A stretch of 64,000 nt of DNA from an uncultured Verrucomicrobiales bacterium (GTDB lineage: Bacteria; Verrucomicrobiota; Verrucomicrobiia; Verrucomicrobiales; Akkermansiaceae), in contig CALFBI010000010.1 of NCBI GenBank assembly GCA_937951675.1, forward strand, positions 1 to 64,000. The letters are read 5' to 3'. Shown here piece after piece: positions 1 through 64,000 of this stretch. Positions within the stretch are counted from its first letter, which is position 1, and the number at the start of each line of letters is the position of its first letter. The notes beneath the pieces were generated by a model. The model did not search any database. It saw nothing but the letters and a program-made list of their open reading frames with translations, and was not told the origin of the DNA. The position numbers and the translations under genes were made by a program.

Positions 1-1
1 C

Positions 2-775
2 TTTAAACGAGCCATCGCAAAGGCCGCTAGTGATGCGGGGCAGGGAATTGTTTACGGGGAAGGTGCCTTAACGTTGACACAGTTAAGAACTAAAGCGGCT
101 CGGTTATGGTTAGAGGTCGTGAGTAATGACCCCAAAGACCCTGAAAGCCGTCTGCAAATGGGGCTTTCTTACGCTGAAGTAGCGAACCTACTTCAAGAAA
201 CAGGCGAGATTCGTAAAGCGGAAAAAGTGGCCACCCAAGCCTTAAGTGTTTTGACCCCGTATCAAAAACGGTTTCCGAAAGAAGCACGGGCAAGCTTAGC
301 AGTCGCAGCGCAAAAAGGTGTCATAGCTCTTTCGCAATGGGATCGAAGTGCGACCAAGAAATCAGAGGAAAGCCTCACCCAAGCCCTGGAAATGGTAGAG
401 GGCGTTCTTAAAGAACAACCTGGTCTTGTCGAAGCGCAATACCGCCGCGCAATGTTACTATGGCAATTTTCGGAAGTGTTTGATGGTCTCGCGAACCCTG
501 AGAAATCAGGTGAAGTTCTCGTGCAAGCTCAGCAGCAGTTATCCGCGATTTTGACGAATGCGAATTCGTCCCTGGAGACCGAAAAAATTTCCCGGTCCTT
601 TGCTTACCTCTCTGCTGATGTGGGCGATTCATATGAGCTGAAGGGGAAGAAAGAAGCTTCCCAAAAAGCTTTTAAGAATTCCCTCATGCAATGGGAGAAA
701 TTGCTTGAATCAGATCCTAAGAGCCTCGAATACCAAGAAGGTTATGATTGGGTTTTAAGCCGAATCAAACAGTAG
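2..775 (+). CDS. TPR-repeat protein, 3' end only
   Basis: The frame is open from the left edge of the window, so this is the C-terminal ~257 residues of a longer protein. An in-frame TTG at 74 is only an internal codon. The sequence is entirely amphipathic helix pairs rich in Ala, Leu and Glu with TPR-like spacing (for example the stretch around YAEVANLLQETGEIRKAEKV and the C-terminal DSYELKGKKEASQKAFKNS). Such tails occur on Verrucomicrobia/Planctomycetes Ser/Thr kinases and on large TPR scaffold proteins. The catalytic part, if there is one, lies outside the window. It ends just before a transposase fragment, so its natural 3' end may have been altered by that insertion. Confidence 0.75.
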   Translation, partial: FKRAIAKAASDAGQGIVYGEGALTLTQLRTKAARLWLEVVSNDPKDPESRLQMGLSYAEVANLLQETGEIRKAEKVATQALSVLTPYQKRFPKEARASLAVAAQKGVIALSQWDRSATKKSEESLTQALEMVEGVLKEQPGLVEAQYRRAMLLWQFSEVFDGLANPEKSGEVLVQAQQQLSAILTNANSSLETEKISRSFAYLSADVGDSYELKGKKEASQKAFKNSLMQWEKLLESDPKSLEYQEGYDWVLSRIKQ

Positions 776-777
776 AA

Positions 778-1461
778 TCTTTATGGACTTGTCACCTTTT
801 TTCTTCGCGTTCGGCGGGTCCATCGGTCTACTTCCTTTCCAGAGTGAAAGAAAACATGAAGCTTGGGAGCCCGGCACCGCAAGGGTTTGATCGAGATGAC
901 CCAATCAATCAAGGAGTGCTCAGGGACGATTTTGTGACCAACAGCTGCGGCACCATGATCCGCCGAGTTCGGTTCCTCATTCCAGAAACCAACGAAGAGA
1001 TCGAGTTTATTACAAACCTAGCAAAAGTCGTTCCTCCCGGGCTAGTGGCGCAACTTTATTTCATGCGATGGAGAATTGAAAAGAGCTTCGATGAATTAAA
1101 GAACAAGCTTTACGAAAGTAAAGCTTGGGCGATGAGCCCAAATGCCAAAAGAATGCAAGCCGCCTTCATCATCTTAGCTTATAACTTGGCTCAGCTACTG
1201 CATGAGAAAATAGAAGGGCCTGGAGATCAAGAAAAGCGACCGATGGACCCACCGAACGCGAAGAAAAAAGAAAAACGCTTGCAAGAGCTCAAAACCAAAG
1301 CTGAAGGTCACATCAAACAACTTCCGCTCTTGCGGGAAATCTACCAGAAACCAAGTCAGTTAAGCGCTAAGTTTTATCGGTGGCTCAGAGCCCACCTTCA
1401 CAACGAGGCTCCTTGGGAAGTTGCTCAGCAGCGATTAATTACCATCTACGAAAGGTTTTGA
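778..1461 (+). pseudogene. IS4-family transposase, C-terminal fragment
   Basis: The recognisable part starts around 825 (YFLSRVKENMK) and runs to the stop at 1461. It carries the IS4 YREK signature Y-x2-R-x3-E-x6-K in AQLYFMRWRIEKSFDELKNK, followed by the usual hydrophobic helix AAFIILAYNLAQLL. The glutamate of the DDE triad lies in this signature. The N-terminal half with both catalytic aspartates is missing, so the fragment cannot be active. No terminal inverted repeats could be assigned. It marks the left boundary of an accessory island and lies directly against the end of the preceding TPR gene. Confidence 0.8.
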
Positions 1462-1830
1462 CGAGATACTTTGGACACCGTTGTTTTTGTGTCCCGTTTT
1501 GGCGTGGCCCAAACAACGAGAAGCGCCGAGTGCGACGTAATCGAGATCACTCAAGACAGAACATTGATAAGGCTGAACCGAATCAGGGTAAAGGCTCTCA
1601 AGAATCGAGAAAAAGTCTTGAGCGGTAGGCGTATTGAACTCATGTATTTTAGGCATTGAGTCAATTTTCCGGGGGAGCTCTCAGGTCAAGCCTATATTGC
1701 GATATTTTGCTGATAATAAGAGGCCTGAAACACTAAAATAAGTTCGGCTCACCCCTGAAAAAGAGAACTCTAAGAAGTCATTCTAAGAGCAACAAACGGC
1801 CAATAAGAAGGTGTTTTTAAGACAAGTTTT
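1462..1830. other. Intergenic stretch without a supportable gene
   Basis: About 370 bp between the transposase fragment and the minus-strand immunity gene. Short frames exist on both strands (for example 1471-1659 plus and 1435-1656 minus) but none resembles a known family or has a convincing start. Part of it may be the decayed right end of the IS4 element. No tRNA, terminator or repeat could be established. Confidence 0.4.
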
Positions 1831-2130
1831 CTACACCGATCTTACCCCCCTTATTAACAAAACAACTCTTTTAAACGCTTCTCTGAAATTGTCATATTCT
1901 TCATCACACCCGCCAAAACTAATCATATCTTCGATAGAAGGCTTATTAATCCCAATCTCTCCATCAGATGCGATATATATTTCCAGCAATCCAGTTTTTA
2001 ACTTAATACTATACCAGTGTCCTCCTTCATCCCCTTGGTGAACATTAAACATTAAGCCCTTCAACTTACACTCTTGCTCAATTTTACTTTTAAATTCCTC
2101 CAGAAACATAAGCAATCTATTAATACTCAA
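1831..2130 (-). CDS. Small acidic protein, probable immunity protein of the adjacent toxin
   Basis: A 99-residue, soluble protein with no signal peptide or membrane segment. The proposed start is a TTG at 2130 that overlaps the TGA of the upstream toxin fragment (TTGA overlap), suggesting translational coupling. An internal ATG at 2109 is the alternative start. The family is not recognised. Position, size and content (GDEGGHWYSIKLK then a beta-rich middle and a C-terminal helix) fit a cytoplasmic immunity protein encoded right behind a polymorphic toxin. The function is inferred from context only. The DNA is more AT-rich than the chromosomal genes further right, which suggests transfer. Confidence 0.5.
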   Translation of the reverse strand: MSINRLLMFLEEFKSKIEQECKLKGLMFNVHQGDEGGHWYSIKLKTGLLEIYIASDGEIGINKPSIEDMISFGGCDEEYDNFREAFKRVVLLIRGVRSV

Positions 2131-2858
2131 AAAAAGCTAACTCTACCCTTGGAAGATATATGTATATTACCTTTATTAATTTTAGCGATAATACTTCCAT
2201 TCGCATTCCTTATCACACTATCGCTCCTAGGACCATACATTCTACCCTTATAGGCTTTACCTGGATTTGTAACTCTTTTGACGCCACTATAAGAATCTTC
2301 TACTTTATCAACAATCTTGTTTATTTTCTTCAAAGCATGATCTGCGTCTTTCGCTTTTATCTTGTTGATCTTACTCACAATTATTTTAACCCTCTCAGAT
2401 TTAGATAAAGTTTGCGGCCTCCAAGTTTTTGCGGCAAGCCTCGAAAACCCCGCTTTAATTGAAGAACCAGCTTTACCAAAAGCAGATTTAGCTGCAGTTC
2501 CGGCCCTAGCTGCACCATTTGCTAATGCTGATGTAGCTTTACCTATCGGCAAAAGAGAGGCAATATCCAAATCAGCCTGCATAATACCGTGGTCAGGAGG
2601 AGGCAGTATAAACTCGATTATTTCACCTTTATCATTAACTCTCACCAATCCACCTAAAGGGCCTTCAACAATTCCGCCTTCACTATGGTTTCCCTCCGCA
2701 TTATACAAGTGGTTCATTGCGGTCATGAAGAAGGTGTGACCCCATGATCCTCCGGATATTTTTTGAGTCACTGTAGCGGTAACGGCACCAACAACTGCAG
2801 AACGAACATATTTAAGAAATGGGTCACCATTTCCAATATTATGAAAAGGGGTCGGTCC
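2127..2858 (-). pseudogene. Polymorphic toxin C-terminus, 5'-truncated
   Basis: The frame can be read from 2858 to the stop at 2127. The first in-frame start-like codon is a GTG at 2771, but homology-like sequence begins earlier (NGDPFLKYVRSAVVGAVTAT then KISGGSWGHTFF), resembling the end of an Rhs or hemagglutinin trunk. Next come an Ala/Gly-rich pretoxin segment and a basic C-terminal tip ending in KGNIHISSKGRVSFF. An in-frame stop precedes 2858, so the trunk has been lost. It lies head-to-head with the secreted toxin at 2959, as if a cassette were displaced or inverted. The toxin family is not identified. It may still be translated as a short orphan from the GTG. Confidence 0.55.
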
Positions 2859-2958
2859 TCACGCGGCAACATTTTCAGGTGCCAATGTGAAATTCTCCCT
2901 GGAAAGGGCTACTTGTCACCACGAGCTTGATGTGATAAAACAAGCACCTTAAGTAAAC

Positions 2959-4665
2959 GTGCTACAAACCATTCATCATCGGATCAGCGCCGCTTTGACT
3001 CTTGTAGTCATGGTGATGAGTGTCTTTTTCCTGCCTCCGGTAGAAGCGCTTGGAAGCACCGGTTACAGTCAAGTGGGAGAGGAGGTGAACTCTTTTGGTG
3101 AAAGTGCTTACTCTAATGCTCTTCATACTCTTCTCAACGCTGACGAACGCGCCCTGAAAGGTGCTTGGCAGAACGCAGCCTTAAGCGGGGCCCAGGCTGC
3201 AGGAGCTAATTATATAGCGCATGGGCCTCTAGAAGGCTTATTTGAAAAAGGCATTGCTGAATACAGCTTGAAACCTGTATTGCATGGGGTGGTGCAAGGA
3301 GGAGTGGCCGAAGCCTTTGGTCATGATTTTGAGGCCTCATTTGGAGCCGCAGTAGCAGGTAGCCTTACTGGTTCTTTAACCCGGGATATTAGCTTGAAAA
3401 GAGGAGCAGCTAACTTGGGCGAGATCAAAAAACTTGCAAGTCAGCTTTCTGCTAATACAGGCCAAATTACCGCGGGTCTCTTAGGAGAAGATCCTAATCT
3501 AGGCCGACAAATCGGAGAAAACGTATGGGAATATAACCACACAAAGGAGCTTACTAATCAGGCAATTAAAAATGCTGAAAATAAGTTCTTAGAAATTTCA
3601 GATGCTTTGGTTGAGCTTGGTAAAGCAAAAGACGGGCCAGTTGATCAAGCGAAAGTTGACGCCTTAGTAGGTGAGGTTGTTACAGTATTCGAATCATATC
3701 TGGATACAGTTGATCATGCTGATGAGATGCTTACTTCTTGGTCGGATGACGCATTCCGGTTAGCCTTTACAAGTGCAGATGAAAAAGCGCTAGCCAAAAT
3801 TAAGGGCTTACCAAATCTTCTTTTGAGAGGGACTCTCAGGATATCCGATGAAGCTATGGCCAGGAATTTTGAGCGGGGTGAAGATTTATCTGAGAAGCGC
3901 GATCGGCAGTATGTTTTTATAAATGGTATACATGATACCACGGTTGGGGTGGAATATACCGCGGATGGAGCTTCATTACTTCTTGGGGGAGGAGTTGCTA
4001 CGCTGGGGGCGAAAAAACTAATCACGAAATATGGAGTGAAAGGGGCGACGAAGATCGCGACGCGTGTGGCGGCGCGTGAAGCAGCGAAAGCGACCTTGGC
4101 GAGTCAGGCGAGTGGTAAGTTGTTTCAAGCGGCAGAGGCGGCAGGAGCCGATAAAGAAAAGCTAAAATTTTTACTGAAAGGGCGGGACGTGTTTTTACAG
4201 GTCAAAGCCTTGCGAGCGAAAAAATTGCTACAGGAAGTGAAGAACTTGGGTAAGAGTCAACCAAGTAAAAAGAGTTCTCACGTATTAGGGGAAGATTTCG
4301 TTAAGAACGGGAAGCCCATTCAACGCCACTCGAGTATTGCCCCAAAGAAGGGACCGTTTGTTCCAGATGAGTATTGGAATAAGAATGCTCCATCAAATGT
4401 GACTCCAGGGACAAGTCGTTTGGACCATACGAAGGTCAACAAAGATACTGGAAAGCTAGAACAATCACGAGTGACGTATGATGAGTTTGGTCGACAAAAC
4501 TATCGCGTTGATAAAACCGACCACGGTAAACCTAGAGGTAATGGGCACCCTAATGATACGGGGCACACAGACCCTCACCTTCATGAAAGCATCTATGCCC
4601 CTCGAGGAACTCAAGGTCACAATCAAGACACTGGGCGTCGAGAGGTTAAACATAATTTGAAATAG
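2959..4665 (+). CDS. Secreted polymorphic toxin (CdiA/FHA-type pretoxin with His-rich tip)
   Basis: 568 aa from a GTG start; the frame is open only back to 2953, so the start is tightly constrained. A basic N-terminus (IHHRISAAL) and the hydrophobic run TLVVMVMSVFFLPPVEA look like a Sec signal ending near residue 31. Residues 35-180 resemble the Ala/Gly-rich pretoxin region of filamentous-hemagglutinin/CdiA proteins (LKPVLHGVVQGGVAEAFGHD, then GQITAGLLGEDPNLG). A second Ala/Gly stretch lies near 340-390. The last ~90 residues form the toxin tip with GRQNYRVDKTDHG, a Gly/His/Pro stretch and TDPHLHES. Clustered His and Asp suggest a metal- or acid-base nuclease, but the family is not certain. 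There is no beta-helix or Rhs trunk. An Imm50-like gene follows after 3 bp. Confidence 0.65.
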   Translation: MLQTIHHRISAALTLVVMVMSVFFLPPVEALGSTGYSQVGEEVNSFGESAYSNALHTLLNADERALKGAWQNAALSGAQAAGANYIAHGPLEGLFEKGIAEYSLKPVLHGVVQGGVAEAFGHDFEASFGAAVAGSLTGSLTRDISLKRGAANLGEIKKLASQLSANTGQITAGLLGEDPNLGRQIGENVWEYNHTKELTNQAIKNAENKFLEISDALVELGKAKDGPVDQAKVDALVGEVVTVFESYLDTVDHADEMLTSWSDDAFRLAFTSADEKALAKIKGLPNLLLRGTLRISDEAMARNFERGEDLSEKRDRQYVFINGIHDTTVGVEYTADGASLLLGGGVATLGAKKLITKYGVKGATKIATRVAAREAAKATLASQASGKLFQAAEAAGADKEKLKFLLKGRDVFLQVKALRAKKLLQEVKNLGKSQPSKKSSHVLGEDFVKNGKPIQRHSSIAPKKGPFVPDEYWNKNAPSNVTPGTSRLDHTKVNKDTGKLEQSRVTYDEFGRQNYRVDKTDHGKPRGNGHPNDTGHTDPHLHESIYAPRGTQGHNQDTGRREVKHNLK

Positions 4666-4668
4666 CTT

Positions 4669-5058
4669 ATGAATAGTTCGGATATTAAGGGTGTTGAACA
4701 AGTTGAATCATTATTGGGGAAATGGTCTCCAAGTGATTTGGCCATGATTGAAGGAGTTTCGTTGAAATCAAATTTGGAGGGCGGGGTAACGACTTTGGTT
4801 CTGCAAGCGCTTTTTCAAGCTAAAGCCGATAGTTGGCCTGATTTTGATAAGGAAATGATTCCAGTTACAATTTGTTTTAATGATGTCGGAAACTTGCATT
4901 TGAAAGGGTTTGGAGGTGGAGCTGTTCAGATAATGGGATTTGATATTCGCTTCGTAGGTGACAGGGGATTGGAGGGCATTAACTACGAAATCGAAGATTA
5001 TGAGGATGACCGAATTCGGTTCCAATGCCGTAGCGTAGAGGTTCAATCAGCAGGATAG
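4669..5058 (+). CDS. Imm50-like immunity protein
   Basis: 129 aa, ATG start 3 bp after the toxin stop. It is acidic and cytoplasmic. The pattern LLGKWSPSDLAMIEGVSLK, then VTICFNDVGNLHLKGFGGG and a C-terminal RIRFQCRSVEVQ follows the layout of Imm50-type immunity proteins (a W-x-S start, an F-x-D-V-x-x-L-x-L-x-G-F core strand and a late F-x-C strand). The role inferred from family and position is neutralisation of the toxin encoded immediately upstream. The family assignment is by eye and should be treated as probable. Confidence 0.6.
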   Translation: MNSSDIKGVEQVESLLGKWSPSDLAMIEGVSLKSNLEGGVTTLVLQALFQAKADSWPDFDKEMIPVTICFNDVGNLHLKGFGGGAVQIMGFDIRFVGDRGLEGINYEIEDYEDDRIRFQCRSVEVQSAG

Positions 5059-5099
5059 TGATGAATGTTTTGTCCGCACCCAATGCTGGCGCGAAATAA

Positions 5100-5248
5100 A
5101 ATAGGCACCCAAGCTGTCCTGCAAACACCGTTCCGTCACGCCTCGTGCTGGCTCCTTCGTCGCTGTGGCACGAGTCGCGCCGTCACTCGTGCGTTGGTTG
5201 TTCGGCGGCGGTCGCTGGGCCTCGATGCTCAACTCTGGCGGCTCGTTC
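5100..5248. other. GC-rich, hairpin-rich block, possible attC-like recombination site
   Basis: About 150 bp that are clearly more GC-rich than their surroundings and non-coding by inspection. It contains a perfect 8-bp inverted repeat with a 9-base loop at 5168-5192 (GCACGAGT and ACTCGTGC) and the short palindrome CACGCCTCGTG near 5137. A GTTCGGC box near 5201 and a TGCAAAC box near 5118 enclose about 80 bp with imperfect symmetry. This is the general format of integron attC sites or of related palindromic repeats. The block ends exactly where an IS3 remnant starts. The attC reading is an inference and the boxes are not perfect consensus matches. Confidence 0.35.
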
Positions 5249-5455
5249 TGCACCTGTAACCTTTTTTCGTAGTCGGGCCGCACGGCACTTATATGATCCA
5301 TATAACTACTGAAAAAATGAACCGATATTACGATCCAGAATTCAAACAACAAGCTGTTGAACTTGTTCTGACCACAGGAAAATCAATTAAACAAACTGCC
5401 AAAGAACTTGGGTGCTCCGCCAGCTCTTTAGGTGAGTGGAAGCGAGAATACATCA
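5249..5455 (+). mobile_element. IS3-family remnant A (left end plus 5' part of orfA)
   Basis: It begins with TGCACCTGTAACC, shared with remnant B at 8123, which is probably the element's left end (IS3 ends usually begin with TG). OrfA starts at the ATG at 5317 with MNRYYDPEFKQQAVELVL and the helix-turn-helix [20 protein letters not shown], typical of the Tnp_1/HTH domain that binds IS ends. Homology stops near 5455, where the sequence switches to a tyrosine-recombinase tail. No orfB and no right end are present. It differs from remnant B at several bases, so the two copies are not a very recent duplication. Confidence 0.75.
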
Positions 5456-5735
5456 ATGCCGCAGACGTCGCCAAATCAGGTTTTTGCCACTTGATGAGGC
5501 ACACCTGTGCACCCATATGCTAGAAAACGGTGCGGATATTAGGTTTATCGAGCAACAGCTAGGACATGCCAAGCTTGAGATCACTCAAATTTACACCGCA
5601 GTGAGCATTAGAAAGCTCAAAGAAGTGCATACCGAGAACCCATCCCGCAAAGCTTCGCTAGGCGTCTTAAATCGCGTGCGTGCTTTAATTATCGCCTTGC
5701 AATGTTGCAACATGTGTAATAACTTTAAAATATGA
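5455..5735 (+). pseudogene. Tyrosine recombinase/integrase C-terminus, frameshifted
   Basis: The sequence reads [13 protein letters not shown] in one frame and continues as [20 protein letters not shown], then [13 protein letters not shown], in the next. One base is missing near 5512 (GCACCC where GCAACCC would restore the frame). The H-x-x-R-H box, the LGH motif and the QIY tyrosine are the C-terminal catalytic elements of phage-type integrases. The N-terminal two thirds are replaced by the IS3 remnant, so the gene is dead. The tail beyond about 5655 is not integrase-like. Its stop overlaps the ATG of the downstream antitoxin (ATGA at 5732), possibly by chance. Confidence 0.75.
5702..5713. 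promoter_or_regulatory. Perfect 12-bp palindrome, candidate antitoxin operator
   Basis: ATGTTGCAACAT is a perfect palindrome lying 18 bp before the antitoxin ATG. AbrB/MazE-like antitoxins normally repress their own operon through such sites, so this is the likely operator. Recognition is by position and symmetry only. Confidence 0.4.
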
Positions 5736-5959
5736 CTACAGCAAGTAAAGTAAGGCAAATGGGAAATTCATCTGCGGTTATTTTGCCTAAAGAATACATG
5801 GCTCGATACCATTTAGATCAAGGTGATCAGGTGAATCTTGTAGAAACAGCAGAAGGAATTTTGATTACGCCTTATGATGACGGGGCGGCTCGTCAAATGG
5901 AGCTAGCTGCAAAAGTGATGCGTGAAAACCGTAATATGCTAAAAAAATTAGCGGAATAA
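5732..5959 (+). CDS. AbrB/MazE-type antitoxin
   Basis: 75 aa. The N-terminal half, [20 protein letters not shown] then [18 protein letters not shown], is a SpoVT/AbrB swapped-hairpin DNA-binding domain. The C-terminal ~30 residues ([20 protein letters not shown]) form a flexible helix of the kind that wraps the partner toxin. The stop is directly followed by the toxin ATG (TAAATG), giving a coupled operon. Doc toxins are usually paired with Phd, but AbrB-like partners are also known. Expected role: neutralising the Doc toxin and repressing the operon, perhaps through the palindrome at 5702. Confidence 0.85.
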
Positions 5960-6358
5960 ATGTCGAAAGAAGAACCAGAATGGCTGCTAAAACAAGTAGT
6001 GCAGAGTTTTCATGACCAGCAGTTGAAAGAGCATGGTGGGGCACACGGAATAAGAGACGAGGGTATGCTTGAATCGGCTTTGAGTAAGCCTTTGCAGATG
6101 TGGAATTATGAAGATTCTAAGTCTGATATACCAAGCTTAGCCGCTGCATATGCATATGGCTTAGCTAAGAATCATCCATATGTTGATGGGAATAAACGAA
6201 CAGCGGCTATCGCTTGCGAAGTGTTCTTGCTATTGAACGGATATGAATTTACCGTTGATGAGACAGTAAAATATCCTAACTATTTGGCTTTAGCTTCAGG
6301 CGATCATAGTCAAGAAAGCTTCGAAGAATGGCTTAGAGCAAATGTTATTTTAGTATAG
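5960..6358 (+). CDS. doc: Doc-type Fic toxin (death-on-curing family)
   Basis: 132 aa, the normal length for Doc. It has the Fic/Doc core: the N-terminal HGIRDEGMLESAL region, the substrate-pocket helix LAAAYAYGLAKNHPY, and the catalytic loop H-P-Y-V-D-G-N-K-R-T-A. P1 Doc inactivates elongation factor Tu by phosphorylation, and family members with this shortened motif are expected to act likewise. No inhibitory helix is visible in the toxin itself, so inhibition must come from the AbrB-type antitoxin encoded directly upstream. The gene appears intact. Confidence 0.88.
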   Translation: MSKEEPEWLLKQVVQSFHDQQLKEHGGAHGIRDEGMLESALSKPLQMWNYEDSKSDIPSLAAAYAYGLAKNHPYVDGNKRTAAIACEVFLLLNGYEFTVDETVKYPNYLALASGDHSQESFEEWLRANVILV

Positions 6359-6420
6359 ATTGAGCTTCTTACGCGTGTTCTTTACTTCTTTTTGATTAGC
6401 TGCTTATCTTAGTAGCCAAG

Positions 6421-6927
6421 ATGGTATTGGCCTCTAAAATAAAAAATGCGCTTACGGTCTGGCTTTACGCCATGATAGTAATGCTATCCTTGGGCGAAAC
6501 ACGCGCCGAGGATTTTTTTTGCAGCTAGCCATCTTGAGTCGGGGCAAATCGCAGTCGTAAACCAAGGAAGCATCAGCGATTTTTACGATGCTTTCCAGTA
6601 TGATGCGTCAGGGTTCACTGTTGCCCCAAAGGGACCACTATATGGACGTCAACGGGTAAAAAGACCTCGGTTGAGAACGCCTTTGGGCACTGGAAAAAAC
6701 ACGGCAAGGAGTTCCCTGAGTTCCAGAACGCTAAACAATACGCTGATGGGACATACAGCTTCATGACCAAGCCTCCGAAGGGCACATTGACTAAGACTCG
6801 ACCAAACGGAGATAAGCTATTCTACAATCCAAAATCGAACACGTTCGGTGTTCAAGATGTGAATGGTGCGCCACGAACGATGTTCCGTCCGAGTGGAGAT
6901 GGAATGAAATATTGGAACAATCAATAA
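6421..6927 (+). pseudogene. Small secreted polymorphic toxin, interrupted by two frameshifts
   Basis: The ATG at 6421 opens MVLASKIKNALTVWLYAMIV followed by MLSLGETRA, a clear signal peptide. A run of eight T at 6513-6520 breaks the frame; with seven T it would continue as EDFFAASHLESGQIAVVNQG. A second shift near 6650 leads into the toxin tip: KKTSVENAFGHWKKHGKEFP, QNAKQYADG, PPKGTLTKTRPNGDKLFYNP and a YWNNQ end at 6927. That tip matches a widespread C-terminal domain of CdiA/Rhs toxins, probably an RNase. The complete protein would be only ~165 aa, so the architecture is signal, short linker, toxin. The CPCC gene follows at once. Confidence 0.65.
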
Positions 6928-6929
6928 CG

Positions 6930-7127
6930 GTGAGATCGAAAACAGAACTACTTCCTTGTCCTTGCTGTGGTCGAAAAGTTTTAGAGGAACTTGGGAACTA
7001 CGAAATCTGCGATGTGTGCGGATGGGAAGATGACCCTGTGCAATCGTCTGACCCTGACTTTGAAGGCGGAGCAAATGAGCAAAGCCTGAATCAGGCGAAA
7101 GCTGAATGGGAAAGGAAGTCCACATGA
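6930..7127 (+). CDS. CPCC-family cysteine-rich protein, candidate immunity protein
   Basis: About 65 aa from the GTG at 6930, two bases after the toxin stop; a TTG at 6912 overlapping the toxin end is the alternative start. The pattern LPCPCCGRKVLEELGNYEIC with the following VCGWEDDPVQ, SDPDFEGGAN and SLNQAK is the CPCC domain, which binds zinc through its Cys pairs and is found next to polymorphic toxins. The inferred job is immunity to the upstream (now broken) toxin. Its TGA overlaps the ATG of the next toxin (ATGA at 7124), so it is part of a polycistronic chain. Confidence 0.7.
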   Translation: MRSKTELLPCPCCGRKVLEELGNYEICDVCGWEDDPVQSSDPDFEGGANEQSLNQAKAEWERKST

Positions 7128-7564
7128 AAAATGCACTACAATTCCTCCTAACCTTGTTTACGATTCTGTGTTGCGCTACGATAAGTAGTGCTAACATACA
7201 GGAATCACAAGCGGGAATAGCTTTTGAAAAAGCATGTGTTCTTGAGGGAGAAATAGGCTTTGGAGCTGATTTTAATGCCCCAAACAGTCCACCGAGAGTT
7301 CTAGTGGACAGTAATGCTACTACTGGTTTGAAGGCAGGCCCATCTTTACGAGGTGTCCCAGGTGCAGCATATGACCTCCCAACTCTGACAACGAAACCAT
7401 CACTTAATACAAGAATCAATATTCGTGGAATGCTTCCGGCGCAGCCTGGACGATTTGGAGATGGAATTATTGGAGGTCAAGCTCTTGAGAATAATATACC
7501 ACTCATAACAAACGATAAGGCGCTGAAAGCTGCGGTTGAATCGCTAGGAGGAGCAACTCGATGA
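7124..7564 (+). CDS. Secreted PIN-like nuclease toxin
   Basis: 146 aa from the ATG at 7124, preceded by AGGAAG at 7113; an upstream in-frame start at 7106 is less likely. MKNALQFLLTLFTILCCATI followed by SSA is a signal peptide. The rest has a PIN-like layout: an N-terminal VLVDSNATTGL (acidic residue plus Asn after a strand) and a C-terminal DGIIGGQALENNIPLITNDK, with the conserved aspartates expected to bind Mg2+ for RNA cleavage. This resembles the PIN tips on Rhs proteins, but here no trunk is attached. It is coupled by 4-bp overlaps to the CPCC gene upstream and the immunity gene downstream. The PIN assignment is by eye. Confidence 0.6.
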   Translation: MKNALQFLLTLFTILCCATISSANIQESQAGIAFEKACVLEGEIGFGADFNAPNSPPRVLVDSNATTGLKAGPSLRGVPGAAYDLPTLTTKPSLNTRINIRGMLPAQPGRFGDGIIGGQALENNIPLITNDKALKAAVESLGGATR

Positions 7565-8106
7565 TTGCAGTTAGAGACAAAATCATAGGGACTAATGAAA
7601 CCTCAATTTTTGAGGATTTATTGAAGGCATCAACAGAACGAAACAAAGGAGACCGACCTGCGAATTTAATTCTGAAATTTGAAGGAGGAGAGGTTATTGA
7701 GCCTGATTTTGCTGGTCTTAGATTCGATGGTGAATCCAAACAGCTAATACCTTCCATCGAATTGGGACTGTGGCAAAATTTTATTTTTGTGATGGGGTTA
7801 AGGAAGTGGCTCTTGTTTAAAAGTAGTCCACTTGAATTTTTGGGAAGAATTAATCTGAAACGAGAAAAGAACGATGATACAGGTTTTTATCGAACAGCCT
7901 TTTACAGTCATAATGCTGTATTGATTGGGGTCTACGAGGGTGGAATTGTCGCATTATCGTCAGAGGGTGAGGTTGAATGGCATCGGAAGAAAAATTGGGA
8001 GGACGAATTTTTGGGTATAGAAAATGGGTGTTTGTTTTTTCTTCCTGAAGCGGGAGATAGATTTGCTGTAGATGCTAGCAGTGGAGACGATGCTGCAACC
8101 GATTAA
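7561..8106 (+). CDS. Probable immunity protein for the PIN-like toxin
   Basis: 181 aa, starting in the ATGA overlap with the toxin stop. It is cytoplasmic, acidic and beta-rich, with repeated strands (LIPSIELGLWQNFIFVMGL, then HNAVLIGVYEGGIVALSSEG) reminiscent of a small WD/propeller-like or SMI1-like fold. The family is not recognised. Its tight coupling to the toxin and lack of a signal peptide support an immunity role. The gene ends 16 bp before IS3 remnant B. Confidence 0.55.
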   Translation: MIAVRDKIIGTNETSIFEDLLKASTERNKGDRPANLILKFEGGEVIEPDFAGLRFDGESKQLIPSIELGLWQNFIFVMGLRKWLLFKSSPLEFLGRINLKREKNDDTGFYRTAFYSHNAVLIGVYEGGIVALSSEGEVEWHRKKNWEDEFLGIENGCLFFLPEAGDRFAVDASSGDDAATD

Positions 8107-8122
8107 TGTCTTAGCACTCAAC

Positions 8123-8450
8123 TGCACCTGTAACCTTTTTTCGTAGTAGAGCCGCACGGCACTTATATGATCCATACAACTACTGAAAAAATGAACCGAT
8201 ATTACGATCCTGAATTCAAACAACAAGCTGTTGAACTTGTTCTGACGGCAGGGAAATCCATCAAACAAATCGCCAAAGAACTTGGTTGTTCCGCCAGCTC
8301 TTTAGGTGAGTGGAAGCGAGACTACATCAAAGCTCATGAACAAGACCCGAGCCTCGATGATCATGGGGCCTATCAGGCCATGGTCAAAAAAACAAAGAGC
8401 TGCTTAAAGAAAATCAAGACCTCAAGGAACAACGTGAAATATTCAAAAAA
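8123..8450 (+). mobile_element. IS3-family remnant B (left end plus frameshifted orfA)
   Basis: It begins with the same TGCACCTGTAACC end as remnant A and is in the same orientation. OrfA reads from the ATG at 8191 through the HTH ([20 protein letters not shown]) and on to DHGAYQAMVKK. It then loses its frame in a run of seven A at 8387-8393; one more A would restore NKELLKENQDLKEQREIFKK, the leucine-zipper end of OrfA. IS homology stops in the A tract at about 8450, where the katG terminator begins. There is no orfB and no right end. It is inactive. Confidence 0.75.
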
Positions 8451-8480
8451 AGCCCGCCAGGAAAAGCTTCCGAGCGGGCT
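8444..8480 (-). terminator. Rho-independent terminator of katG
   Basis: Read on the minus strand: a 7-bp stem AGCCCGC/GCGGGCT (8474-8480 and 8451-8457) with an inner GGAA/TTCC pairing, then a run of seven T. The T run coincides with the truncated end of IS3 remnant B. Confidence 0.85.
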
Positions 8481-8504
8481 TGAAAATGAGCTCTGCGTGG
8501 GAGT

Positions 8505-11155
<2,651 letters not shown>

Positions 11156-11175
11156 TTCTTTTTAGTTAGCCTATA

Positions 11176-11192
11176 TTTGGACTCATTCCAAA
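11176..11192. promoter_or_regulatory. Inverted repeat, candidate Fur/PerR operator
   Basis: TTTGGA-CTCAT-TCCAAA is a perfect 6-5-6 inverted repeat between the divergent fur-like gene and the HtrA gene, just upstream of the fur ATG. It is not a canonical Fur or PerR box, but position and symmetry fit autoregulation. Confidence 0.45.
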
Positions 11193-11246
11193 CTATTTTC
11201 GCGGAAAGGATCATTTTTATGGGCTTAACTTTTAGACAAAAGCGTT

Positions 11247-11274
11247 TTGATGAGCCGGTCTTTACATATATAAT
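11247..11274 (+). promoter_or_regulatory. Sigma-70-type promoter of the HtrA operon
   Basis: TTGATG at 11247-11252, a 16-bp spacer and a perfect TATAAT at 11269-11274. Transcription should start near 11281, leaving a leader of only about 15 nt before the ATG at 11296, with no Shine-Dalgarno sequence in it. Confidence 0.6.
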
Positions 11275-11295
11275 GTCACTCTGATTACCCAAAAT

Positions 11296-12294
11296 ATGCT
11301 TCGCGAATTTCGTCATTTTACCATTGTTCTGTTTTTTTCTATTTCAAGTGTCTGGAGTGGTGCGCAAGAAGCGTCTTTAAATATTGGAGAAATGGAGCGG
11401 GTGGTGGAGCAAACAGCAGCCAAGGTTCTCCCTTCAGTTGTCTGTCTTTATTCAAGTCAAAGCGGTGCTTCTGGAAGTGGGACGATCGTCTCAAAAGATG
11501 GTTTGATCCTGACGGCCGCTCATGTGGTCATCAATGCGGAGGTGATGAAGGTGATTTTGCAAGATGGTTCCGAGAAAGAAGCTGTTTTGCTGGGCGCAAA
11601 TCGTTCGCGCGATACGGCGCTGTTGAGACTCACTTCTGATAGAATGGATTGGCCACATGTGAAATTAGCGCCTTCTCAAGAATTGGTAGTGGGGCAGTGG
11701 CTTGTAGCGGTGGGGCATGCCGGTGGGTTTGACCCCGTGAGATCTGCTCCGGTCCGTTTTGGGCGTGTCGTATCAAATAATATAGGGCATTTTTTCACGA
11801 CAGATTGCGCGCTCATTATGGGAGACTCAGGTGGCCCTATCTTTGATTTAGAAGGACGTCTTGTTGGCGTGAACTCTTCGATCGGAACGACGAGCCGAAT
11901 GAAAAATGACCATGCTGGCATTTCAGGGATCCATGATGATTGGCAACGTCTTCTTGCAGGAGACAGGTGGGGGCAGATGAGCTTAAATCCTTTTGCGAGT
12001 ATGGAGCGCCCAGTCTTAGGGGTGCGTCTGGAAGAAGATCGCCGAGGGGTGGTTTATGTGAAGGAAGTCGAGCCTGGAAGTCCTGCTTCTAAAGCTGGTT
12101 TACGCCCCTATGATATTCTGGTGCAAGTCGATGACATTCCGATCCGAAGAATCGTAGATCTTCAAAAATCTTTAATACTTAAAAAGTTGGGAGAAAGTGT
12201 GACGGTTTCTTATTTCCGAGGAGAGAGGGTAAAAAAAGTGATCGTAAAGCTGGAAGCTTTTCAAAACGTATTTCCAAAAATCAAAGAGAGATGA
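11296..12294 (+). CDS. Periplasmic trypsin-like serine protease with PDZ domain (HtrA/Do family)
   Basis: 332 aa. The signal peptide covers about the first 23 residues (FTIVLFFSISSVWSGA). The chymotrypsin-like fold has an intact triad: His in ILTAAHVV, Asp in SRDTALLRL and Ser in IMGDSGGPIF. One PDZ domain follows (VLGVRLEEDRRGVVYVKEVE, then SPASKAGLRPYDILVQVD). It would degrade misfolded envelope proteins or act in regulated proteolysis. Its ATGA overlap with the next gene, a dead homologue, suggests the two products work together. Confidence 0.92.
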   Translation: MLREFRHFTIVLFFSISSVWSGAQEASLNIGEMERVVEQTAAKVLPSVVCLYSSQSGASGSGTIVSKDGLILTAAHVVINAEVMKVILQDGSEKEAVLLGANRSRDTALLRLTSDRMDWPHVKLAPSQELVVGQWLVAVGHAGGFDPVRSAPVRFGRVVSNNIGHFFTTDCALIMGDSGGPIFDLEGRLVGVNSSIGTTSRMKNDHAGISGIHDDWQRLLAGDRWGQMSLNPFASMERPVLGVRLEEDRRGVVYVKEVEPGSPASKAGLRPYDILVQVDDIPIRRIVDLQKSLILKKLGESVTVSYFRGERVKKVIVKLEAFQNVFPKIKER

Positions 12295-13286
12295 AAAAAA
12301 CGATTATTTTATTATTCGTAGGGATGAGCTTTTCGATGGCGGATGAAAAAGTAAATCCCTTTTACACTCCTGATAATCAGAAAGTTCTCACGAAACAGGC
12401 GGACGACCTTTATCGTCAATTAGATCCTGTGGCAGAAAAAGTGAAGGAACAGGTGGTCCAAGTCTACGTGGGAAAACATGAGAGAAGCCTAGGGTTTGTG
12501 GTGGCGCCAGGTTTGGTGGTGACAAAATTAAGCCGTATTGATCAACGGTATGGGATCACGTGTCGATCTAATGACGGAAAATGGCATTTAGCCTCTTTTT
12601 CGCAAAGCTCGAAAGAAGATGATTTGTTGGTTCTGCACACCCCTACCCTAAAAGCAGCGCCTGTGGTTTCAGCAGAAGCAGGAGTCCTTCGAAGGGGGAG
12701 TTTTTTAGTCTTATCACATTATCAAGGAATCGCGGCCAAATTTGGAGTGTTGAGCGTGCCGGAGCGTAGCTTGAGGATCCATGATCAGGGTTTTTTAGGA
12801 GTGCTTGTGAGGGATGTTTCTCAAAAAGCGATCGTTGCTAAAATCGAGGCAGGATCTGCAGCAGATCAAGCAGGGCTAGTAGTGGGCGATCAGATTAAAA
12901 AAGTGGGGACTCACGCGATTCGGTTTGCTCAAGAAGTTAGCCATCAATTGAAGCAGTTTAAAAGAGGGGACGAGATTGAGATTGAGGTGCTTCGAGAGGA
13001 TCAGAAAAAGGTGCTCATCGCGGTTTTGAATGGAAGACCCCAATCCCAAGCTTCGATTCCAGTTCATCATCTGGAGGAAATTGAAAAAATGAGTGGTGAG
13101 AGAAGCTTTCGCCGCAGTGGTTTCCCTTCCGTGATTCAGACCGATATGTATTTGGAACCTCAAGAGGTAGGGGCACCTGTATTGAACCTTCAAGGAGACG
13201 TTGTTGGGATGGCTCTGGCAAGAGCAGGAAGAATCAAAACATATGTTCTTCCTATGAGCAGGATTTCCAAATTGTTGAAAAAGTAG
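12291..13286 (+). CDS. Catalytically dead HtrA-like protein with internal PDZ
   Basis: 331 aa with a short signal peptide (MKKTIILLFVGMSFSMA). The N-lobe resembles HtrA (LGFVVAPGLVVTKLSRID, then SKEDDLLVLHT), but the His of the triad is absent (TKLSRI in place of TAAHV). The PDZ (GFLGVLVRDVSQKAIVAKIE) comes next. Only after it comes a C-lobe-like strand pair, QTDMYLEPQEVGAPVLNLQG, in which the Gly-Asn-Ser-Gly-Gly loop has become Glu-Val-Gly-Ala. His and Ser are therefore lost and the PDZ sits inside the protease domain instead of after it. The likely role is regulatory or scaffolding partner of the active protease encoded just upstream. Confidence 0.8.
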   Translation: MKKTIILLFVGMSFSMADEKVNPFYTPDNQKVLTKQADDLYRQLDPVAEKVKEQVVQVYVGKHERSLGFVVAPGLVVTKLSRIDQRYGITCRSNDGKWHLASFSQSSKEDDLLVLHTPTLKAAPVVSAEAGVLRRGSFLVLSHYQGIAAKFGVLSVPERSLRIHDQGFLGVLVRDVSQKAIVAKIEAGSAADQAGLVVGDQIKKVGTHAIRFAQEVSHQLKQFKRGDEIEIEVLREDQKKVLIAVLNGRPQSQASIPVHHLEEIEKMSGERSFRRSGFPSVIQTDMYLEPQEVGAPVLNLQGDVVGMALARAGRIKTYVLPMSRISKLLKK

Positions 13287-13337
13287 TTTATATCAAAAAA
13301 ATTGAAAATGGGAGCTAGCTCTTCTGTAAATTGTGGT

Positions 13338-13886
13338 ATGAGTAAGGACATGAAAGATTCCATCGACGAACAAGAGGCTAAAGATCTCGAAGAAACTCGT
13401 GACAAATTTATCGTGCAGTGGGGAGTGATTGGGACGAATTGGGGAATTAGTCGCACCATGGCTCAGATTCATGCTCTGTTGATGACGAGTCGAGGGTCAA
13501 TGAGCACCGATCAGGTGATGGAATCTTTAGAGGTAAGCCGAGGGAATGCTCATACGAATTTAAAAGAACTTGTAGGATGGGGGCTCGTGAGCATTGTGAC
13601 TAAAAAAGGAGACCGCAAAGAATATTTTGAAGCGGAGAAAGATGTGTGGGAAATCTGCCGCCGAGTCGTTATTGAGCGAAAGCGACGAGAAATTGACCCC
13701 GCTTTACAAACTTTACGAGAATGTTATTTGGAAACAGAAGATCTCGAAAGTGAAGACGCACAAGCCTTTAATAAGCAAATGCAGTCGCTTGCAGATTTCG
13801 CAGAGTTCGCCGGGAAAATGGGTGACCGGGTTTCTTGCCTGCCTCATGGTAAAGCCATGAAAATTGCGGCGAAATTATTTATTTAA
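13338..13886 (+). CDS. GbsR/MarR-like transcriptional regulator
   Basis: About 182 aa from the ATG at 13338; starts at 13308 or 13302 would add up to 12 residues, and none has a clear ribosome binding site. The pattern FIVQWGVIGTNWGISRTMAQ, then STDQVMESLEVSRGNAHTNL and the wing VSIVTKKGDRKEYFEAEKD, is the GbsR winged-helix layout. The target genes are unknown. It precedes a DCC-family gene by 11 bp and probably forms an operon with it. Confidence 0.8.
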   Translation: MSKDMKDSIDEQEAKDLEETRDKFIVQWGVIGTNWGISRTMAQIHALLMTSRGSMSTDQVMESLEVSRGNAHTNLKELVGWGLVSIVTKKGDRKEYFEAEKDVWEICRRVVIERKRREIDPALQTLRECYLETEDLESEDAQAFNKQMQSLADFAEFAGKMGDRVSCLPHGKAMKIAAKLFI

Positions 13887-13897
13887 AAAGAGATTCG

Positions 13898-14335
13898 ATG
13901 AGAGAAGAACAAGCTCTCGTAGCCCTCTATGATGCTGAATGCGGCGTTTGTGCTCATTTTAAAGAGTGGTATCTTAGCCAGTCTTTCACGAGTAAAGTGC
14001 TTTTCGAAAACTACCGTAGTTCTTCCTTTCTAGAAGAAATCCCAGCCCTTTTAAAAGAGAGCGCGGACCGAGAAATCTTAGTCCGAGATCACGATGGAGA
14101 ATGGAGGCAAGGCGGGGAAGCTTGGCTTGTTTTAATCAAAGAGCTTCCGAAGTATTCGAAATGGGTTCCGCTGCTCGCTCGCCCTCAGATGTTGCCTTTG
14201 GTAAAGCAAGTGTGTGTGCTTGTTTCACAGAACAGGCTCACTCTTTCTAAATTACTACGCTTGAAATCTGATCAAGAAAAAATAGATGAGTTAAAGCAGT
14301 ATTCCATTGACTGCGATGATGATTGTTCCTTTTGA
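13898..14335 (+). CDS. DCC-family (DUF393) thiol protein
   Basis: 145 aa. The defining YDAECGVC motif near residue 11 gives the D-x-x-C-x-x-C redox pair, followed by a thioredoxin-like alpha/beta pattern and the W-L-V-L-I segment typical of DUF393. Members are predicted thiol-disulfide oxidoreductases, but their substrates are mostly unknown. The C-terminus is unusually acidic with another Cys (DCDDDCSF). It lies 11 bp after the GbsR-like gene. Confidence 0.8.
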   Translation: MREEQALVALYDAECGVCAHFKEWYLSQSFTSKVLFENYRSSSFLEEIPALLKESADREILVRDHDGEWRQGGEAWLVLIKELPKYSKWVPLLARPQMLPLVKQVCVLVSQNRLTLSKLLRLKSDQEKIDELKQYSIDCDDDCSF

Positions 14336-14364
14336 AAAAGAAGGGCTAGAGAGCGGCAAGATCC

Positions 14365-14955
14365 TTACTGATGGGGGATCAGCTGTTCGACATATTTAGC
14401 GAGGAGATCCGCCTCAAGATTGACGAGGTCATTTTCTTTACGGTCGCACAAATGTGTTTCAGCAATGGTGTGTGGAATGATCCAAAAAACAGCGGAGTGG
14501 TCCGTTAATTCCGCGATGGTGAGAGAGATGCCGTCGATTGCAAGTGAGCCCTTAGGGATGCAGTAACGCCGGATTTCGGAGGGAAGCTGGATTTCAAGGC
14601 GGTGATCTTGCCCTTTTGGAGAAAGGTCGAGAATGGACCCTACCGCATCGACATGTCCTTGCACAAAATGGCCACCTAGCCGGTCTTGCGCTCGGAGCGC
14701 TCTTTCCATGTTCACAAGTTTTCCTGAGTCAAGCTGGCCAAGGGAAGTGACCCGTAGCGTCTGCATGAGTAGGTCGAAAGTGAGTCGTTCCGAGGTGGCA
14801 GAAGTTACGGTTAGGCAGCAACCATTAATCGCAATGGATTCCCCAATGATTGCTTCCTGAGCTAGCTTTGGGCAATGAAGAGTGAGAGTGGCTTGCTCTC
14901 CCTTTTTCTCAAGTGAGACGACCTTGCCTGTGGTTTCGATGAGGCCGGTAAACAT
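14365..14955 (-). CDS. ribE: Riboflavin synthase, alpha chain
   Basis: 196 aa. It catalyses dismutation of two 6,7-dimethyl-8-ribityllumazines to riboflavin. The start MFTGLIETTG is diagnostic, and there are two lumazine-binding barrel repeats, each with an ING/IDG turn (SIAINGCCLTVT and SLAIDGISLTIA) and a G-G-H-F-V-Q-G-H-V-D box between them. Length is normal. No FMN riboswitch is visible upstream; the gene follows the antiporter gene behind a terminator. Confidence 0.95.
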   Translation of the reverse strand: MFTGLIETTGKVVSLEKKGEQATLTLHCPKLAQEAIIGESIAINGCCLTVTSATSERLTFDLLMQTLRVTSLGQLDSGKLVNMERALRAQDRLGGHFVQGHVDAVGSILDLSPKGQDHRLEIQLPSEIRRYCIPKGSLAIDGISLTIAELTDHSAVFWIIPHTIAETHLCDRKENDLVNLEADLLAKYVEQLIPHQ

Positions 14956-14968
14956 GATGGAAAAGTTG

Positions 14969-14997
14969 AAAAAAGGGGAGTTGTCGCCCCCCCCTTT
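14969..14997 (-). terminator. Terminator after the antiporter gene
   Basis: On the minus strand an AAAGGGG/CCCCTTT stem with a G-rich loop is followed by a T run, 18 bp after the antiporter stop and just before the ribE start. Confidence 0.55.
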
Positions 14998-15014
14998 CGA
15001 TTCAGGAAAAGAGC

Positions 15015-16718
15015 TTAGTGAGCTTCTTCCGCTGCGTGCGAAGAAGGAGTCATCTGAGCTTCTTCATGATGTTCTATGGCGGAAGAGTGAGCTTGATGCT
15101 TTGGCGCTCTCAAATTCGGTAAAATCATGAGACAAGCCCCGGCAATGAGAGTTGGGATGAGTGCGCCAGCGAGGAGTTTCGCTGGAGAAACTCCTCCAGG
15201 GAAGTATTTCCTTAGAATAGATTGTCCCGCAGGGTTGGGGGCATTTGCAATGACAGTGAGTCCACCACCCGCTACGGCACCTACGACGACTGCGTATTTA
15301 GCGCCTTCCGTGAGACCAGGTGCCTGAGAGGCGAGGTAAGTGATGGCGGCATTATCGTTCAGCGCAGTGAGCACCGTGGCTCCGATCATGAGAGTAAGCT
15401 CATTAGTGATAGAAGTGAGGAGCACTTCAATCCACCAGCCTTGGCAACCTCCGTGGATGACGAGGGCAGCTAAGAAAAAGCCGACGAGCAGCGGCGTTTT
15501 CATTTTAACATCATTTTGGTGATGACCAGTTGCTTGGGTGAATCCGATCAGGAAGAGGAACCCCCCAATGAAGAGCGCCGGGTAGTGAGCGGTGAAGACT
15601 GTCCAGGCGAGGAAACTAAGATGCACGATCGTTACAAGAGCCGGGATTTTATCATTACGCTCATTCCAATGAAGAGGTAAGTGCATGTCCTGCTCTGATT
15701 TCGGTGCAGAAAGCTTTTTGAAATCTTTGCGAAAGAAGAAGAAGTAAAGAGCGTTAGAAATCACAATCGCGATCGCAGATTTCCACCCGAAATTGAGGAA
15801 CATGTAAGGAAGGTCCCAGTGCCATTTTGAGGCAACCATGAGGACCGGAGGTGCTGCAAAGTGGGTCAGGGTTCCCCCAATCGAGATATTCACAAAAAGA
15901 AGGCCAAGAGTGGCATAAGCAAATTGAGGGGACGGTTTCATCTCATAAAACTTTTTGCCGAGAAGCATCGCCGCAATCGTCATCGCCGCAGGCTCGGTAA
16001 TGAATGAGCCGAGTAAAGGAGTGATCGTTAAAGCTGAAAACCACCAAGCGGCAGGGCCTCCTCCAAAAATTTGGGCGACTTTATCGACACATTGTTCTGC
16101 GAAGCGAACGACAGGCCGAGTAGCCGCAATCGCCATAATGATAACGACAAAAAGAGGTTCCGTGTAGTTGACGTCTTTTCCGAGGTAGAGTTTCAGTTGT
16201 TTAGCTCCTTCCGCGATCCCGTCACCTTGGATTCCAAAAAAGTAAATAATGGCACCTGCTAGAGCGATCGTCCAGATCCCGAAGACAGCTTCTACCTCTC
16301 CTAAGAAGTGGAATAAGTGAGCTTTGAAGCTGACATCATCTTTGGCCCCAGTGTGAGGTTTTGCCTCACCCGTGCGCCCCTCGGCTTCAATTTGTTCATT
16401 GTGCTTCTCTTGATGGTGGTGAGAGAGCTTCATAAAGGTTCCCGCCAAGAAGGTGTGAATGATCGCTAAGATGAAGATGATTAAAGCAACTAGGTTGAAC
16501 CCATTGAGTTTCCCGGCACGGTGTTTGAGTCGTTCACCCATGCTCATTCCCTTTTCGGCATCAGCGTAAGTTGCTAATGGGAGTGGGAATTTGGCGTATT
16601 GATCATGGTCGAGTCCGTTTTGCTCAGATTTCTCAAAAGCGGGTTCAATATTTGCGGCATGGAGCTCAACGAGGCTGAACCCGAGGAAACAAAGGAGTAA
16701 TAAAAGAAGTGTTCTCAT
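15015..16718 (-). CDS. Putative Na+/H+ antiporter (Na_H_antiport_3-like)
   Basis: 567 aa inner-membrane protein. It begins with a signal-like segment (LLLLLLCFLGFSLVELHAA), a periplasmic stretch, and about a dozen membrane spans. Recognisable family segments are GGGPAAWWFSALTITPLLGS, FITEPAAMTIAAMLLG, NISIGGTLTHFAAPPVLMVA, LTALNDNAAITYLASQ and VIANAPNPAGQSIL, matching the putative Na+/H+ antiporter family related to the ion-transporter superfamily. Cytoplasmic loops and the C-terminus are His-rich (LSHHHQEKHNE, IEHHEEA), which could sense pH or bind metal. Substrate assignment is by family only. Confidence 0.8.
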   Translation of the reverse strand: MRTLLLLLLCFLGFSLVELHAANIEPAFEKSEQNGLDHDQYAKFPLPLATYADAEKGMSMGERLKHRAGKLNGFNLVALIIFILAIIHTFLAGTFMKLSHHHQEKHNEQIEAEGRTGEAKPHTGAKDDVSFKAHLFHFLGEVEAVFGIWTIALAGAIIYFFGIQGDGIAEGAKQLKLYLGKDVNYTEPLFVVIIMAIAATRPVVRFAEQCVDKVAQIFGGGPAAWWFSALTITPLLGSFITEPAAMTIAAMLLGKKFYEMKPSPQFAYATLGLLFVNISIGGTLTHFAAPPVLMVASKWHWDLPYMFLNFGWKSAIAIVISNALYFFFFRKDFKKLSAPKSEQDMHLPLHWNERNDKIPALVTIVHLSFLAWTVFTAHYPALFIGGFLFLIGFTQATGHHQNDVKMKTPLLVGFFLAALVIHGGCQGWWIEVLLTSITNELTLMIGATVLTALNDNAAITYLASQAPGLTEGAKYAVVVGAVAGGGLTVIANAPNPAGQSILRKYFPGGVSPAKLLAGALIPTLIAGACLMILPNLRAPKHQAHSSAIEHHEEAQMTPSSHAAEEAH

Positions 16719-16853
16719 GTGTGAGGCGTTCGTGTTTCAGGAGGTTTAAATCGGAAGTGATAAAAATCAACGCAAAAGACAGTCATTTGGCGTTTTGAGA
16801 TGAAGAGGCCCCTTTTCCTATAAAGAGCCCCAAAAGCAAGATGATTAAAGAGT

Positions 16854-16882
16854 TGCTCTTAAGTCCTGGATTTCCGTATAAT
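16854..16882 (+). promoter_or_regulatory. Promoter just before the zinc-ribbon gene, possibly leaderless
   Basis: TTGCTC, an 18-bp spacer and a perfect TATAAT at 16877-16882. The expected transcription start falls within one or two bases of the ATG at 16891, so the transcript would be leaderless or nearly so. Confidence 0.5.
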
Positions 16883-16890
16883 GACCCTTA

Positions 16891-18228
16891 ATGAGTTTTG
16901 CTGGTCCTCCTTATGCGAACCAAATCCGAACCTTCCACTGCCCTGCTTGTCAGGGGAAGATTTCGATTCCCGCTGATTACTCTTCAATGACCGCTCCGTG
17001 TCCTTCTTGTGGGGAGGTGATTACTTCGCCAGCTCCAGAAGGTGATTCTGTTGAGCCAGATGAGTTGGAGACGGTGCGTCTTCGGGAAAATGGTGAGGTT
17101 GTTATTTTATTAGAGGAAACTCAAGGTGAAGACGGAGAAGTTACTCTTGGGAACAGAGCTGATTCTTTTTTGAGAGAAGGGGGAGAGAAAGCTCCCATTT
17201 TGGCAAAGTCTCCGGACAGCTGGCAGTTGCAGGAGCCACTCGTGGAAAGTCCAGAATCTCGGTGGAAACAACTTTTTGGAAGCCCCATTGTTTTTGTCGC
17301 AATTCCTATTTTGTTTTTAAGTTTACTGTTTTTAGTAGCGACGATAGGAGTTTCCTTTTTTAAGGAGCGAGATCAGTCGAAAGATTCAGAAGTTGTCACA
17401 ATTGAGCAGCGAGACCAAATTGCGTATGAAGAGGAAGGGTGGATAATAGAAGCTTCGGGACTGTTAACTCAGTTTGTGAAAGCTTCTTCTCCCGAAGCAC
17501 AGCAAAAACTAGTCATCGGGGGAGCAAAAAAACGGAAGTTTTTACAAGACAGTTATTCGAGCGAGGAGCGGGTTCCTCTCGCGATTTCTTCATTTGCTCC
17601 TAAGAAGCTTGAGGTAAAAGATCATAAGCGAGGAATTTACCTCATGATATATCACCAGCCAAAGCAATATTCACTGAAGTCTTTTTTTAGGCCTGTGGCG
17701 ACACTAGAGGTGCAATATCAGCTTGAAGCTCCAGATACGATGCTTGTCGTGAATGGGGGGTTGAGTCAATTCGCGGAGTCTTCTCAAACAGTGTTCGCTT
17801 TTTTCAAAAAAATAGAGGGTGAGCTGAAGCTCGATGCGGAGACTTTCATTCAAACTCGAGACCGAACTTTCTCGACTTTTATTGATGAGCCTCAACTCGG
17901 AGCAGAAGCGGTCTTCCGGGTTTTAATTGATGAGTCGGTGACTTCAAATTCGAAAATAAGTAATACCCAACGCTATTATAGGCTCTGTGATCCTGCTTAC
18001 CAGGGAGATGCTATTTATTTAGCAATCCAGGAAAATTCTCAGTGGGGCCAGGTCTTGCAAAAGATTAATTGGACCAAAGAGGTCGACCGGAAAGCGAGTT
18101 CAGAAAGCGCGACGGTTAAACTAGCTTGGCGTAAAAACGGTTTAGGTCAGCCCGAAATTGTATTGGCCGAGTTTTTATCTTGGGAGTTTTTGGGATTAGG
18201 AGGCACTCCTTCAAATCTCAAAGAATGA
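16891..18228 (+). CDS. Zinc-ribbon single-span membrane protein
   Basis: 445 aa, family not recognised. Residues 14-43 form a zinc ribbon (FHCPACQGKISIP then APCPSCGEVI) like those that begin many Verrucomicrobia/Planctomycetes regulatory membrane proteins. An acidic linker follows, then one membrane span near 130-155 (IVFVAIPILFLSLLFLVATI). The remaining ~290 residues are beta-rich and presumably extracytoplasmic, with no recognised domain. It is flanked by a divergent antiporter gene and by mnmE 66 bp downstream. Confidence 0.7.
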   Translation: MSFAGPPYANQIRTFHCPACQGKISIPADYSSMTAPCPSCGEVITSPAPEGDSVEPDELETVRLRENGEVVILLEETQGEDGEVTLGNRADSFLREGGEKAPILAKSPDSWQLQEPLVESPESRWKQLFGSPIVFVAIPILFLSLLFLVATIGVSFFKERDQSKDSEVVTIEQRDQIAYEEEGWIIEASGLLTQFVKASSPEAQQKLVIGGAKKRKFLQDSYSSEERVPLAISSFAPKKLEVKDHKRGIYLMIYHQPKQYSLKSFFRPVATLEVQYQLEAPDTMLVVNGGLSQFAESSQTVFAFFKKIEGELKLDAETFIQTRDRTFSTFIDEPQLGAEAVFRVLIDESVTSNSKISNTQRYYRLCDPAYQGDAIYLAIQENSQWGQVLQKINWTKEVDRKASSESATVKLAWRKNGLGQPEIVLAEFLSWEFLGLGGTPSNLKE

Positions 18229-18294
18229 TGTTTTTTTGAACCGGAATGGTTTTGGGGTTGCGCATTGAAGGATCACTCGGAACGCTCCATGGTA

Positions 18295-19620
18295 ATGAAT
18301 GAGACCATTGTTGGGATTGCCACTCCTTTTGGGGTGGGCGCCATTTCTTTGATGCGTATTTCAGGAGCCCAAGCTCGTGAAATTGCAGAGCGAGTGATTG
18401 GGAAGCCTTGGTCGGAAGCGCCTCGTTACGCCTCATTGCAGTCTGTCCTTTCAGATGAAGGGGAGCTTCTCGACGAAGTCTTAATGACTTATTTTAAATC
18501 TCCCTCAAGTTTCACCGGAGAAGAGACGATTGAAATTGCGGGTCATGGGGGGGCTTTTGTCACTCAACGTGTCTATGAGCGAGTGATCGAGTGTGGCGCG
18601 CGGGCGGCAGCTCCGGGAGAGTTTAGTCAACGCGCTTTCATGAATGGGAAGCTCGATTTGACCCAAGCGGAGGGGATCATGGATGTGATTTCGGCGCAGA
18701 CCGATCTCGCTTTAAAGGCCGCTCACCAGCAACGCGAAGGCCGGATTGGAAAAAGAACTGAAGGGCTTCGGCAACGGCTCATTGAAATCTTGGCTCATTT
18801 AGAAGCTTTTATTGATTTCCCAGAAGATGATATCGACCCTGAAACGGGAGCCGCCATGATTGCTAAGATCACGACAGCAGAAGAAGAAATGGAGTCGCTT
18901 CTTTCCACTGCGGCCCAGGGACGCATTTTAAGAGAAGGGGCGCGAGTTGTCATTTGCGGAGAACCCAATGTCGGGAAGTCGAGTTTACTCAATGCCTTTC
19001 TTGGATATGAGCGAGCGATTGTGAGTGATGTTGCAGGGACGACCCGCGATACAGTCGAAGAAGTTCTTAATGTTGGAGGGCTTCCAGTTCGTTTAGTGGA
19101 TACGGCAGGAGTCCGTGAAACCGAAGATAATATCGAGCAGCAAGGAGTCGAACGGGCTCTAGCACAAGTGGGGCAAGCGGATTTGGCGATCGAAGTGGTT
19201 GATGTTTCTCAAATGCGCTCGGAAGGGGATTCACTCAGTCATGGCGCTAGCCATTCTCTCCGGCTTCTCAATAAGTCAGATTTAGGAATACACCCGAGTT
19301 GGGAGGGTGAGTCCGGGATTCTTTTTTCGTGCTTAGATGAAAAGGGTTTGAGCCATTTGAGCGATGCGATTTTGAATCTACTTATTAAAGAGCAAGGCAG
19401 CCGTGGCGCTGAGCTTGTCGCGATTAATGCGCGTCATCAGGATTGCTTGCGTCGTGCGAAGCAGTCTCTTGAGACGACACGTCTCCATTTCAAAGATGGC
19501 GTCGAGTTCGCAGCAGTAGATTTAAGACTCGCACTAGATGCGATCGGAGAGATCGCGGGCCGAGTCGACACCGAGGAGATTCTTGGTGAGATTTTCGGAA
19601 CTTTCTGTATCGGAAAGTGA
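18295..19620 (+). CDS. mnmE: tRNA modification GTPase MnmE
   Basis: 441 aa from the ATG at 18295; an in-frame TTG at 18265 adds ten unrelated residues. With MnmG it makes 5-(carboxymethyl)aminomethyluridine at tRNA wobble U34. The N-terminal formyl-THF-binding domain starts ETIVGIATPFGVGAISLMRI. The G domain has G1 GEPNVGKSS, G2 AGTTRDT, G3 DTAG and G4 NKSD. The helical domain closes with the invariant FCIGK C-terminus carrying the catalytic Cys. The gene is complete and of normal length. Confidence 0.97.
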   Translation: MNETIVGIATPFGVGAISLMRISGAQAREIAERVIGKPWSEAPRYASLQSVLSDEGELLDEVLMTYFKSPSSFTGEETIEIAGHGGAFVTQRVYERVIECGARAAAPGEFSQRAFMNGKLDLTQAEGIMDVISAQTDLALKAAHQQREGRIGKRTEGLRQRLIEILAHLEAFIDFPEDDIDPETGAAMIAKITTAEEEMESLLSTAAQGRILREGARVVICGEPNVGKSSLLNAFLGYERAIVSDVAGTTRDTVEEVLNVGGLPVRLVDTAGVRETEDNIEQQGVERALAQVGQADLAIEVVDVSQMRSEGDSLSHGASHSLRLLNKSDLGIHPSWEGESGILFSCLDEKGLSHLSDAILNLLIKEQGSRGAELVAINARHQDCLRRAKQSLETTRLHFKDGVEFAAVDLRLALDAIGEIAGRVDTEEILGEIFGTFCIGK

Positions 19621-19740
19621 AAGGAATAGGTCCCGAGCTCTTTTGAGCTTGAGATATTTGCCCTGATTTCGGAGCTTACCAGTCGATTTATTAGTCTTAT
19701 GTCATCGACCCACTCCTCACTGTCCTTCGTTTCCTCTAAA

Positions 19741-21645
19741 ATGTCACAATGCTTTCGTCTTCTTTTGGGCATGGCGGCCCTGTTTCTTCTTAGCTCTTGC
19801 GGGGAGAAAAAAGAAGTTGCCGATAAGATCGATGCCGCTCTTGCTCCCGTGGCGAAATGGTATTCCGATATTGTTTTCTTTTCGATTCCCCTAGGCGATG
19901 GGCTGAAAATTCCAGTTGTTTTAGTCTTGTTAGCTTTTACCGCGATCTTCTTAACAGTCTTCTTTAAGTTTATTAACGTTCGTTGCTTGGGGCTCGCGCT
20001 TCGCACCGTGCGTGGGAAATATTCACAAAAAGACGATCCAGGACAGATTACTCATTTTCAGGCGCTTTCGACGGCTGTTTCAGCCACAGTGGGTCTTGGT
20101 AATATTGCTGGGGTGGCGATTGCGATCGGAGTAGGTGGCCCTGGAGCTGTGTTTTGGATGGTTTTAATGGGGCTGCTAGGAATGACTTCAAAATTTGCGG
20201 AGTGCACCCTTGGGGTGAAATACCGCCGAATCAACGCGAAGGGTATCGTGCAGGGAGGCGGGATGTTTTACTTGCAAGATGGTTTGAAAGAACGAGGTTT
20301 CGGAAAGCTTGGTAAGGTCCTCGCGATTATTTTTGCATTGGCTTGCATCGGAGGAGCGATCGGCGCAGGAAATATGTTCCAGGTGAATCAGGCTTACTCT
20401 CAGATTTCTTCAAGTTTCGGGATTTTAGGAGGGGATAATGGAGGCGTTATTTTTGGTGCACTTGTGGCCGTTTTAGTAGGGATCGTTATTTTAGGAGGTG
20501 TTGTTTCGATCGCTCGTGTCACTTCAGTGATGGTGCCTTTCATGTGTGTCACTTATGTGATCGCTTGTTTTGTGGTTCTCGTTCTTCATTTGGGAGAAGT
20601 TCCAGCGGCCTTTGCCACGATTGTGAAAGAAGCCTTTAGTCCGACTGCGGCGGTAGGAGGCTTTATTGGGGGATTGGTTCAAGGGATTAGACGTGGAGTG
20701 TTCTCTAACGAAGCAGGGGTAGGTTCAGCCGCGATTGCTCATGGAGCGGTGAAGACTCGTAAGCCTGCTTCGGAAGGTTTAGTTGCTTTATTAGAGCCTT
20801 TCATCGATACCGTAGTGGTCTGCACTTTGACCGCGTTAGTGATTATTGTGACAGGGATGTGGAAGGTAAATGCCGATTTACCCCAAGAAGCGATCCTACA
20901 TCAGGCCCCAAGTGCTACGTCTTTGGAAGTCGCGGTTTTGGATGCGAGAAGCTCCCTGAAAGTGGAAAGCGAGTGGCATCAAATCAAGGCACAAGGGCGA
21001 CTAGGTTGGATTGATGCCTCGAAGGTGACCTCTTCTGAAGAAATTGCTGATATTTACGTTTCGGAGAAGGCTGAAGTGACGGTTTTCACTGCTCCAGATA
21101 AAGAGTCTAAAGTCTTGAAACAAGTGCCGCCAGGAAGTGCCATTTCGGGAGTTTCATCTTGGGCCAAAGTGAATGTGCCGTGGTCAGAGCAAAAGGGTTG
21201 GATGAAGTTGGGGGAAGTTCGAAGCAGAGCCAACTTTAAGGGCGGGATTTGGATGACTTCCGAGGCCTTCTCAAGCGTGATTTCTTGGTTTCCATACTTG
21301 CTGTCAGTGGCGGTATTACTCTTCGCTTTCTCAACGATGATTTCTTGGTCTTACTATGGAGAGCAAGCCGTGATGTATTTGGCGAATGGAAGTTCGGCAG
21401 CGGTGATGATTTATAAAATCGTATTTTGCCTCTTTGTCGTTGTAGGAGCTTCAGCGTCACTTGATAATGTGATTGGTTTATCGGACGCCCTTTTCTTCAC
21501 AATGGTCGTTCCGAACTTAATCGGGGTTTACTTATTACTTCCTGTAATTCGGAAAGAGCTCACCAAGTTTCAGGAGTTTACGAAAAAAGTCGATGCAGGA
21601 GCCTCGATTGAAGAGGCCGATCGCGCAGTTTCTGAGACTCACTAA
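19741..21645 (+). CDS. AGCS Na+:alanine/glycine symporter with inserted SH3-like domain
   Basis: 634 aa from the ATG at 19741 (an upstream ATG at 19699 is possible). The start carries a lipobox-like MAALFLLSSCG, unusual for a transporter. AGCS motifs are clear: ALSTAVSATVGLGNIAGVAI, GGPGAVFWMVLMGLLGMTSK, FAECTLGVKYR and RRGVFSNEAGVGSAAIAHGA. Between the eighth span (VVVCTLTALVIIVTGMW) and the next (SVISWFPYLLSVAVLLFAF) lies an extra ~110-residue segment with two SH3b-like halves (EVAVLDARSSLKVESEWHQI, then LKQVPPGSAISGVSSWAKV). It sits in the loop that should face the periplasm. The next gene starts directly at its stop codon. Confidence 0.9.
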   Translation: MSQCFRLLLGMAALFLLSSCGEKKEVADKIDAALAPVAKWYSDIVFFSIPLGDGLKIPVVLVLLAFTAIFLTVFFKFINVRCLGLALRTVRGKYSQKDDPGQITHFQALSTAVSATVGLGNIAGVAIAIGVGGPGAVFWMVLMGLLGMTSKFAECTLGVKYRRINAKGIVQGGGMFYLQDGLKERGFGKLGKVLAIIFALACIGGAIGAGNMFQVNQAYSQISSSFGILGGDNGGVIFGALVAVLVGIVILGGVVSIARVTSVMVPFMCVTYVIACFVVLVLHLGEVPAAFATIVKEAFSPTAAVGGFIGGLVQGIRRGVFSNEAGVGSAAIAHGAVKTRKPASEGLVALLEPFIDTVVVCTLTALVIIVTGMWKVNADLPQEAILHQAPSATSLEVAVLDARSSLKVESEWHQIKAQGRLGWIDASKVTSSEEIADIYVSEKAEVTVFTAPDKESKVLKQVPPGSAISGVSSWAKVNVPWSEQKGWMKLGEVRSRANFKGGIWMTSEAFSSVISWFPYLLSVAVLLFAFSTMISWSYYGEQAVMYLANGSSAAVMIYKIVFCLFVVVGASASLDNVIGLSDALFFTMVVPNLIGVYLLLPVIRKELTKFQEFTKKVDAGASIEEADRAVSETH

Positions 21646-23667
21646 ATGGCCCGTCAATATCAGCTTAAGCAAGAACAGAAACCAGGGGGCTCTGGCATTG
21701 ATTATTCCAAAGAGCTCAATGAGCAGCAGTTCGCCGCGGTAACATCGAAGCCTGGGCCTGCCTTGGTGATTGCTGGTGCAGGGTCAGGGAAGACAAGGAC
21801 TCTTACTTATCGGGTTGCTTACTTGTTGGATCAAGGGGTAGATCCTCGTAATATCTTATTGCTGACATTCACGAATAAGGCGTCGAAAGAGATGTTGGAG
21901 AGAGTCAGGGAGCTCGTTCCTTACGATCTGAGTGCACTCTGGGGAGGCACCTTTCACTCGATTGGAAACCGAATGATGCGGAGGCATGCAGACGAGTTAG
22001 GCCTGACGAGATCATTTTCTATTCTTGATCGCGATGACCAAAAGTCACTACTCAATACCGTCATTAAAGACTGCAAGATCGACACCAAGCAGCGTCGTTT
22101 TCCTAAAGCAGATGTTCTCGCGACGATTTTTTCGCTCGTGGAGAATACAGGAGAAACTCTCGAAGAGATCATTGAATGTCGTTACGATTATTTTGAAGAA
22201 TGGGCTCTCGAAATCGCGAAGGTGTATGAGGCGTATCGAGCCAAAAAGAAGGAGGTCAATTCGGTTGATTTTGATGATCTTCTTGTTCGGACCGTGGAGT
22301 TATTAGAAGGAAGTGAGGAGCTTTGTGGTCTTTACCAAAAGAAGTTTCAATACGTGCTCGTAGACGAGTTTCAAGATACAAATGAGGTGCAGAGCCGTTT
22401 CATTGATTTACTGGTGCGAGACCATCAAAGCCTTATGGTTGTGGGGGATGATGCCCAGTCCATCTATTCATGGCGAGGCGCAGACATGGATCACATTCTT
22501 AACTTTTCGACCCGGTATCCGACCAGCGAGACTTATAAGATCGAGACGAATTACCGGAGTGTCCCAGGGATTTTAGAGTTGTCGAATGAGGCCATTAAAG
22601 CGAACCAACGGCAAATCCCGAAAGAACTGCAAGCTTCGCGCGAGCCCCATTCGGAGCTCCCAGCCTTAGTCCCCGTCCCAGATCCTTCCACTCAAGCGAC
22701 TTTCATCGCACAGCGTATTTTAGAGTTGCAGAACGAAGGGATCGAACTTGAGGAGATGGCCGTTCTATATCGGGCCCATCATCAAAGTTTAGAGATTCAG
22801 ATGGAGCTCACGAACCGAGAGGTTCCATTCCAAATCACAAGTGGGCTTCGCTTTTTTGAGCAAGCTCATATCAAAGACATTGCCGCATTCTTGCGGTTTG
22901 TGAGTAATCGGCGCGATGAGGTGAGTTTCAAGAGAATGGTTTCATTACTCCCTGGAGTGGGCCCTGCCTCGGCAGATAAACTTTGGCAACAATGGGTGAA
23001 GACCGGATGGTGTGAAAAAGAGGCCCTGCCGGATCAGATTTCAAAGGTGCTCATCGGGTTCAGTCTCCCAAAGAAGGCCGTATCACATTGGGAGCAGTTG
23101 GTTTATACGCTAGACGAGTTGATTTCTCCAGAAGGGTCTCCACCCCCGAGTGAGATGATTTATAGCGTGTTGGAGGGGGTTTATGATGATTTTATGCGGG
23201 GTAGTTTTGATAACTATGAGCATCGTCGCCAGGATATTGAGCAACTTCGCGAATACGCCTTTCGTTTTACTGATATTCAAGAGCTTTTGTCACAGCTTTC
23301 GCTGATGTCTTCGGTGGATGGTGAGCCCAGTCGAGCTCAGCAGCAGGAAGAGGATTCTGAGAAATTAACACTTTCTTCGATTCATCAGGCCAAGGGATTG
23401 GAGTGGAAGGTCGTTTTTGTCGTTTGGTTAACAGAGGGGATGTTCCCGAATAAAAGGGTGCTAGATAGTGAAGATGAAGAGAGCTTGGAAGAGGAACGCC
23501 GTCTTTTTTACGTCGCGATCACTCGGGCGAAGGATGATCTTTATCTGATTTACCCTCAAATGAATCCGAAGAGCTACACTGGGGACGTGATTCAATACCC
23601 TTCACGGTTTATTGACGAATGCCCGGCAGAATTGATGGAGGAGTGGGAGGTGGCCCCTGCTTGGTGA
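21646..23667 (+). CDS. UvrD/Rep-type superfamily 1A DNA helicase
   Basis: 673 aa. The ATP-dependent 3'-5' helicase motifs are in order: Q motif ELNEQQFAAV, I AGAGSGKTRTLT, Ia TFTNKASKEM, II LVDEFQDTN, III VGDDAQSIYSWRGA, IV NYRSVPGIL, V SSIHQAKGLEWKVVFV and VI YVAITRAKDDL. It is somewhat shorter than UvrD/PcrA (about 720 aa) and lacks their long C-terminal tail. It should act in repair or in clearing replication blocks; Rep, PcrA and UvrD cannot be told apart here. Its ATG abuts the symporter stop (TAAATG). Confidence 0.93.
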   Translation: MARQYQLKQEQKPGGSGIDYSKELNEQQFAAVTSKPGPALVIAGAGSGKTRTLTYRVAYLLDQGVDPRNILLLTFTNKASKEMLERVRELVPYDLSALWGGTFHSIGNRMMRRHADELGLTRSFSILDRDDQKSLLNTVIKDCKIDTKQRRFPKADVLATIFSLVENTGETLEEIIECRYDYFEEWALEIAKVYEAYRAKKKEVNSVDFDDLLVRTVELLEGSEELCGLYQKKFQYVLVDEFQDTNEVQSRFIDLLVRDHQSLMVVGDDAQSIYSWRGADMDHILNFSTRYPTSETYKIETNYRSVPGILELSNEAIKANQRQIPKELQASREPHSELPALVPVPDPSTQATFIAQRILELQNEGIELEEMAVLYRAHHQSLEIQMELTNREVPFQITSGLRFFEQAHIKDIAAFLRFVSNRRDEVSFKRMVSLLPGVGPASADKLWQQWVKTGWCEKEALPDQISKVLIGFSLPKKAVSHWEQLVYTLDELISPEGSPPPSEMIYSVLEGVYDDFMRGSFDNYEHRRQDIEQLREYAFRFTDIQELLSQLSLMSSVDGEPSRAQQQEEDSEKLTLSSIHQAKGLEWKVVFVVWLTEGMFPNKRVLDSEDEESLEEERRLFYVAITRAKDDLYLIYPQMNPKSYTGDVIQYPSRFIDECPAELMEEWEVAPAW

Positions 23668-23719
23668 CGGTGGAGGATTTTCACTTGATAGTTCCCTGGA
23701 ATCATCCAGCTTAAAAGTT

Positions 23720-24085
23720 ATGCGAAAATTAGGATATCTTTGTTCGGCGATTTTAATCGCAATTGCTCTTATTGGGTATTTTGGGTGGGAAATGATTGGA
23801 GGAGACAAGCAATCGCCAACGGCTCTTATTCCGATTGGATTTGGTTTACCAATGTTAATCGGCTCACTGATTGCGCGAAAGAATACGAAAGTGGGGATTC
23901 ATATTGCGGTTCTTTTTTCTCTGCTTGGTGCCGTTGCAGGTCTTGGCCGGTTGATCCCTACGCTTGCCAAAGGGGGTGAGGTGCAGGCTTCTACGATTAT
24001 GATTGCGGTGATGGCGGTCGTCTGTCTCGTTTTTACCATTGCTGCAGTGCGCTCATTCATCGCAGCGCGTCGTGCGAGGTCGTAA
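23720..24085 (+). CDS. Small membrane protein, unknown
   Basis: 121 aa with about four hydrophobic segments: near 5-25 (YLCSAILIAIALIGYFGWEM), 36-52, 60-80 (GIHIAVLFSLLGAVAGLG) and 94-113 (STIMIAVMAVVCLVFTIAAV), ending in a basic tail AARRARS. The spacing resembles small uncharacterised Verrucomicrobia/Planctomycetes membrane proteins. No function can be assigned. A bidirectional terminator follows. Confidence 0.65.
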   Translation: MRKLGYLCSAILIAIALIGYFGWEMIGGDKQSPTALIPIGFGLPMLIGSLIARKNTKVGIHIAVLFSLLGAVAGLGRLIPTLAKGGEVQASTIMIAVMAVVCLVFTIAAVRSFIAARRARS

Positions 24086-24105
24086 ATAGCGCGAACGATT
24101 TTCAT

Positions 24106-24146
24106 AAAAAAAGCACCACGGAGTTTGATTCCCGCGGTGCTTTTTT
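24106..24146. terminator. Bidirectional rho-independent terminator
   Basis: AAAAAAAGCACC...GGTGCTTTTTT forms a strong stem with an A run on one side and a T run on the other. It separates the convergent membrane-protein gene and hsp33. Confidence 0.85.
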
Positions 24147-24161
24147 GTGGAGAATACTTTT

Positions 24162-24950
24162 TTAGGATTCTTCCAAATACTTTTGAAGAATGGCTGGAGT
24201 GATGAGGTAGTTTGAGGCACACCGAGGGCATTGAACGGTCACTTGCTCTGCTCCTTGAAAGAGCTCGTCCGGTTTACTGGCCCAGACCCCGAGGGCTGGA
24301 AGGACCTTCTCCACACTACATCCGCAATGGAATCGAAGTTTGCGTGTTTCGAGTAGCTTGGTTTCTTCTGTTTTTAAAACATCCTTAGCGATTTTGGCAT
24401 CAAGAGAGTCGAACCATTCTTGGTCGTAGCCAGGCTGGGCTGCGAAGAGAACATATTGATCTTCGCCTAGATCAAGGCACTTTCCGGGACGTTGTTCCGA
24501 TTGCTCATAATAATGGTCAAGCCATTGAAGAGGGTTGTTGTCTTCTACTTCAATCGTGGAAACACGAGGCTTTTTCCCGGGAACAGTCGTTTGAGAGTAA
24601 AGAAGGTTGCGATCGGGCTCCCGGACATCCTCTGTGAAAAGCCTTCCTGTGATGAGTTCGTGAGTGCAAGATCCCGTGACAAAAAAGTTGACTCGGGGCG
24701 CTCTTAGGTTCGCGGTCCAAGCAGTCGTTTCAGCCCATGGACGTGCGACCAAGTGCAGAGATAAGGCGGCCAAGAAATCCTTCATTTGGCGATCAAGCTC
24801 AGGGCTATACTTGATCTTTTGCTCCATGAGGTGAACGTAGTAATCTGTGAAAATAGGAGAGAGGTCAGCCTGAACCATCAGGACGTTTCGGTGTCGGACA
24901 AAAATAGATTCAAACTTGGTGAATTCCTCTTGAAGAGATATTTCGGACAT
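24162..24950 (-). CDS. Hsp33-family redox-regulated chaperone
   Basis: 262 aa, somewhat short for Hsp33. The family is shown by the C-terminal zinc-binding redox switch, FHCGCSVEKVLPAL, then QCPRCASNYLIT, i.e. C-x-C and C-x-x-C. Oxidation of these cysteines releases zinc and activates the cytoplasmic holdase. The N-terminal chaperone domain is divergent (VTGSCTHELITGRLF is typical of no canonical Hsp33 block), so it may be a lineage-specific variant. It forms a likely unit with the downstream cyclophilin only through a shared terminator region, not an overlap. Confidence 0.8.
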   Translation of the reverse strand: MSEISLQEEFTKFESIFVRHRNVLMVQADLSPIFTDYYVHLMEQKIKYSPELDRQMKDFLAALSLHLVARPWAETTAWTANLRAPRVNFFVTGSCTHELITGRLFTEDVREPDRNLLYSQTTVPGKKPRVSTIEVEDNNPLQWLDHYYEQSEQRPGKCLDLGEDQYVLFAAQPGYDQEWFDSLDAKIAKDVLKTEETKLLETRKLRFHCGCSVEKVLPALGVWASKPDELFQGAEQVTVQCPRCASNYLITPAILQKYLEES

Positions 24951-24991
24951 AGAAAAAGAGTTCGTTTTTAATTTTCTAAAACAGCGCCTTT

Positions 24992-25588
24992 TTATTGAGG
25001 GCGTTTTTCTTGAGTTTTTAAAACGTCATTCCAGATTTGGAGGTTTTTGGCCTGAGAGGCAAAGAGCGCTTTTACGTCATCAAGAATTTGAATCGATTGA
25101 ATTTTGTCGCCTTTTTTGATCTTGTCTACGACCTCTTGTCCTTTGGTGACTTCTCCAAAGATGCTGTGACGTTGGTCCAGCCACTGAGTAGGGAGGTGAG
25201 TGATGAAGAACTGTGAGCCACCGGTGTTAGGGCCGCGATTTGCCATCGAGAAGATTCCGGCCTTGGAGTGGCTTAGGTTTGGGGCGAATTCGTCTTGAAT
25301 CGTGTAGCCCGGGCCACCATTACCAGAGCCCGTGGGGTCACCACCTTGGATCATGAAATTTGCAATGACGCGGTGAAAAGCGAGCCCATCGTAATAACCT
25401 TGTTTGGCAAGATTAAGAAAGTTGGTAACGGTGACAGGAGTTTGCTCGTGGAAAAGGGTGCCGTGAATCTCACCAGCGGTGGTGTTAATGATGATCCGAA
25501 TGCCCTTTGTTTCCGCAGGTTTCTCCGCTTGTGCATTGTTTGGAGCCAGGAAAAGAAAGAGGCTAAGAAGGCTTAAAAAGAGTTTCAT
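24992..25588 (-). CDS. Exported cyclophilin-type peptidyl-prolyl isomerase
   Basis: 198 aa with a signal peptide ([19 protein letters not shown]). The cyclophilin domain carries the catalytic Arg in [15 protein letters not shown], then [19 protein letters not shown] and HSIFGEV. It should assist folding of envelope proteins by proline isomerisation. A ~30-residue C-terminal extension ([20 protein letters not shown]) goes beyond the standard fold. It stands as a single gene behind a strong terminator. Confidence 0.93.
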
Positions 25589-25636
25589 GTATGAGGAGTA
25601 TCAGAGAGCTTGCTGTGATCATGCAAAACAAAAAAA

Positions 25637-25666
25637 GGCTGCCTTTCAAGAAAGGCAGCCTTTTTT
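25637..25666. terminator. Bidirectional rho-independent terminator
   Basis: GGCTGCCTTT-CAAG-AAAGGCAGCC, a 10-bp perfect stem with T6 on one side and A7 on the other. On the minus strand it follows the PEP-CTERM gene. Confidence 0.9.
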
Positions 25667-25684
25667 GATAAAAGTGTCTTTTTG

Positions 25685-26597
25685 TTAAGCGCGCTTGCGG
25701 CGAACAAGAAGAAGACCCGCTCCAAGGAGCCCAAGCATTGAAGAGCTAGGTTCAGGGACTGGGATAAAGTCGCCTCCATCGAGAGTAAACCAGAAAACAG
25801 TGCCAGCATCGAAATCAGTAGTCGGAATCTCCAGCATTATGATCAACAAATTCGATTAAGAAATCAACTTTCCCAACTTCGACGAAGTCAGATCCAGCAG
25901 GTCCCTTTGTGCCAGATTGCTTGTCGACAATAAATCCGACCCGTTCGTCTTGCACGCCGTCGCCTCCATAGTTTCCATCTGTTTCGTAGACCACGTTGGA
26001 GTTTCCGGCCCCATAAGAAATATTCCAATCATTGGTGGCACTTCCAAATTGGTTCCCTGCTAAGGTAAGGCCGGCAACATCGTGATCAATCGCGGTGACT
26101 TCATCTGCACCAAAGGCGGTAAGAGTTATTCGGAAGCCTTTGTCGCTATCCCAGAAAGTCGATTGGTCGGCATTACGAAGTCCCATATTGAATCTAATAG
26201 AGGAACCATTTCCTTGGACAGAACCGTCAAGATTGTGCCAGCTCCCATTATTATCAATCGCCCAACCGGTGTAATCGACTGAAACGATGAAGGAGGAAGT
26301 ATTTTGCTCAATCGCGAAAGAGGACGCATTAAGAGGATTGAGAGGGTCGTCACCAAAGGTCATGCCAGTGGCGCCACCTGGAGCATCAGAAATAGAAAAG
26401 GTGACATTTCCGCCTGGTCCGTCAATGTTACGGTGACCTATATTAGCAGGAGTGCCAGGCCCTCCTTTTTGGTTTCCTTCGTAATAATTGGTAGACCCTG
26501 TAGGAGCAGCAGTGGTTCCTCCAAAGTTAAGTGCTCCATAAGTTGCCACCATTGAGGCAAGAAAAAGCGTTGTAGAGGTTAGATAGGTTTTTTTCAT
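25685..26597 (-). CDS. PEP-CTERM exported protein, frame broken before the sorting signal
   Basis: The N-terminal signal (TYLTSTTLFLASMVATYGA) is followed by a Gly/Asn/Ser-rich, beta-type extracellular domain. The first frame stops at 25815 with GDSDY-TGA. Shifting by +1 at that point continues as DFDAGTVFWFTLDGGDFIPV and then the PEP-CTERM signal VPEPSSSMLGLLGAG plus a hydrophobic span and basic RRKRA, ending at 25685. PEP-CTERM proteins are cut and anchored by an exosortase and are often tied to extracellular polysaccharide. The shift is either a mutation or sequencing error, or a +1 recoding event at UAC-UGA-U. No exosortase gene is in the window. Confidence 0.75.
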
Positions 26598-26702
26598 AAG
26601 GGGGTTTGGTTGTTGTTAGGTAAATATAGTTTAGATTTATATATGCATACATGCTTTACCAGTAACTTTTACATATGTCAATACACTGTGAAAATGAGAG
26701 CC

Positions 26703-26733
26703 AAAAAAAAGCGACCTGTTTAGAGGTCGCTTT
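26703..26733 (-). terminator. Terminator after rpsP
   Basis: On the minus strand AAAGCGACCT pairs with AGGTCGCTTT and is followed by eight T, 25 bp after the rpsP stop. Confidence 0.85.
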
Positions 26734-26757
26734 AAATAAAGGGAAAAAGCGGAAAGC

Positions 26758-27000
26758 TTATTTTGCGTTTCGCACTTTCTTGATGATGCTGGCAACAGTC
26801 ACAGAAGGTTGCGCTCCTTTAGAGATCCAAGCATCAGCTTTTTCAAGATCAAGGGTGTAATTTTCACCTTCTTGCATCGGGTTATAAGTGCCAAGCTGTT
26901 CAATGTAACGACCGTCACGGCGCTTACGATTATCGACAGCGACGATTTTGTAGTAAGGACGGTCTTTAGTGCCTTGGCGGTTGAGTCGGAGTGCTACCAT
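26758..27000 (-). CDS. rpsP: 30S ribosomal protein S16
   Basis: 80 aa from the ATG at 27000; a longer frame to 27126 is not part of the protein. [20 protein letters not shown] and [15 protein letters not shown] are the S16 signature. It binds 16S rRNA during early 30S assembly. In many bacteria rpsP is followed by rimM, trmD and rplS, but here it stands alone with its own terminator. Confidence 0.97.
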
Positions 27001-27182
27001 GAGTTTTCTTGAAAAGGTTCGTTCCCTATGATCGGGGCGAGGAAACTTGCGAATATATCTCTGTTTGCCAAGAATATTTTTAATTAATCTGCAGAAGAAG
27101 GGAGGAAAGCTCAAAATCTTCACCACTGAAGCCTCATGAAAGAAGAGTAAAGATGTGGATTGAGAGCTTTAAGCTGCGAGAG

Positions 27183-28343
27183 TTATCTTCCTGGCAGCAG
27201 TTGAAAGGTGAACCCTTTGAGGTATTCGGTTTCAGGAATGGTGGGCAAGATCGGGTGATCGAGACCTTGTCGGTGAGTGTCTAGAAGACGTAATGTTTTA
27301 TGAGCATCGACCGCTGCTGAACGAATATTATCAAGGAAGAGCTCGCGAGTGGCATGATGAGAACAGCAAAACGTTGAAAGAATCCCATTGTTATTGAGGA
27401 GTTTTAAGCCCCGAAGGTGAATTTCTTTATACCCGCGCATGGCGTCATTGAGCGTTTTTTTGTTCCGGGTGAAGGAAGGAGGGTCGAGAATAATGAAGTC
27501 GTAGGTTTCCTCGCAACGTCTTAAAAAGCTAAAAGCGTTGTCCGCAATGGCATTGATTTCAAGGTTGTTGATCTTAGCATTGCGTTTCACGGAGGCGATC
27601 GCGTCTTCGGAGATGTCAAGACTGGTGACTTCGGCAGCTCCTGCCTGAGCGCAGAAGAGTCCGAATCCACCCTGATTCGAAAAGCAATCGAGAACTTTTT
27701 TCCCCTTCGCGTATTTAGCCACTTCTCGATAAGCCTCGAGTTGATCAAGGTAGAGTCCCGTTTTTTGACCGTTGGAGAGGTCGACTTCAAAAGTGATCGT
27801 TCCTGCGGAAACCTCAAATGGGGCGGGAGAGTCGCCGTAACCCATTCGGATTTCTGGTTCGAGGCCTTCTGCTTTGCGCATCGGAGATTCGTTGCGGATC
27901 ACGATGCTTTTCGGGCTCAAGATGTCGACGAGCGCGCGGATGATTTTGCCCTGTCTCTGCTCCATCGATAAAGTGAGTGTTTGTAAGACAAGGTGGTCTC
28001 CATATCGATCGATGATGACTCCAGGTAATCCATCAGATTCGCTCCAAACAAGACGCGCTAAAGAGGTGTCGAGGCCGGAGTCTTCTCTCATTTTAATAGC
28101 CTGATTGATGCGGCGAGTGAAGAAGTCCTGATCTAGCTCTTGGCGACGACGGGAAAAGCGCCGTGCGACAATTTGAGACTCAGGGTTGTAAATAGCCGTT
28201 CCAAGCGGTTTGTCTTTGAAGTCTTTAAGCGTGATAACATCACCTGCTTGAGGGCTCCCAAAACTTTTGAGTATTTCAGAAGAATACACCCATTCGTGTC
28301 CTTGGAAAATGCGTGAACGAGGTTTAATAACGAGGCCAGCCAT
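27183..28343 (-). CDS. rlmI: 23S rRNA m5C methyltransferase, RlmI family
   Basis: 386 aa from the ATG at 28343. The frame runs further up to 28754, but that part is only the antisense of the Lys-rich gene. The N-terminal PUA domain (VIKPRSRIFQGHEWVYSSEI) is followed by an RlmI-type barrel (DGLPGVIIDRYGDHLVLQT) and a Rossmann SAM domain (VLDCFSNQGGFGLFCAQAGA) with the catalytic-loop DPPSF and a late SCSHH-type FCCSHH. It should methylate 23S rRNA C1962. The gene is complete. Confidence 0.92.
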   Translation of the reverse strand: MAGLVIKPRSRIFQGHEWVYSSEILKSFGSPQAGDVITLKDFKDKPLGTAIYNPESQIVARRFSRRRQELDQDFFTRRINQAIKMREDSGLDTSLARLVWSESDGLPGVIIDRYGDHLVLQTLTLSMEQRQGKIIRALVDILSPKSIVIRNESPMRKAEGLEPEIRMGYGDSPAPFEVSAGTITFEVDLSNGQKTGLYLDQLEAYREVAKYAKGKKVLDCFSNQGGFGLFCAQAGAAEVTSLDISEDAIASVKRNAKINNLEINAIADNAFSFLRRCEETYDFIILDPPSFTRNKKTLNDAMRGYKEIHLRGLKLLNNNGILSTFCCSHHATRELFLDNIRSAAVDAHKTLRLLDTHRQGLDHPILPTIPETEYLKGFTFQLLPGR

Positions 28344-28472
28344 AATGAATGCATGCACCGGAGCCTGATAAAAAGCAAGAAGTGAGGTGAAAATTGCTTT
28401 TTCATGACTCTTCTTCTTCAATTCTGCTTGATGCAATGAATTTAAAAAGATACTTCTTTGGCAACTTACATT

Positions 28473-28745
28473 ATGGGTCAGATACATCGAGTTAACAAAA
28501 AACGCAGTCGTCGCGCCGAATACCTTAAAAGAAAGAAAGCTCAGGCGAAGCTTGCTATGAAAGATGCGCCAGCAAAAAAAGCTCCTGCCAAGAAAGCGGC
28601 AGCTAAGAAGGCTGTCGCCAAAAAAGCTCCTGCAAAAAAGGCAGCAGCCAAAAAAGTAGCGGCGAAGAAAGCCCCTGCGAAAAAAGCAGCAACTAAAAAG
28701 GTGGCAGCTAAAAAGGCTAAAGAAACGCCTAAAGCAGAAGATTGA
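28473..28745 (+). CDS. Lys/Ala-rich histone-H1-like protein
   Basis: 90 aa from the ATG at 28473. A short head MGQIHRVNKKRSRRAEYLKR is followed by a tail of KKA-based repeats (AKKAPAKKAAAKK and so on), extremely basic and of low complexity. This resembles the H1-like DNA-binding tails found in many bacteria with complex nucleoids. It probably coats DNA or RNA non-specifically. Its start lies only ~130 bp from the divergent rlmI start. Repeat number may vary between strains. Confidence 0.75.
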   Translation: MGQIHRVNKKRSRRAEYLKRKKAQAKLAMKDAPAKKAPAKKAAAKKAVAKKAPAKKAAAKKVAAKKAPAKKAATKKVAAKKAKETPKAED

Positions 28746-28773
28746 TTTCGCCAAAATAATGGCATTTTTTAAT

Positions 28774-28810
28774 AGCCGGTTAGGATCGAAAAGATTCTGC
28801 CGGCTTTTTT
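28774..28810 (+). terminator. Terminator after the H1-like gene
   Basis: AGCCGG pairs with CCGGCT around an inner AGGATC/GATTCT-like pairing, followed by six T, ending right before the next gene. Confidence 0.8.
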
Positions 28811-28819
28811 GTGGGTAAA

Positions 28820-29263
28820 ATGATGGAAAAACTTCTTTTAGTGGATGGGCACAGTTTTATTTTTTCATCTCCTACCTGGAGGAAAGAGTATCTGCAGAAT
28901 GGAAGGAAAGTTCGACAGGAAGTCGTGCGGAGTCTTCAGTGCTATCATGATGCCGGGAATGAAAAAGTGGTGGTTGTTTTCGATGGGAAGGGTCATGTGC
29001 ATCGTGCTGAACAGGCTGAAAAAAACGGTATTCTGATTATGTATAGTAAAGGCGGGGCAACGGCAGATAGTGTGCTAGAGCGTCTAGCTGGACGCTACGG
29101 CGCTCAAGACGAGGTGACGATCGCAAGCAATGACCGGCTCGTTCTCGATACCTGTGCGGCTCATGGTGCGATTGGGATTTCGATTAAAGGCCTTCAAGAG
29201 CGCATTGACCGAGCTACTCAGAATTTTCGTTCCGACTGGAAAATCCAATCTTCACCCGAGTAA
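28820..29263 (+). CDS. YacP-like NYN-domain nuclease
   Basis: 147 aa from the ATG at 28820; a GTG at 28811 is possible. The NYN/PIN-like fold is seen in LLLVDGHSFIF (first Asp), VVVVFDGKGHVH (second Asp), TADSVLERLAGRYG and VTIASNDRLVLDTCAAHGA (third Asp). YacP/Rae1 in Firmicutes is a ribosome-associated mRNase, so RNA cleavage is plausible. The next small gene starts 2 bp after its stop. Confidence 0.8.
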   Translation: MMEKLLLVDGHSFIFSSPTWRKEYLQNGRKVRQEVVRSLQCYHDAGNEKVVVVFDGKGHVHRAEQAEKNGILIMYSKGGATADSVLERLAGRYGAQDEVTIASNDRLVLDTCAAHGAIGISIKGLQERIDRATQNFRSDWKIQSSPE

Positions 29264-29265
29264 AA

Positions 29266-29607
29266 ATGAGACCAAAGCTTGATCAAAAAAAGTTTGAGGC
29301 TCCTCCTACTTGGGCGGAGCAGAAAGGAATTGCGCGAAGCGTTTTAAACGATCGCTTCATGCGTCGCAAGTTTGTTTCGGGCTTACTTGCTTTCACTTTG
29401 GTTCTCATTTTTTTAGGTCTATGGGGAGTGGAGAATTGGCTTGAGGTAAGTCCTTTAAGGTTTCTTTGCTGGTGGGCTGGAGTCGGCGCTCTTTCCTGTT
29501 TTGTGCTGCTCTTTGGTTTGTATGATGCTCTGCGCAGTGTGAAGGAGGAGCAAAAGAAATCTGAGGAAGTAGAGCCTCTTGATTTGGGGTCGAAATCTGA
29601 GAATTGA
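29266..29607 (+). CDS. Small two-span membrane protein, unknown
   Basis: 113 aa with two spans: LLAFTLVLIFLGLWGVENWL near 40-60 and FLCWWAGVGALSCFVLLFGL near 69-88. The N-terminal cytoplasmic part contains WAEQKGIARSVLNDRFMRRK and the tail is acidic. No family was recognised. It follows the YacP-like gene by 2 bp, so the pair is an operon. Confidence 0.65.
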   Translation: MRPKLDQKKFEAPPTWAEQKGIARSVLNDRFMRRKFVSGLLAFTLVLIFLGLWGVENWLEVSPLRFLCWWAGVGALSCFVLLFGLYDALRSVKEEQKKSEEVEPLDLGSKSEN

Positions 29608-29671
29608 TTTTCTGATCAGAATCCTCCATCCAGGCTTGTCGCTTTCGTGAATGCGAGGCATTTTCTTTCCC

Positions 29672-31006
29672 ATGACTCCTGAGCTTGAAGACTTACTAAA
29701 CTTCCTTCGCATCCCGAGTATTTCAACTGATTCTGCCCATGTAGAAGATGTGAAAGCTTGTGCCGATTTTTTGGAAGCAAAGTTGTCAGGGATGGGGTTA
29801 CAAGTGGAGGTTCATAAGACTCCTGGGCATCCGATTGTCGTCGCGCGAAATGAGCACCAAGAAGGAAGGCAGACCGTTCTGCTCTATGGTCACTATGATG
29901 TGCAACCCGTGGATCCGATCGAACTTTGGGATTCCGCTCCTTTTGAGCCAGAGATTCGAGAGGGTAAGATCTGGGCTCGAGGCTCCACAGATAATAAAGG
30001 GCAACTTTTAGCACATGTGTTGGGTTTGGAGAAAACGCTCAAAGAGCGAGGCGAGCTTCCTGTGAATTTGATCTGTCTTTTTGAAGGGGAAGAAGAAATT
30101 GGTTCCGTTAATCTTGTTCCTTTCCTTGAAAGACACCGGGCGAGCTTGAAAGCAGATGTTATTTTAGTTTCCGATACCGGAATGGTGGCGCCAGGAGTGC
30201 CCACGATGGGGTATGGATTACGAGGAATCACTTGTGCCGAGGTTTATGTGAAAGGGCCGGGCATGGACCTTCATTCAGGGGTTTATGGGGGAGCTGTTGC
30301 GAATCCTGCCACCGCCATTGCTCGAATAGTGGCTAGTTTCCATGACGAGAGCGGAAAGGTTGCGATTGAAGGGTTCTATGATGAAGTAGAACCTCTCGCA
30401 GAATGGGAGCGAGAGATGTGGAAAGAGGTTCCCGGGATGAGCCCCGCAGATCTGAAAAAGGTCACCGGAGCTCGTGAGCTCTTTGGGGAGTCAGGCTACA
30501 CGGGAGCCGAGCAAATTTGGGCGCGGCCTACTTGTGAAGTGAACGGGATCGGAGGAGGGTATCAAGGAGAAGGTTCTAAGACTGTGCTTCCTGCCGAAGC
30601 TATGGCGAAGATTTCTTGCCGTCTCGTTCCGAATCAGAAGCCTGCCGTTATTTTAGCAAAACTCGAAGCTCACGTCCGAAAACATTGCCCTCCAGGAGTG
30701 GAACTTCACTTTGAAGAAGGGCATTCAGGAGGCTCGTATGTCGCAGACCCACATGATGTCTTTGGCAAGGCGGCTCAGCGCGCTCTCAAGACTGTATTTG
30801 GTCGGGAGCCGGTTTTGATTCGAGAAGGGGGCAGTATTCCTATTATCCAGGATTTCAAAGAAATCTTAGGAATTGATACTCTGATGCTAGGTTTGGCACT
30901 TCCGGATTGTCAGATCCATGCCCCTAATGAAAATTTCACCATCGAAAATTTTGAAGCAGGGATTCGTTTGAACCAAGTCGTATTGGACGAGATCGCAAAC
31001 ATTTAA
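29672..31006 (+). CDS. M20-family metallo-dipeptidase
   Basis: 444 aa from the ATG at 29672 (an ATG at 29651 adds seven residues). The dinuclear zinc site is intact: LLYGHYDVQPVD (His, Asp), GSTDNKGQLLAH, FEGEEEIGS (catalytic Glu pair), ILVSDTGM and, near the end, CQIHAPNENF. The insert MDLHSGVYGGAVANPATAIA is the lid/dimerisation part of the ArgE/DapE/CPG2-type dipeptidases. It should cleave di- or tripeptides in the cytoplasm. It is followed 12 bp later by glnS. Confidence 0.93.
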   Translation: MTPELEDLLNFLRIPSISTDSAHVEDVKACADFLEAKLSGMGLQVEVHKTPGHPIVVARNEHQEGRQTVLLYGHYDVQPVDPIELWDSAPFEPEIREGKIWARGSTDNKGQLLAHVLGLEKTLKERGELPVNLICLFEGEEEIGSVNLVPFLERHRASLKADVILVSDTGMVAPGVPTMGYGLRGITCAEVYVKGPGMDLHSGVYGGAVANPATAIARIVASFHDESGKVAIEGFYDEVEPLAEWEREMWKEVPGMSPADLKKVTGARELFGESGYTGAEQIWARPTCEVNGIGGGYQGEGSKTVLPAEAMAKISCRLVPNQKPAVILAKLEAHVRKHCPPGVELHFEEGHSGGSYVADPHDVFGKAAQRALKTVFGREPVLIREGGSIPIIQDFKEILGIDTLMLGLALPDCQIHAPNENFTIENFEAGIRLNQVVLDEIANI

Positions 31007-31018
31007 TTATTTTTTACT

Positions 31019-32686
31019 ATGTCAGACACTTCCTTAGATTTTATTAGGCAGATCATCGCAGATGATCTCCAGTCAGGAAAACATGAGTCGATCGTCACTC
31101 GTTTCCCCCCCGAACCGAATGGTTACCTTCATATTGGTCACGCCAAAGCGATTTGTTTAAGCTTTGGAGTCGCTCAAGAGAATGAAGGGGCTCGTTGCAA
31201 CCTTCGTTTCGATGATACGAACCCGGCCAAGGAGGAGGCCGAATACGTAGAGAGCATTAAGTCTGATGTCTCTTGGTTAGGGTTTGATTGGGGAGAGAAC
31301 CTTTATTTTGCGAGTAACTATTTTGATTTTTTTTATGACTGCGCTTGTCACTTGATTAAGGAAGGTTTGGCTTATATTGACGAGCAAACGGGGGACCAAA
31401 TTAAAGAAAACCGGGGGAACGTTAAGATTCCAGGCACCGCCTCTCCTTATCGAGACCGTCCTGCTGAAGAAAGCTTAGATCTTTTTTCGCGAATGAAATC
31501 GGGTGAGTTTGAAGAAGGGAAAATGGTGCTGCGTGCCAAGATCGATATGGGGTCTTGGAATATGAACATGAGGGATCCGATCCTCTACCGGATTCTCCAT
31601 GTCGAGCATCATCATACCGGAGATCTGTGGAAGATTTACCCCATGTATGATTTTGCGCACCCTTTGGAAGACGCGTTCGAGCATATCACGCATTCGCTTT
31701 GCACTTTAGAATTTGAAAATCACCGACCTCTTTATGAATGGGTCGTTGATCATTGTCCTGTTCCCGCGACTCCACGACAAATTGAATTTGCGCGCTTAAA
31801 CTTAACCTACACGGTGATGAGTAAGCGTAAGTTACTGCAACTAGTCGAAGAAAAGGTTGTTGCGGGATGGGATGACCCCCGCCTTCCTACTATTTCCGGC
31901 TTACGTCGTCGTGGTTATCCAGCCGCTGCGATCCAGTCTTTCTGTAAAGTAGTCGGAATTACGAAGCAAAACTCCATGACGGATGTCGCCTTACTTGAAT
32001 ACGAGGTTCGCTCGAACCTTAATGCAAAGGCTTCTCGTAAAATGGGAGTCTTGAAGCCTCTCAAAATTGTTTTGACCAATTACCCAGAAGGGCAGGTGGA
32101 AATGATGACGGTGCCTAATCATCCTGAGCATGAAGAAGCAGGGGTGCGTGAAGTGCCCTTGGCGCGTGAGCTTTATATCGAGCGAGATGATTTCATGATC
32201 GATCCTCCCAAAAAGTATTTCCGCTTAGCACCAGGAAACGCGGTGCGTCTTCGAGGAGGATACATCATTCAATACACAGGTCACACTGTGGACGAAGCGA
32301 CAGGTGAAGTCACAGAGGTGCAATGCGAATTTATTCCTGATACCGTAGGCCAAAGTGCTCCGGAGGGGGTGAAGTGTCGCACCGCGATTCACTGGGTCAG
32401 TGTGGCTCATGCCAAAGACGCTGAGATCCGCCTTTATGATCGGCTTTTTACCGACGAGAACCCTGATAAAAATGAAGCAGGCTTCCTTGCATGTCTTAAT
32501 CCCAATTCTTTAGAGATCATAACGAACGCGAAAGTGGAGCCTTCCCTTGCTGAAGCGGCTCCAGAGTCTGTATTTCAATTTGAGCGCTTAGGTTATTTCT
32601 GTGCGGATTCAAAAGATCACTCTTCAGCGTCGCTCGTCTTTAACCGGACAGTGGGTTTAAGAGATTCATGGGGAAAGAAAAAATAA
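31019..32686 (+). CDS. glnS: Glutaminyl-tRNA synthetase
   Basis: 555 aa, normal bacterial length. It charges tRNA-Gln directly. The class I motifs are PPEPNGYLHIGHAKAI (HIGH) and VMSKRKLLQL (KMSKS-like). The anticodon-binding barrels follow (FRLAPGNAVRLRGGYIIQYT). Its presence means the cell need not rely on the Glu-tRNA-Gln amidotransferase route. The start lacks a Shine-Dalgarno sequence (T/A-rich leader). The peroxiredoxin gene begins right after its stop. Confidence 0.97.
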   Translation: MSDTSLDFIRQIIADDLQSGKHESIVTRFPPEPNGYLHIGHAKAICLSFGVAQENEGARCNLRFDDTNPAKEEAEYVESIKSDVSWLGFDWGENLYFASNYFDFFYDCACHLIKEGLAYIDEQTGDQIKENRGNVKIPGTASPYRDRPAEESLDLFSRMKSGEFEEGKMVLRAKIDMGSWNMNMRDPILYRILHVEHHHTGDLWKIYPMYDFAHPLEDAFEHITHSLCTLEFENHRPLYEWVVDHCPVPATPRQIEFARLNLTYTVMSKRKLLQLVEEKVVAGWDDPRLPTISGLRRRGYPAAAIQSFCKVVGITKQNSMTDVALLEYEVRSNLNAKASRKMGVLKPLKIVLTNYPEGQVEMMTVPNHPEHEEAGVREVPLARELYIERDDFMIDPPKKYFRLAPGNAVRLRGGYIIQYTGHTVDEATGEVTEVQCEFIPDTVGQSAPEGVKCRTAIHWVSVAHAKDAEIRLYDRLFTDENPDKNEAGFLACLNPNSLEIITNAKVEPSLAEAAPESVFQFERLGYFCADSKDHSSASLVFNRTVGLRDSWGKKK

Positions 32687-32687
32687 G

Positions 32688-33161
32688 ATGAAAATTAAAA
32701 CTGGAGACCAAGCGCCGTCCTTTGAGGTGCCTATCGTGGGTGACGAAGATAGAAAAACCCTTTCCGATCGGGATCTCGCGGGGAAAAGGTATGTTCTTTA
32801 TTTTTACCCGAAGGACGATACCCCTGGCTGCACAACGCAAGCCTGTGGAATTCGTGACGCTTGGGGGGAACTTAAGGAACTCACAGAAGTGTTTGGAGTG
32901 AGTTGTGATTCTGAAAAAAGTCATCAGAAATTCATTGAGAAACAAGAACTTCCATTTGCGCTCCTAGCCGATCTCGAGAGGCAGATCGTCGAAGCTTACG
33001 GTGTGTATGGGGAGAAACAAATGTATGGAAAAACTTATATGGGCATTAGCCGTAGCACCGTCATTATTTCTCCAGAAGGGAAAGTAGAAGCTATTTTTGA
33101 AAAGGTGAAACCTAAGGATCACACCGAACAGCTCCTCCAGTTTTTGAAAGAGTCTGTATGA
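32688..33161 (+). CDS. bcp: Thiol peroxidase, BCP/PrxQ family
   Basis: 157 aa. The thioredoxin-like fold carries the peroxidatic Cys in YPKDDTPGCTTQACGIRD, with the resolving Cys five residues later, as in the PrxQ subfamily. It would reduce H2O2 and organic hydroperoxides with thioredoxin. The sequence VFGVSCDSEKSHQKF (usually S-x-D-x-x-x-S-H) is typical. Its TGA overlaps the ATG of the rsmA fusion gene (ATGA at 33158). Confidence 0.95.
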   Translation: MKIKTGDQAPSFEVPIVGDEDRKTLSDRDLAGKRYVLYFYPKDDTPGCTTQACGIRDAWGELKELTEVFGVSCDSEKSHQKFIEKQELPFALLADLERQIVEAYGVYGEKQMYGKTYMGISRSTVIISPEGKVEAIFEKVKPKDHTEQLLQFLKESV

Positions 33162-34498
33162 TTAGTTCTGAAATTAAAGAAGTCTTAGAAAAGAAGGGGG
33201 TTACACCTTCTCGGAAGCTTGGTCAGAACTTTCTCATGGATGCGAATGTCGCGAAGTGGATTGTTGCGCAACTTGATCCCCAGTCTGAAGATACAGTGAT
33301 TGAGGTAGGTCCAGGGACAGGGGCTTTGAGTGAGCATCTCGCTCCTATCGTGAAGCGCTTGATTCTTGTGGAATACGATTCTCGCTTGGCAGAGTATTTA
33401 CGCGAAGAGAAATTTAAAGATTACCCGAATGTGGAGGTGATTAGCGCTGATGGCGCTCGGATTGATACACGTCGCTTTTATCAAGAACAACCAATCAAGT
33501 TTTTAGGAAATCTTCCGTATTCTTCGGGTGGGGCGATCATGAGGAATTTCCTCAAGCACCCTTCACCTATTACGAAGTCAGTGTTGATGCTGCAAAAGGA
33601 ATTTATCGACCGAATTGTCGCTAAAGCGAAGACAAAGGAATATGGAGTTCTGTCTCTGCGCATGCAGGCCGAGTGGGATAGTCGCCCGATTAAGACAGTT
33701 CCTCCAGAAGCTTTCCATCCGCGTCCTCAAATTGACTCGACGGTGATGCTGGTGGAGCCCCGCAAAGAAGCTCTTCCTGTGTATGATCAACGTCTTTTCG
33801 ATGAGTTAATTCGGCGCGGATTTGCGCAACGCCGAAAACAGGTTCGGAAGGCGATGCCCGAGTTTCCGGTCTGGGCTGAGGTTTGCGCTCAGTTTGGAAT
33901 CGAGGAAACGGCCCGGGCGGAGGAGATTCCACTAGAAACATGGGTGGAAATGACACGACTTTATGATGACCATCCTCTCAAGGACATTCCGCAAAAGGCG
34001 GATGAGCTCTTTGATGTTGTCGATGAGAATGATGAAGTCGTCGGACAAGAGGTGAGATCGAAAGTTCATGAGCATGGGCTCCGTCACCGAGCGGTGCACA
34101 TTTTATTGCGTAATCAGAAAAAGGAGTTCTTTATTCAAAAGCGCTCTCGCCTGAAAGATATGAACCCCGGCAAATGGGGGACAAGTGCGGCGGGGCATCT
34201 CGATGCAGGAGAGTCCTACGCGGAAGCTGCTCGGCGAGAGTTGGAGGAAGAATTAGGAGTTGAGGACGCTCCCATTCAGCTTGCGGGGAAGTTATCCCCG
34301 AGCGAGGGAAACGGGAATGAGTTCATTGAGGTCTATTTCGGTTTGCATCCCGGAGGATCCGTTCGGTTTCCTTGTAGTGAAGTCGAAGCCGGAATTTGGA
34401 TTGGGGAAGAAGACCTCATCCCCTGGTTGCAAAAACGACCGCAAGATTTTTCAGGAAGTTTCCGGGAATGCTGGAATCTCTACGAGTCTCTTAAATAA
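33158..34498 (+). CDS. rsmA: RsmA/KsgA rRNA dimethyladenosine transferase fused to a Nudix hydrolase
   Basis: 446 aa. Residues 1-270 are RsmA, which dimethylates two adjacent adenines near the 3' end of 16S rRNA: RKLGQNFLMDANVAKWIV, VIEVGPGTGALSEHL, ISADGARID, FLGNLPYSSGG (NLPY motif) and FHPRPQIDSTVM. Residues 285-446 are a Nudix domain (ELFDVVDENDEVVGQEVRSK start, Nudix box GHLDAGESYAEAARRELEEE then LG), closest in style to YfcD/Idi-like proteins. The linker is short and in frame, with no stop or restart between the halves. Total length fits a genuine fusion. Confidence 0.95.
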   Translation: MISSEIKEVLEKKGVTPSRKLGQNFLMDANVAKWIVAQLDPQSEDTVIEVGPGTGALSEHLAPIVKRLILVEYDSRLAEYLREEKFKDYPNVEVISADGARIDTRRFYQEQPIKFLGNLPYSSGGAIMRNFLKHPSPITKSVLMLQKEFIDRIVAKAKTKEYGVLSLRMQAEWDSRPIKTVPPEAFHPRPQIDSTVMLVEPRKEALPVYDQRLFDELIRRGFAQRRKQVRKAMPEFPVWAEVCAQFGIEETARAEEIPLETWVEMTRLYDDHPLKDIPQKADELFDVVDENDEVVGQEVRSKVHEHGLRHRAVHILLRNQKKEFFIQKRSRLKDMNPGKWGTSAAGHLDAGESYAEAARRELEEELGVEDAPIQLAGKLSPSEGNGNEFIEVYFGLHPGGSVRFPCSEVEAGIWIGEEDLIPWLQKRPQDFSGSFRECWNLYESLK

Positions 34499-34500
34499 AA

Positions 34501-35586
34501 ATGAACCTTAGAGCCCCGCATCAACGGCAAGACCTGCTCATCGCAGGAGGTCTTGCTTTGCTGCTACAGGCTTGTTTTTGTGTGTTGATTGCCTGGTGGT
34601 GGCTCGCGGGTCTGGAAAAAGAGAAGACGCCTCCTCCTGTTCATGAAAAGGTTACGATTTTGCTTCACCCAGAGCAATTTCAACGTCCTAAACCGAAACC
34701 ACTCCCGAAGAAAAAAATTCCCCCGAAGCCTCCCGAGACGAAAAGGTTTGCAAGAACTCAAGCTCAACAAGAGAGCGAGGAACCTATCAGCGAAACTCGT
34801 TATTTTGGCGAAAGAAATACAAAGGCTCGAAGTGAAACTTCTTCGCTGGAATCTCCTCTCGATGTGCCCAATATCAAAGGGAAAGAACCCCGTAAGGCTC
34901 TCGATACTTTTGAGGAATCTTACCAAGAGGGTGAAAGTTCAGGCCCTTCCGCTTCTGCTCGTAACGAAGACGCCTCTCAGCGTAAGAAGACTCAGGACTC
35001 TCAAAAAGAGCAGCGTGAGCAAAAAGAACTTAAGCAAGAAGCGAAATCGCCTCTTCAACAGGAGCTTTATCAAACGAATCAGCAAATAGAACAAGCTTCC
35101 GTCAAGAAGCGGGCTCAAGAAACTAAAGATCCGGGTCCAGATAAGAAAACCCAAAAGAAAAAAGAAAAACGGGAGAAATCAGAGTCACGTCCTCAAAAAG
35201 CTTCAAGCGCAGTCGCGAAACGAGAAGTTAAAAAAGCGAAGCTGACGGGGTCGATCCGTCGCCAAGGGCAAAGCTCTTTAGAGGTTAAAAGCTCCCTCGA
35301 AGGGAAATATCACGCCGCTTTAGGAAGAGCGGTAGAGAAAGAGTGGCAGAAGAATGTCATTAAGCATCGTGAGCATATGGGGGCAGGGTATCTGATGATT
35401 CGTTTTCTTGTTTCAGATTCGGGAACGATTAAAGGAATTCGTTTTGTCGAAGATCAGGCCAGTGCCATTCAAAAGGGAATCACTCTCCAGTCTGTTCAAG
35501 ATGCCAAAGTGCCCTCTTTTTCTAAAAAACTTAAGCAAGAACTGAACGGAAAACCTCTCGAACTTTACTACACCTTTTATTTTTAA
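34501..35586 (+). CDS. TonB-like energy-transducing protein
   Basis: 361 aa. One N-terminal anchor (LIAGGLALLLQACFCVLIAW) is followed by a Pro/Lys-rich stretch (PKPKPLPKKKIPPKPPETKR), a long Lys/Glu/Gln-rich region expected to span the periplasm, and a C-terminal domain near 270-361 (KYHAALGRAVEKEWQKNVI) like TonB/TolA. It is first in a TonB-ExbB-ExbD operon, with TAATG coupling to exbB, so it should carry proton-motive force to outer-membrane receptors or the Tol system. TonB and TolA cannot be distinguished with certainty. Confidence 0.8.
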   Translation: MNLRAPHQRQDLLIAGGLALLLQACFCVLIAWWWLAGLEKEKTPPPVHEKVTILLHPEQFQRPKPKPLPKKKIPPKPPETKRFARTQAQQESEEPISETRYFGERNTKARSETSSLESPLDVPNIKGKEPRKALDTFEESYQEGESSGPSASARNEDASQRKKTQDSQKEQREQKELKQEAKSPLQQELYQTNQQIEQASVKKRAQETKDPGPDKKTQKKKEKREKSESRPQKASSAVAKREVKKAKLTGSIRRQGQSSLEVKSSLEGKYHAALGRAVEKEWQKNVIKHREHMGAGYLMIRFLVSDSGTIKGIRFVEDQASAIQKGITLQSVQDAKVPSFSKKLKQELNGKPLELYYTFYF

Positions 35587-36218
35587 TGATGAAAACAATA
35601 CCTTTTTTAGCCAAAACAGATCAGGCCCTTATGGGTTCCATGGTTTCTTTTTTTTCCAATGGGGGGCCGTTTATTTGGCTACTCTTGATCTGTTCCTTGG
35701 TTGTGATTGCGGCGACGGTTTATAAATGGCTGACGTTACAGAGCTCTCGCATTATTCCGAAAGAGATGGAGCGAGCTCTTGCTAAGGAAGGGCTGGCTTC
35801 TTGTTTAAGTAGTGCGCAACGCAAGCGCAGCACCCTTGCTCGCCTGATTTGCACCGTAGTTGCACATCAAGACTCGTCGATAGTAGAGGCAGAGAAAGCG
35901 GTGGAAGCAGAAGCGAAAGAAGAGATGATTCAACTGAATGCGGGGATTTCTGTTTTAGAAGTCATCATCACCATTGCGCCTCTTTTAGGGCTCCTAGGAA
36001 CAGCGACAGGTTTAGTTTCTGTCTTTAGTAATTTGGGAGAGAACGCTGACCCAGCGACCATCGCGAAAGGAATTGCGATGGCTCTTAATACGACGATAGC
36101 CGGTTTAGCAGTCGCGGTTCCTGCTGTGATAGCACACAGTTACTTTAGTCGTCGAATTGAGACGGTCGCCGCTCGCCTCGAAAGTATTTTAGGAATGGTT
36201 CTTCGCTCACAAAGATAA
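35586..36218 (+). CDS. exbB: ExbB/TolQ proton channel subunit
   Basis: 210 aa with three membrane spans: GPFIWLLLICSLVVIAATVY near 27-47, LEVIITIAPLLGLLGTATGL near 123-143 and NTTIAGLAVAVPAVIAHSYF near 168-188. The LLGLLGTATGLVSVF and NTTIAGLAVAVPA segments are MotA/TolQ/ExbB signatures. It works with the ExbD and TonB-like neighbours as a proton-driven motor in the inner membrane. Confidence 0.92.
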   Translation: MMKTIPFLAKTDQALMGSMVSFFSNGGPFIWLLLICSLVVIAATVYKWLTLQSSRIIPKEMERALAKEGLASCLSSAQRKRSTLARLICTVVAHQDSSIVEAEKAVEAEAKEEMIQLNAGISVLEVIITIAPLLGLLGTATGLVSVFSNLGENADPATIAKGIAMALNTTIAGLAVAVPAVIAHSYFSRRIETVAARLESILGMVLRSQR

Positions 36219-36238
36219 TCAAAAACTTCTAGTAATCG

Positions 36239-36655
36239 ATGGAGATCCAACGACCACGCCATAAGAAGCTTGATATACCAATCATTCCCTTGATTGATAT
36301 TCTGGCTATTTTACTGATTTTTTTCATCGTTTCGACTCAGTTTAAAAAGCCGCGTCCTATTTTGGAAATTAACCTTCCGACCGTGAAGCAAGTGCCAAGC
36401 TCTGAGATTAAAGACAGTCGCTCCACCCTTGCAATTAGCGATACTGGAGTGATGAGTGTGGACGGAGTCCGTGTCACAGAGGGTGAGTTGGAGTCTTATT
36501 TAAAAGCGTTTTTGAACGTGAATCCAGGACGTAAACTTGAGCTGGAAGCCGATAAGGCCGTTTCACTCGAAAAACTATTCGGAATCTGGGATGCATTGAC
36601 GGCAGTCGGAATAGAGATTAAAGACGTGCCAGCAAGAATCGCAATCGCACCATGA
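36239..36655 (+). CDS. exbD: ExbD/TolR
   Basis: 138 aa. One N-terminal span (DIPIIPLIDILAILLIFFIV) contains the conserved membrane Asp in PLIDIL that carries protons, followed by STQFKKPRPILEINLP and a periplasmic domain. It lies 20 bp after exbB; its stop overlaps the def start (ATGA). Confidence 0.93.
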   Translation: MEIQRPRHKKLDIPIIPLIDILAILLIFFIVSTQFKKPRPILEINLPTVKQVPSSEIKDSRSTLAISDTGVMSVDGVRVTEGELESYLKAFLNVNPGRKLELEADKAVSLEKLFGIWDALTAVGIEIKDVPARIAIAP

Positions 36656-37203
36656 TTTTACCCATTGTTCAATACGGCAATCCTATTCTCCGCGAGAAAT
36701 GTGCGGAGGTGAAAGAGATCACTCCCGAGTTAGAAAAGCTAGTCTCTGACATGATCGAGACGATGGAAGACGCCCATGGAGTAGGTCTGGCCGCTCCTCA
36801 AATAGGAGAAGGGATTCAGTTAGCGATTGTTGATGTGTCTCACGACCCGGAGTGTTTTACTTTTTTGAAGGTGAATGGAGAAGAAGTCTTGCTTGAGAAA
36901 GTGATGCCTCTTGTTTTTATTAATCCTGTTTTGGAATTAGGATCAGAACGAGAAACAGACTTAGAAGGCTGCCTAAGCATTCAAGAAATCCAAGGAAAGG
37001 TGAGTCGGCCCGCAACAGTGAGGGCGACTTTACCTCAACTTGATGGTTCTGTGTTAGAAGTTGAGGCAGATGGTTTGATTGCGCGAGCGATTCAACATGA
37101 GACAGATCATTTGAATGGGGTTCTTTTTGTAGACCGAATGAGTCCAGCTTCGAAATTGAATATCAAGAAAAAGCTCAAGGCTTTACTTCCTCGTCGCCGC
37201 TGA
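36652..37203 (+). CDS. def: Peptide deformylase
   Basis: 183 aa. It removes the formyl group from nascent N-terminal Met. All three motifs are intact: GVGLAAPQIG, EGCLSI (metal-binding Cys) and QHETDHLNG (HExxH). It is coupled by 4 bp to exbD, an unusual operon partner. The C-terminus is basic (KKKLKALLPRRR). Confidence 0.96.
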   Translation: MILPIVQYGNPILREKCAEVKEITPELEKLVSDMIETMEDAHGVGLAAPQIGEGIQLAIVDVSHDPECFTFLKVNGEEVLLEKVMPLVFINPVLELGSERETDLEGCLSIQEIQGKVSRPATVRATLPQLDGSVLEVEADGLIARAIQHETDHLNGVLFVDRMSPASKLNIKKKLKALLPRRR

Positions 37204-37258
37204 AACAAAGACTCTTAGGTTGAATGTTACTCAAGAGTGTGGTAACCCTCAATGATCT

Positions 37259-38035
37259 ATGAGTGAAGAGAATGGAGATCAAGCGGCAGACGGTTTAAGA
37301 GGAGTAAACCCTTTTGAATTGAACTGTGAGCTGGAAAAAGAAAGTGAAGTGATTTCTGCTGAAACATTTTCAGATGAATCAGAGCTTTCCCCATTTGAAC
37401 TCGTCTCGGCTAACCAAGATTTCCAGCACGTCATCCCTGATGCAGGTCAGCCAGCAGAACTTCCTGACCGTAAAAATATAGCTGTGATTAAAAAAGGAGG
37501 GGAATCTTCGCCTTTTGTGGTATCGAATGAAAAGCCAAGCCCTTTCAGTGCTCATTCAACTTCTAGAAGGCTGATGTCGCCGCGGCGTTTAGGCGAGCTC
37601 GCGCTTCCTTTTGAGCCCCTTCCTTTGCCAAGTCCAGGAGATCAATTTAAATTTCCGGATCAAAGTCAAACTTTCCTCGGGAAGGCGCTGACTTTAGAGC
37701 AGAGCCAATTACTGGAAGAAAGATACAAGGAGGCTCAAGAGCCTTTAACTTGCTTCTGGAGCGAGGCGAACCAAATTCCGGGTGTTCTATTGTTGAGGGA
37801 GTCTGTAGAGGAGGATGAAATGATGTTACTGTATTTAGAACGTCTTTCTTTAGAGCTTGGGGTGGAAGATAATGATACTCCTTGGCGGATATTACGTGGA
37901 TCTGTTACAACAGATTGGGTGGGGCATCGGAATGAGCTTTTACTAGTGCGTAGTTCAGAAAAGTGGTCAGAAGATTCAGAATTGTTTCTACGTGAATGGT
38001 TGCAGTTTTATGATCTTTTGGTTTTGAAAGCATGA
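37259..38035 (+). CDS. Unknown protein with repeated S/N-P-F motifs, partner of the pseudo-GTPase
   Basis: 258 aa, family not recognised. The first ~130 residues look disordered and contain repeated short motifs, NPFEL, SPFEL, SPFVV and SPFSA, plus LPFEPLPLPSPG. The C-terminal ~100 residues appear globular (QIPGVLLLRESVEEDEMMLL, then WRILRGSVTTDWVGHRNELL), perhaps a roadblock- or longin-like fold, but that is speculative. Its TGA overlaps the ATG of the next gene. There is no signal peptide or membrane span, so it should be cytoplasmic. Confidence 0.6.
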   Translation: MSEENGDQAADGLRGVNPFELNCELEKESEVISAETFSDESELSPFELVSANQDFQHVIPDAGQPAELPDRKNIAVIKKGGESSPFVVSNEKPSPFSAHSTSRRLMSPRRLGELALPFEPLPLPSPGDQFKFPDQSQTFLGKALTLEQSQLLEERYKEAQEPLTCFWSEANQIPGVLLLRESVEEDEMMLLYLERLSLELGVEDNDTPWRILRGSVTTDWVGHRNELLLVRSSEKWSEDSELFLREWLQFYDLLVLKA

Positions 38036-38571
38036 TGAATAAGAGTTTGAAAATTTTAATGATTCCATTTCCTGGAGTGGACTTGGAGAAGCTGAGTCAT
38101 TCGGTGAAGGCTCAGGGCGAGTTCCAAGTGTTTGAAATCGGAGGAATCGATCTTTGGGTGTCAAAAATAGAAGAGCAATCTCTATCGATTCATTTAGCCC
38201 CTTATGAGCAGATGACTGGGGCTCAGCGCAATCTGTTACTTCGTGATTGTCACGGAGTGATTTTATGTATTCCAGATGAGGCTCAGAGGGCTCAAACTTC
38301 AGCCGATTTTTTTGCGAAAATCGTTGTGGAATGTCGGAATGTGCAAATCGATTTACGGAATCATCCGTTGCTTTTACATTACCTTTCTCCTGATGTCAGC
38401 CGGTTTGAAGAATCTGTTTTTTTAAGTGCTTTCGGAATATCAGAAGGGATGCTCAGTTCTGTGGTGTCCCCTTCTGAATCGAAGGGGATCGTGCGCGACT
38501 CTTTGCTAAAACTTCTTGAGCAAGATCTTTCGTTAAAGTCGAAAACCGATAGCCGAAAAAAGAAAGCGTAA
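38032..38571 (+). CDS. Degenerate MglA/Ras-like pseudo-GTPase
   Basis: 179 aa. The overall pattern follows MglA-type small GTPases: an N-terminal strand and loop KILMIPFPGVDLEKL where the P-loop should be, a middle LAPYEQMTGAQRNLLLRDCH (compare the P-G-Q-x-x-Y-x-x-x-R-x-x-x-L-K-G of MglA), then GVILCIPDEAQRAQTSADFF and LLHYLSPD at the place of the N-K-x-D base loop. The P-loop Gly-Lys-Thr and the N-K-x-D are gone, so nucleotide binding is unlikely. It probably acts as a scaffold with the upstream protein. The similarity is judged by eye. Confidence 0.5.
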   Translation: MMNKSLKILMIPFPGVDLEKLSHSVKAQGEFQVFEIGGIDLWVSKIEEQSLSIHLAPYEQMTGAQRNLLLRDCHGVILCIPDEAQRAQTSADFFAKIVVECRNVQIDLRNHPLLLHYLSPDVSRFEESVFLSAFGISEGMLSSVVSPSESKGIVRDSLLKLLEQDLSLKSKTDSRKKKA

Positions 38572-38572
38572 T

Positions 38573-39202
38573 TTACCTCAATTGCTCAAGGTGTGACTGA
38601 ACTCGTAGTGAGAACTTATGAGATGAGTGTTTTTGTCCGCTTTCGTTTTCTAGAGTAGTGACCGAAACTCCCTCAATCCCACAAGGAGTAATGGGTTGGA
38701 ACCCTTGTAGGGAGGTTGTTTCGATATTGATCGCAAAACCATGCATGCTGACCCATTTCCGGACACCCACTCCTAGGGATGCTATTTTCCGATTATCACA
38801 CCAAACTCCGGTCAGGCCTTCTCGTCTTTCCGCTTTGACGTCATAGTCAGCAAGACTGAGGATGAGCGCTTCCTCTAAAATTCTAAGGTGGAGGTGGAGG
38901 TCGCGAGAACGCTTTTTAAGATCCCAGATCGCATACCCAACTAATTGTCCAGGGCCGTGGTAAGTCGCTTGCCCTCCTCTATTAATTTCACAAACAGGAT
39001 GGGGGAGGAGTTCGCGGTGACGAAGAGAGCTTTGATCTTTAAGGCGCCCAATCGTGTAAATGGGCGCGTGTTCAAGGAAGAGGAATTGGTCTTCGATCTC
39101 TTCTGCTTGTCGTTGGAGCACAAGTTCTTCTTGTCGTTTCAACGTTTCTTTAAAAGGAAGCATTGTTCCTAACCAGTGATAGGAGCAAGGTGAAGCAAGC
39201 AT
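38573..39202 (-). CDS. lipB: Lipoyl(octanoyl) transferase
   Basis: 209 aa. It transfers octanoate from acyl carrier protein to lipoyl domains. The family motif RGGQATYHGPGQLVGY, the Lys in KIASLGVGVRKWVSMHGFAI and the catalytic Cys in ITPCGIEGVSVTTL are present. Its start lies 1 bp after the ruvC stop, within an operon with ruvC and the RNA helicase. It converges with the pseudo-GTPase gene, with a gap of only one base. Confidence 0.95.
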   Translation of the reverse strand: MLASPCSYHWLGTMLPFKETLKRQEELVLQRQAEEIEDQFLFLEHAPIYTIGRLKDQSSLRHRELLPHPVCEINRGGQATYHGPGQLVGYAIWDLKKRSRDLHLHLRILEEALILSLADYDVKAERREGLTGVWCDNRKIASLGVGVRKWVSMHGFAINIETTSLQGFQPITPCGIEGVSVTTLENESGQKHSSHKFSLRVQSHLEQLR

Positions 39203-39203
39203 T

Positions 39204-39707
39204 TTAAATTTGTTTCGCTTTTAAAAGAGCTCCCTTAATGGGGTCGTGAGAAAAAAGGTGTGCCAGTCCGATTGCTAAAGCATCAGCGGCATCATGCGTG
39301 GGCGTTTCTGAAAGCTTGAGTAGAGCTCTGACCATGAATGCTACCTGGTCTTTTTTCGCCGCCCCATTGCCGACAACAGCCTGTTTGACTTTGGTGGGAG
39401 CGTATTCGTAAACGGGTAGGCCTCGCTGCGCTGCTGCGATCATACTAGCCGCTCGAGCCGCGCCCATAGAGATTGCTGTGCGATGGGACTGCACATAAAT
39501 AATGCCTTCGACCGCGACCACATCAGGTTCCCATTTATCAATCTGATTCAATAGGCCGGTGCAAACTGCGGCAAGGGCTTGTGATTGAGGAAGCTTTTGA
39601 GGAATGGAGATAACTCCGTAGTCCCGAGCGATTTGGCTTTTGTGGTCTCCTTCGATAACGGCATATCCAGTATTTCTGATAGCAGGATCAACCGAGAGAA
39701 CTTTCAT
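39204..39707 (-). CDS. ruvC: Holliday-junction resolvase RuvC
   Basis: 167 aa. RNase H-like nuclease that cuts recombination junctions. The acidic residues are in VLSVDPAIRNTGYAVIE, VVAVEGIIYV and PTHDAADALAIGLAH, with Gly-Lys-rich AVVGNGAAKKDQV between them. The usual ruvA and ruvB genes are not in the window. Confidence 0.95.
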   Translation of the reverse strand: MKVLSVDPAIRNTGYAVIEGDHKSQIARDYGVISIPQKLPQSQALAAVCTGLLNQIDKWEPDVVAVEGIIYVQSHRTAISMGAARAASMIAAAQRGLPVYEYAPTKVKQAVVGNGAAKKDQVAFMVRALLKLSETPTHDAADALAIGLAHLFSHDPIKGALLKAKQI

Positions 39708-39728
39708 GTTCGAGGAGAGGTGGGGATC

Positions 39729-40934
39729 TTACTTGCGGCGGCGGCGAGGAGATGATCCTGGCCGTCTTTTCTTGCGAACTGGTGCTCCAGGATTTTCGTC
39801 AAGCAAGGCGGTGTAGATGTAATCAAACTGCTCTAGTTTACGGCGTTCGATTGTTTTGTTGACGAAGTTTTCGACAGATTTAGCGAAATCAAGTTCGTCT
39901 GCTGTTAAAAGAGTGAAAGCATCCCCTTCTTTTTCGGCGCGGCCTGTTCTTCCGATACGGTGAACGTAGTCTTCAGGGTTTTCTGGGACGCGGTAGTTGA
40001 TGACATGAGTGACTCCAGAGATGTCGATGCCGCGAGCGGCGACGTCAGTAGCAACAAGAATTTCGAACTCACCGCTTTTGAAGCCCTGGAGTGCTTTTAA
40101 TCGATCATTCTGGTTAATGTCGGAATGCATGGCCGTCACCTTGTGTATGCCTTCTCTTTTGAGCATTGCGGTGACCGAGTCAGCTTCTTTTTTAGTGCGG
40201 GTGAAGATCATCGCGCTTTTGTAATCGGTCTGATCAAGGAGTTTTAAGAGAAGCTCGTCTCTTTGGTCCATGGCGACTGGGTAGAAAGCGTGCTTAATAG
40301 TTGAGGCAACCTCTCTTCGTGCAATCGAAACTTCGGAAGGGTCGTTAAGGCACCATTCCGCAAAAGACTTAATCGAAGGGGGCATGGTTGCTGAGAAAAA
40401 TAAGGTCTGACGTCCTTCCCATGGGCAAATGTTAACGATTTTTCGGACAGCAGGAAGGAATCCCATGTCGAGCATGCGGTCAACCTCATCAAGGATGAGA
40501 ATTTTAATTGAACCGAAGCGCATCGTTGCACGGTAAAAATGGTCTAAGAGGCGGCCAGGGGTGGCAACAATGATGTCGACGCCACTTTTAAAGGCTTCGT
40601 CTTGTTTTCCGTAGCCAATTCCGCCGTGTAGTAAGGCTGTTTTGAGTCCGGTATGCTTTCCGTATTTTTCACACTGCTCAGCAACCTGGTGAGCCAGTTC
40701 ACGAGTAGGCTCAAGAATGAGAATTTGAGGTTTCCCAAGAGGTTTTATCAGGGAGAGAGATGGGAGGGTGAAAGCAGCTGTTTTTCCCGTTCCGGTCTGA
40801 GAGGCTCCAATAAGGTCCTTACCTTCAAGAATGATAGGGATGGATTGGGCCTGAATAGGAGTTGGCTTTTCATAGCCTGAATCCTGAACGGCTTGTAAAA
40901 CAGGAGCTGATAACCCAAGATCGGTAAAGAGCAT
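39729..40934 (-). CDS. DEAD-box-family RNA helicase with a DEVD motif II
   Basis: 401 aa. The motifs are Q KPTPIQAQSIPIIL, I ASQTGTGKTAAF, Ia PTRELAHQV, GG, Ib TPGRLLD, II LDEVDRMLDMGF, III FSAT, V VATDVAARGIDI and VI HRIGRTGRAE. The RhlE-like order is complete, but motif II reads D-E-V-D instead of D-E-A-D. The C-terminus is a short basic tail (KKRRPGSSPRRRRK) for RNA binding. It heads the ruvC-lipB transcription unit. Confidence 0.92.
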   Translation of the reverse strand: MLFTDLGLSAPVLQAVQDSGYEKPTPIQAQSIPIILEGKDLIGASQTGTGKTAAFTLPSLSLIKPLGKPQILILEPTRELAHQVAEQCEKYGKHTGLKTALLHGGIGYGKQDEAFKSGVDIIVATPGRLLDHFYRATMRFGSIKILILDEVDRMLDMGFLPAVRKIVNICPWEGRQTLFFSATMPPSIKSFAEWCLNDPSEVSIARREVASTIKHAFYPVAMDQRDELLLKLLDQTDYKSAMIFTRTKKEADSVTAMLKREGIHKVTAMHSDINQNDRLKALQGFKSGEFEILVATDVAARGIDISGVTHVINYRVPENPEDYVHRIGRTGRAEKEGDAFTLLTADELDFAKSVENFVNKTIERRKLEQFDYIYTALLDENPGAPVRKKRRPGSSPRRRRK

Positions 40935-40963
40935 GGGTCTGAATAATTCGCAATTGCAGTGAG

Positions 40964-40976
40964 GTCAATGACCTTC
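40964..40976. promoter_or_regulatory. Palindrome in a divergent promoter region
   Basis: AGGTCA-A-TGACCT, a perfect 6-1-6 inverted repeat 30 bp upstream of the helicase gene and ~80 bp upstream of the sigma-factor gene. It could be an operator. There is no evidence beyond symmetry and position. Confidence 0.3.
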
Positions 40977-41057
40977 TTTCTTCGGGAGGAGTTCTTTTCA
41001 AGGTGTTTTTAAACGCAGGAGCTTGCCTCGCTAAGGATCTTGTGGTGAGTTATCATC

Positions 41058-41714
41058 ATGTCACAAGAGTCACTTCAACCCGACAACCCTAAGATTGCGA
41101 AGCCCTTCGAAGCTACTCGGAAGAGCCTTATCGCAAGATTAGACAATTGGGAGGATCAAAGGACTTGGGATGAGTTTTATCAAACCTATTGGAAATTGAT
41201 TTATTCAGTGGCACTTAAATCAGGCTTAAGATCTGAAGAGGCTTTTGACGTGGTGCAGGAAACCATTCTTTCGATCGCAAAACAGAGTAAGAAAAACCTC
41301 TATGATCCAGACCAGGGCTCTTTCAAATCGTGGCTTTTGAATATGACTCGTTGGCGTATTAATGATCAATTTCGCAAACGTAAGAAAGATACCGCGATGT
41401 CCTATAGTGACGAAGAAGGACGGGCTACCGCTGTGATTGATAGGCAAGCTGATCCACAAGCCGAAGTATTGGACCGAATGTGGGAGGTTGAATGGAAAAA
41501 GAATTTGGCAGATGCCGCCCTTTCACGAGTCAAAACCAAAGTCTCTCCCAAGCAGTATCAGATCTTTGATAGTTATGTTTTGAAGGAATGGGATGTTAAA
41601 AAGGTGCAAGATCAACTTGGGGTGAGTGTGGCACAGGTTTATCTCGCTAAACATCGGGTTGGGAGTGTTTTGAAAAAAGAGTTGGCAAGTTTAGAGGCAG
41701 ATTTTGATGAATAA
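41058..41714 (+). CDS. ECF-type sigma factor paired with a kinase
   Basis: 218 aa. Region 2 is seen in FYQTYWKLIYSVALKSGLRS, then EEAFDVVQETILSIAKQ and FKSWLLNMTRWRINDQFRKR; region 4 in VSPKQYQIFDSYVLKEWDVK, then VQDQLGVSVAQVYLAKHRVG. This resembles the sigma factors of Planctomycetes/Verrucomicrobia encoded next to Ser/Thr kinases. It overlaps the kinase gene by 8 bp, so both products are made together. Its regulon is unknown. Confidence 0.85.
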   Translation: MSQESLQPDNPKIAKPFEATRKSLIARLDNWEDQRTWDEFYQTYWKLIYSVALKSGLRSEEAFDVVQETILSIAKQSKKNLYDPDQGSFKSWLLNMTRWRINDQFRKRKKDTAMSYSDEEGRATAVIDRQADPQAEVLDRMWEVEWKKNLADAALSRVKTKVSPKQYQIFDSYVLKEWDVKKVQDQLGVSVAQVYLAKHRVGSVLKKELASLEADFDE

Positions 41715-44265
41715 ATTCCGTCCGACCCCTGAGATTCCTGATCATGAGGTTCTACGCAAGATTGGCGTTGGGGCTTATGGCGAGATTTGGATGGCTAGGG
41801 GTGTTACGGGTGCTTTAAGAGCGGTTAAAACCGTATGGCGCGAGGATTTTGAGGATGAGCGCGAATTCGAACGTGAATTTGAGGGAGTTCTTAAATATGA
41901 ACCAGTATCACGCGATCATCCTAATCTCGTTCATATTCTTCATGTAGGACGAGGGAAGACCGAAGGAGATCGTTTCTACTATTATGTCATGGAGCTTGGC
42001 GATGATATCATTTCCGGGGGAGATATTAATCCAGCGGAATACGAATCACGGACCTTACGCTCAGATATGAAGACAGCCAAAGGTCGCCCTCTTCCTTTAG
42101 AATCTTGTATTGATTATGGAAGGCAGCTTTCCTTGGCTCTGAACCATTTACATGAGGCCGGCCTTACTCACCGAGATGTGAAGCCAGCTAATATCATTTT
42201 TATTGATGGGCGGCCGAAGCTTGCTGATGTCGGGTTGGTAGCTCATTCGGGTCAGCACACTTTTGTTGGAACAGAGGGGTTTGTTGCCCCGGAGGGACCA
42301 GGCTCAAAAGAAGCCGATGTCTACAGCTTAGGTAAAGTGCTCTATGAGATGGCGACGGGTAAAGACCGAATGGACTTCCCTGAGCTGCCTGAAATGACAA
42401 TTGCAGTAAAAGATCGTAAAAAGTGGCGCCAACTTAACCAGGTCATTTGCGATATTTGCCATTCTTCGCTTTCAAAAAGAACAGTGAGAGATGCCAAAAC
42501 TTTAGCGCAGTCTTTAGATCGTTTGTCTTTGGGGAAAAATGCATTACGGGTTAATCCGGCTAAGTTTATTCAGCCTCTTGTTTTGTTGGCGCTGGTATTC
42601 CTCATTTCATGGATGGCATTGTTGAGTTTTGATGAGGTTAAGAGGCGTGTTTTTGGTAAAAAAGAAATCAGGGCGATGAGTGTGAAGGTCCTTTCTCATC
42701 CTGATGGTGCAAGAGTAGTAGAGGTTGATGAAGATGGAAAAATTTTGCGGAATTTAGGTTCTACTCCGACAGAGCTTTTTGAATTTATGAGAAATCAGAA
42801 AGCTTACCTCAAGTTTTCACTTCCTGGCTACGAAACGATGATTCATCCAGTAAAAATTCCCATGAAAGGGGATTTGTTTCCGGTAGAAATCGAGATGAAG
42901 CGGTTTTCACCTCCTATTGAAGGGCTTAATTGGGAAGATGCGCTGGGGGCGGTTTATGCTCCTGTTGATCAAGATCAGGTTTCAGTTTCGTTAGTAACAA
43001 AAGAACATTGGGATGAATATCTCCGTGAAAATCCGGAGCAGGCTCCTCCTAAAGTGGGAGAAATTTCCGAATACGGAACGATTAAGCAGGTGGTAGTGGT
43101 AGATCCTAATGCGGCACGGCATTACCTTGATTGGCTCAAGTTGAAGTGTGTGGAAGAAGGTTTTTTGCTGTATCAATTTCGGCTAGACGCTCTTTTTGAC
43201 CCTGTTATTCCGGTCAAATACTTAAATGAAAGTTCTCCTGGCCCTCATGATGCTCCCTTTTACGTAAAAGTGACCTCAGTGAAGCCATCTGATCTTCTCA
43301 TTAAAGTCGCGCCGACGGAGGCTGTGATCTACATTGACGATATTAGCCAAGGTGAAAGCGTTGGGCAGGAATTGCTCAAGAAAGGAATCATGAAGGGAGA
43401 CTATGTTGTGAGGGTCGAAGCAGAAGGCTTTTTACCTCAGATGCGAACTGTCACAGTGAAGGAGGGAGAGCTTTTTGTTGAGCTCTTTGAGCTAGAAGAG
43501 AATAAAGGGGTTATCTTTGGGCGTAGCTGGGAGAATAGCCTGGGTTCGCCTTTTGTTCCGGTGGAAGATTTCTTATTAGTCTCTCGTTGGGAAACAAAAG
43601 TGGGCGATTATAAGCAGTTTGTGAAGCAGTCGCAAAAAGCGGGGTTTGTTCGCCCCGCCTTTGACCAAGAAGAAAATCACCCTGTTGTAAATGTCACTCG
43701 TAATGATGCTACCGCTTATTGTGAGTGGTTGACGAAAAAAGAGCGCCAAGAAGGTAGAATAGGCGCCAATCACCGATACCGTTTACCTACCGATCAGGAG
43801 TGGAGCTTTTTTGCAGGATTAGAGCGAGAAGAGGGGAGCTCTCCTTATGAAAGAGAACTTAATAAGTCTGAGGTTAATCAATATTCTTGGGGGCTGAAGT
43901 GGCCGCCATTGGCACCAGTCGAGAATATTGCGGATCTTTCTGCAGCAAGGACATCTTCTTTACAGCGCTCGCAGGTATTAGGTCGTTATTTGGACCGCTA
44001 TCCACAGACGGCTCCGGTAGGGAGTTATGTAGAGAACCAATTTGGGCTTTTTGACATAGGGGGGAATGTCAGTGAGTGGGTTTCTAGCAATTACAGCCCT
44101 GACCAGGAATACGGTGTGACTCGTGGAGGATCATGGCGTTCTTCTACTCAAACTCACCTCGACCTCTCATCCAGAAATGTTTTGAAACCGGGCCGATATG
44201 GTGAATCCTATGGTTTTAGAATTGTCTTAGAGAGGCTTGATAGGTTGCCCGAAAGCTCACCATAG
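41707..44265 (+). CDS. Membrane Ser/Thr kinase with PEGA and SUMF1 domains
   Basis: 852 aa from the ATG at 41707. The kinase domain (residues ~15-270) has the Gly loop IGVGAYGEIWMA, Lys in ALRAVKTV, the catalytic loop LTHRDVKPANIIF and ADVGL in place of DFG. One span lies near 290-310 (FIQPLVLLALVFLISWMALL). Outside follow a PEGA-like domain (VKVLSHPDGARVVEVDEDGK), a short degenerate FGE-like segment, a second PEGA (IKVAPTEAVIYIDDISQGES) and a complete SUMF1/FGE-like domain (RYRLPTDQEWSFFAGL, GLFDIGGNVSEWVSS, VTRGGSWRSS, YGFRIVLE). A sensor kinase that may control the overlapping sigma factor. Confidence 0.88.
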   Translation: MNKFRPTPEIPDHEVLRKIGVGAYGEIWMARGVTGALRAVKTVWREDFEDEREFEREFEGVLKYEPVSRDHPNLVHILHVGRGKTEGDRFYYYVMELGDDIISGGDINPAEYESRTLRSDMKTAKGRPLPLESCIDYGRQLSLALNHLHEAGLTHRDVKPANIIFIDGRPKLADVGLVAHSGQHTFVGTEGFVAPEGPGSKEADVYSLGKVLYEMATGKDRMDFPELPEMTIAVKDRKKWRQLNQVICDICHSSLSKRTVRDAKTLAQSLDRLSLGKNALRVNPAKFIQPLVLLALVFLISWMALLSFDEVKRRVFGKKEIRAMSVKVLSHPDGARVVEVDEDGKILRNLGSTPTELFEFMRNQKAYLKFSLPGYETMIHPVKIPMKGDLFPVEIEMKRFSPPIEGLNWEDALGAVYAPVDQDQVSVSLVTKEHWDEYLRENPEQAPPKVGEISEYGTIKQVVVVDPNAARHYLDWLKLKCVEEGFLLYQFRLDALFDPVIPVKYLNESSPGPHDAPFYVKVTSVKPSDLLIKVAPTEAVIYIDDISQGESVGQELLKKGIMKGDYVVRVEAEGFLPQMRTVTVKEGELFVELFELEENKGVIFGRSWENSLGSPFVPVEDFLLVSRWETKVGDYKQFVKQSQKAGFVRPAFDQEENHPVVNVTRNDATAYCEWLTKKERQEGRIGANHRYRLPTDQEWSFFAGLEREEGSSPYERELNKSEVNQYSWGLKWPPLAPVENIADLSAARTSSLQRSQVLGRYLDRYPQTAPVGSYVENQFGLFDIGGNVSEWVSSNYSPDQEYGVTRGGSWRSSTQTHLDLSSRNVLKPGRYGESYGFRIVLERLDRLPESSP

Positions 44266-44434
44266 AAAGAGGGAAATGAAAAGGGGGAGCTCAACCTGAA
44301 GTATGAAAACGAATAAAGAAGCGAGCCGGTTATTTTTAAGTGTGCACTTAATACCTTAAATAAAGTATTAAAATAATAAAAAGCGAACTTGGTCTTTTAT
44401 TTAAAGGAGGTGCTTTTGGTGAGAAAGTAAGTTC

Positions 44435-44470
44435 AAAAAAAAGCTCTTTGACTGAAGTCAAAGAGCTTTT
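44435..44470. terminator. Strong bidirectional terminator
   Basis: AAGCTCTTTGACT-GA-AGTCAAAGAGCTT, a 13-bp perfect stem flanked by a run of A on the left. It lies between the convergent kinase gene and the DUF937-OmpA gene and should work best on the minus strand. A second, smaller hairpin (CTCTCAC/GTGAGAG) lies at about 44481-44499. Confidence 0.85.
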
Positions 44471-44522
44471 GGAATGATTAGCTCTCACTCATGGTGAGAG
44501 TCTTTCTTAGCAGATACTAAGT

Positions 44523-46256
44523 TTAGAGAGTTTGCCAAACTTCAACCACGCGGTTTTTTGAAAACTCGTCTTTGCTGAATCGGTCAGTTTCTCCCATGGA
44601 GAATGACTCAAGGTTTTTGTCAGCTCCAAGAGTGGACTTGATCCAGGCTCCTACTTCTTTAGCTCTGCCATAAGAGAGTTTTTTGTTGAGAGCGTCATCT
44701 CCACGAGTGTCAGCATAACCAATCGTTACAAGAGTTGCTTCTGGGTGAGCTTCTTTGAGTTTTGCAATTAAAGCGGCTTGGTGATCAGAAGGAACTCCGG
44801 TTTGTCCTGTTGCAAAAGGGATACGGTAGAGGAATTTTGAATCTGTTTTTTCACCAAGTTGGGAATAAACAAGATCAATGTTCGCAACATCATCAACTTG
44901 AATATTGGAAAGGCCTCGTGCAAGATTAACGGTTTTTTCGCTCAATGCTGCTTGAGTAGAGCCTTCTTCAGGGGAAGGTAAAAAAGAATCAACGGTCTCA
45001 GGAGCAGGTTCTGAAGCTGTCTCGATTACGGTTTCTTCGACATCAGCCGCGTTATCTATAATAGATTCTATGGTATCGGTAGCGCTTTGAGCTCCGTCAC
45101 CAAGAGTTTCTGTGACGGCTTCAGCAGCATTTCCAATTCCTTCTCCAGCTTCTTTGACAACGTCGATCGCCTGATCACCAAGATTAACGGCACCATCAGC
45201 AACGTTTTCGAGAGTGTCTCCAGCAGCACTCGTTACATCTTGAACCCCTTCAATAACAGCTGAAGTCGCTGAACTAGCGGTATCGATTGCTTGATTCCCA
45301 AGGTCAACTGCGCCGTCTTTAATGTCCCCAAGGGTAGATCCAGTAGCAGAACCTACTTGTTTAGCTCCTTCGAGAGTCGCACTTCCCGCATCAGATACGG
45401 CTTTAGTGCTTTTTTCGATAGCGCCAGTGAGGCCCTTAGCAACCCCTTCTTTTTTACACATTTTAAACCCTAATAAAGCGAGTAGCCCGAGTAAGAGAAC
45501 GGGAATGATTTTCATGAGTCCTCCGCCTGCTTTTTGAGCCGTCTGAGTGGTGGCGGCCGCTGCGTGAGAGGCTCCACTTCCTACGGCACATGCTGCGCCG
45601 CCGATGGCTCCAGAAGTCGCTTTTCCGGCAGAACTGATCGCGCCAGAAGTCGTTTTTCCTACAGAGGTGACAGCGTTTCCTGCCGAACTCAGGGTGTTAG
45701 TAGCGGCTTTTCCGACGCTACCTGCCAGTGAGGAAAATCCAATTTTGCTCAGAAAATCTCCTCCGAGAGAAGAGGAGATATGACCTTTTTGGTCATTTAA
45801 GAGTGAGGTTAAACCTCCTGCTGTTAAGCCAGATTTTACGACCTGCTTTTTAAGGACACCAGTAAGGAAAGGGGTGAGTAATCCGAGAAGACTCCCAGCC
45901 TTACTATTCGAGAGGCCAGGAACTGCACCGAGCACTTCAGAAAGTGAATCTAAACGACCGCCTAAAAGAGAGGAAAGGACTTTAGAACCTTGGTTGATGA
46001 GCTGGGAGTTGTCTCCAGAGAAGTTCTCGAGGAGGTTATCTAGAATTCCAGAGTCAGAGTCATTGACGGTGTTAAATAATTCAGAAGCACCAGCACCTGT
46101 TTGGGCTTTGTCTACAAAAGATCCCAGTAGAGATGGGAAGACTTTACCGATAATACCTTGAGCCGTATTAGGGTCGAGGCCGATGGAGGAAGAGATTTTT
46201 CCAACGACAGCATCGCTGAGATAATCTTGGGCAATTTCAATAAGGTTTATAGACAT
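44523..46256 (-). CDS. DUF937-OmpA fusion protein with LEA-like repeats
   Basis: 577 aa in four parts. Residues 1-170 are DUF937-like (DYLSDAVVGKISSSIGLDPN, then AQGIIGKVFPSLLGSFVDK). Next comes a Gly/Ala/Ser-rich stretch and one hydrophobic segment (LMKIIPVLLLGLLALLGFKM). Residues ~265-410 contain helical repeats such as LGDIKDGAVDLGNQAIDTAS, then ENVADGAVNLGDQAIDVVKE. The C-terminus is an OmpA-like peptidoglycan-binding domain (ATLVTIGYADTRGDDALNKK, LSYGRAKEVGAWIKS, KNRVVEVW). There is no signal peptide, so DUF937 should be cytoplasmic and OmpA periplasmic. It may link a cytoplasmic assembly to the cell wall. Confidence 0.75.
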   Translation of the reverse strand: MSINLIEIAQDYLSDAVVGKISSSIGLDPNTAQGIIGKVFPSLLGSFVDKAQTGAGASELFNTVNDSDSGILDNLLENFSGDNSQLINQGSKVLSSLLGGRLDSLSEVLGAVPGLSNSKAGSLLGLLTPFLTGVLKKQVVKSGLTAGGLTSLLNDQKGHISSSLGGDFLSKIGFSSLAGSVGKAATNTLSSAGNAVTSVGKTTSGAISSAGKATSGAIGGAACAVGSGASHAAAATTQTAQKAGGGLMKIIPVLLLGLLALLGFKMCKKEGVAKGLTGAIEKSTKAVSDAGSATLEGAKQVGSATGSTLGDIKDGAVDLGNQAIDTASSATSAVIEGVQDVTSAAGDTLENVADGAVNLGDQAIDVVKEAGEGIGNAAEAVTETLGDGAQSATDTIESIIDNAADVEETVIETASEPAPETVDSFLPSPEEGSTQAALSEKTVNLARGLSNIQVDDVANIDLVYSQLGEKTDSKFLYRIPFATGQTGVPSDHQAALIAKLKEAHPEATLVTIGYADTRGDDALNKKLSYGRAKEVGAWIKSTLGADKNLESFSMGETDRFSKDEFSKNRVVEVWQTL

Positions 46257-46453
46257 AATAGGAGCCTATGATATGACTTATTTGAGAGATGATTGTCAAG
46301 TTAGATCTCTTGTTATGAAAATGTTATTGGATGTGTTTTGTTGTTTTTGCGAGAAGCTTTTCAATGACGACTAAAGAAAGGAGAAGTTTATTCCCTAAAA
46401 AGAGAGGCGATTTTAGAGTTTTCAGATCCCTCCAGAGCATTCACTCTAAATTT

Positions 46454-46879
46454 ATGTCAGCATACGCCGCCACTTTTTTTGTGCAAAGTGAAGGGAAGGG
46501 GACCTATGAAATTACTCGTGAAATAGAGAGATTGGTCATGGAATCTCAAATTAAAACCGGGACCGTGACGGTATTTGTTGCTCATACAAGCGCGAGCCTC
46601 GTGATCATGGAGAACGCCGACCCAAGTGCTCGTCGCGATTTAGAGGCTTTTTTCGATCATTTGGTTCCTGAGGAGACACCGTATTTTGAGCACACTCATG
46701 AAGGGCCAGATGATATGCCTTCTCATATCAGGATGGCTCTTACTCGAACTTCAGAGGTGATCCCTGTGGTTAAGGGGCGAATGACATTAGGAACTTGGCA
46801 GGGGGTTTTCCTCTTCGAGCATCGAAGCGCTCCTCATACCCGCCGGGTAGTTGTTTCAGTTATTGGAGAATCTGTTTAA
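46454..46879 (+). CDS. YjbQ/UPF0047 family protein
   Basis: 141 aa from the ATG at 46454; the longer frame from 46331 starts in a low-homology stretch. TGTVTVFVAHTSASLVIMEN, HTHEGPDDMPSHIRMAL and LGTWQGVFLFEHRSAPHTRR are the UPF0047 signature with conserved His residues. Members can act as secondary thiamine-phosphate synthases, but their main role is unclear. nadC follows after 5 bp. Confidence 0.92.
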   Translation: MSAYAATFFVQSEGKGTYEITREIERLVMESQIKTGTVTVFVAHTSASLVIMENADPSARRDLEAFFDHLVPEETPYFEHTHEGPDDMPSHIRMALTRTSEVIPVVKGRMTLGTWQGVFLFEHRSAPHTRRVVVSVIGESV

Positions 46880-46884
46880 TTATT

Positions 46885-47733
46885 ATGTTAGATCAATCTA
46901 TAGAAAAACTTATCGACCTGACCTTAGCCGAGGATATTGGCTCTGGTGATGTGACCTCAAATTATTTCGTGCCGGAAGGTCGCGTTGTAAAAGCAAAAAT
47001 GAAAGTGAAGGCGGAAGGCGTCGTTGCTGGTCTGAGTGTTGCGGAACGTGTTTTCAAACGTATCGATGCAAGGATCGATGTGAAAATGTTGGCGGAAGAG
47101 GGGACTGAGGTTTCTTACGGTGACTATGTTATGGAAATCACCGGCCCGGCTCGCTCCGTATTAACGGCTGAAAGACCGGCTTTAAATTTTATGCAAAGAC
47201 TCTCGGGGGTTGCTACCAAAACGCGTTCTTTTGTCAAAGAGGTCGAGGGCACCCAGGCTCAAGTTTTAGACACTCGTAAAACGACACCCGGATGGAGATT
47301 ACTAGAGAAGAGGGCTGTTTTAGCAGGTGGTGGCACCAATCACCGAATGGGCTTATATGACCGTGCGATGGTGAAAGATAACCATCTTGTTGCTGAAGAT
47401 GCGGTGGCCGCCCTTCAAGAAGCCATTGAAAGGCTGAATCAAGAGAGGCCGGAAGTGGAAATCGAGCTCGAAGCAGATCGCCTTGATCAAGTAGAAGCTT
47501 TTTTAAAGCTTCCAGGGGTTGATTACATTTTACTAGATAATATGAGTAATGAGCAACTGCGAGAAGCTTTGAAGTTGCGCGGAGCGCGTTCACAGCCAGC
47601 CTTTGAGGCGAGTGGCGGTGTGAATCTTAATACCATTCGAGAGATCGCAGAGACAGGAGTAGAGTTTATTTCAGTTGGTGCGTTGACTCACTCCGCGGTG
47701 GCTCTTGATATCTCTTTGGATTTTGAGGAATAA
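46885..47733 (+). CDS. nadC: Nicotinate-nucleotide pyrophosphorylase (carboxylating)
   Basis: 282 aa from the ATG at 46885. It makes nicotinate mononucleotide from quinolinate and PRPP in NAD synthesis. LAEDIGSGDVTS, TAERPALNFMQRLSGVAT, LDTRKTTPGWRLLEKRAVLA, GGGTNHRMGLYDRAMVKDNH and FEASGGVNL are all present, with the phosphate- and substrate-binding Arg/Lys/His intact. nadD lies elsewhere in the window (53691). It is followed by birA after 11 bp. Confidence 0.97.
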   Translation: MLDQSIEKLIDLTLAEDIGSGDVTSNYFVPEGRVVKAKMKVKAEGVVAGLSVAERVFKRIDARIDVKMLAEEGTEVSYGDYVMEITGPARSVLTAERPALNFMQRLSGVATKTRSFVKEVEGTQAQVLDTRKTTPGWRLLEKRAVLAGGGTNHRMGLYDRAMVKDNHLVAEDAVAALQEAIERLNQERPEVEIELEADRLDQVEAFLKLPGVDYILLDNMSNEQLREALKLRGARSQPAFEASGGVNLNTIREIAETGVEFISVGALTHSAVALDISLDFEE

Positions 47734-47744
47734 ATTGGATCAAA

Positions 47745-48488
47745 GTGCCCCAAGGATTACATCTATTTCAGTTACAGAAGCTTTTACCTGATTTAGGGGA
47801 GGGCTTGGTGTTGCGAGAGCGCTGTGGTTCTACGAATGACGAAGCCAAAGATTGGTTGAGAGCTAAAGAGAGGTTGCCGGCATTAATTCTTACCAACCAT
47901 CAAGAAGCGGGCCGGGGCCGGCGAGGTCATCAATGGCTTTCCGACCCAGAGCTGTCGTTGACGATGAGCTTGGTCGAAAAGAATGAGTGGAAGAGCTCGT
48001 GGCTGGCGATCGCGGCAGGTTATGCCGTGATGAAAGTAATGCATACCTACGGAGTTAAAGCGCAAGTCAAGTGGCCTAACGACGTGTGGGTTGGCTCTGC
48101 GAAGCTTGCCGGGGTTTTGGTCGAAGATGTGAATGGAGCTTCCATCATAGGAATCGGGTTAAACCTTGGGAAATTACCGGTAAATCAGCCTTTCGAAGCA
48201 ACGAGTATGGAAGAACATGGGGCGCGAATTGATTCTCGTGAACACCTGATTACAGATATTTACCTCGAGTGGAAAAGAGTGACGAGTCGAGCACATCCTC
48301 ATCAAATAGTAGAGGATCTTTGGGCTCATTTGCTCTGGGCAGATCAAGAAGTGCTGGTGACGAGAGATGGCGATACCAGGGTGGAAGGTTTTTTTAAGGG
48401 GTTGTCGGCAGAAGGAGCTGCCGTTGTGCAAACAAAGACTGAATTAGTTCAAGTGACGGATGTCTCGCGAATGAGGTTAAAATCTTAA
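47745..48488 (+). CDS. birA: Biotin-protein ligase
   Basis: 247 aa from a GTG start. It attaches biotin to carboxylase carrier proteins. STNDEAKDWL, the biotinyl-AMP loop GRGRRGHQWLS and KWPNDVWVGSAKLAGVLVED are typical. No N-terminal DNA-binding domain is present, so it is the monofunctional class and cannot act as a biotin repressor. The C-terminal SH3-like domain is complete. Confidence 0.95.
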   Translation: MPQGLHLFQLQKLLPDLGEGLVLRERCGSTNDEAKDWLRAKERLPALILTNHQEAGRGRRGHQWLSDPELSLTMSLVEKNEWKSSWLAIAAGYAVMKVMHTYGVKAQVKWPNDVWVGSAKLAGVLVEDVNGASIIGIGLNLGKLPVNQPFEATSMEEHGARIDSREHLITDIYLEWKRVTSRAHPHQIVEDLWAHLLWADQEVLVTRDGDTRVEGFFKGLSAEGAAVVQTKTELVQVTDVSRMRLKS

Positions 48489-48533
48489 AAAGCGCTTGCT
48501 CTCGAATGATTGGCAGAGGAGGGTTTTGCTCGC

Positions 48534-51500
48534 ATGAGCCTTGAGCAAATTTCTTATCCAGAGCTTCCCGTAAGTCTACGGAGAATAGAAATCATGGAGG
48601 TGATGCGCGCGCACCAGGTCATGGTCGTGGTGGGTGAAACGGGGAGTGGGAAAACGACCCAGCTTCCTAAAATGGCCTATGAGTGTTTTCTGGAGAAAGG
48701 AGCTAAAGAATCTCAGAACCGTCGCAGAGTAGGTTGCACTCAGCCTCGGCGTCTTGCTGCGGCATCAGTGGCTAAAAGGGTCGCGGAGGAAATGCAGTCG
48801 GAGACGGGGGCCTTAGTGGGTTACCAAGTTCGGTTTGATGATAAGACGAGTGCTCAAACGGCGATCAAGTTCATGACGGACGGAATTCTGCTGGCTGAAA
48901 CGCAGGCCGACCCCTTGTTGAGAGGCTATCATACCATCATTATTGATGAGGCTCATGAGAGGAGCTTGAATATTGATTTCTTACTCGGTTATCTCAAAGA
49001 GCTTCTTCCACGGCGAAAAGATCTGAAAATAGTGATTAGTTCAGCGACATTAGACGCTGGCCGTTTTAGTGATTATTTTGATGGAGCTCCGATCGTGACT
49101 GTTGAAGGTCGGACTTTTCCAGTGGAAGATCATTTTTTACCTCCGGAGAAAGAGGAAGATATCGTTCGACATGTGTCTCGAGCGGTAGATTGGGTTACAA
49201 GATTTGATTCACGGGGAGATGTTCTTATTTTCCTTCCTGGAGAACGAGAGATTCGAGATTGCGCCCAAACATTAGAGGGCCGCGAATATGGAGGGACCAA
49301 AATCTTACCTCTGTTTGCTCGATTAAGTCTAGATCAGCAGCAAGCGGTATTTCGAACTGGAGGGCAGGAACGAAGAGTTGTCTTAGCGACCAATGTGGCG
49401 GAGACTTCAGTGACGATTCCAGGGATTGTCTATGTCATTGATAGTGGCCTGGCCCGAGTCAGTCGTTATCATCCACAGAGACAAATCCAAAGGCTTCAGA
49501 TTGAGATGATTTCTCAAGCGAGTGCACGGCAGCGCCGTGGGCGTTGTGGGCGCGTGAAAGATGGCGTATGCATCAAGCTCTACTCAGAAGAAGTTCTAGA
49601 AAGTGCCGCAGAGTTTACCGATCCAGAAATCCGAAGAAGTTCTCTTGCAGGGGTCATTCTGCGGATGAAAGATTTGGGCCTTGCCGAGATTTCGGAGTTT
49701 CCTTTTTTGAATCCACCTTCCCGAAAGGCGATTACCGAAGGGCATCAGACTTTAGAAGAAGTCGGAGCGATTGAGTCGAAAGAGGGGGCTTTGACTCCGC
49801 TAGGGTCTCGCTTAGCACGGTTACCCCTGGATCCTCGATTAGGCAGAATTTTATTAGAAGGAGGAGAGCGTAAGGTGCTGGAAGAGATCCTTGTGATTAT
49901 CTCCGGGGTGAGTGTGATGGATGTCCGCGAGCGGCCTGCGGAGAAAGAGCAGGAAGCGAAGCAGGCTCAGGAAATGTTCATCGATCGTAAATCTGATTTT
50001 ATTAGTATTTTAAAATTATGGGCAGGGCTTCTCACTTGCCAAGAAAACGGGAGGTGGAAGCGGAATCATCTTCGCAAATACTGTAAAAGTCGTTTTCTTA
50101 GTTATCGTCGAGTTCTGGAATGGGAGCAGGTCTACCGAGAACTGCGACGGTTAGTGAAAGATCAATGCCAGTGGAAGACGAAGGGGCTGTCATTACAGGA
50201 GCAAGACTGGAATCATCCTGACCTTATTCATAAAGCTCTACTCGTGGGGATTCCTAAGCAGTTCGGGTATTGGGACCCTAAAAATAAAGTTTATAAAGGA
50301 ACAAGTGGTCGTCAGTTCGCTATTTTTCCCGGTTCGGGTCTTTTTGGGAATAAAAAGCCCGAGTGGGTATTGGCTTTTGATTTGGTCGAAACATCTCGTC
50401 TTTGGGCACGTAAGGTAGCGGTGATGAATCCACAATGGTTGGAAGAAGTGGCTCCGCATTTATGCCGATCTCGCTATCATTCTCCCTATTGGGAGCAGCA
50501 GCAAGGAGCGGTTTACGGTCTAGAGACGGTGACTTGTGGAGGGCTCCCGATTGTTCCAAAGCGCCCTGTCTTTTACGGGAAAGTGAACCCGAAAGAAGCA
50601 CATGAAGTGTTCATTAGGGAAGCCATTTTGAATGGTCGGTTTAACGGTCGATCTCCTGCTTTAGATAAGCTTAAAATAGTGCGAGAGGAAATCCACCTCA
50701 TAGAATGTAAGCTGCGACGGCCTGAAGGTATTTGGTCAGATGACGCCGCGTATGATTTTTATCACTCTCGTCTGCCTGAGGAGGTGAATAGCGCCAAGGT
50801 TTTTCATCGTTGGTGTGAGCAAGAGGGCCATGAGAGTGATATCACGATCAGTGCTCAAGATATCATTTGGGAAGATGTTGATACGTCGTTGTTTCCTGAC
50901 ACCCTCGATTTTCAGGGGAGTGCTTACGAGTTAGAATACCGGTGTGAAAATGAGGCCAAAGATGACGGGGTGACAGTCAGGGTTTCGATTGATGATTTGG
51001 AAGATTTTCCTGAATGGTTAACGACGTGGACAATCGCAGGTTGCCTGGAAGAGCGAGTCTACTTGATGATACGTAGCTTAAATAAGGCGGTTCGTTCGCT
51101 TTGTTCTCCAGCCCGTGATTTCGCAGAGGATTTTTATGATGAATGGGACGGTTGGGAGAGAGATGGCTGGCTCTCGGTAGAGTTAGCTCGGTTTTTGAGC
51201 GAGAAGACCGGGCATACGGTGACGGCGTCTGACTTTGATGTGAGCCGAATTCCCGATGAACTTACTATGAAAATCCGAGTGATCGGAGATGAAGGGGAAG
51301 AACTGGGCTTTGGGCAGCACGCTGAGACCTTGAAAGACCAATTGGCGGACCTTATTAAAGAAAGAAAAGAGACCCGGGCCAATGCGCAATGGGCTCGTTC
51401 CGGGCTGACAAGTTGGGAGTTTGGAGAGGTTCCTCAACAAGTTCAGGTTGGGAGCGCTACTGTTTTTCCTGCTCTGGTAAATGAGGGCGATTCTATCGGG

Positions 51501-52232
51501 ATGCAGGCCTTTTTGACTTCTCTCGAGGCTGAGGAATCTCACCGGCATGCTTGCCGAAAGCTATTTCAAATACAGGAAAGCGCTCATTTTAATTATGTCA
51601 TGAAGAACTTTCCATTAGATCCCTTTACGGCGCTTAGTTTTTCACAGCGCTGTCAAGGAGGACGTGATTTGATGGGGCAACTAGGAGATTTAATCAGTGA
51701 AGCTGCGATCGGGCAGCCTAGGTCTTTAGAAGACTTTGAAAAAGCTCAGAAAAGAGGCAAAGGGGAATTATATGACGAGGCGAAACGCCTGAGCGATCTT
51801 ATTGCACGGATGAGTCCTTTAGATCAAAAAATCAGCGAAACAATTTCTACTTGGAGCACACAAGAGAGCATGAAAGAAATTGTTCAGGATCTCAAAGAAG
51901 AACTATCTTGGCTCTTTCAAGAAGACTTTGTTTATCGAGCCGGATGGGAGCGTTTCCAAGGTTATGATTTTTACCTTCAGGGGATTTGTGAACGAATTCA
52001 AAAGATTCAATCTCAGCCTCTTGTTCGTGAAGAAGAGCGAATCGATCAAGTTCGTTATTATTGGGAAGGCTGGTATCAAGCATGGAAAGCGAACCCTTCC
52101 GATCTGAACCTTAGAAAGGCGGGCTGGATGTTGTCTGACTGGCGTTTATTAATTTATGCCCCGAAACTCCCTCGCCAGGAAAAAGTCAGTGGGAAAATCT
52201 TGGAAGCGAAGTGGGAAGAGCTTGGAATTTAA
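48534..52232 (+). CDS. hrpA: ATP-dependent RNA helicase HrpA
   Basis: About 1232 aa from the ATG at 48534, with GAGGAGG 12 bases upstream; a TTG at 48510 is the alternative start. DEAH-box motifs: I VVVGETGSGKTTQLPK, II IIDEAHERSLN, III SSATLDAGRFS, V VVLATNVAETSVTIPGI and VI RQRRGRCGRV. After the helicase core come the ratchet and OB-fold parts and a long C-terminal DUF3418-type region. HrpA is linked to mRNA processing and rescue of stalled ribosomes. It is the longest gene in the window and appears intact. Confidence 0.95.
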   Translation: MSLEQISYPELPVSLRRIEIMEVMRAHQVMVVVGETGSGKTTQLPKMAYECFLEKGAKESQNRRRVGCTQPRRLAAASVAKRVAEEMQSETGALVGYQVRFDDKTSAQTAIKFMTDGILLAETQADPLLRGYHTIIIDEAHERSLNIDFLLGYLKELLPRRKDLKIVISSATLDAGRFSDYFDGAPIVTVEGRTFPVEDHFLPPEKEEDIVRHVSRAVDWVTRFDSRGDVLIFLPGEREIRDCAQTLEGREYGGTKILPLFARLSLDQQQAVFRTGGQERRVVLATNVAETSVTIPGIVYVIDSGLARVSRYHPQRQIQRLQIEMISQASARQRRGRCGRVKDGVCIKLYSEEVLESAAEFTDPEIRRSSLAGVILRMKDLGLAEISEFPFLNPPSRKAITEGHQTLEEVGAIESKEGALTPLGSRLARLPLDPRLGRILLEGGERKVLEEILVIISGVSVMDVRERPAEKEQEAKQAQEMFIDRKSDFISILKLWAGLLTCQENGRWKRNHLRKYCKSRFLSYRRVLEWEQVYRELRRLVKDQCQWKTKGLSLQEQDWNHPDLIHKALLVGIPKQFGYWDPKNKVYKGTSGRQFAIFPGSGLFGNKKPEWVLAFDLVETSRLWARKVAVMNPQWLEEVAPHLCRSRYHSPYWEQQQGAVYGLETVTCGGLPIVPKRPVFYGKVNPKEAHEVFIREAILNGRFNGRSPALDKLKIVREEIHLIECKLRRPEGIWSDDAAYDFYHSRLPEEVNSAKVFHRWCEQEGHESDITISAQDIIWEDVDTSLFPDTLDFQGSAYELEYRCENEAKDDGVTVRVSIDDLEDFPEWLTTWTIAGCLEERVYLMIRSLNKAVRSLCSPARDFAEDFYDEWDGWERDGWLSVELARFLSEKTGHTVTASDFDVSRIPDELTMKIRVIGDEGEELGFGQHAETLKDQLADLIKERKETRANAQWARSGLTSWEFGEVPQQVQVGSATVFPALVNEGDSIGMQAFLTSLEAEESHRHACRKLFQIQESAHFNYVMKNFPLDPFTALSFSQRCQGGRDLMGQLGDLISEAAIGQPRSLEDFEKAQKRGKGELYDEAKRLSDLIARMSPLDQKISETISTWSTQESMKEIVQDLKEELSWLFQEDFVYRAGWERFQGYDFYLQGICERIQKIQSQPLVREEERIDQVRYYWEGWYQAWKANPSDLNLRKAGWMLSDWRLLIYAPKLPRQEKVSGKILEAKWEELGI

Positions 52233-52305
52233 ATCTTTGAGAAAGCTTGTCGAGATGGCATCGACAAAGAGAGGTGAATCCCTTAGAAAGAAATCAGTTA
52301 AATCT

Positions 52306-52740
52306 ATGTCAGATCTGAGACTACCTATTCCAGAATACGCGATGATGTTGGCTCAAGTAGCCAGCATGCGTTCAGAAGATCCTTATCGTAAAGTGGGAGC
52401 TGCGGCCCTCGACTTTGATAACAGGGTGATTGGGACCGCCTATAATGGGCTTGCTCCAGGATTCAAAGCCCCGGAAGGATTCTGGGACCAACGAGATGGT
52501 CGTCAGAAATTCATGCTCCACGCGGAGGTTAACCTTTGTAGTTTGTTTAAACGGGGCGAGGCCAAGCTTATTGCGACTACGACGATGCCGTGCACGGCTT
52601 GTATGCAGACTCTGTGTGCCTATGGGGTGAAGGAAATTTATTACATGGAGGAGTATCATCAGTCAGATGCACCAGAAATTGCTCAGACTTATGGAATCAT
52701 CTTAAAACAAATTAAGGCATCGGATCTCCCGATGCCTTAA
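52306..52740 (+). CDS. Deoxycytidylate/cytidine deaminase-like enzyme
   Basis: 144 aa from the ATG at 52306; the frame upstream only overlaps the end of hrpA. The zinc site is HAEVNLCSLF (His and catalytic Glu) and TTMPCTACMQTLCAYG (two Cys). RSEDPYRKVGAAALDFDNRV and NGLAPGFK fit the dCMP-deaminase family. It would make dUMP for thymidylate synthesis. A hairpin (AAGGCATCGG/CCGATGCCTT) overlaps the end of the gene and may terminate transcription. Confidence 0.88.
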   Translation: MSDLRLPIPEYAMMLAQVASMRSEDPYRKVGAAALDFDNRVIGTAYNGLAPGFKAPEGFWDQRDGRQKFMLHAEVNLCSLFKRGEAKLIATTTMPCTACMQTLCAYGVKEIYYMEEYHQSDAPEIAQTYGIILKQIKASDLPMP

Positions 52741-52769
52741 TTGGAAAGGAAAAGAAAAGGGCTCTTTTA

Positions 52770-53642
52770 TTATAAATCCATGAGGTTGTTATTATCCTCA
52801 TTATTGTCTCCATAGAAGCTTACGAGATACCCCGCTTCAACGAGAGAGTCTTGCCAAGAATGGATCAGGGTTTCGTCTTTAAAGATACGTTTAGCTTGCC
52901 CGAGTGATTCACTAGCGACCTGATTTTCATTATTTTCAAAGGCTTTAACTGCTTTTGCATAATAAAAGAACGGGCTGTCATCGAGTTCTGTATAGAGAGA
53001 TGAAATTTCTTCAGCGCTGTTAATGTTTCCTAACTTTCGATAGCTAACAAACATTTTGAAGCGAGAAACATGGATCATTTGAGCAATGGTTTTTTGGCGT
53101 TTTTCAATGGCAAGAAGCTTGCGAGAACGCGCCGTAATAGAGTCAATAAATTCCGTTTCCATGGCTGATGCCTCAGAATGTTCTTTTTCCATTTTTTCGA
53201 GCAATTGCTCAAAGTTCTTAGTGAGTTTAGTGAATAGCTCTAAGCACTTTTCCCATTGCGCTGTGACGTAATAGATTTCTCCCAAGTTGAAGTTTGAAGC
53301 ATTAGAATTAGGATTGAGTTGAAGTGTGTTTTTAAAGCATTGAGCGGCTTGAACAAAATCACGAAACTCCATGTAACAAGACCCCTTGAGGTTCCACATA
53401 TTGGGGTCGTCTAGATAGATGGCCTGAGCTTGACCGACGCTTTCGAGGCTTTCGAAAATTCGTTTTTGTTCGAAAAAGCGACGCGCTTTCTTCGAGTGCT
53501 GAATGTAGTCATTTTTTTCCTCTGGCGTGAGGTTATCAAAACGCCGAGCCCATTCAGACATGGCGAGTGAGTTCTTTTCTTCAGCATATGAGGGAAGCGG
53601 AAGCAGTAAAAAGAGGGTGAGGAATAAAAGGGATCGTTTCAT
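52770..53642 (-). CDS. Exported TPR protein
   Basis: 290 aa. A signal peptide (SLLFLTLFLLLPLPSYA) is followed by TPR helices: VGQAQAIYLDDPNMWNLKGS, then YMEFRDFVQAAQCFKNTLQL and NASNFNLGEIYYVTAQWEKC. A coiled region with KLTKNFEQLLEKMEKEHSEA separates them from the C-terminal part. It is presumably a periplasmic or outer-membrane-attached scaffold. The substrate is unknown. The acidic, Asn-rich C-terminus (DNNEDNNNLMDL) is unusual. Confidence 0.8.
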   Translation of the reverse strand: MKRSLLFLTLFLLLPLPSYAEEKNSLAMSEWARRFDNLTPEEKNDYIQHSKKARRFFEQKRIFESLESVGQAQAIYLDDPNMWNLKGSCYMEFRDFVQAAQCFKNTLQLNPNSNASNFNLGEIYYVTAQWEKCLELFTKLTKNFEQLLEKMEKEHSEASAMETEFIDSITARSRKLLAIEKRQKTIAQMIHVSRFKMFVSYRKLGNINSAEEISSLYTELDDSPFFYYAKAVKAFENNENQVASESLGQAKRIFKDETLIHSWQDSLVEAGYLVSFYGDNNEDNNNLMDL

Positions 53643-53690
53643 AGGAATGATGATTTTCTTTGTCTACTTTGCATAAAGCGGCGAGAGACT

Positions 53691-54266
53691 TCAATAGTAT
53701 AGGTTCTCTTTCTTAATAAAACTTAGGCACTCAGGATGAAGCCATTCTTCATGTTTCGCTAAATGAGCGCGAATGGCACTGGAAGAGGCCGGGTGCTCTC
53801 CTTGTAGAATGATTGGGGTGCGAGCTGGATGCGAAGAAGGGAGCGATTTCCGGGTATAAACGACGAATTGTAGAAGGCGATCAAGAGTGGTAATGTTTTT
53901 CCATTGATCTAAGGTTTCCCACTGATCTGTTCCAATCAGCCAGTAAAGATCATGATTGGGGAATTTTTGGCGATAATGAGTCGCTGTGACCCAAGAGTAA
54001 GAGGGAGAAGGTGAGGAGATTTCAAAATCAGAAACTTCTGCCCAAGGGTCATCTTGCAGAGTAAGTTTCAGCATTTCTAAACGCTGTTGGGCAGTTGATA
54101 AACAAGCCTTTTTTTTATGAGGTGATTGTTTGCAAGGGATGACAATGGCACGATCAAGCCCTAGGAGCTCTTTCGTTTCCCTCAGGATTTGTAAATGGCC
54201 CAAATGAATGGGGTCGAAGCTCCCTCCAAAGAGTAAAAGTTTTAGACGAGGGCTTTCTTCATTCAT
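53691..54266 (-). CDS. nadD: Nicotinate-nucleotide adenylyltransferase
   Basis: 191 aa. It converts nicotinate mononucleotide and ATP to deamido-NAD. The nucleotidyltransferase motifs are LFGGSFDPIHLGHLQIL (GxFxxxHxGH), PCKQSPHKK, WLIGTDQWETLDQWKNI and the C-terminal SSSAIRAHL (ISxTxxR-like). Its ATG overlaps the scpA stop (TAATG), so the two are co-translated. Together with nadC it covers two steps of NAD synthesis. Confidence 0.95.
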   Translation of the reverse strand: MNEESPRLKLLLFGGSFDPIHLGHLQILRETKELLGLDRAIVIPCKQSPHKKKACLSTAQQRLEMLKLTLQDDPWAEVSDFEISSPSPSYSWVTATHYRQKFPNHDLYWLIGTDQWETLDQWKNITTLDRLLQFVVYTRKSLPSSHPARTPIILQGEHPASSSAIRAHLAKHEEWLHPECLSFIKKENLYY

Positions 54267-54997
54267 TAGGGAAGGTTTCTGTAGACCCTTATTTTTCCTA
54301 AAATATCGCCTTGGACCGCTTTAAGCTGATTGAGCTTCATGAGTTCAAGCATGGCGAGGAAGGTGACAATTACTTCGGGTTTGGAATGAGCTTGGGCAAA
54401 AAGCTCTTCGAGCTGGATTCCCTTTTCCTTTGGAATAATATGGATGAGGTATTCCATTTTATCCGAAACGGTATAACGGTCATCAACAATATCACCAAAA
54501 TCATGCTCTTCTTCGAAGCGTTTGAGCACGTTCTGAAAAGATCGAATGAGGTCAAAGATGGTAGCCTCTGCGAGAGGGGAAGGGGTCTCTATTACCGGTT
54601 TTTCAACTTCAGGGTGGTAAGCAAAGTAATCTTCTTGTTCGGCTTCTTTTTGTGAAAGAAACCCCGCGGCGTCTTTGAATTTTTTATATTCAATGAGTTG
54701 GCGGATGAGTTCCCATCGAGGGTCGTCTTCTTCTGCGTCATCTTCAGGTGGCTGTTCAGACTTCGGGAGCAAGGTCCGGCTTTTGATATACATCAGATTA
54801 GCAGCCATCACGATGAATTCAGAAGCGAGGTCAATATTAAGCATCTTAAACGTGTTAATATATGCAAGATATTGGGTGGTGATGCCTTCTATCGAAACAT
54901 CATAGATATCGACTTCTTCTTTTTTGATCAGATAAAGAAGAAGATCGAGAGGCCCCTCGAAGATTTCGAGTTTCACTTTGTAATGATGCGGTTCCAC
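54266..54997 (-). CDS. scpA: Segregation and condensation protein A
   Basis: 243 aa from the GTG at 54997, which leads straight into YKVKLEIFEGPLDLLLYLIK, the conserved kleisin start; the longer frame to 55078 has no family support. ScpA bridges the SMC heads with ScpB in chromosome condensation. LYLIKKEEVDIYDVSIEGIT, FIVMAANLMYIKSRTLLP and the C-terminal VTFLAMLELMKLNQLKAVQ are all typical. scpB and smc are not in the window. Confidence 0.93.
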   Translation of the reverse strand: MEPHHYKVKLEIFEGPLDLLLYLIKKEEVDIYDVSIEGITTQYLAYINTFKMLNIDLASEFIVMAANLMYIKSRTLLPKSEQPPEDDAEEDDPRWELIRQLIEYKKFKDAAGFLSQKEAEQEDYFAYHPEVEKPVIETPSPLAEATIFDLIRSFQNVLKRFEEEHDFGDIVDDRYTVSDKMEYLIHIIPKEKGIQLEELFAQAHSKPEVIVTFLAMLELMKLNQLKAVQGDILGKIRVYRNLP

Positions 54998-55084
54998 AAT
55001 AGGTAAATAAATAAATGCCTTTAAGGATAGAAGTTGGCAAGACTGTAAGCGCCCGCTATTGGTTTTAAAGTTATACAATCTCTA

Positions 55085-56653
55085 ATGGATCCTCAAAAAC
55101 AACAAGATTTTGAATCGCGTCTTAGCCAGTGGGCTTCTCAGCAAGGCATGATCTACCAATTAATTAATCCTGTGTATCTCGGGAAACCTCATTTCTTGCA
55201 AAAATTTTGGAGTGTTTTTTCACGTCTTTTACTGGTGTCTCTCATGATAGGGGGTATTGCAGGATGGGGGTATTATCGATCACATCTTAAATCAGAATCC
55301 TTAACTAAAGTGGTTCAAGAGAGTTTCCAAAAGGTTTTCAAAGCTCAAACAGTGGAGGTTCAAAGTGTTCGCTTTCGTAAAGGAACCTTGTCTATTCCGA
55401 GCTTGCAGGCAGAAGGGCTGGATCATACTTTTTTTGATCAAATCTCATTTAAAGTGGGAAGCACTTCTTATTCTCTATGGAAGTTATTAGGGTTTAGTAA
55501 GTCTAGCCCAGCATCTTTAAAGCTAAATACAAATGAGGCTGAAATTGAGTTGCAACGCCATTTCGAAAGTGAGGCTCAGGCGCAGCAAGCTTATGAAACC
55601 TTGTTTCAAAAAGCGTCGAGTGCTGTAGGAGTTAAAATAAGTAGATTAGAATTGATTTGGGGAGGGAGCATTACCAATACTCGGCTGACAGCGAATCGAT
55701 CTCAAGAAAGGTGGGATGTGGTTTGTGAAGGAGGCGCATTTACCCAAGGTTTTTTGAAGAATATTCCTTTAGAGCGTTTAACTCTTTCTTTGGAACCCGA
55801 AGGCATCATTAAGGTGAAGGAATTGATTCTTTCTCCTTCGGCAGGTGGCAAAATTGTTCTTAAGGCGGAGATCAAGCCAGATCCTTCTTGGCTCCAGCCG
55901 ACCATTAAGGGAGAGGGTGACTTTGAGGGCGTTGATATCGCTCGTTTTATTTCCAATGACGAAAGTCACTACATTAAAGGGAAGATGAATGCGGCATTTA
56001 CTTTTACGGGGCCTATTAATCGTATTTCAGACCTTGTATATTCATTCAAAGCCCAAGTTTCGGAAGAGTTTCCTCTGACTTTCAGCGAAAAAAACGAACT
56101 ATTAACCCGTTTAACAATTGTGGATCAAACCGTTTTTCAACCTCGACTTATTGCAGTGAAGGGAAGCTACCAACTTGAAATATCAAATAAAGGGGTGCGT
56201 TTTCATGACGTGGATCTTGAGTGCGATTGTGGACGCATTTTACGGGGGGACTTTTTAGCTCGGAAACTTACGAAGGATGAAATGAAAGATGTTTTAGGGA
56301 TCGAAGATCCGGGTCCCGACAAAGCTAAAAAGACGAGCAGCCTCTATGATGACCTTGAAGGGAATACGGACTTAAGCATTGCTGCTGGCGGGCGCCACAT
56401 ATTAGGAGCCGTTCGTGATTCGGCCTTAAGCGGTTTAGCAAATCGTTATGTCTATTATGGCGACCTTTCTTTGGGGATGAAGAAGGAAGCCTTCGAAGGC
56501 GTTATCCCATTACAAGAAATGTTTCCAGTTGATGAACAAGGTGAGCGCCGTTGGCTTTTTCTTCCTTTGACAGGTCAATATATCGAAGAAATAGGAGGCG
56601 CTGAAGAGAAGAGAATTTCACAAACGATTCAGCAATATAAAGCCTCGAAATAA
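55085..56653 (+). CDS. Single-span protein with a large exported domain (AsmA-like style)
   Basis: 522 aa, family uncertain. A short cytoplasmic part with SQWASQQGMIYQLINPVYLG is followed by one span near 40-62 (LLLVSLMIGGIAGWGYYR) and a long beta-rich exported region (VEVQSVRFRKGTLSIPSLQA, then FDQISFKVGSTSYSLWKLLG and LEPEGIIKVKELILSPSAGG). The alternating beta pattern recalls AsmA/TamB-type envelope proteins, but no diagnostic motif is seen. It starts divergently from scpA, about 90 bp from the GTG. Confidence 0.65.
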   Translation: MDPQKQQDFESRLSQWASQQGMIYQLINPVYLGKPHFLQKFWSVFSRLLLVSLMIGGIAGWGYYRSHLKSESLTKVVQESFQKVFKAQTVEVQSVRFRKGTLSIPSLQAEGLDHTFFDQISFKVGSTSYSLWKLLGFSKSSPASLKLNTNEAEIELQRHFESEAQAQQAYETLFQKASSAVGVKISRLELIWGGSITNTRLTANRSQERWDVVCEGGAFTQGFLKNIPLERLTLSLEPEGIIKVKELILSPSAGGKIVLKAEIKPDPSWLQPTIKGEGDFEGVDIARFISNDESHYIKGKMNAAFTFTGPINRISDLVYSFKAQVSEEFPLTFSEKNELLTRLTIVDQTVFQPRLIAVKGSYQLEISNKGVRFHDVDLECDCGRILRGDFLARKLTKDEMKDVLGIEDPGPDKAKKTSSLYDDLEGNTDLSIAAGGRHILGAVRDSALSGLANRYVYYGDLSLGMKKEAFEGVIPLQEMFPVDEQGERRWLFLPLTGQYIEEIGGAEEKRISQTIQQYKASK

Positions 56654-56675
56654 CAGAGTAGAGATAACTCTTTTA

Positions 56676-57560
56676 TCAAAGGCGTAGTTGCTTAAATATT
56701 TCGGTCGTTGCTTGGCTTTTGTTAAGCGTGAAGAAATGTAGTCCTGATACTTGTGCGTCAATAAGCTCTTGGCATTGTGAGGTAGCATAGTCGATCCCTG
56801 CTTGGATCACTTCGGCAGGATTGTCAGGATCAGCAAGATTCATCGCCTTAATCAGCTTAGCGGGGTAACGAGCCCCAGCGGCAAGTTCGGCCATTCGTTT
56901 CATCCCTGTAATGGAAGTGATCGGCATGATGCCGGCAAGAATGGGAACATTGATACCAGCAAGCTCACAACGTTCTCTGAAGTCGAAAAAGTCATGGTTA
57001 TCGAAAAAAAGCTGCGTGCAGATGTAGTCGGCTCCGGCATCGATTTTTGCTTTTAGGAAGTCCATTTCTTTCATCCGGTTCGGAGTCTCAGGATGGCCTT
57101 CAGGGAACCCCGCTACTCCCGTCTCAAAGGTCTGGCTGTCTCTGCGAGAGTGTTGATTGATGAATTGCACCAGGTCATTAGAGTATTGGAAATCATCTTG
57201 AGAGCGGTCATGATGCGCTTGATTTTGGGGAGGATCTCCACGTAAAGCTAGAATCGTATTGACTCCCACCTCTTCATATTTTGTTAGGATGTCACTGATT
57301 TCTTGTCGGCTATGACCTACACATGTTAGGTGAGGAATCGCAGGAATAGAGGTTTCTTTAATGATTCTTTTAACCAGATCATGAGTCAGAGAGCGAGTAG
57401 AGCCACCAGCTCCATAAGTGACGCTTACAAAGGAAGGAGAGCAGGTTTCAAGTTCCTGAATGGTTGAAAAAAGAGCCTCGGCAGCCTGCTCTGTTTTAGG
57501 AGGGAAAAACTCAAAAGAAATCGACGGTGTTTCGCTCTTTAGTAAATTAGCAATCTTCAT
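56676..57560 (-). CDS. metF: 5,10-methylenetetrahydrofolate reductase
   Basis: 294 aa. It makes 5-methyl-THF for methionine synthesis, using FAD. SISFEFFPPKTEQAAEALF (catalytic Glu), FVSVTYGAGGSTRSLTHDLV, HLTCVGHSRQEI, ILALRGDPP, GADYICTQLFFDN and PILAGIMPI are the family motifs, all intact. There is no SAM riboswitch or SAM-II-like structure visible upstream. The C-terminus (LHFFTLNKSQATTEIFKQL) is normal. Confidence 0.97.
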   Translation of the reverse strand: MKIANLLKSETPSISFEFFPPKTEQAAEALFSTIQELETCSPSFVSVTYGAGGSTRSLTHDLVKRIIKETSIPAIPHLTCVGHSRQEISDILTKYEEVGVNTILALRGDPPQNQAHHDRSQDDFQYSNDLVQFINQHSRRDSQTFETGVAGFPEGHPETPNRMKEMDFLKAKIDAGADYICTQLFFDNHDFFDFRERCELAGINVPILAGIMPITSITGMKRMAELAAGARYPAKLIKAMNLADPDNPAEVIQAGIDYATSQCQELIDAQVSGLHFFTLNKSQATTEIFKQLRL

Positions 57561-57677
57561 ATCAATAAATCTTGATGTGATGATGCGTTATTTAATGAGC
57601 TCTCCAAGAAAAAAAATCGTTTCTTCGCAACTATTTTTAGAAGGTTTAGTTCTTATCGTGAAATTAATAATTATTTT

Positions 57678-58361
57678 ATGAAATCGACAGCGTTATTTTT
57701 CTGGTTTTTTTCGATGTTCTTTTTAAGGGCTGAAGAAACCGAACAGAGGGCCGGGCTCCAATTAGGCCCCAAGAAGCTCTTTAAAAGTCTCGATGGAGAC
57801 CAAAGTGGAGCACTTTCTTTTGAGGAATTTAAAAAAGGAGGCCGAATCAAAAATCTTTCTGAAGAAAAGCAACGTCGCTTTTTCATAAGGTTAGATCGTG
57901 ATCAAAATGAAGAATTGAGCTTCAAAGAGTTTCCTAAGCCGTCTCGTAAAAAAAGAATGAAATCCTTCAAAAAGGCAGATGAGAACCAGGATCAACAACT
58001 CGATTTTGAAGAATTTGTGAAGATGCCTAGAATCAAAAAGGCGCAAATATCTCGAGACAAAGCGCAAAAGCTTTTTGATAAACTTGATCGTAACCAAAAC
58101 GGCTTTCTTACTCCTGCGGAATTACGTCGAAAGAATTCAAAGAAGAGAAAAGAGAAAAAAATTCCGTTTAGCCGTCTTGATAAGAACCAAGATCAGCTTC
58201 TTTCTTTTGATGAATTTCGAGAGGCTCCTCATCTCAAAAAACTTGATGAAGATCAGCAGGAACGACGTTTTAAGGAACGAGATAAAGATCAGAATCAAAT
58301 GCTCAGTCCTGATGAGATGCGTTTAAAAAAGAAACGCAAACCAAAACCCCGCGTAAACTGA
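57678..58361 (+). CDS. Exported protein with six EF-hand-like motifs
   Basis: 227 aa with a signal peptide (STALFFWFFSMFFLRA). Six Ca2+-binding-loop-like motifs follow at regular spacing: DGDQSGALSFEEF, DRDQNEELSFKEF, DENQDQQLDFEEF, DRNQNGFLTPAEL, DKNQDQLLSFDEF and DKDQNQMLSPDEM, with basic linkers (SRKKRMKSFKK). Position 12 (Glu) is mostly kept, so several should bind Ca2+. It looks like the exported EF-hand proteins common in Verrucomicrobia/Planctomycetes. Its 3' end overlaps the convergent beta-barrel gene by 39 bp. Confidence 0.85.
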   Translation: MKSTALFFWFFSMFFLRAEETEQRAGLQLGPKKLFKSLDGDQSGALSFEEFKKGGRIKNLSEEKQRRFFIRLDRDQNEELSFKEFPKPSRKKRMKSFKKADENQDQQLDFEEFVKMPRIKKAQISRDKAQKLFDKLDRNQNGFLTPAELRRKNSKKRKEKKIPFSRLDKNQDQLLSFDEFREAPHLKKLDEDQQERRFKERDKDQNQMLSPDEMRLKKKRKPKPRVN

Positions 58362-59006
58362 AGTGCTCTCTTCTTTCTCAAAAGGAATAGAGATGGCAAG
58401 ATAAGGACTAGCAGAGACTTGCTCATTAATATTAAAAGTGAGCCCAGCTTTACCAAAAACGTCCTGAAGACCGCTCCGGTCAAGATAGCTATCAACCCAG
58501 CTCATCCCTCCTTCGAGATACGAGTAAGTGGAGTCATTGAGAGGAAGCGACCACCGTGTGTCTACAGAAGCATAGCTCGCTTCATTACCGAAGTCATAGT
58601 GGAGTGAAATCTTGCTATCTAAGTGGTCACTCCATTGGTAGATCCCAAAGAGGCCCAGATCAAAACCGCTTTCTAGATCTGTTCCGGTGAAATCACGGTA
58701 AGAACTAATCGCGCCTAAAGTCCACTCATTGATCTCGTATCGAGCATCAAAGTAGAAATCAAATTGGGAAAAATCTCCCCCAGACTCGGAGGCAAGAGAG
58801 GTTCCAAAACTAATGATCGTTTCTTTATTGGCGGCCACTTCCGCTTCGAGCTGGAACTCTAAGAGTCCGTCGGCAATGTCGAATCCGCGATAGAGGTAGG
58901 CACTACGATATCCACTCAGGGCTTCTACTCCGTAAAATAAATCTGCGGCAGAGAGAAGAGGAGAGGCGGTCGTGCTTACCGCTATTAGAGCGATCAAATA
59001 TCTCAT
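58323..59006 (-). CDS. Small outer-membrane beta-barrel protein
   Basis: 227 aa. The signal peptide (YLIALIAVSTTASPLLSA) is followed by alternating strands rich in Tyr, Ser and Gly (GVEALSGYRSAYLYRGFDIA, then SSYRDFTGTDLESGFDLGLF) and a C-terminal aromatic end (GFWFAFLF), as needed for BAM recognition. The YLYRGFDIADG start resembles TorF/DUF-type outer-membrane proteins. The function is unknown. The C-terminal codons overlap the end of the EF-hand gene on the other strand. Confidence 0.75.
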   Translation of the reverse strand: MRYLIALIAVSTTASPLLSAADLFYGVEALSGYRSAYLYRGFDIADGLLEFQLEAEVAANKETIISFGTSLASESGGDFSQFDFYFDARYEINEWTLGAISSYRDFTGTDLESGFDLGLFGIYQWSDHLDSKISLHYDFGNEASYASVDTRWSLPLNDSTYSYLEGGMSWVDSYLDRSGLQDVFGKAGLTFNINEQVSASPYLAISIPFEKEESTSVYAGFWFAFLF

Positions 59007-59058
59007 GCCATTATCAAAGAGTGATCCTTTGACAATGGCAAGGAGACATCCTGTTTAA

Positions 59059-61143
59059 CTATTCTGTCAGATGATCAGTAAAAAGTTTCTCCAATACGCC
59101 AGGAGTTAAAGTGGCCGGTGTTAAATGCTCTTCTCCTTCCGGTGTCACGAGCACATTCAAGGGGATTCCAACTCGCCCGTATCTTTTGATTTCAGCATCA
59201 ATGGTAGGGTTAGGTTTCGTTTTATCTGCTTTTAGAAGCACAATATCCTTCTGTTTGATGAGCTGAAGCACTTTGTCACTATACGCTACTCGCTTGTTAG
59301 TCAGGCACGTGGCACACCATTTAGCGGTGAAGTCGATAAATACAGGCTTGCCTTCCGAGGTAGCTTGTTCGACGGCTTCACGAGACCAAGTTTCCCAAAT
59401 CGATTTTTTCTCTTTCCCTGGTAAGACGGCCAAAAGCCCTGAAATAAGAGCGATGAGAGCAATGCCTCCCCCAATCATTTTAGTTTGTTTCTTGGCGTAA
59501 GGAGTGCACCAGCGTCCATAAATCCAGGCTGCGAGTGCAATAAGTGAGAGCCCAATAACAATCACTAGGCCTTTCTGGTCTTCGAGTTGATGCCCGATTA
59601 AGGCGTTTTGAACCCAATAGAGATACCCTGCGGTGGCAAAGAGGAGGAAGGACATTCCTTGCTTAAAGGCTTCCATCCAGGCCCCAGGTTTAGGGAGAGA
59701 GCTGATCGCTTGAGGAAAAGCGGAGAGCGTTAAATAAGGCATCGACATACCCAGAGCCATGACACCCATCGCTACAAAAATTTGGTAAACAGGGAGGGCG
59801 AATGTGGCGGCAAGAGCTCCTCCTAAAAAGGGCCCCATGCAAGGAGTCGCGAGCACTGAAGCCAATAACCCAGAAAAGAAAGTTCCGGTGTAACCTTCTT
59901 TACTAAGAAGGGAGCCTCCAACACTTGTTGCTTTCATGCCGAGCTCAAAGACTCCAAACATATTCATCCCAAGAAGCAACATGATGATTAAGAGAGCTCC
60001 TACCATGAGGGGGTTTTGAAGTTGGTTTCCCCATCCAATATCGGTGCCAGCTTGTTTTGCCAAAGCGACTAAGGTCGCCATTCCCATGAAGTAGAGAAAG
60101 ACACCTGCTGAAAAGATCAGGCCATGAAGAATGACTTTTTTACGGTCGTGCCCCGCCTGTTCTACGAATCCTGAAATCTTAAGCCCAATAACAGGAAAGA
60201 CACAGGGCATTACATTTAAGATCAGACCTCCCAGAAACATGAGGCCTAAAATATTCAATAGACCTTTCTTTTCAGCGGTGCCTTGTCCGAGAGCCGTGGA
60301 GGGAGAGAAAGGAGCTTCAATATAGTAGTTCCCTTGATTACTAACTAAAATACCTCGAAAGCTATCGAGGACAGGCCCTGGTTCGTCAGTGAGAGGGTTA
60401 GCAAGATTACGACCAATCGTAAGGGTTGTTTTTTCTGTGCCGTGAACGAGAGTAGCGACCTGTTGAGAATCAGCTTGTTGATCAGCCTCATAAAGGGCTA
60501 CGAGTTCAAGCTCTGGGATCAGGTCAAATGCAATCGTGATTTGACGCCCATCGTCCGTAACAGAGAGGTTATTGAGTTTACCATGCTCAGGATAAGTGGC
60601 GCGAGCGGTCGCGAGGTCACCCTGGTTTTTGACGGCGAGAGCTTCTTGAGATCCTGAGCGGAGCTTGATTTCTTTTTGCAAAAGAGCTCCGAGTCCAGGT
60701 TCATCCACGCAGTTGTATTCGCTACAGATTTGCCAATTTGTTTCGAGAGAAAGAGGGATTTCTTGGTTTACGGCAAGATTGGCTGGAGGTGTGACTTGAA
60801 AGAGGTGCGTCACGGTATCGCCGTAGGCAAAACTTTTTAAATCACCTTGCAGGTAAGTCTGAGGAACAGGCCATCCTTGACGCTCGATCCTAAAGCCCTC
60901 TGGGAGCTTCCAATTCGTTTGGATAATATTACCAAGAGTTCCTGGATTCACGTAATAAGAATGCCAGTGCGCAGGGTGCTGAAGTTCAAGGGCAATCGTG
61001 AAAGGCTGGCCAGGTGCGATGACTTCATGGCTACTATAGAGACGAACCTCCGTTTTAGGAGCTTTTAAGTCGTCGGACCCGATTCCCCAGCCTGCGCTGA
61101 TGATTAAGGACGTTATTAGGAGAAATGATAAAACAGCTTTCAT
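59059..61143 (-). CDS. dsbD: Thiol:disulfide interchange protein DsbD
   Basis: 694 aa. The signal peptide is followed by an N-terminal periplasmic domain with WQICSEYNCVDEPG, a membrane domain with the redox Cys pair in NVMPCVFPVIGLK and ATPCMGPFLGG, and a C-terminal thioredoxin domain with FTAKWCATCLTNKR. It passes electrons from cytoplasmic thioredoxin to periplasmic proteins. All catalytic cysteines are present and the length is about 100 residues more than E. coli DsbD. Confidence 0.93.
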   Translation of the reverse strand: MKAVLSFLLITSLIISAGWGIGSDDLKAPKTEVRLYSSHEVIAPGQPFTIALELQHPAHWHSYYVNPGTLGNIIQTNWKLPEGFRIERQGWPVPQTYLQGDLKSFAYGDTVTHLFQVTPPANLAVNQEIPLSLETNWQICSEYNCVDEPGLGALLQKEIKLRSGSQEALAVKNQGDLATARATYPEHGKLNNLSVTDDGRQITIAFDLIPELELVALYEADQQADSQQVATLVHGTEKTTLTIGRNLANPLTDEPGPVLDSFRGILVSNQGNYYIEAPFSPSTALGQGTAEKKGLLNILGLMFLGGLILNVMPCVFPVIGLKISGFVEQAGHDRKKVILHGLIFSAGVFLYFMGMATLVALAKQAGTDIGWGNQLQNPLMVGALLIIMLLLGMNMFGVFELGMKATSVGGSLLSKEGYTGTFFSGLLASVLATPCMGPFLGGALAATFALPVYQIFVAMGVMALGMSMPYLTLSAFPQAISSLPKPGAWMEAFKQGMSFLLFATAGYLYWVQNALIGHQLEDQKGLVIVIGLSLIALAAWIYGRWCTPYAKKQTKMIGGGIALIALISGLLAVLPGKEKKSIWETWSREAVEQATSEGKPVFIDFTAKWCATCLTNKRVAYSDKVLQLIKQKDIVLLKADKTKPNPTIDAEIKRYGRVGIPLNVLVTPEGEEHLTPATLTPGVLEKLFTDHLTE

Positions 61144-61205
61144 ATGCTAGTGAGAGAAAGGAGAGAGAAATCTCTTCCCCGAAAAAGAGAATAAGTTGTT
61201 AAAAT

Positions 61206-61237
61206 AAAAAAAGCACTGAAGCTTATTGCTTCAGTGC
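61206..61237 (-). terminator. Terminator after the glycine-zipper lipoprotein
   Basis: GCACTGAAGC and GCTTCAGTGC form a perfect 10-bp stem with a 5-base loop. On the minus strand it is followed by a run of seven T. Confidence 0.85.
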
Positions 61238-61267
61238 CTCATTTCTTTTGTAAAAAAAGGATTTAAA

Positions 61268-61498
61268 TTATCGTTGGGTGCCAACTGCATAGCCTGCAGC
61301 ACCACCTACAGCACCACCGAGAAGAGCTCCTTCAAGAGATTTGCCAGAATCTTTACCGATAATAGCACCACCAACCGCTCCAATTGCAGCACCGGTTGCC
61401 GCTGATTTCTGAGTATGTGTCATATTAGAAGGAGCAACACAATTTGTGAAGAGGAATGAAGAAGCGACAAGAGAAAGTGTCATAAGTTTAGTTTTCAT
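61268..61498 (-). CDS. Glycine-zipper lipoprotein
   Basis: 76 aa. The lipobox (SSFLFTNC) makes this a lipoprotein, and the rest is two glycine-zipper segments (GAAIGAVGGAIIGKDSG and EGALLGGAVGGAAGYAVG) as in OsmB/SlyB-like proteins. It should sit in the outer or inner membrane and may help envelope stability. The next gene region is separate. Confidence 0.88.
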   Translation of the reverse strand: MKTKLMTLSLVASSFLFTNCVAPSNMTHTQKSAATGAAIGAVGGAIIGKDSGKSLEGALLGGAVGGAAGYAVGTQR

Positions 61499-61663
61499 AA
61501 AATAAGTAATGTTGGTTAATTGTTAAGTATCATGAACTAATTCGAAGTCAAATGACAAGAATAAAAACCCTAGGGGCTTTTGGGGGAGCTACTAAGAGCT
61601 TTGAAAACTTCATCTTTGAGATCGACACTGGTCAGATTACGGGTAATCAAATCATGAGCAAAA

Positions 61664-63265
61664 ATGAGTAAAACGACTTATACAAATCCTATTTTACCTG
61701 GTTTTTACCCTGATCCTAGCATCTGTCGAGTAGGGGAAGACTATTATATGGTGACGAGCACTTTTGAATATTTTCCAGGAGTGCCTATTTTCCATAGCCG
61801 GGACATGATCAATTGGAAGCAAATCGGCCATTGTTTGACAAGACAGAGCCAGCTCGATCTGATCGGCTCTAAGTCTTCGGGCGGTATTTACGCTCCCACC
61901 CTACGCTATCATGAAGGCCGTTTCTATATGGTTACCACTGATACGACAGGGATTGGTAATTTTTATGTTTGGGCAGAAGACCCAGCGGGAGAATGGTCTG
62001 AGCCGATTCAAGTGAAACAGGGCGGAATTGACCCTTCTCTGTTCTTTGAAGAAGGGAAGGTCTATTTTCAAAGTAATGCTCTTCATTGGAATTCTAAAGA
62101 CGGACTCTATCAAAGTGAAATTGATCTCGAAACAGGAGAGATTTTGAGCGGGGAGCCTCGCTTTCTTTGGGACGGCACGGGCGGCAAATATCCAGAAGCC
62201 CCCCATATTTTTAAGCGTGATGGTTGGTATTACCTTCTCGTGGCCGAAGGAGGAACGGAATTTACGCATTCGGTAACGATTGCTCGGTCTCGCGATATCT
62301 ACGGTCCCTATGAGGCCTGTGAACGCAATCCCATTTTATCCCACAAAGGAAGCCGTTCTCGTATTCAGTCGACAGGACATGCTGATTTTATTGAGGATCA
62401 TCGTGGGCAATGGTGGGTCGTTTTCTTAGGAGTTCGTCATTCTCATTACCCACTCGTTCACCATCTGGGACGCGAAACTTATCTCGCCCCAATGGAATGG
62501 GGGGAAGATGGCTGGCCTGTTGTTAATGGGGGAGAATTAGTGAAGCTGAATATGGAAGTCGACCGCGAACCACTGGCTTCCGCTCCTGAAGGGAGCGCGA
62601 CTGCATTATGGCGAGATGATTTTGATACTGAAACTTTAGGATTGGAGTGGAATTTCCGCCGGAACCCGCTCGAAGGGTCTTGGAGTTTAACCCAGCATCC
62701 AGGGGCGCTCACTTTAAGTTGTCTTTCAGCGAACCTCGATGGAATTGATCAGATGAGTTTTGTCGGTCGTCGGCATCAGCATCTTGAGTCGCGCACTTCG
62801 ACAGCAATTGCCTTTCAGCCAGAATCCGATAATGAGGAGGCTGGTCTTACGATTCAGCAAAATGCGACCAATCATTGTGAAATTGCAGTCACGGCGAGAG
62901 AAGGGGAGAAAGTCTTACTTGTGAGAAGACGCTGTGGAACTCTTGTCGTTGAAAAAGTGGTTAAAGATCTCACCGGAGAGGAACCCATTACGCTCGTGGT
63001 GACTTCTGATGATGAGTGGTATCATATTGGTTACCAGCTTGATGGGGGAGAAACTACTTTTGTGGAATCGGTGGAGACTCGACACCTCAGCACCGAAATG
63101 TCAGGAGGATTTACCGGAGTTTACCTAGGTCTTTATGCCACCGCCAACGGTGCTGGTAGTCATAATCAAGCTCTGTTTGATTGGTTTGAATACGAAGATA
63201 CAACCTCCCAGCCTTTGGAAGAACAGGGAGCTAAGTCTCAAGTCGATAAGAAAGTTTCTGAATAA
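61664..63265 (+). CDS. GH43 family glycosidase (beta-xylosidase/arabinofuranosidase type)
   Basis: 533 aa with no signal peptide, so cytoplasmic. The five-blade propeller has the catalytic base Asp in YPDPSICRVGEDYYMVTSTF, the pKa-setting Asp in GGIDPSLFFEEGKVYFQSNA and the acid Glu in GKYPEAPHIFKRDGWYYLL. A C-terminal concanavalin-like domain (DDFDTETLGLEWNFRRNP) matches GH43 subfamilies acting on xylo-oligosaccharides. Substrate is inferred from family. No transporter or other glycosidase sits next to it. Confidence 0.93.
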   Translation: MSKTTYTNPILPGFYPDPSICRVGEDYYMVTSTFEYFPGVPIFHSRDMINWKQIGHCLTRQSQLDLIGSKSSGGIYAPTLRYHEGRFYMVTTDTTGIGNFYVWAEDPAGEWSEPIQVKQGGIDPSLFFEEGKVYFQSNALHWNSKDGLYQSEIDLETGEILSGEPRFLWDGTGGKYPEAPHIFKRDGWYYLLVAEGGTEFTHSVTIARSRDIYGPYEACERNPILSHKGSRSRIQSTGHADFIEDHRGQWWVVFLGVRHSHYPLVHHLGRETYLAPMEWGEDGWPVVNGGELVKLNMEVDREPLASAPEGSATALWRDDFDTETLGLEWNFRRNPLEGSWSLTQHPGALTLSCLSANLDGIDQMSFVGRRHQHLESRTSTAIAFQPESDNEEAGLTIQQNATNHCEIAVTAREGEKVLLVRRRCGTLVVEKVVKDLTGEEPITLVVTSDDEWYHIGYQLDGGETTFVESVETRHLSTEMSGGFTGVYLGLYATANGAGSHNQALFDWFEYEDTTSQPLEEQGAKSQVDKKVSE

Positions 63266-63302
63266 AGAAGAGAGTTTTTTTTCTTCGAATTATTTAAAGC
63301 AC

Positions 63303-63341
63303 AAAAAAAAGCCTGAGGATTGAACATCCTCAGGCTTTTTT
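63303..63341. terminator. Bidirectional terminator
   Basis: GCCTGAGGAT-TGAAC-ATCCTCAGGC with A8 on one side and T6 on the other, between the GH43 gene and the convergent membrane-protein gene. Confidence 0.9.
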
Positions 63342-63353
63342 AGTGTGAAAAAT

Positions 63354-63713
63354 TTATTCCGCAGGAGCTTGTTCCTGTGCTTGTCTAATCGCTTCTTGTT
63401 GAGCTTCCTGTATTGCTTTGTTGAGGCCTCCTTCTGCGTTAAGGGCTACAGAAGCTGCTCCTGCCATAGCTATGAAGTTTCCGATCATCGCAACGACAAT
63501 CGCGACGCTCCAAATGAGCATGATCTTTTTAATATCCTGAGACTTGGCATTCATCCATCCCCAGATAAAAGTCCAAATGCCGCAAATGATACCGAGGATT
63601 CCGAGGCCTACCCCTTCTTTTTTGAAAAGCTTAATAACAACGATAATAAAGCAAACTAAAGCAGCAATACCAGCGAGTGAAGAGAGCGCGTATCCAATAA
63701 TAGTAGAAATCAT
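63354..63713 (-). CDS. Small membrane protein, CD225/DUF-type
   Basis: 119 aa with three hydrophobic segments: ALSSLAGIAALVCFIIVVIK near 9-28, GVGLGILGIICGIWTFIWGW near 34-53 and IMLIWSVAIVVAMIGNFIAM near 64-84. The C-terminal helix is Ala/Glu/Gln-rich (AIQEAQQEAIRQAQEQAPAE). It may belong with the DUF2752 gene that lies upstream on the same strand, a common pairing. The function is unknown. Confidence 0.7.
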   Translation of the reverse strand: MISTIIGYALSSLAGIAALVCFIIVVIKLFKKEGVGLGILGIICGIWTFIWGWMNAKSQDIKKIMLIWSVAIVVAMIGNFIAMAGAASVALNAEGGLNKAIQEAQQEAIRQAQEQAPAE

Positions 63714-63740
63714 ATAATGTATGTGTGAGTTGTGGATTGT

Positions 63741-63998
63741 TCATAAAGGAATGAGCCAGCGTGTCAAGTTGTAGATAATGAGGACTATTAAAAACCAAAG
63801 ACTCCACCGTGTTCTATTTTCCCAATAAGAAAGTTTTTTTTCGATGGGGCTTCTCAGATGATAAGGCAATAGTAAACAAAGAAAAACGATTATAAAAAGA
63901 AGGATATAAACACCTGTAAACCAATGGCTTTGTAGCGACTCGGTGAATTGGCCTTGTGATAAGGACTGAACGCTAGAAGTGAGGCCACATCCAGGGCA
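63741..63998 (-). CDS. DUF2752 membrane protein, partial (window edge)
   Basis: The last ~85 residues of a protein that continues beyond the right edge. The conserved CPGCGLTSSVQSLSQGQF motif of DUF2752 begins within two bases of the edge. One span follows (GVYILLFIIVFLCLLLPYHL) and another near the C-terminus (SLWFLIVLIIYNLTRWLIPL). DUF2752 proteins are small membrane proteins of unknown role. The stop at 63741 lies ~28 bp before the next minus-strand gene, so the two form an operon. Confidence 0.85.
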   Translation of the reverse strand, partial: CPGCGLTSSVQSLSQGQFTESLQSHWFTGVYILLFIIVFLCLLLPYHLRSPIEKKLSYWENRTRWSLWFLIVLIIYNLTRWLIPL

Positions 63999-64000
63999 GG

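Follow-up and report, generated by a model that had tools for sequence, protein, structure and literature searches.

A 64,000-nucleotide stretch of the genome of an uncultured Verrucomicrobiales bacterium (Akkermansiaceae; contig CALFBI010000010.1, positions 1 to 64,000), hereafter the window, raises the question of what an apparently dead HtrA protein with a displaced PDZ domain might do next to a live HtrA. In the known HtrA proteins, the PDZ usually lies C-terminal to the protease domain, and in DegS, DegP, and HtrA1 every subunit is catalytic. The activation of HtrA by the PDZ through loop L3 has usually been studied in homo-trimers, in which each subunit both senses and cuts. From the analyses described below, we consider it on balance probable that the second protein, P0002, acts as a PDZ subunit without catalysis, which recruits clients to the first, P0001, and perhaps switches it on.

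An overlapping gene pair encodes a live and a dead HtrA

The original prediction described two open reading frames with a 4-bp overlap, and both were found as listed in Table 1, sharing the ATGA at positions 12291-12294. This overlap suggests translational coupling. By eye, the hydrophobic stretch at the N-terminus of P0001 was read as a Sec signal peptide and that of P0002 as a signal peptide. P0001 had been called an active HtrA, and it does carry the complete triad (His76, Asp106, and Ser178) together with a C-terminal PDZ. Its Trypsin_2 match (residues 60-192) scored 97.4 bits against a cut-off of 27.6, its PDZ_2 match (residues 239-319) was well above the curated cut-off, and the three triad residues are invariant in all 111 rows of its family alignment, in which its own protein occurs twice. 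Against TIGR02037, the NCBIfam model of DegP/Do, it scored 152.1 bits, which is below the cut-off of 416.2, and by this model P0001 is predicted to be an HtrA-type protease outside DegP/Do. The AlphaFold model of P0001 (pLDDT 81.5) has the ordinary protease-then-PDZ order and aligned with the protease domain plus PDZ of DegQ (3pv3_B) with a Z of 26.9 over 280 residues at an rmsd of 3.9.

Table 1. Features of the P0001/P0002 gene pair and their positions in the window
Feature	Position	Strand	Basis
P0001, 332 aa, active serine protease of HtrA type, PDZ at the C-terminus	11296..12294	+	ORF, triad, domain matches, model
Trypsin_2 protease domain of P0001	11473..11871	+	profile match and alignment
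P0001 triad codons His76, Asp106, Ser178	11521-11523, 11611-11613, 11827-11829	+	alignment
C-terminal PDZ of P0001, aa 239-319	12010..12252	+	PDZ_2 match
ATGA overlap of the P0001 and P0002 reading frames	12291..12294	+	sequence
P0002, 331 aa, catalytically dead HtrA or pseudoprotease, its PDZ lying within loop L3	12291..13286	+	ORF, domains, model
P0002 N-lobe and first two C-lobe strands, aa 55-159	12453..12767	+	model and alignment
P0002 Ser81 codon, replacing the catalytic His	12531-12533	+	alignment
P0002 Asp111 codon, triad Asp kept	12621-12623	+	alignment
P0002 Arg159 codon, at the DegP Arg187 position	12765-12767	+	alignment
P0002 PDZ at loop L3, aa 166-250, F-L-G-V peptide-binding loop kept	12786..13040	+	match, model, and alignment
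P0002 Val293 codon, replacing the catalytic Ser	13167-13169	+	alignment
P0002 remaining C-lobe, aa 278-330: I-Q-T-D strand, final strands, and helix	13122..13280	+	model and alignment

The second protein was expected to lack the His and Ser of the triad, and indeed Ser81 stands in place of the His and Val293 in place of the Ser, with Asp111 kept. The same is true of its family, for which 110 aligned rows were examined (109 distinct members and a further copy of the window's protein, which thus counts twice; identical rows were dropped). The His position is occupied by Ser in 107 rows, Glu in 2, and Ala in 1, and never by His, while the Asp position is Asp in 107 of the 110. The Ser position is far more variable, with Cys in 44 rows, Ala in 26, Met in 13, Val in 11, Thr in 7, Ile in 5, Ser in 2, and another residue or a gap in the last 2. 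Judging from these residues, P0002 cannot be an ordinary serine protease. A cysteine protease reading of the 44 relatives with Cys at the nucleophile position was ruled out, since none of them has the His, and the two rows that retain the Ser (L110 and L122) are likewise without it. Several other positions are well kept, including Ser81, Asp111, Lys79 (108 of 110 rows), Arg159 (109), Gln283 (105), Arg311 (103), and Arg314 (108). The conservation of positions such as Lys79, Arg159, and Arg314 indicates that the P0002 family is under selection.

The PDZ of P0002 is predicted to lie in loop L3 of a complete HtrA fold

P0002 has a clear PDZ_2 match at residues 167-240 and a Trypsin_2 match of 29.9 bits, just over the 27.6 cut-off, whose best stretch (residues 269-307) is C-terminal to the PDZ; among the Pfam families, only those of PDZ and trypsin exceed their cut-offs in this protein. 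In its AlphaFold model, which was built from a 38-sequence alignment and has a mean pLDDT of 86.1 and a pTM of 0.75, a full HtrA double barrel is closed around the PDZ. Two strands of the C-lobe (138-142 and 148-159) precede the PDZ, and four more (281-284, 296-298, 304-311, and 317-321) follow it, then the last helix. With VIA-align, residues 38-331 matched the isolated protease domain of E. coli DegQ (3sti_B) with a Z of 23.3, 169 of 184 residues aligned, and an rmsd of 2.2, and Z was ~23 to 25 across the 50 HtrA entries among the matches listed. With Foldseek, run against the same structure set, the TM scores over the whole chain were low, an effect that the inserted PDZ probably explains. 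No solved HtrA with a PDZ in L3 was among the structural matches listed, though its absence there is not evidence that none exists. Thus, by its model (Z ~24 to HtrA protease domains), P0002 has the chymotrypsin-like double barrel of the HtrA family, whereas the catalytic triad and the PDZ C-terminal to the protease domain are absent.

An alignment with DegP, DegQ, and DegS places the PDZ of P0002 between ALGRSGL and NFIQTD of DegP, which is loop L3. The original prediction had taken the late Q-T-D ... G-A-P-V-L segment for the missing part of the C-lobe and had asked for a predicted structure. That structure and the VIA-align matches bear this out, because the model of P0002 closes the HtrA barrel around the PDZ with the late Q-T-D segment completing the C-lobe. 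It had also placed the PDZ between the N-lobe and this C-lobe piece. The PDZ_2 match does precede the final Trypsin_2 segment (269-307), but the PDZ sits inside the C-lobe rather than between the lobes. This layout is not due to chance, since all 23 members of alignment A4 match both PDZ_2 and Trypsin_2 and a PDZ is present in every one of the 141 distinct dead members described below.

In DegP, the three residues Arg187, Gln200, and Thr176 mediate allostery between monomers, and in HtrA1, L3 comprises Ser298-Leu307, with Arg302 equivalent to DegP Arg187 (PMC5666011). P0002 Arg159 aligns with DegP Arg187 (Arg in 109 of 110 family rows) and Gln283 with Gln200 (Gln in 105), while Thr176 aligns with Ala148, a position that is variable in the P0002 family. 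The P0001 family has Arg at the DegP Arg187 position of L3 in 109 of 111 rows (own protein twice), a placement also given by a smaller alignment, and Gln at the Gln200 position in only 22 of the 111, so most active partners no longer have this Gln.

The pair is widely conserved and repeatedly fused

The proposal of a fixed enzyme-pseudoenzyme pair was addressed with the survey of gene pairs that it called for, and it is supported by wide conservation in the window's family and beyond, by adjacency, and by fusions in both orders. Of the 195 genomes surveyed in the window's family, 164 have a P0002 match (E ≤ 1e-8) and 164 a P0001 match (E ≤ 1e-30), and the 20 genomes listed as lacking a match are the same for both proteins. 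At least 136 of the 142 listed P0002 places in these genomes are immediately preceded by a P0001 place on the same strand. The six without one among the matches listed are in genomes G159, G056, G162, G099, G076, and G128; three of these (L018 in G159, L029 in G056, and L024 in G162) proved to be pairs when the locus was inspected, the tree labels that of G099 (L095) as a pair, and in G076 the gene (L020) is broken where the contig ends. The active gene is directly upstream in 43 of 48 named P0002 loci, the other five being L050, which is broken, L077-L079, which are cut at the 5' side, and the Tahibacter locus L080, which matches P0002 weakly and only over residues 162-236 (a PDZ match). Searches at higher ranks, which counted strong matches only, extended the range: 50 of 285 genomes matched at the class level (E ≤ 1e-20), with 34 in the window's family, 7 in another family of the same order, and 9 in other families, and 36 of 387 genomes had a strong match at the phylum level, 2 of them outside the class.

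For a closer view, we compiled 141 distinct dead members scoring >100 bits from L001, L033-L076, and part of L081-L194 (L086 was omitted, L002-L032 and L077-L080 were unused, and identical rows were dropped). An active HtrA adjoins 119 of them, 19 are fused to one, and 3 stand alone: L050, broken at a contig end; L115, which lies beside a fusion; and L144, alone in the stretch fetched. The search for loci started from similarity to P0002 or its alignments, and this count may therefore overlook more distant forms that stand alone. The two genes overlap in 61 of the 119 separate pairs, are 0-30 bases apart in 56, and are more widely spaced in 2, with gaps reckoned from the start of the longest ORF. 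The live/dead HtrA pair is old and seldom broken.

In the window itself, P0001 and P0002 are two unfused genes. Eighteen of the 19 single-frame fusions are active-first, and the lone dead-first fusion (L185) comes from another class of the phylum. Assembly error is unlikely to account for the fusions because three of them are from single-contig genomes (L117 in G081, L118 in G130, and L126 in G146). In a tree of dead domains, the fusion label needs 9 changes, of which the starred branches force at least 5; the tree was made by a quick method, has some long branches, and does not distinguish gain from loss of fusion. It holds 92 of 136 members, as L133, L149, the 3 stand-alone members, and 44 near-copies were dropped. 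Most fused loci were fetched for their long open frames, so the 19 of 141 should not be taken as an unbiased estimate of how often fusion occurs.

We also looked to the neighboring genes for a hint of function, which was rejected: besides the pair itself, no gene is generally conserved nearby, and no conserved substrate or stress gene lies alongside. The KatG-like and Fur-like neighbors in the window recur in 2 of 44 other loci. A cluster exemplified by a class A penicillin-binding protein occurs in the flanks of 27 of 45 sources (the window and L033-L076) and is absent from the window.

The dead partner has the more constant PDZ, and the partners co-vary

Every one of the 141 distinct dead members has a PDZ inside its dead segment, with the L133 member apparently having two, and 109 of 110 rows retain the glycine of the peptide-binding loop, mostly within F/Y-L-G-V/I. 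In the active partners, the PDZ model detected a PDZ in 120 of 138 and none in the remaining 18, such as the 254-residue proteins of L127 and L128; for the active partner of L115, the PDZ was found by this model even though model coverage alone gave none. The PDZ-less partners are not independent cases, because 13 of the 18 come from genus group g3. Of the two partners' PDZs, that of the dead partner is the constant one.

The window's genome has a second pair of the same kind at L150 (an active 367-residue frame and a dead protein of 337 aa), which belongs to the other main clade of the tree. Co-variation was assessed in 25 genomes in which a single pair could be clearly assigned to each clade. 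There, the distances of matched partners gave partial correlations of 0.83 (jackknife 0.70-0.87) and 0.78 (0.64-0.80) after controlling for the other pair, compared to 0.25 and 0.30 for mismatched partners. Joint inheritance or transfer of adjacent genes could add to this co-variation.

Comparison with known systems

Combinations of active and inactive HtrA are already known. The nearest bacterial precedent is MamE/MamO of Magnetospirillum, in which proteolysis needs both proteins and the active site of MamE, but not that of MamO; the authors were unable to detect a physical interaction between them, and activation by MamO, which also binds metal, needs its TauE transporter domain (PMC4794232). 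P0001 and P0002 are similarly an active and a dead HtrA kept together. However, P0002 has no C-terminal TauE domain, since by its model and Pfam matches it ends with the last protease helix, and it carries a PDZ inserted in the protease domain, which is not described in the text cited (PMC4794232). It also lies next to its partner or in one chain with it. Deg7 of plants and algae has active and inactive HtrA protease domains in one chain, of which the inactive one is reported to be involved in trimerization, in the order PD-PDZ-PDZ-PDia-PDZ-PDZ as given for the Chlamydomonas protein (PMC3473262). Live and dead domains share a chain here in only 19 of 141 members; the pair is usually two genes, and the single PDZ of P0002 is enclosed by its protease domain, whereas Deg7 has PDZ pairs after each one.

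Other pseudoproteases offer looser parallels. In Clostridium difficile, CspC is a serine pseudoprotease that activates a protease related to it, and CspBA joins a pseudoprotease domain and an active one in a single chain, but these proteins belong to the subtilisin family, act in spore germination, and come without mention of a PDZ in the portion cited (PMC4619724). PflC of the Campylobacter jejuni flagellar motor forms a structural lattice and, like P0002 by its model, is a dead HtrA homologue with its fold kept; it differs in its usual protease-PDZ-PDZ order, and the portion cited describes no catalytic partner for it (PMC12222027). In DegS, DegP, and HtrA1, a relay runs from the PDZ through L3 to LD of the next monomer (PMC5666011, PMC3640471). 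P0001 shares their fold and protease-PDZ order, while P0002 departs from them by the L3 position of its PDZ and by the loss of the catalytic His and Ser.

Within the open-licence PMC literature (the best 10-12 of larger result sets, by titles and the starts of abstracts), we found no report of a PDZ inside an HtrA protease domain, and searches of the same scope on pseudoproteases or HtrA in Verrucomicrobia or Akkermansia and on inactive HtrA paralogs returned none with this arrangement. As no literature consulted describes a PDZ inside the protease domain, the PDZ in L3 appears to be new, as does fusion in both orders.

A proposed role for P0002 and its alternatives

We propose that P0001 and P0002 may be the catalytic and non-catalytic subunits of one envelope HtrA system. 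P0001 would do the cutting, which P0002 cannot. P0002 is predicted to retain a complete HtrA fold with the PDZ wired into loop L3, through which known HtrAs pass on PDZ occupancy to the activation loops of the next subunit. It would most likely join P0001 in a hetero-oligomer, use its PDZ to bind damaged envelope proteins by their C-termini, and present these clients to the adjacent active subunit, possibly switching P0001 on. More speculatively, a signal might pass from the PDZ via L3 of P0002 to the LD loop of P0001. Functional coupling of the two proteins is very likely, and we infer that direct physical contact between them is quite likely as well. That P0002 is a recruiting or regulatory subunit seems reasonably probable to us, in keeping with the hetero-oligomer or substrate adaptor role already suggested for it, which is plausible. 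The envelope location of the pair and its client binding are presumed. A non-catalytic, client-binding subunit is the simplest reading because the dead subunit keeps its PDZ, is almost never found away from a live HtrA, and has become fused to it several times.

Recruitment only is the safest form of this reading, and signalling from L3 to LD the most interesting. A relay in trans from P0002 to P0001 remains speculative and rather doubtful, and it is counted against by the third residue of the DegP cluster, Thr176, which is not kept in the P0002 family. We hold with similarly low confidence the broader notion that HtrA catalysis and sensing have been split between two subunits, such that the dead one would be a dedicated sensor with its PDZ moved into L3 to activate the live protease in trans. 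It is equally tentative that, in such a split, the genes were repeatedly joined or separated and some live subunits dropped their own PDZ. A clean split in which P0001 lacks the L3 transmitter was ruled out by its Arg at the DegP Arg187 position (109 of 111 rows). P0001 may signal by itself, since 120 of 138 active partners have their own PDZ and the L3 Arg is so widely kept, and for the same reasons any division of labor would not be absolute.

P0002 might instead serve mainly in oligomerization or cage building, setting the size or symmetry of the complex without a signal, like the degenerate domain of Deg7, which would be the least improbable of the alternatives but still an unlikely one. 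The reported trimerization role of that domain (PMC3473262) and the whole HtrA fold predicted for P0002 are consistent with this, and fusion in both orders would suit a simple scaffold, yet a mere scaffold need not retain a PDZ in 141 of 141 members or the loop glycine in 109 of 110 rows. We consider it improbable that P0002 is an inhibitor that locks P0001 in an inactive state until a ligand occupies its PDZ. Overlapping frames would suit an enzyme made with its own brake, and the PDZ of DegS is an inhibitory lock acting via L3 (PMC5666011). However, nothing found here distinguishes a brake from an activator, and a pure brake less readily explains the 18 of 138 PDZ-less active partners, because these would need the dead partner for client binding too.

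A job independent of P0001, as a chaperone or structural scaffold that is merely co-expressed with the protease, is very improbable: PflC is a dead HtrA that does serve as a scaffold (PMC12222027), but the repeated fusion in both orders, the co-presence of the two genes, and the stronger co-variation with the matched active partner all argue against such independence for P0002. Least of all do we credit a decaying gene or an assembly or frame artefact, to which we assign a negligible chance. The window's P0002 does have a long end branch (1.59), with no second genome of its genus among those searched, but decay is contradicted by its intact frame, its homologues across families, and its conserved Lys79, Ser81, Asp111, Arg159, and Arg314.

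Other HtrA genes in the genome and wider meaning

Another live/dead HtrA pair is present in the window's genome at L211; it is of an unrelated, Deg9/Deg2-like type with the ordinary domain order. Of 60 family genomes searched, 59 have relatives of its dead member, and the dead member adjoins the live one in 20 of 20 best-match loci, although live and dead matches are separated in at least 5 genomes from genus group g14. Across the 21 rows of this dead family, in which its own protein occurs twice, the His position is never His and the Asp position is always Asn, while 14 rows retain the Ser. The genome has other HtrA-like genes as well, including a 500-residue frame on C2 that is its best DegP/Do match, which indicates that the live/dead pairs add to, rather than replace, ordinary HtrA.

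The pairing of live and dead HtrA may therefore be a general habit of the window's bacterial family. If the proposed role of P0002 is correct, a cutter and a partner with its PDZ in L3 would be separate proteins, such that sensing and cutting could be altered one at a time by mutation, and the pair would show how a pseudoenzyme can originate by relocation of a regulatory domain into an allosteric loop.

Genomic context of the pair

The protease P0001 and its catalytically dead partner P0002 are preceded in the window by divergently oriented frames that by eye are of the KatG and Fur types, and such neighbours recur at two of the 44 other loci (L053 and L055). The stretch after the pair encodes a MarR/GbsR-like regulator, whose start codon in the ORF list is TTG, together with a DCC1-like thiol-disulfide oxidoreductase; relatives of neither were found in the flanks of the 44 other loci (L033-L076). 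A further short frame in the window has a start that by eye resembles OrfA of an IS3-type transposase, and it is possibly a remnant. When the flanks were compared across all 45 sources (the window and L033-L076), a cluster named by its example as class A penicillin-binding protein (domains Transgly and Transpeptidase) was found near the pair in 27 sources and was not found in the window.

Locations of the features discussed
Feature	Location	Strand	Identified
KatG-type catalase-peroxidase and Fur-type regulator frames	window 8505-11155	-	by eye
MarR/GbsR-like regulator and DCC1-like thiol-disulfide oxidoreductase	window 13302-14335	+	
Short frame, IS3-type transposase OrfA-like	window 8167-8589	+	by eye
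Class A penicillin-binding protein cluster, one instance	L033 2472-4769	-	
Live/dead HtrA pair of a different kind	G000:C3, L211 649-2166 and 2203-3696	-	
Dead-type protein and live/dead fusion	L115 2169-5980	+	
Dead member, PDZ apparently doubled	L133 3218-4684	-	
HtrA-like protein, 281 aa	G000:C4, L212 1375-2220	-	by eye and Pfam

Other HtrA arrangements

The window's own genome (G000) also encodes a second type of live/dead pair at L211, in which an active protease of Deg9/Deg2 type (497 aa) comes first and its dead relative (505 aa) second. In the dead relative the catalytic His is replaced by Asp and the Asp by Asn, and the domains follow the ordinary protease-PDZ-PDZ order. Relatives of this dead protein are present in 59 of 60 family genomes. 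The two members of the pair are adjacent in all 20 best-match loci, and by match coordinates the two matches lie apart in at least five genomes of genus group g14 (G013, G025, G035, G044 and G052). In the same genome, the L212 protein resembles, by eye, a heavily degenerated HtrA in which Pfam recognises only the C-terminal PDZ.

Among the relatives of P0002, the dead member at L133 carries a tandem insertion of apparently two PDZ domains at the L3 place. L115 is a cluster of three HtrA-like domains, as a dead-type protein (557 aa) is followed directly on the same strand by a live/dead fusion (710 aa).

Sequence features of the dead members

In the alignment of 110 rows, which counts the window's own protein twice, a nearly fixed K-x-S motif (P0002 residues 79-81; Lys79 in 108 rows, Ser81 in 107) stands where the catalytic His was lost, and an R-A-G-R-like turn occupies the expected place of loop L2 (residues 311-314). 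In many of the longer P0002 relatives at L033-L076, the last ~50 residues form a C-terminal tail that closes with a charged helix, M-R-R-x-M-E-E-M-R-R-L-M-E. This tail, which is absent from the window's P0002, is possibly a coiled coil for assembly.
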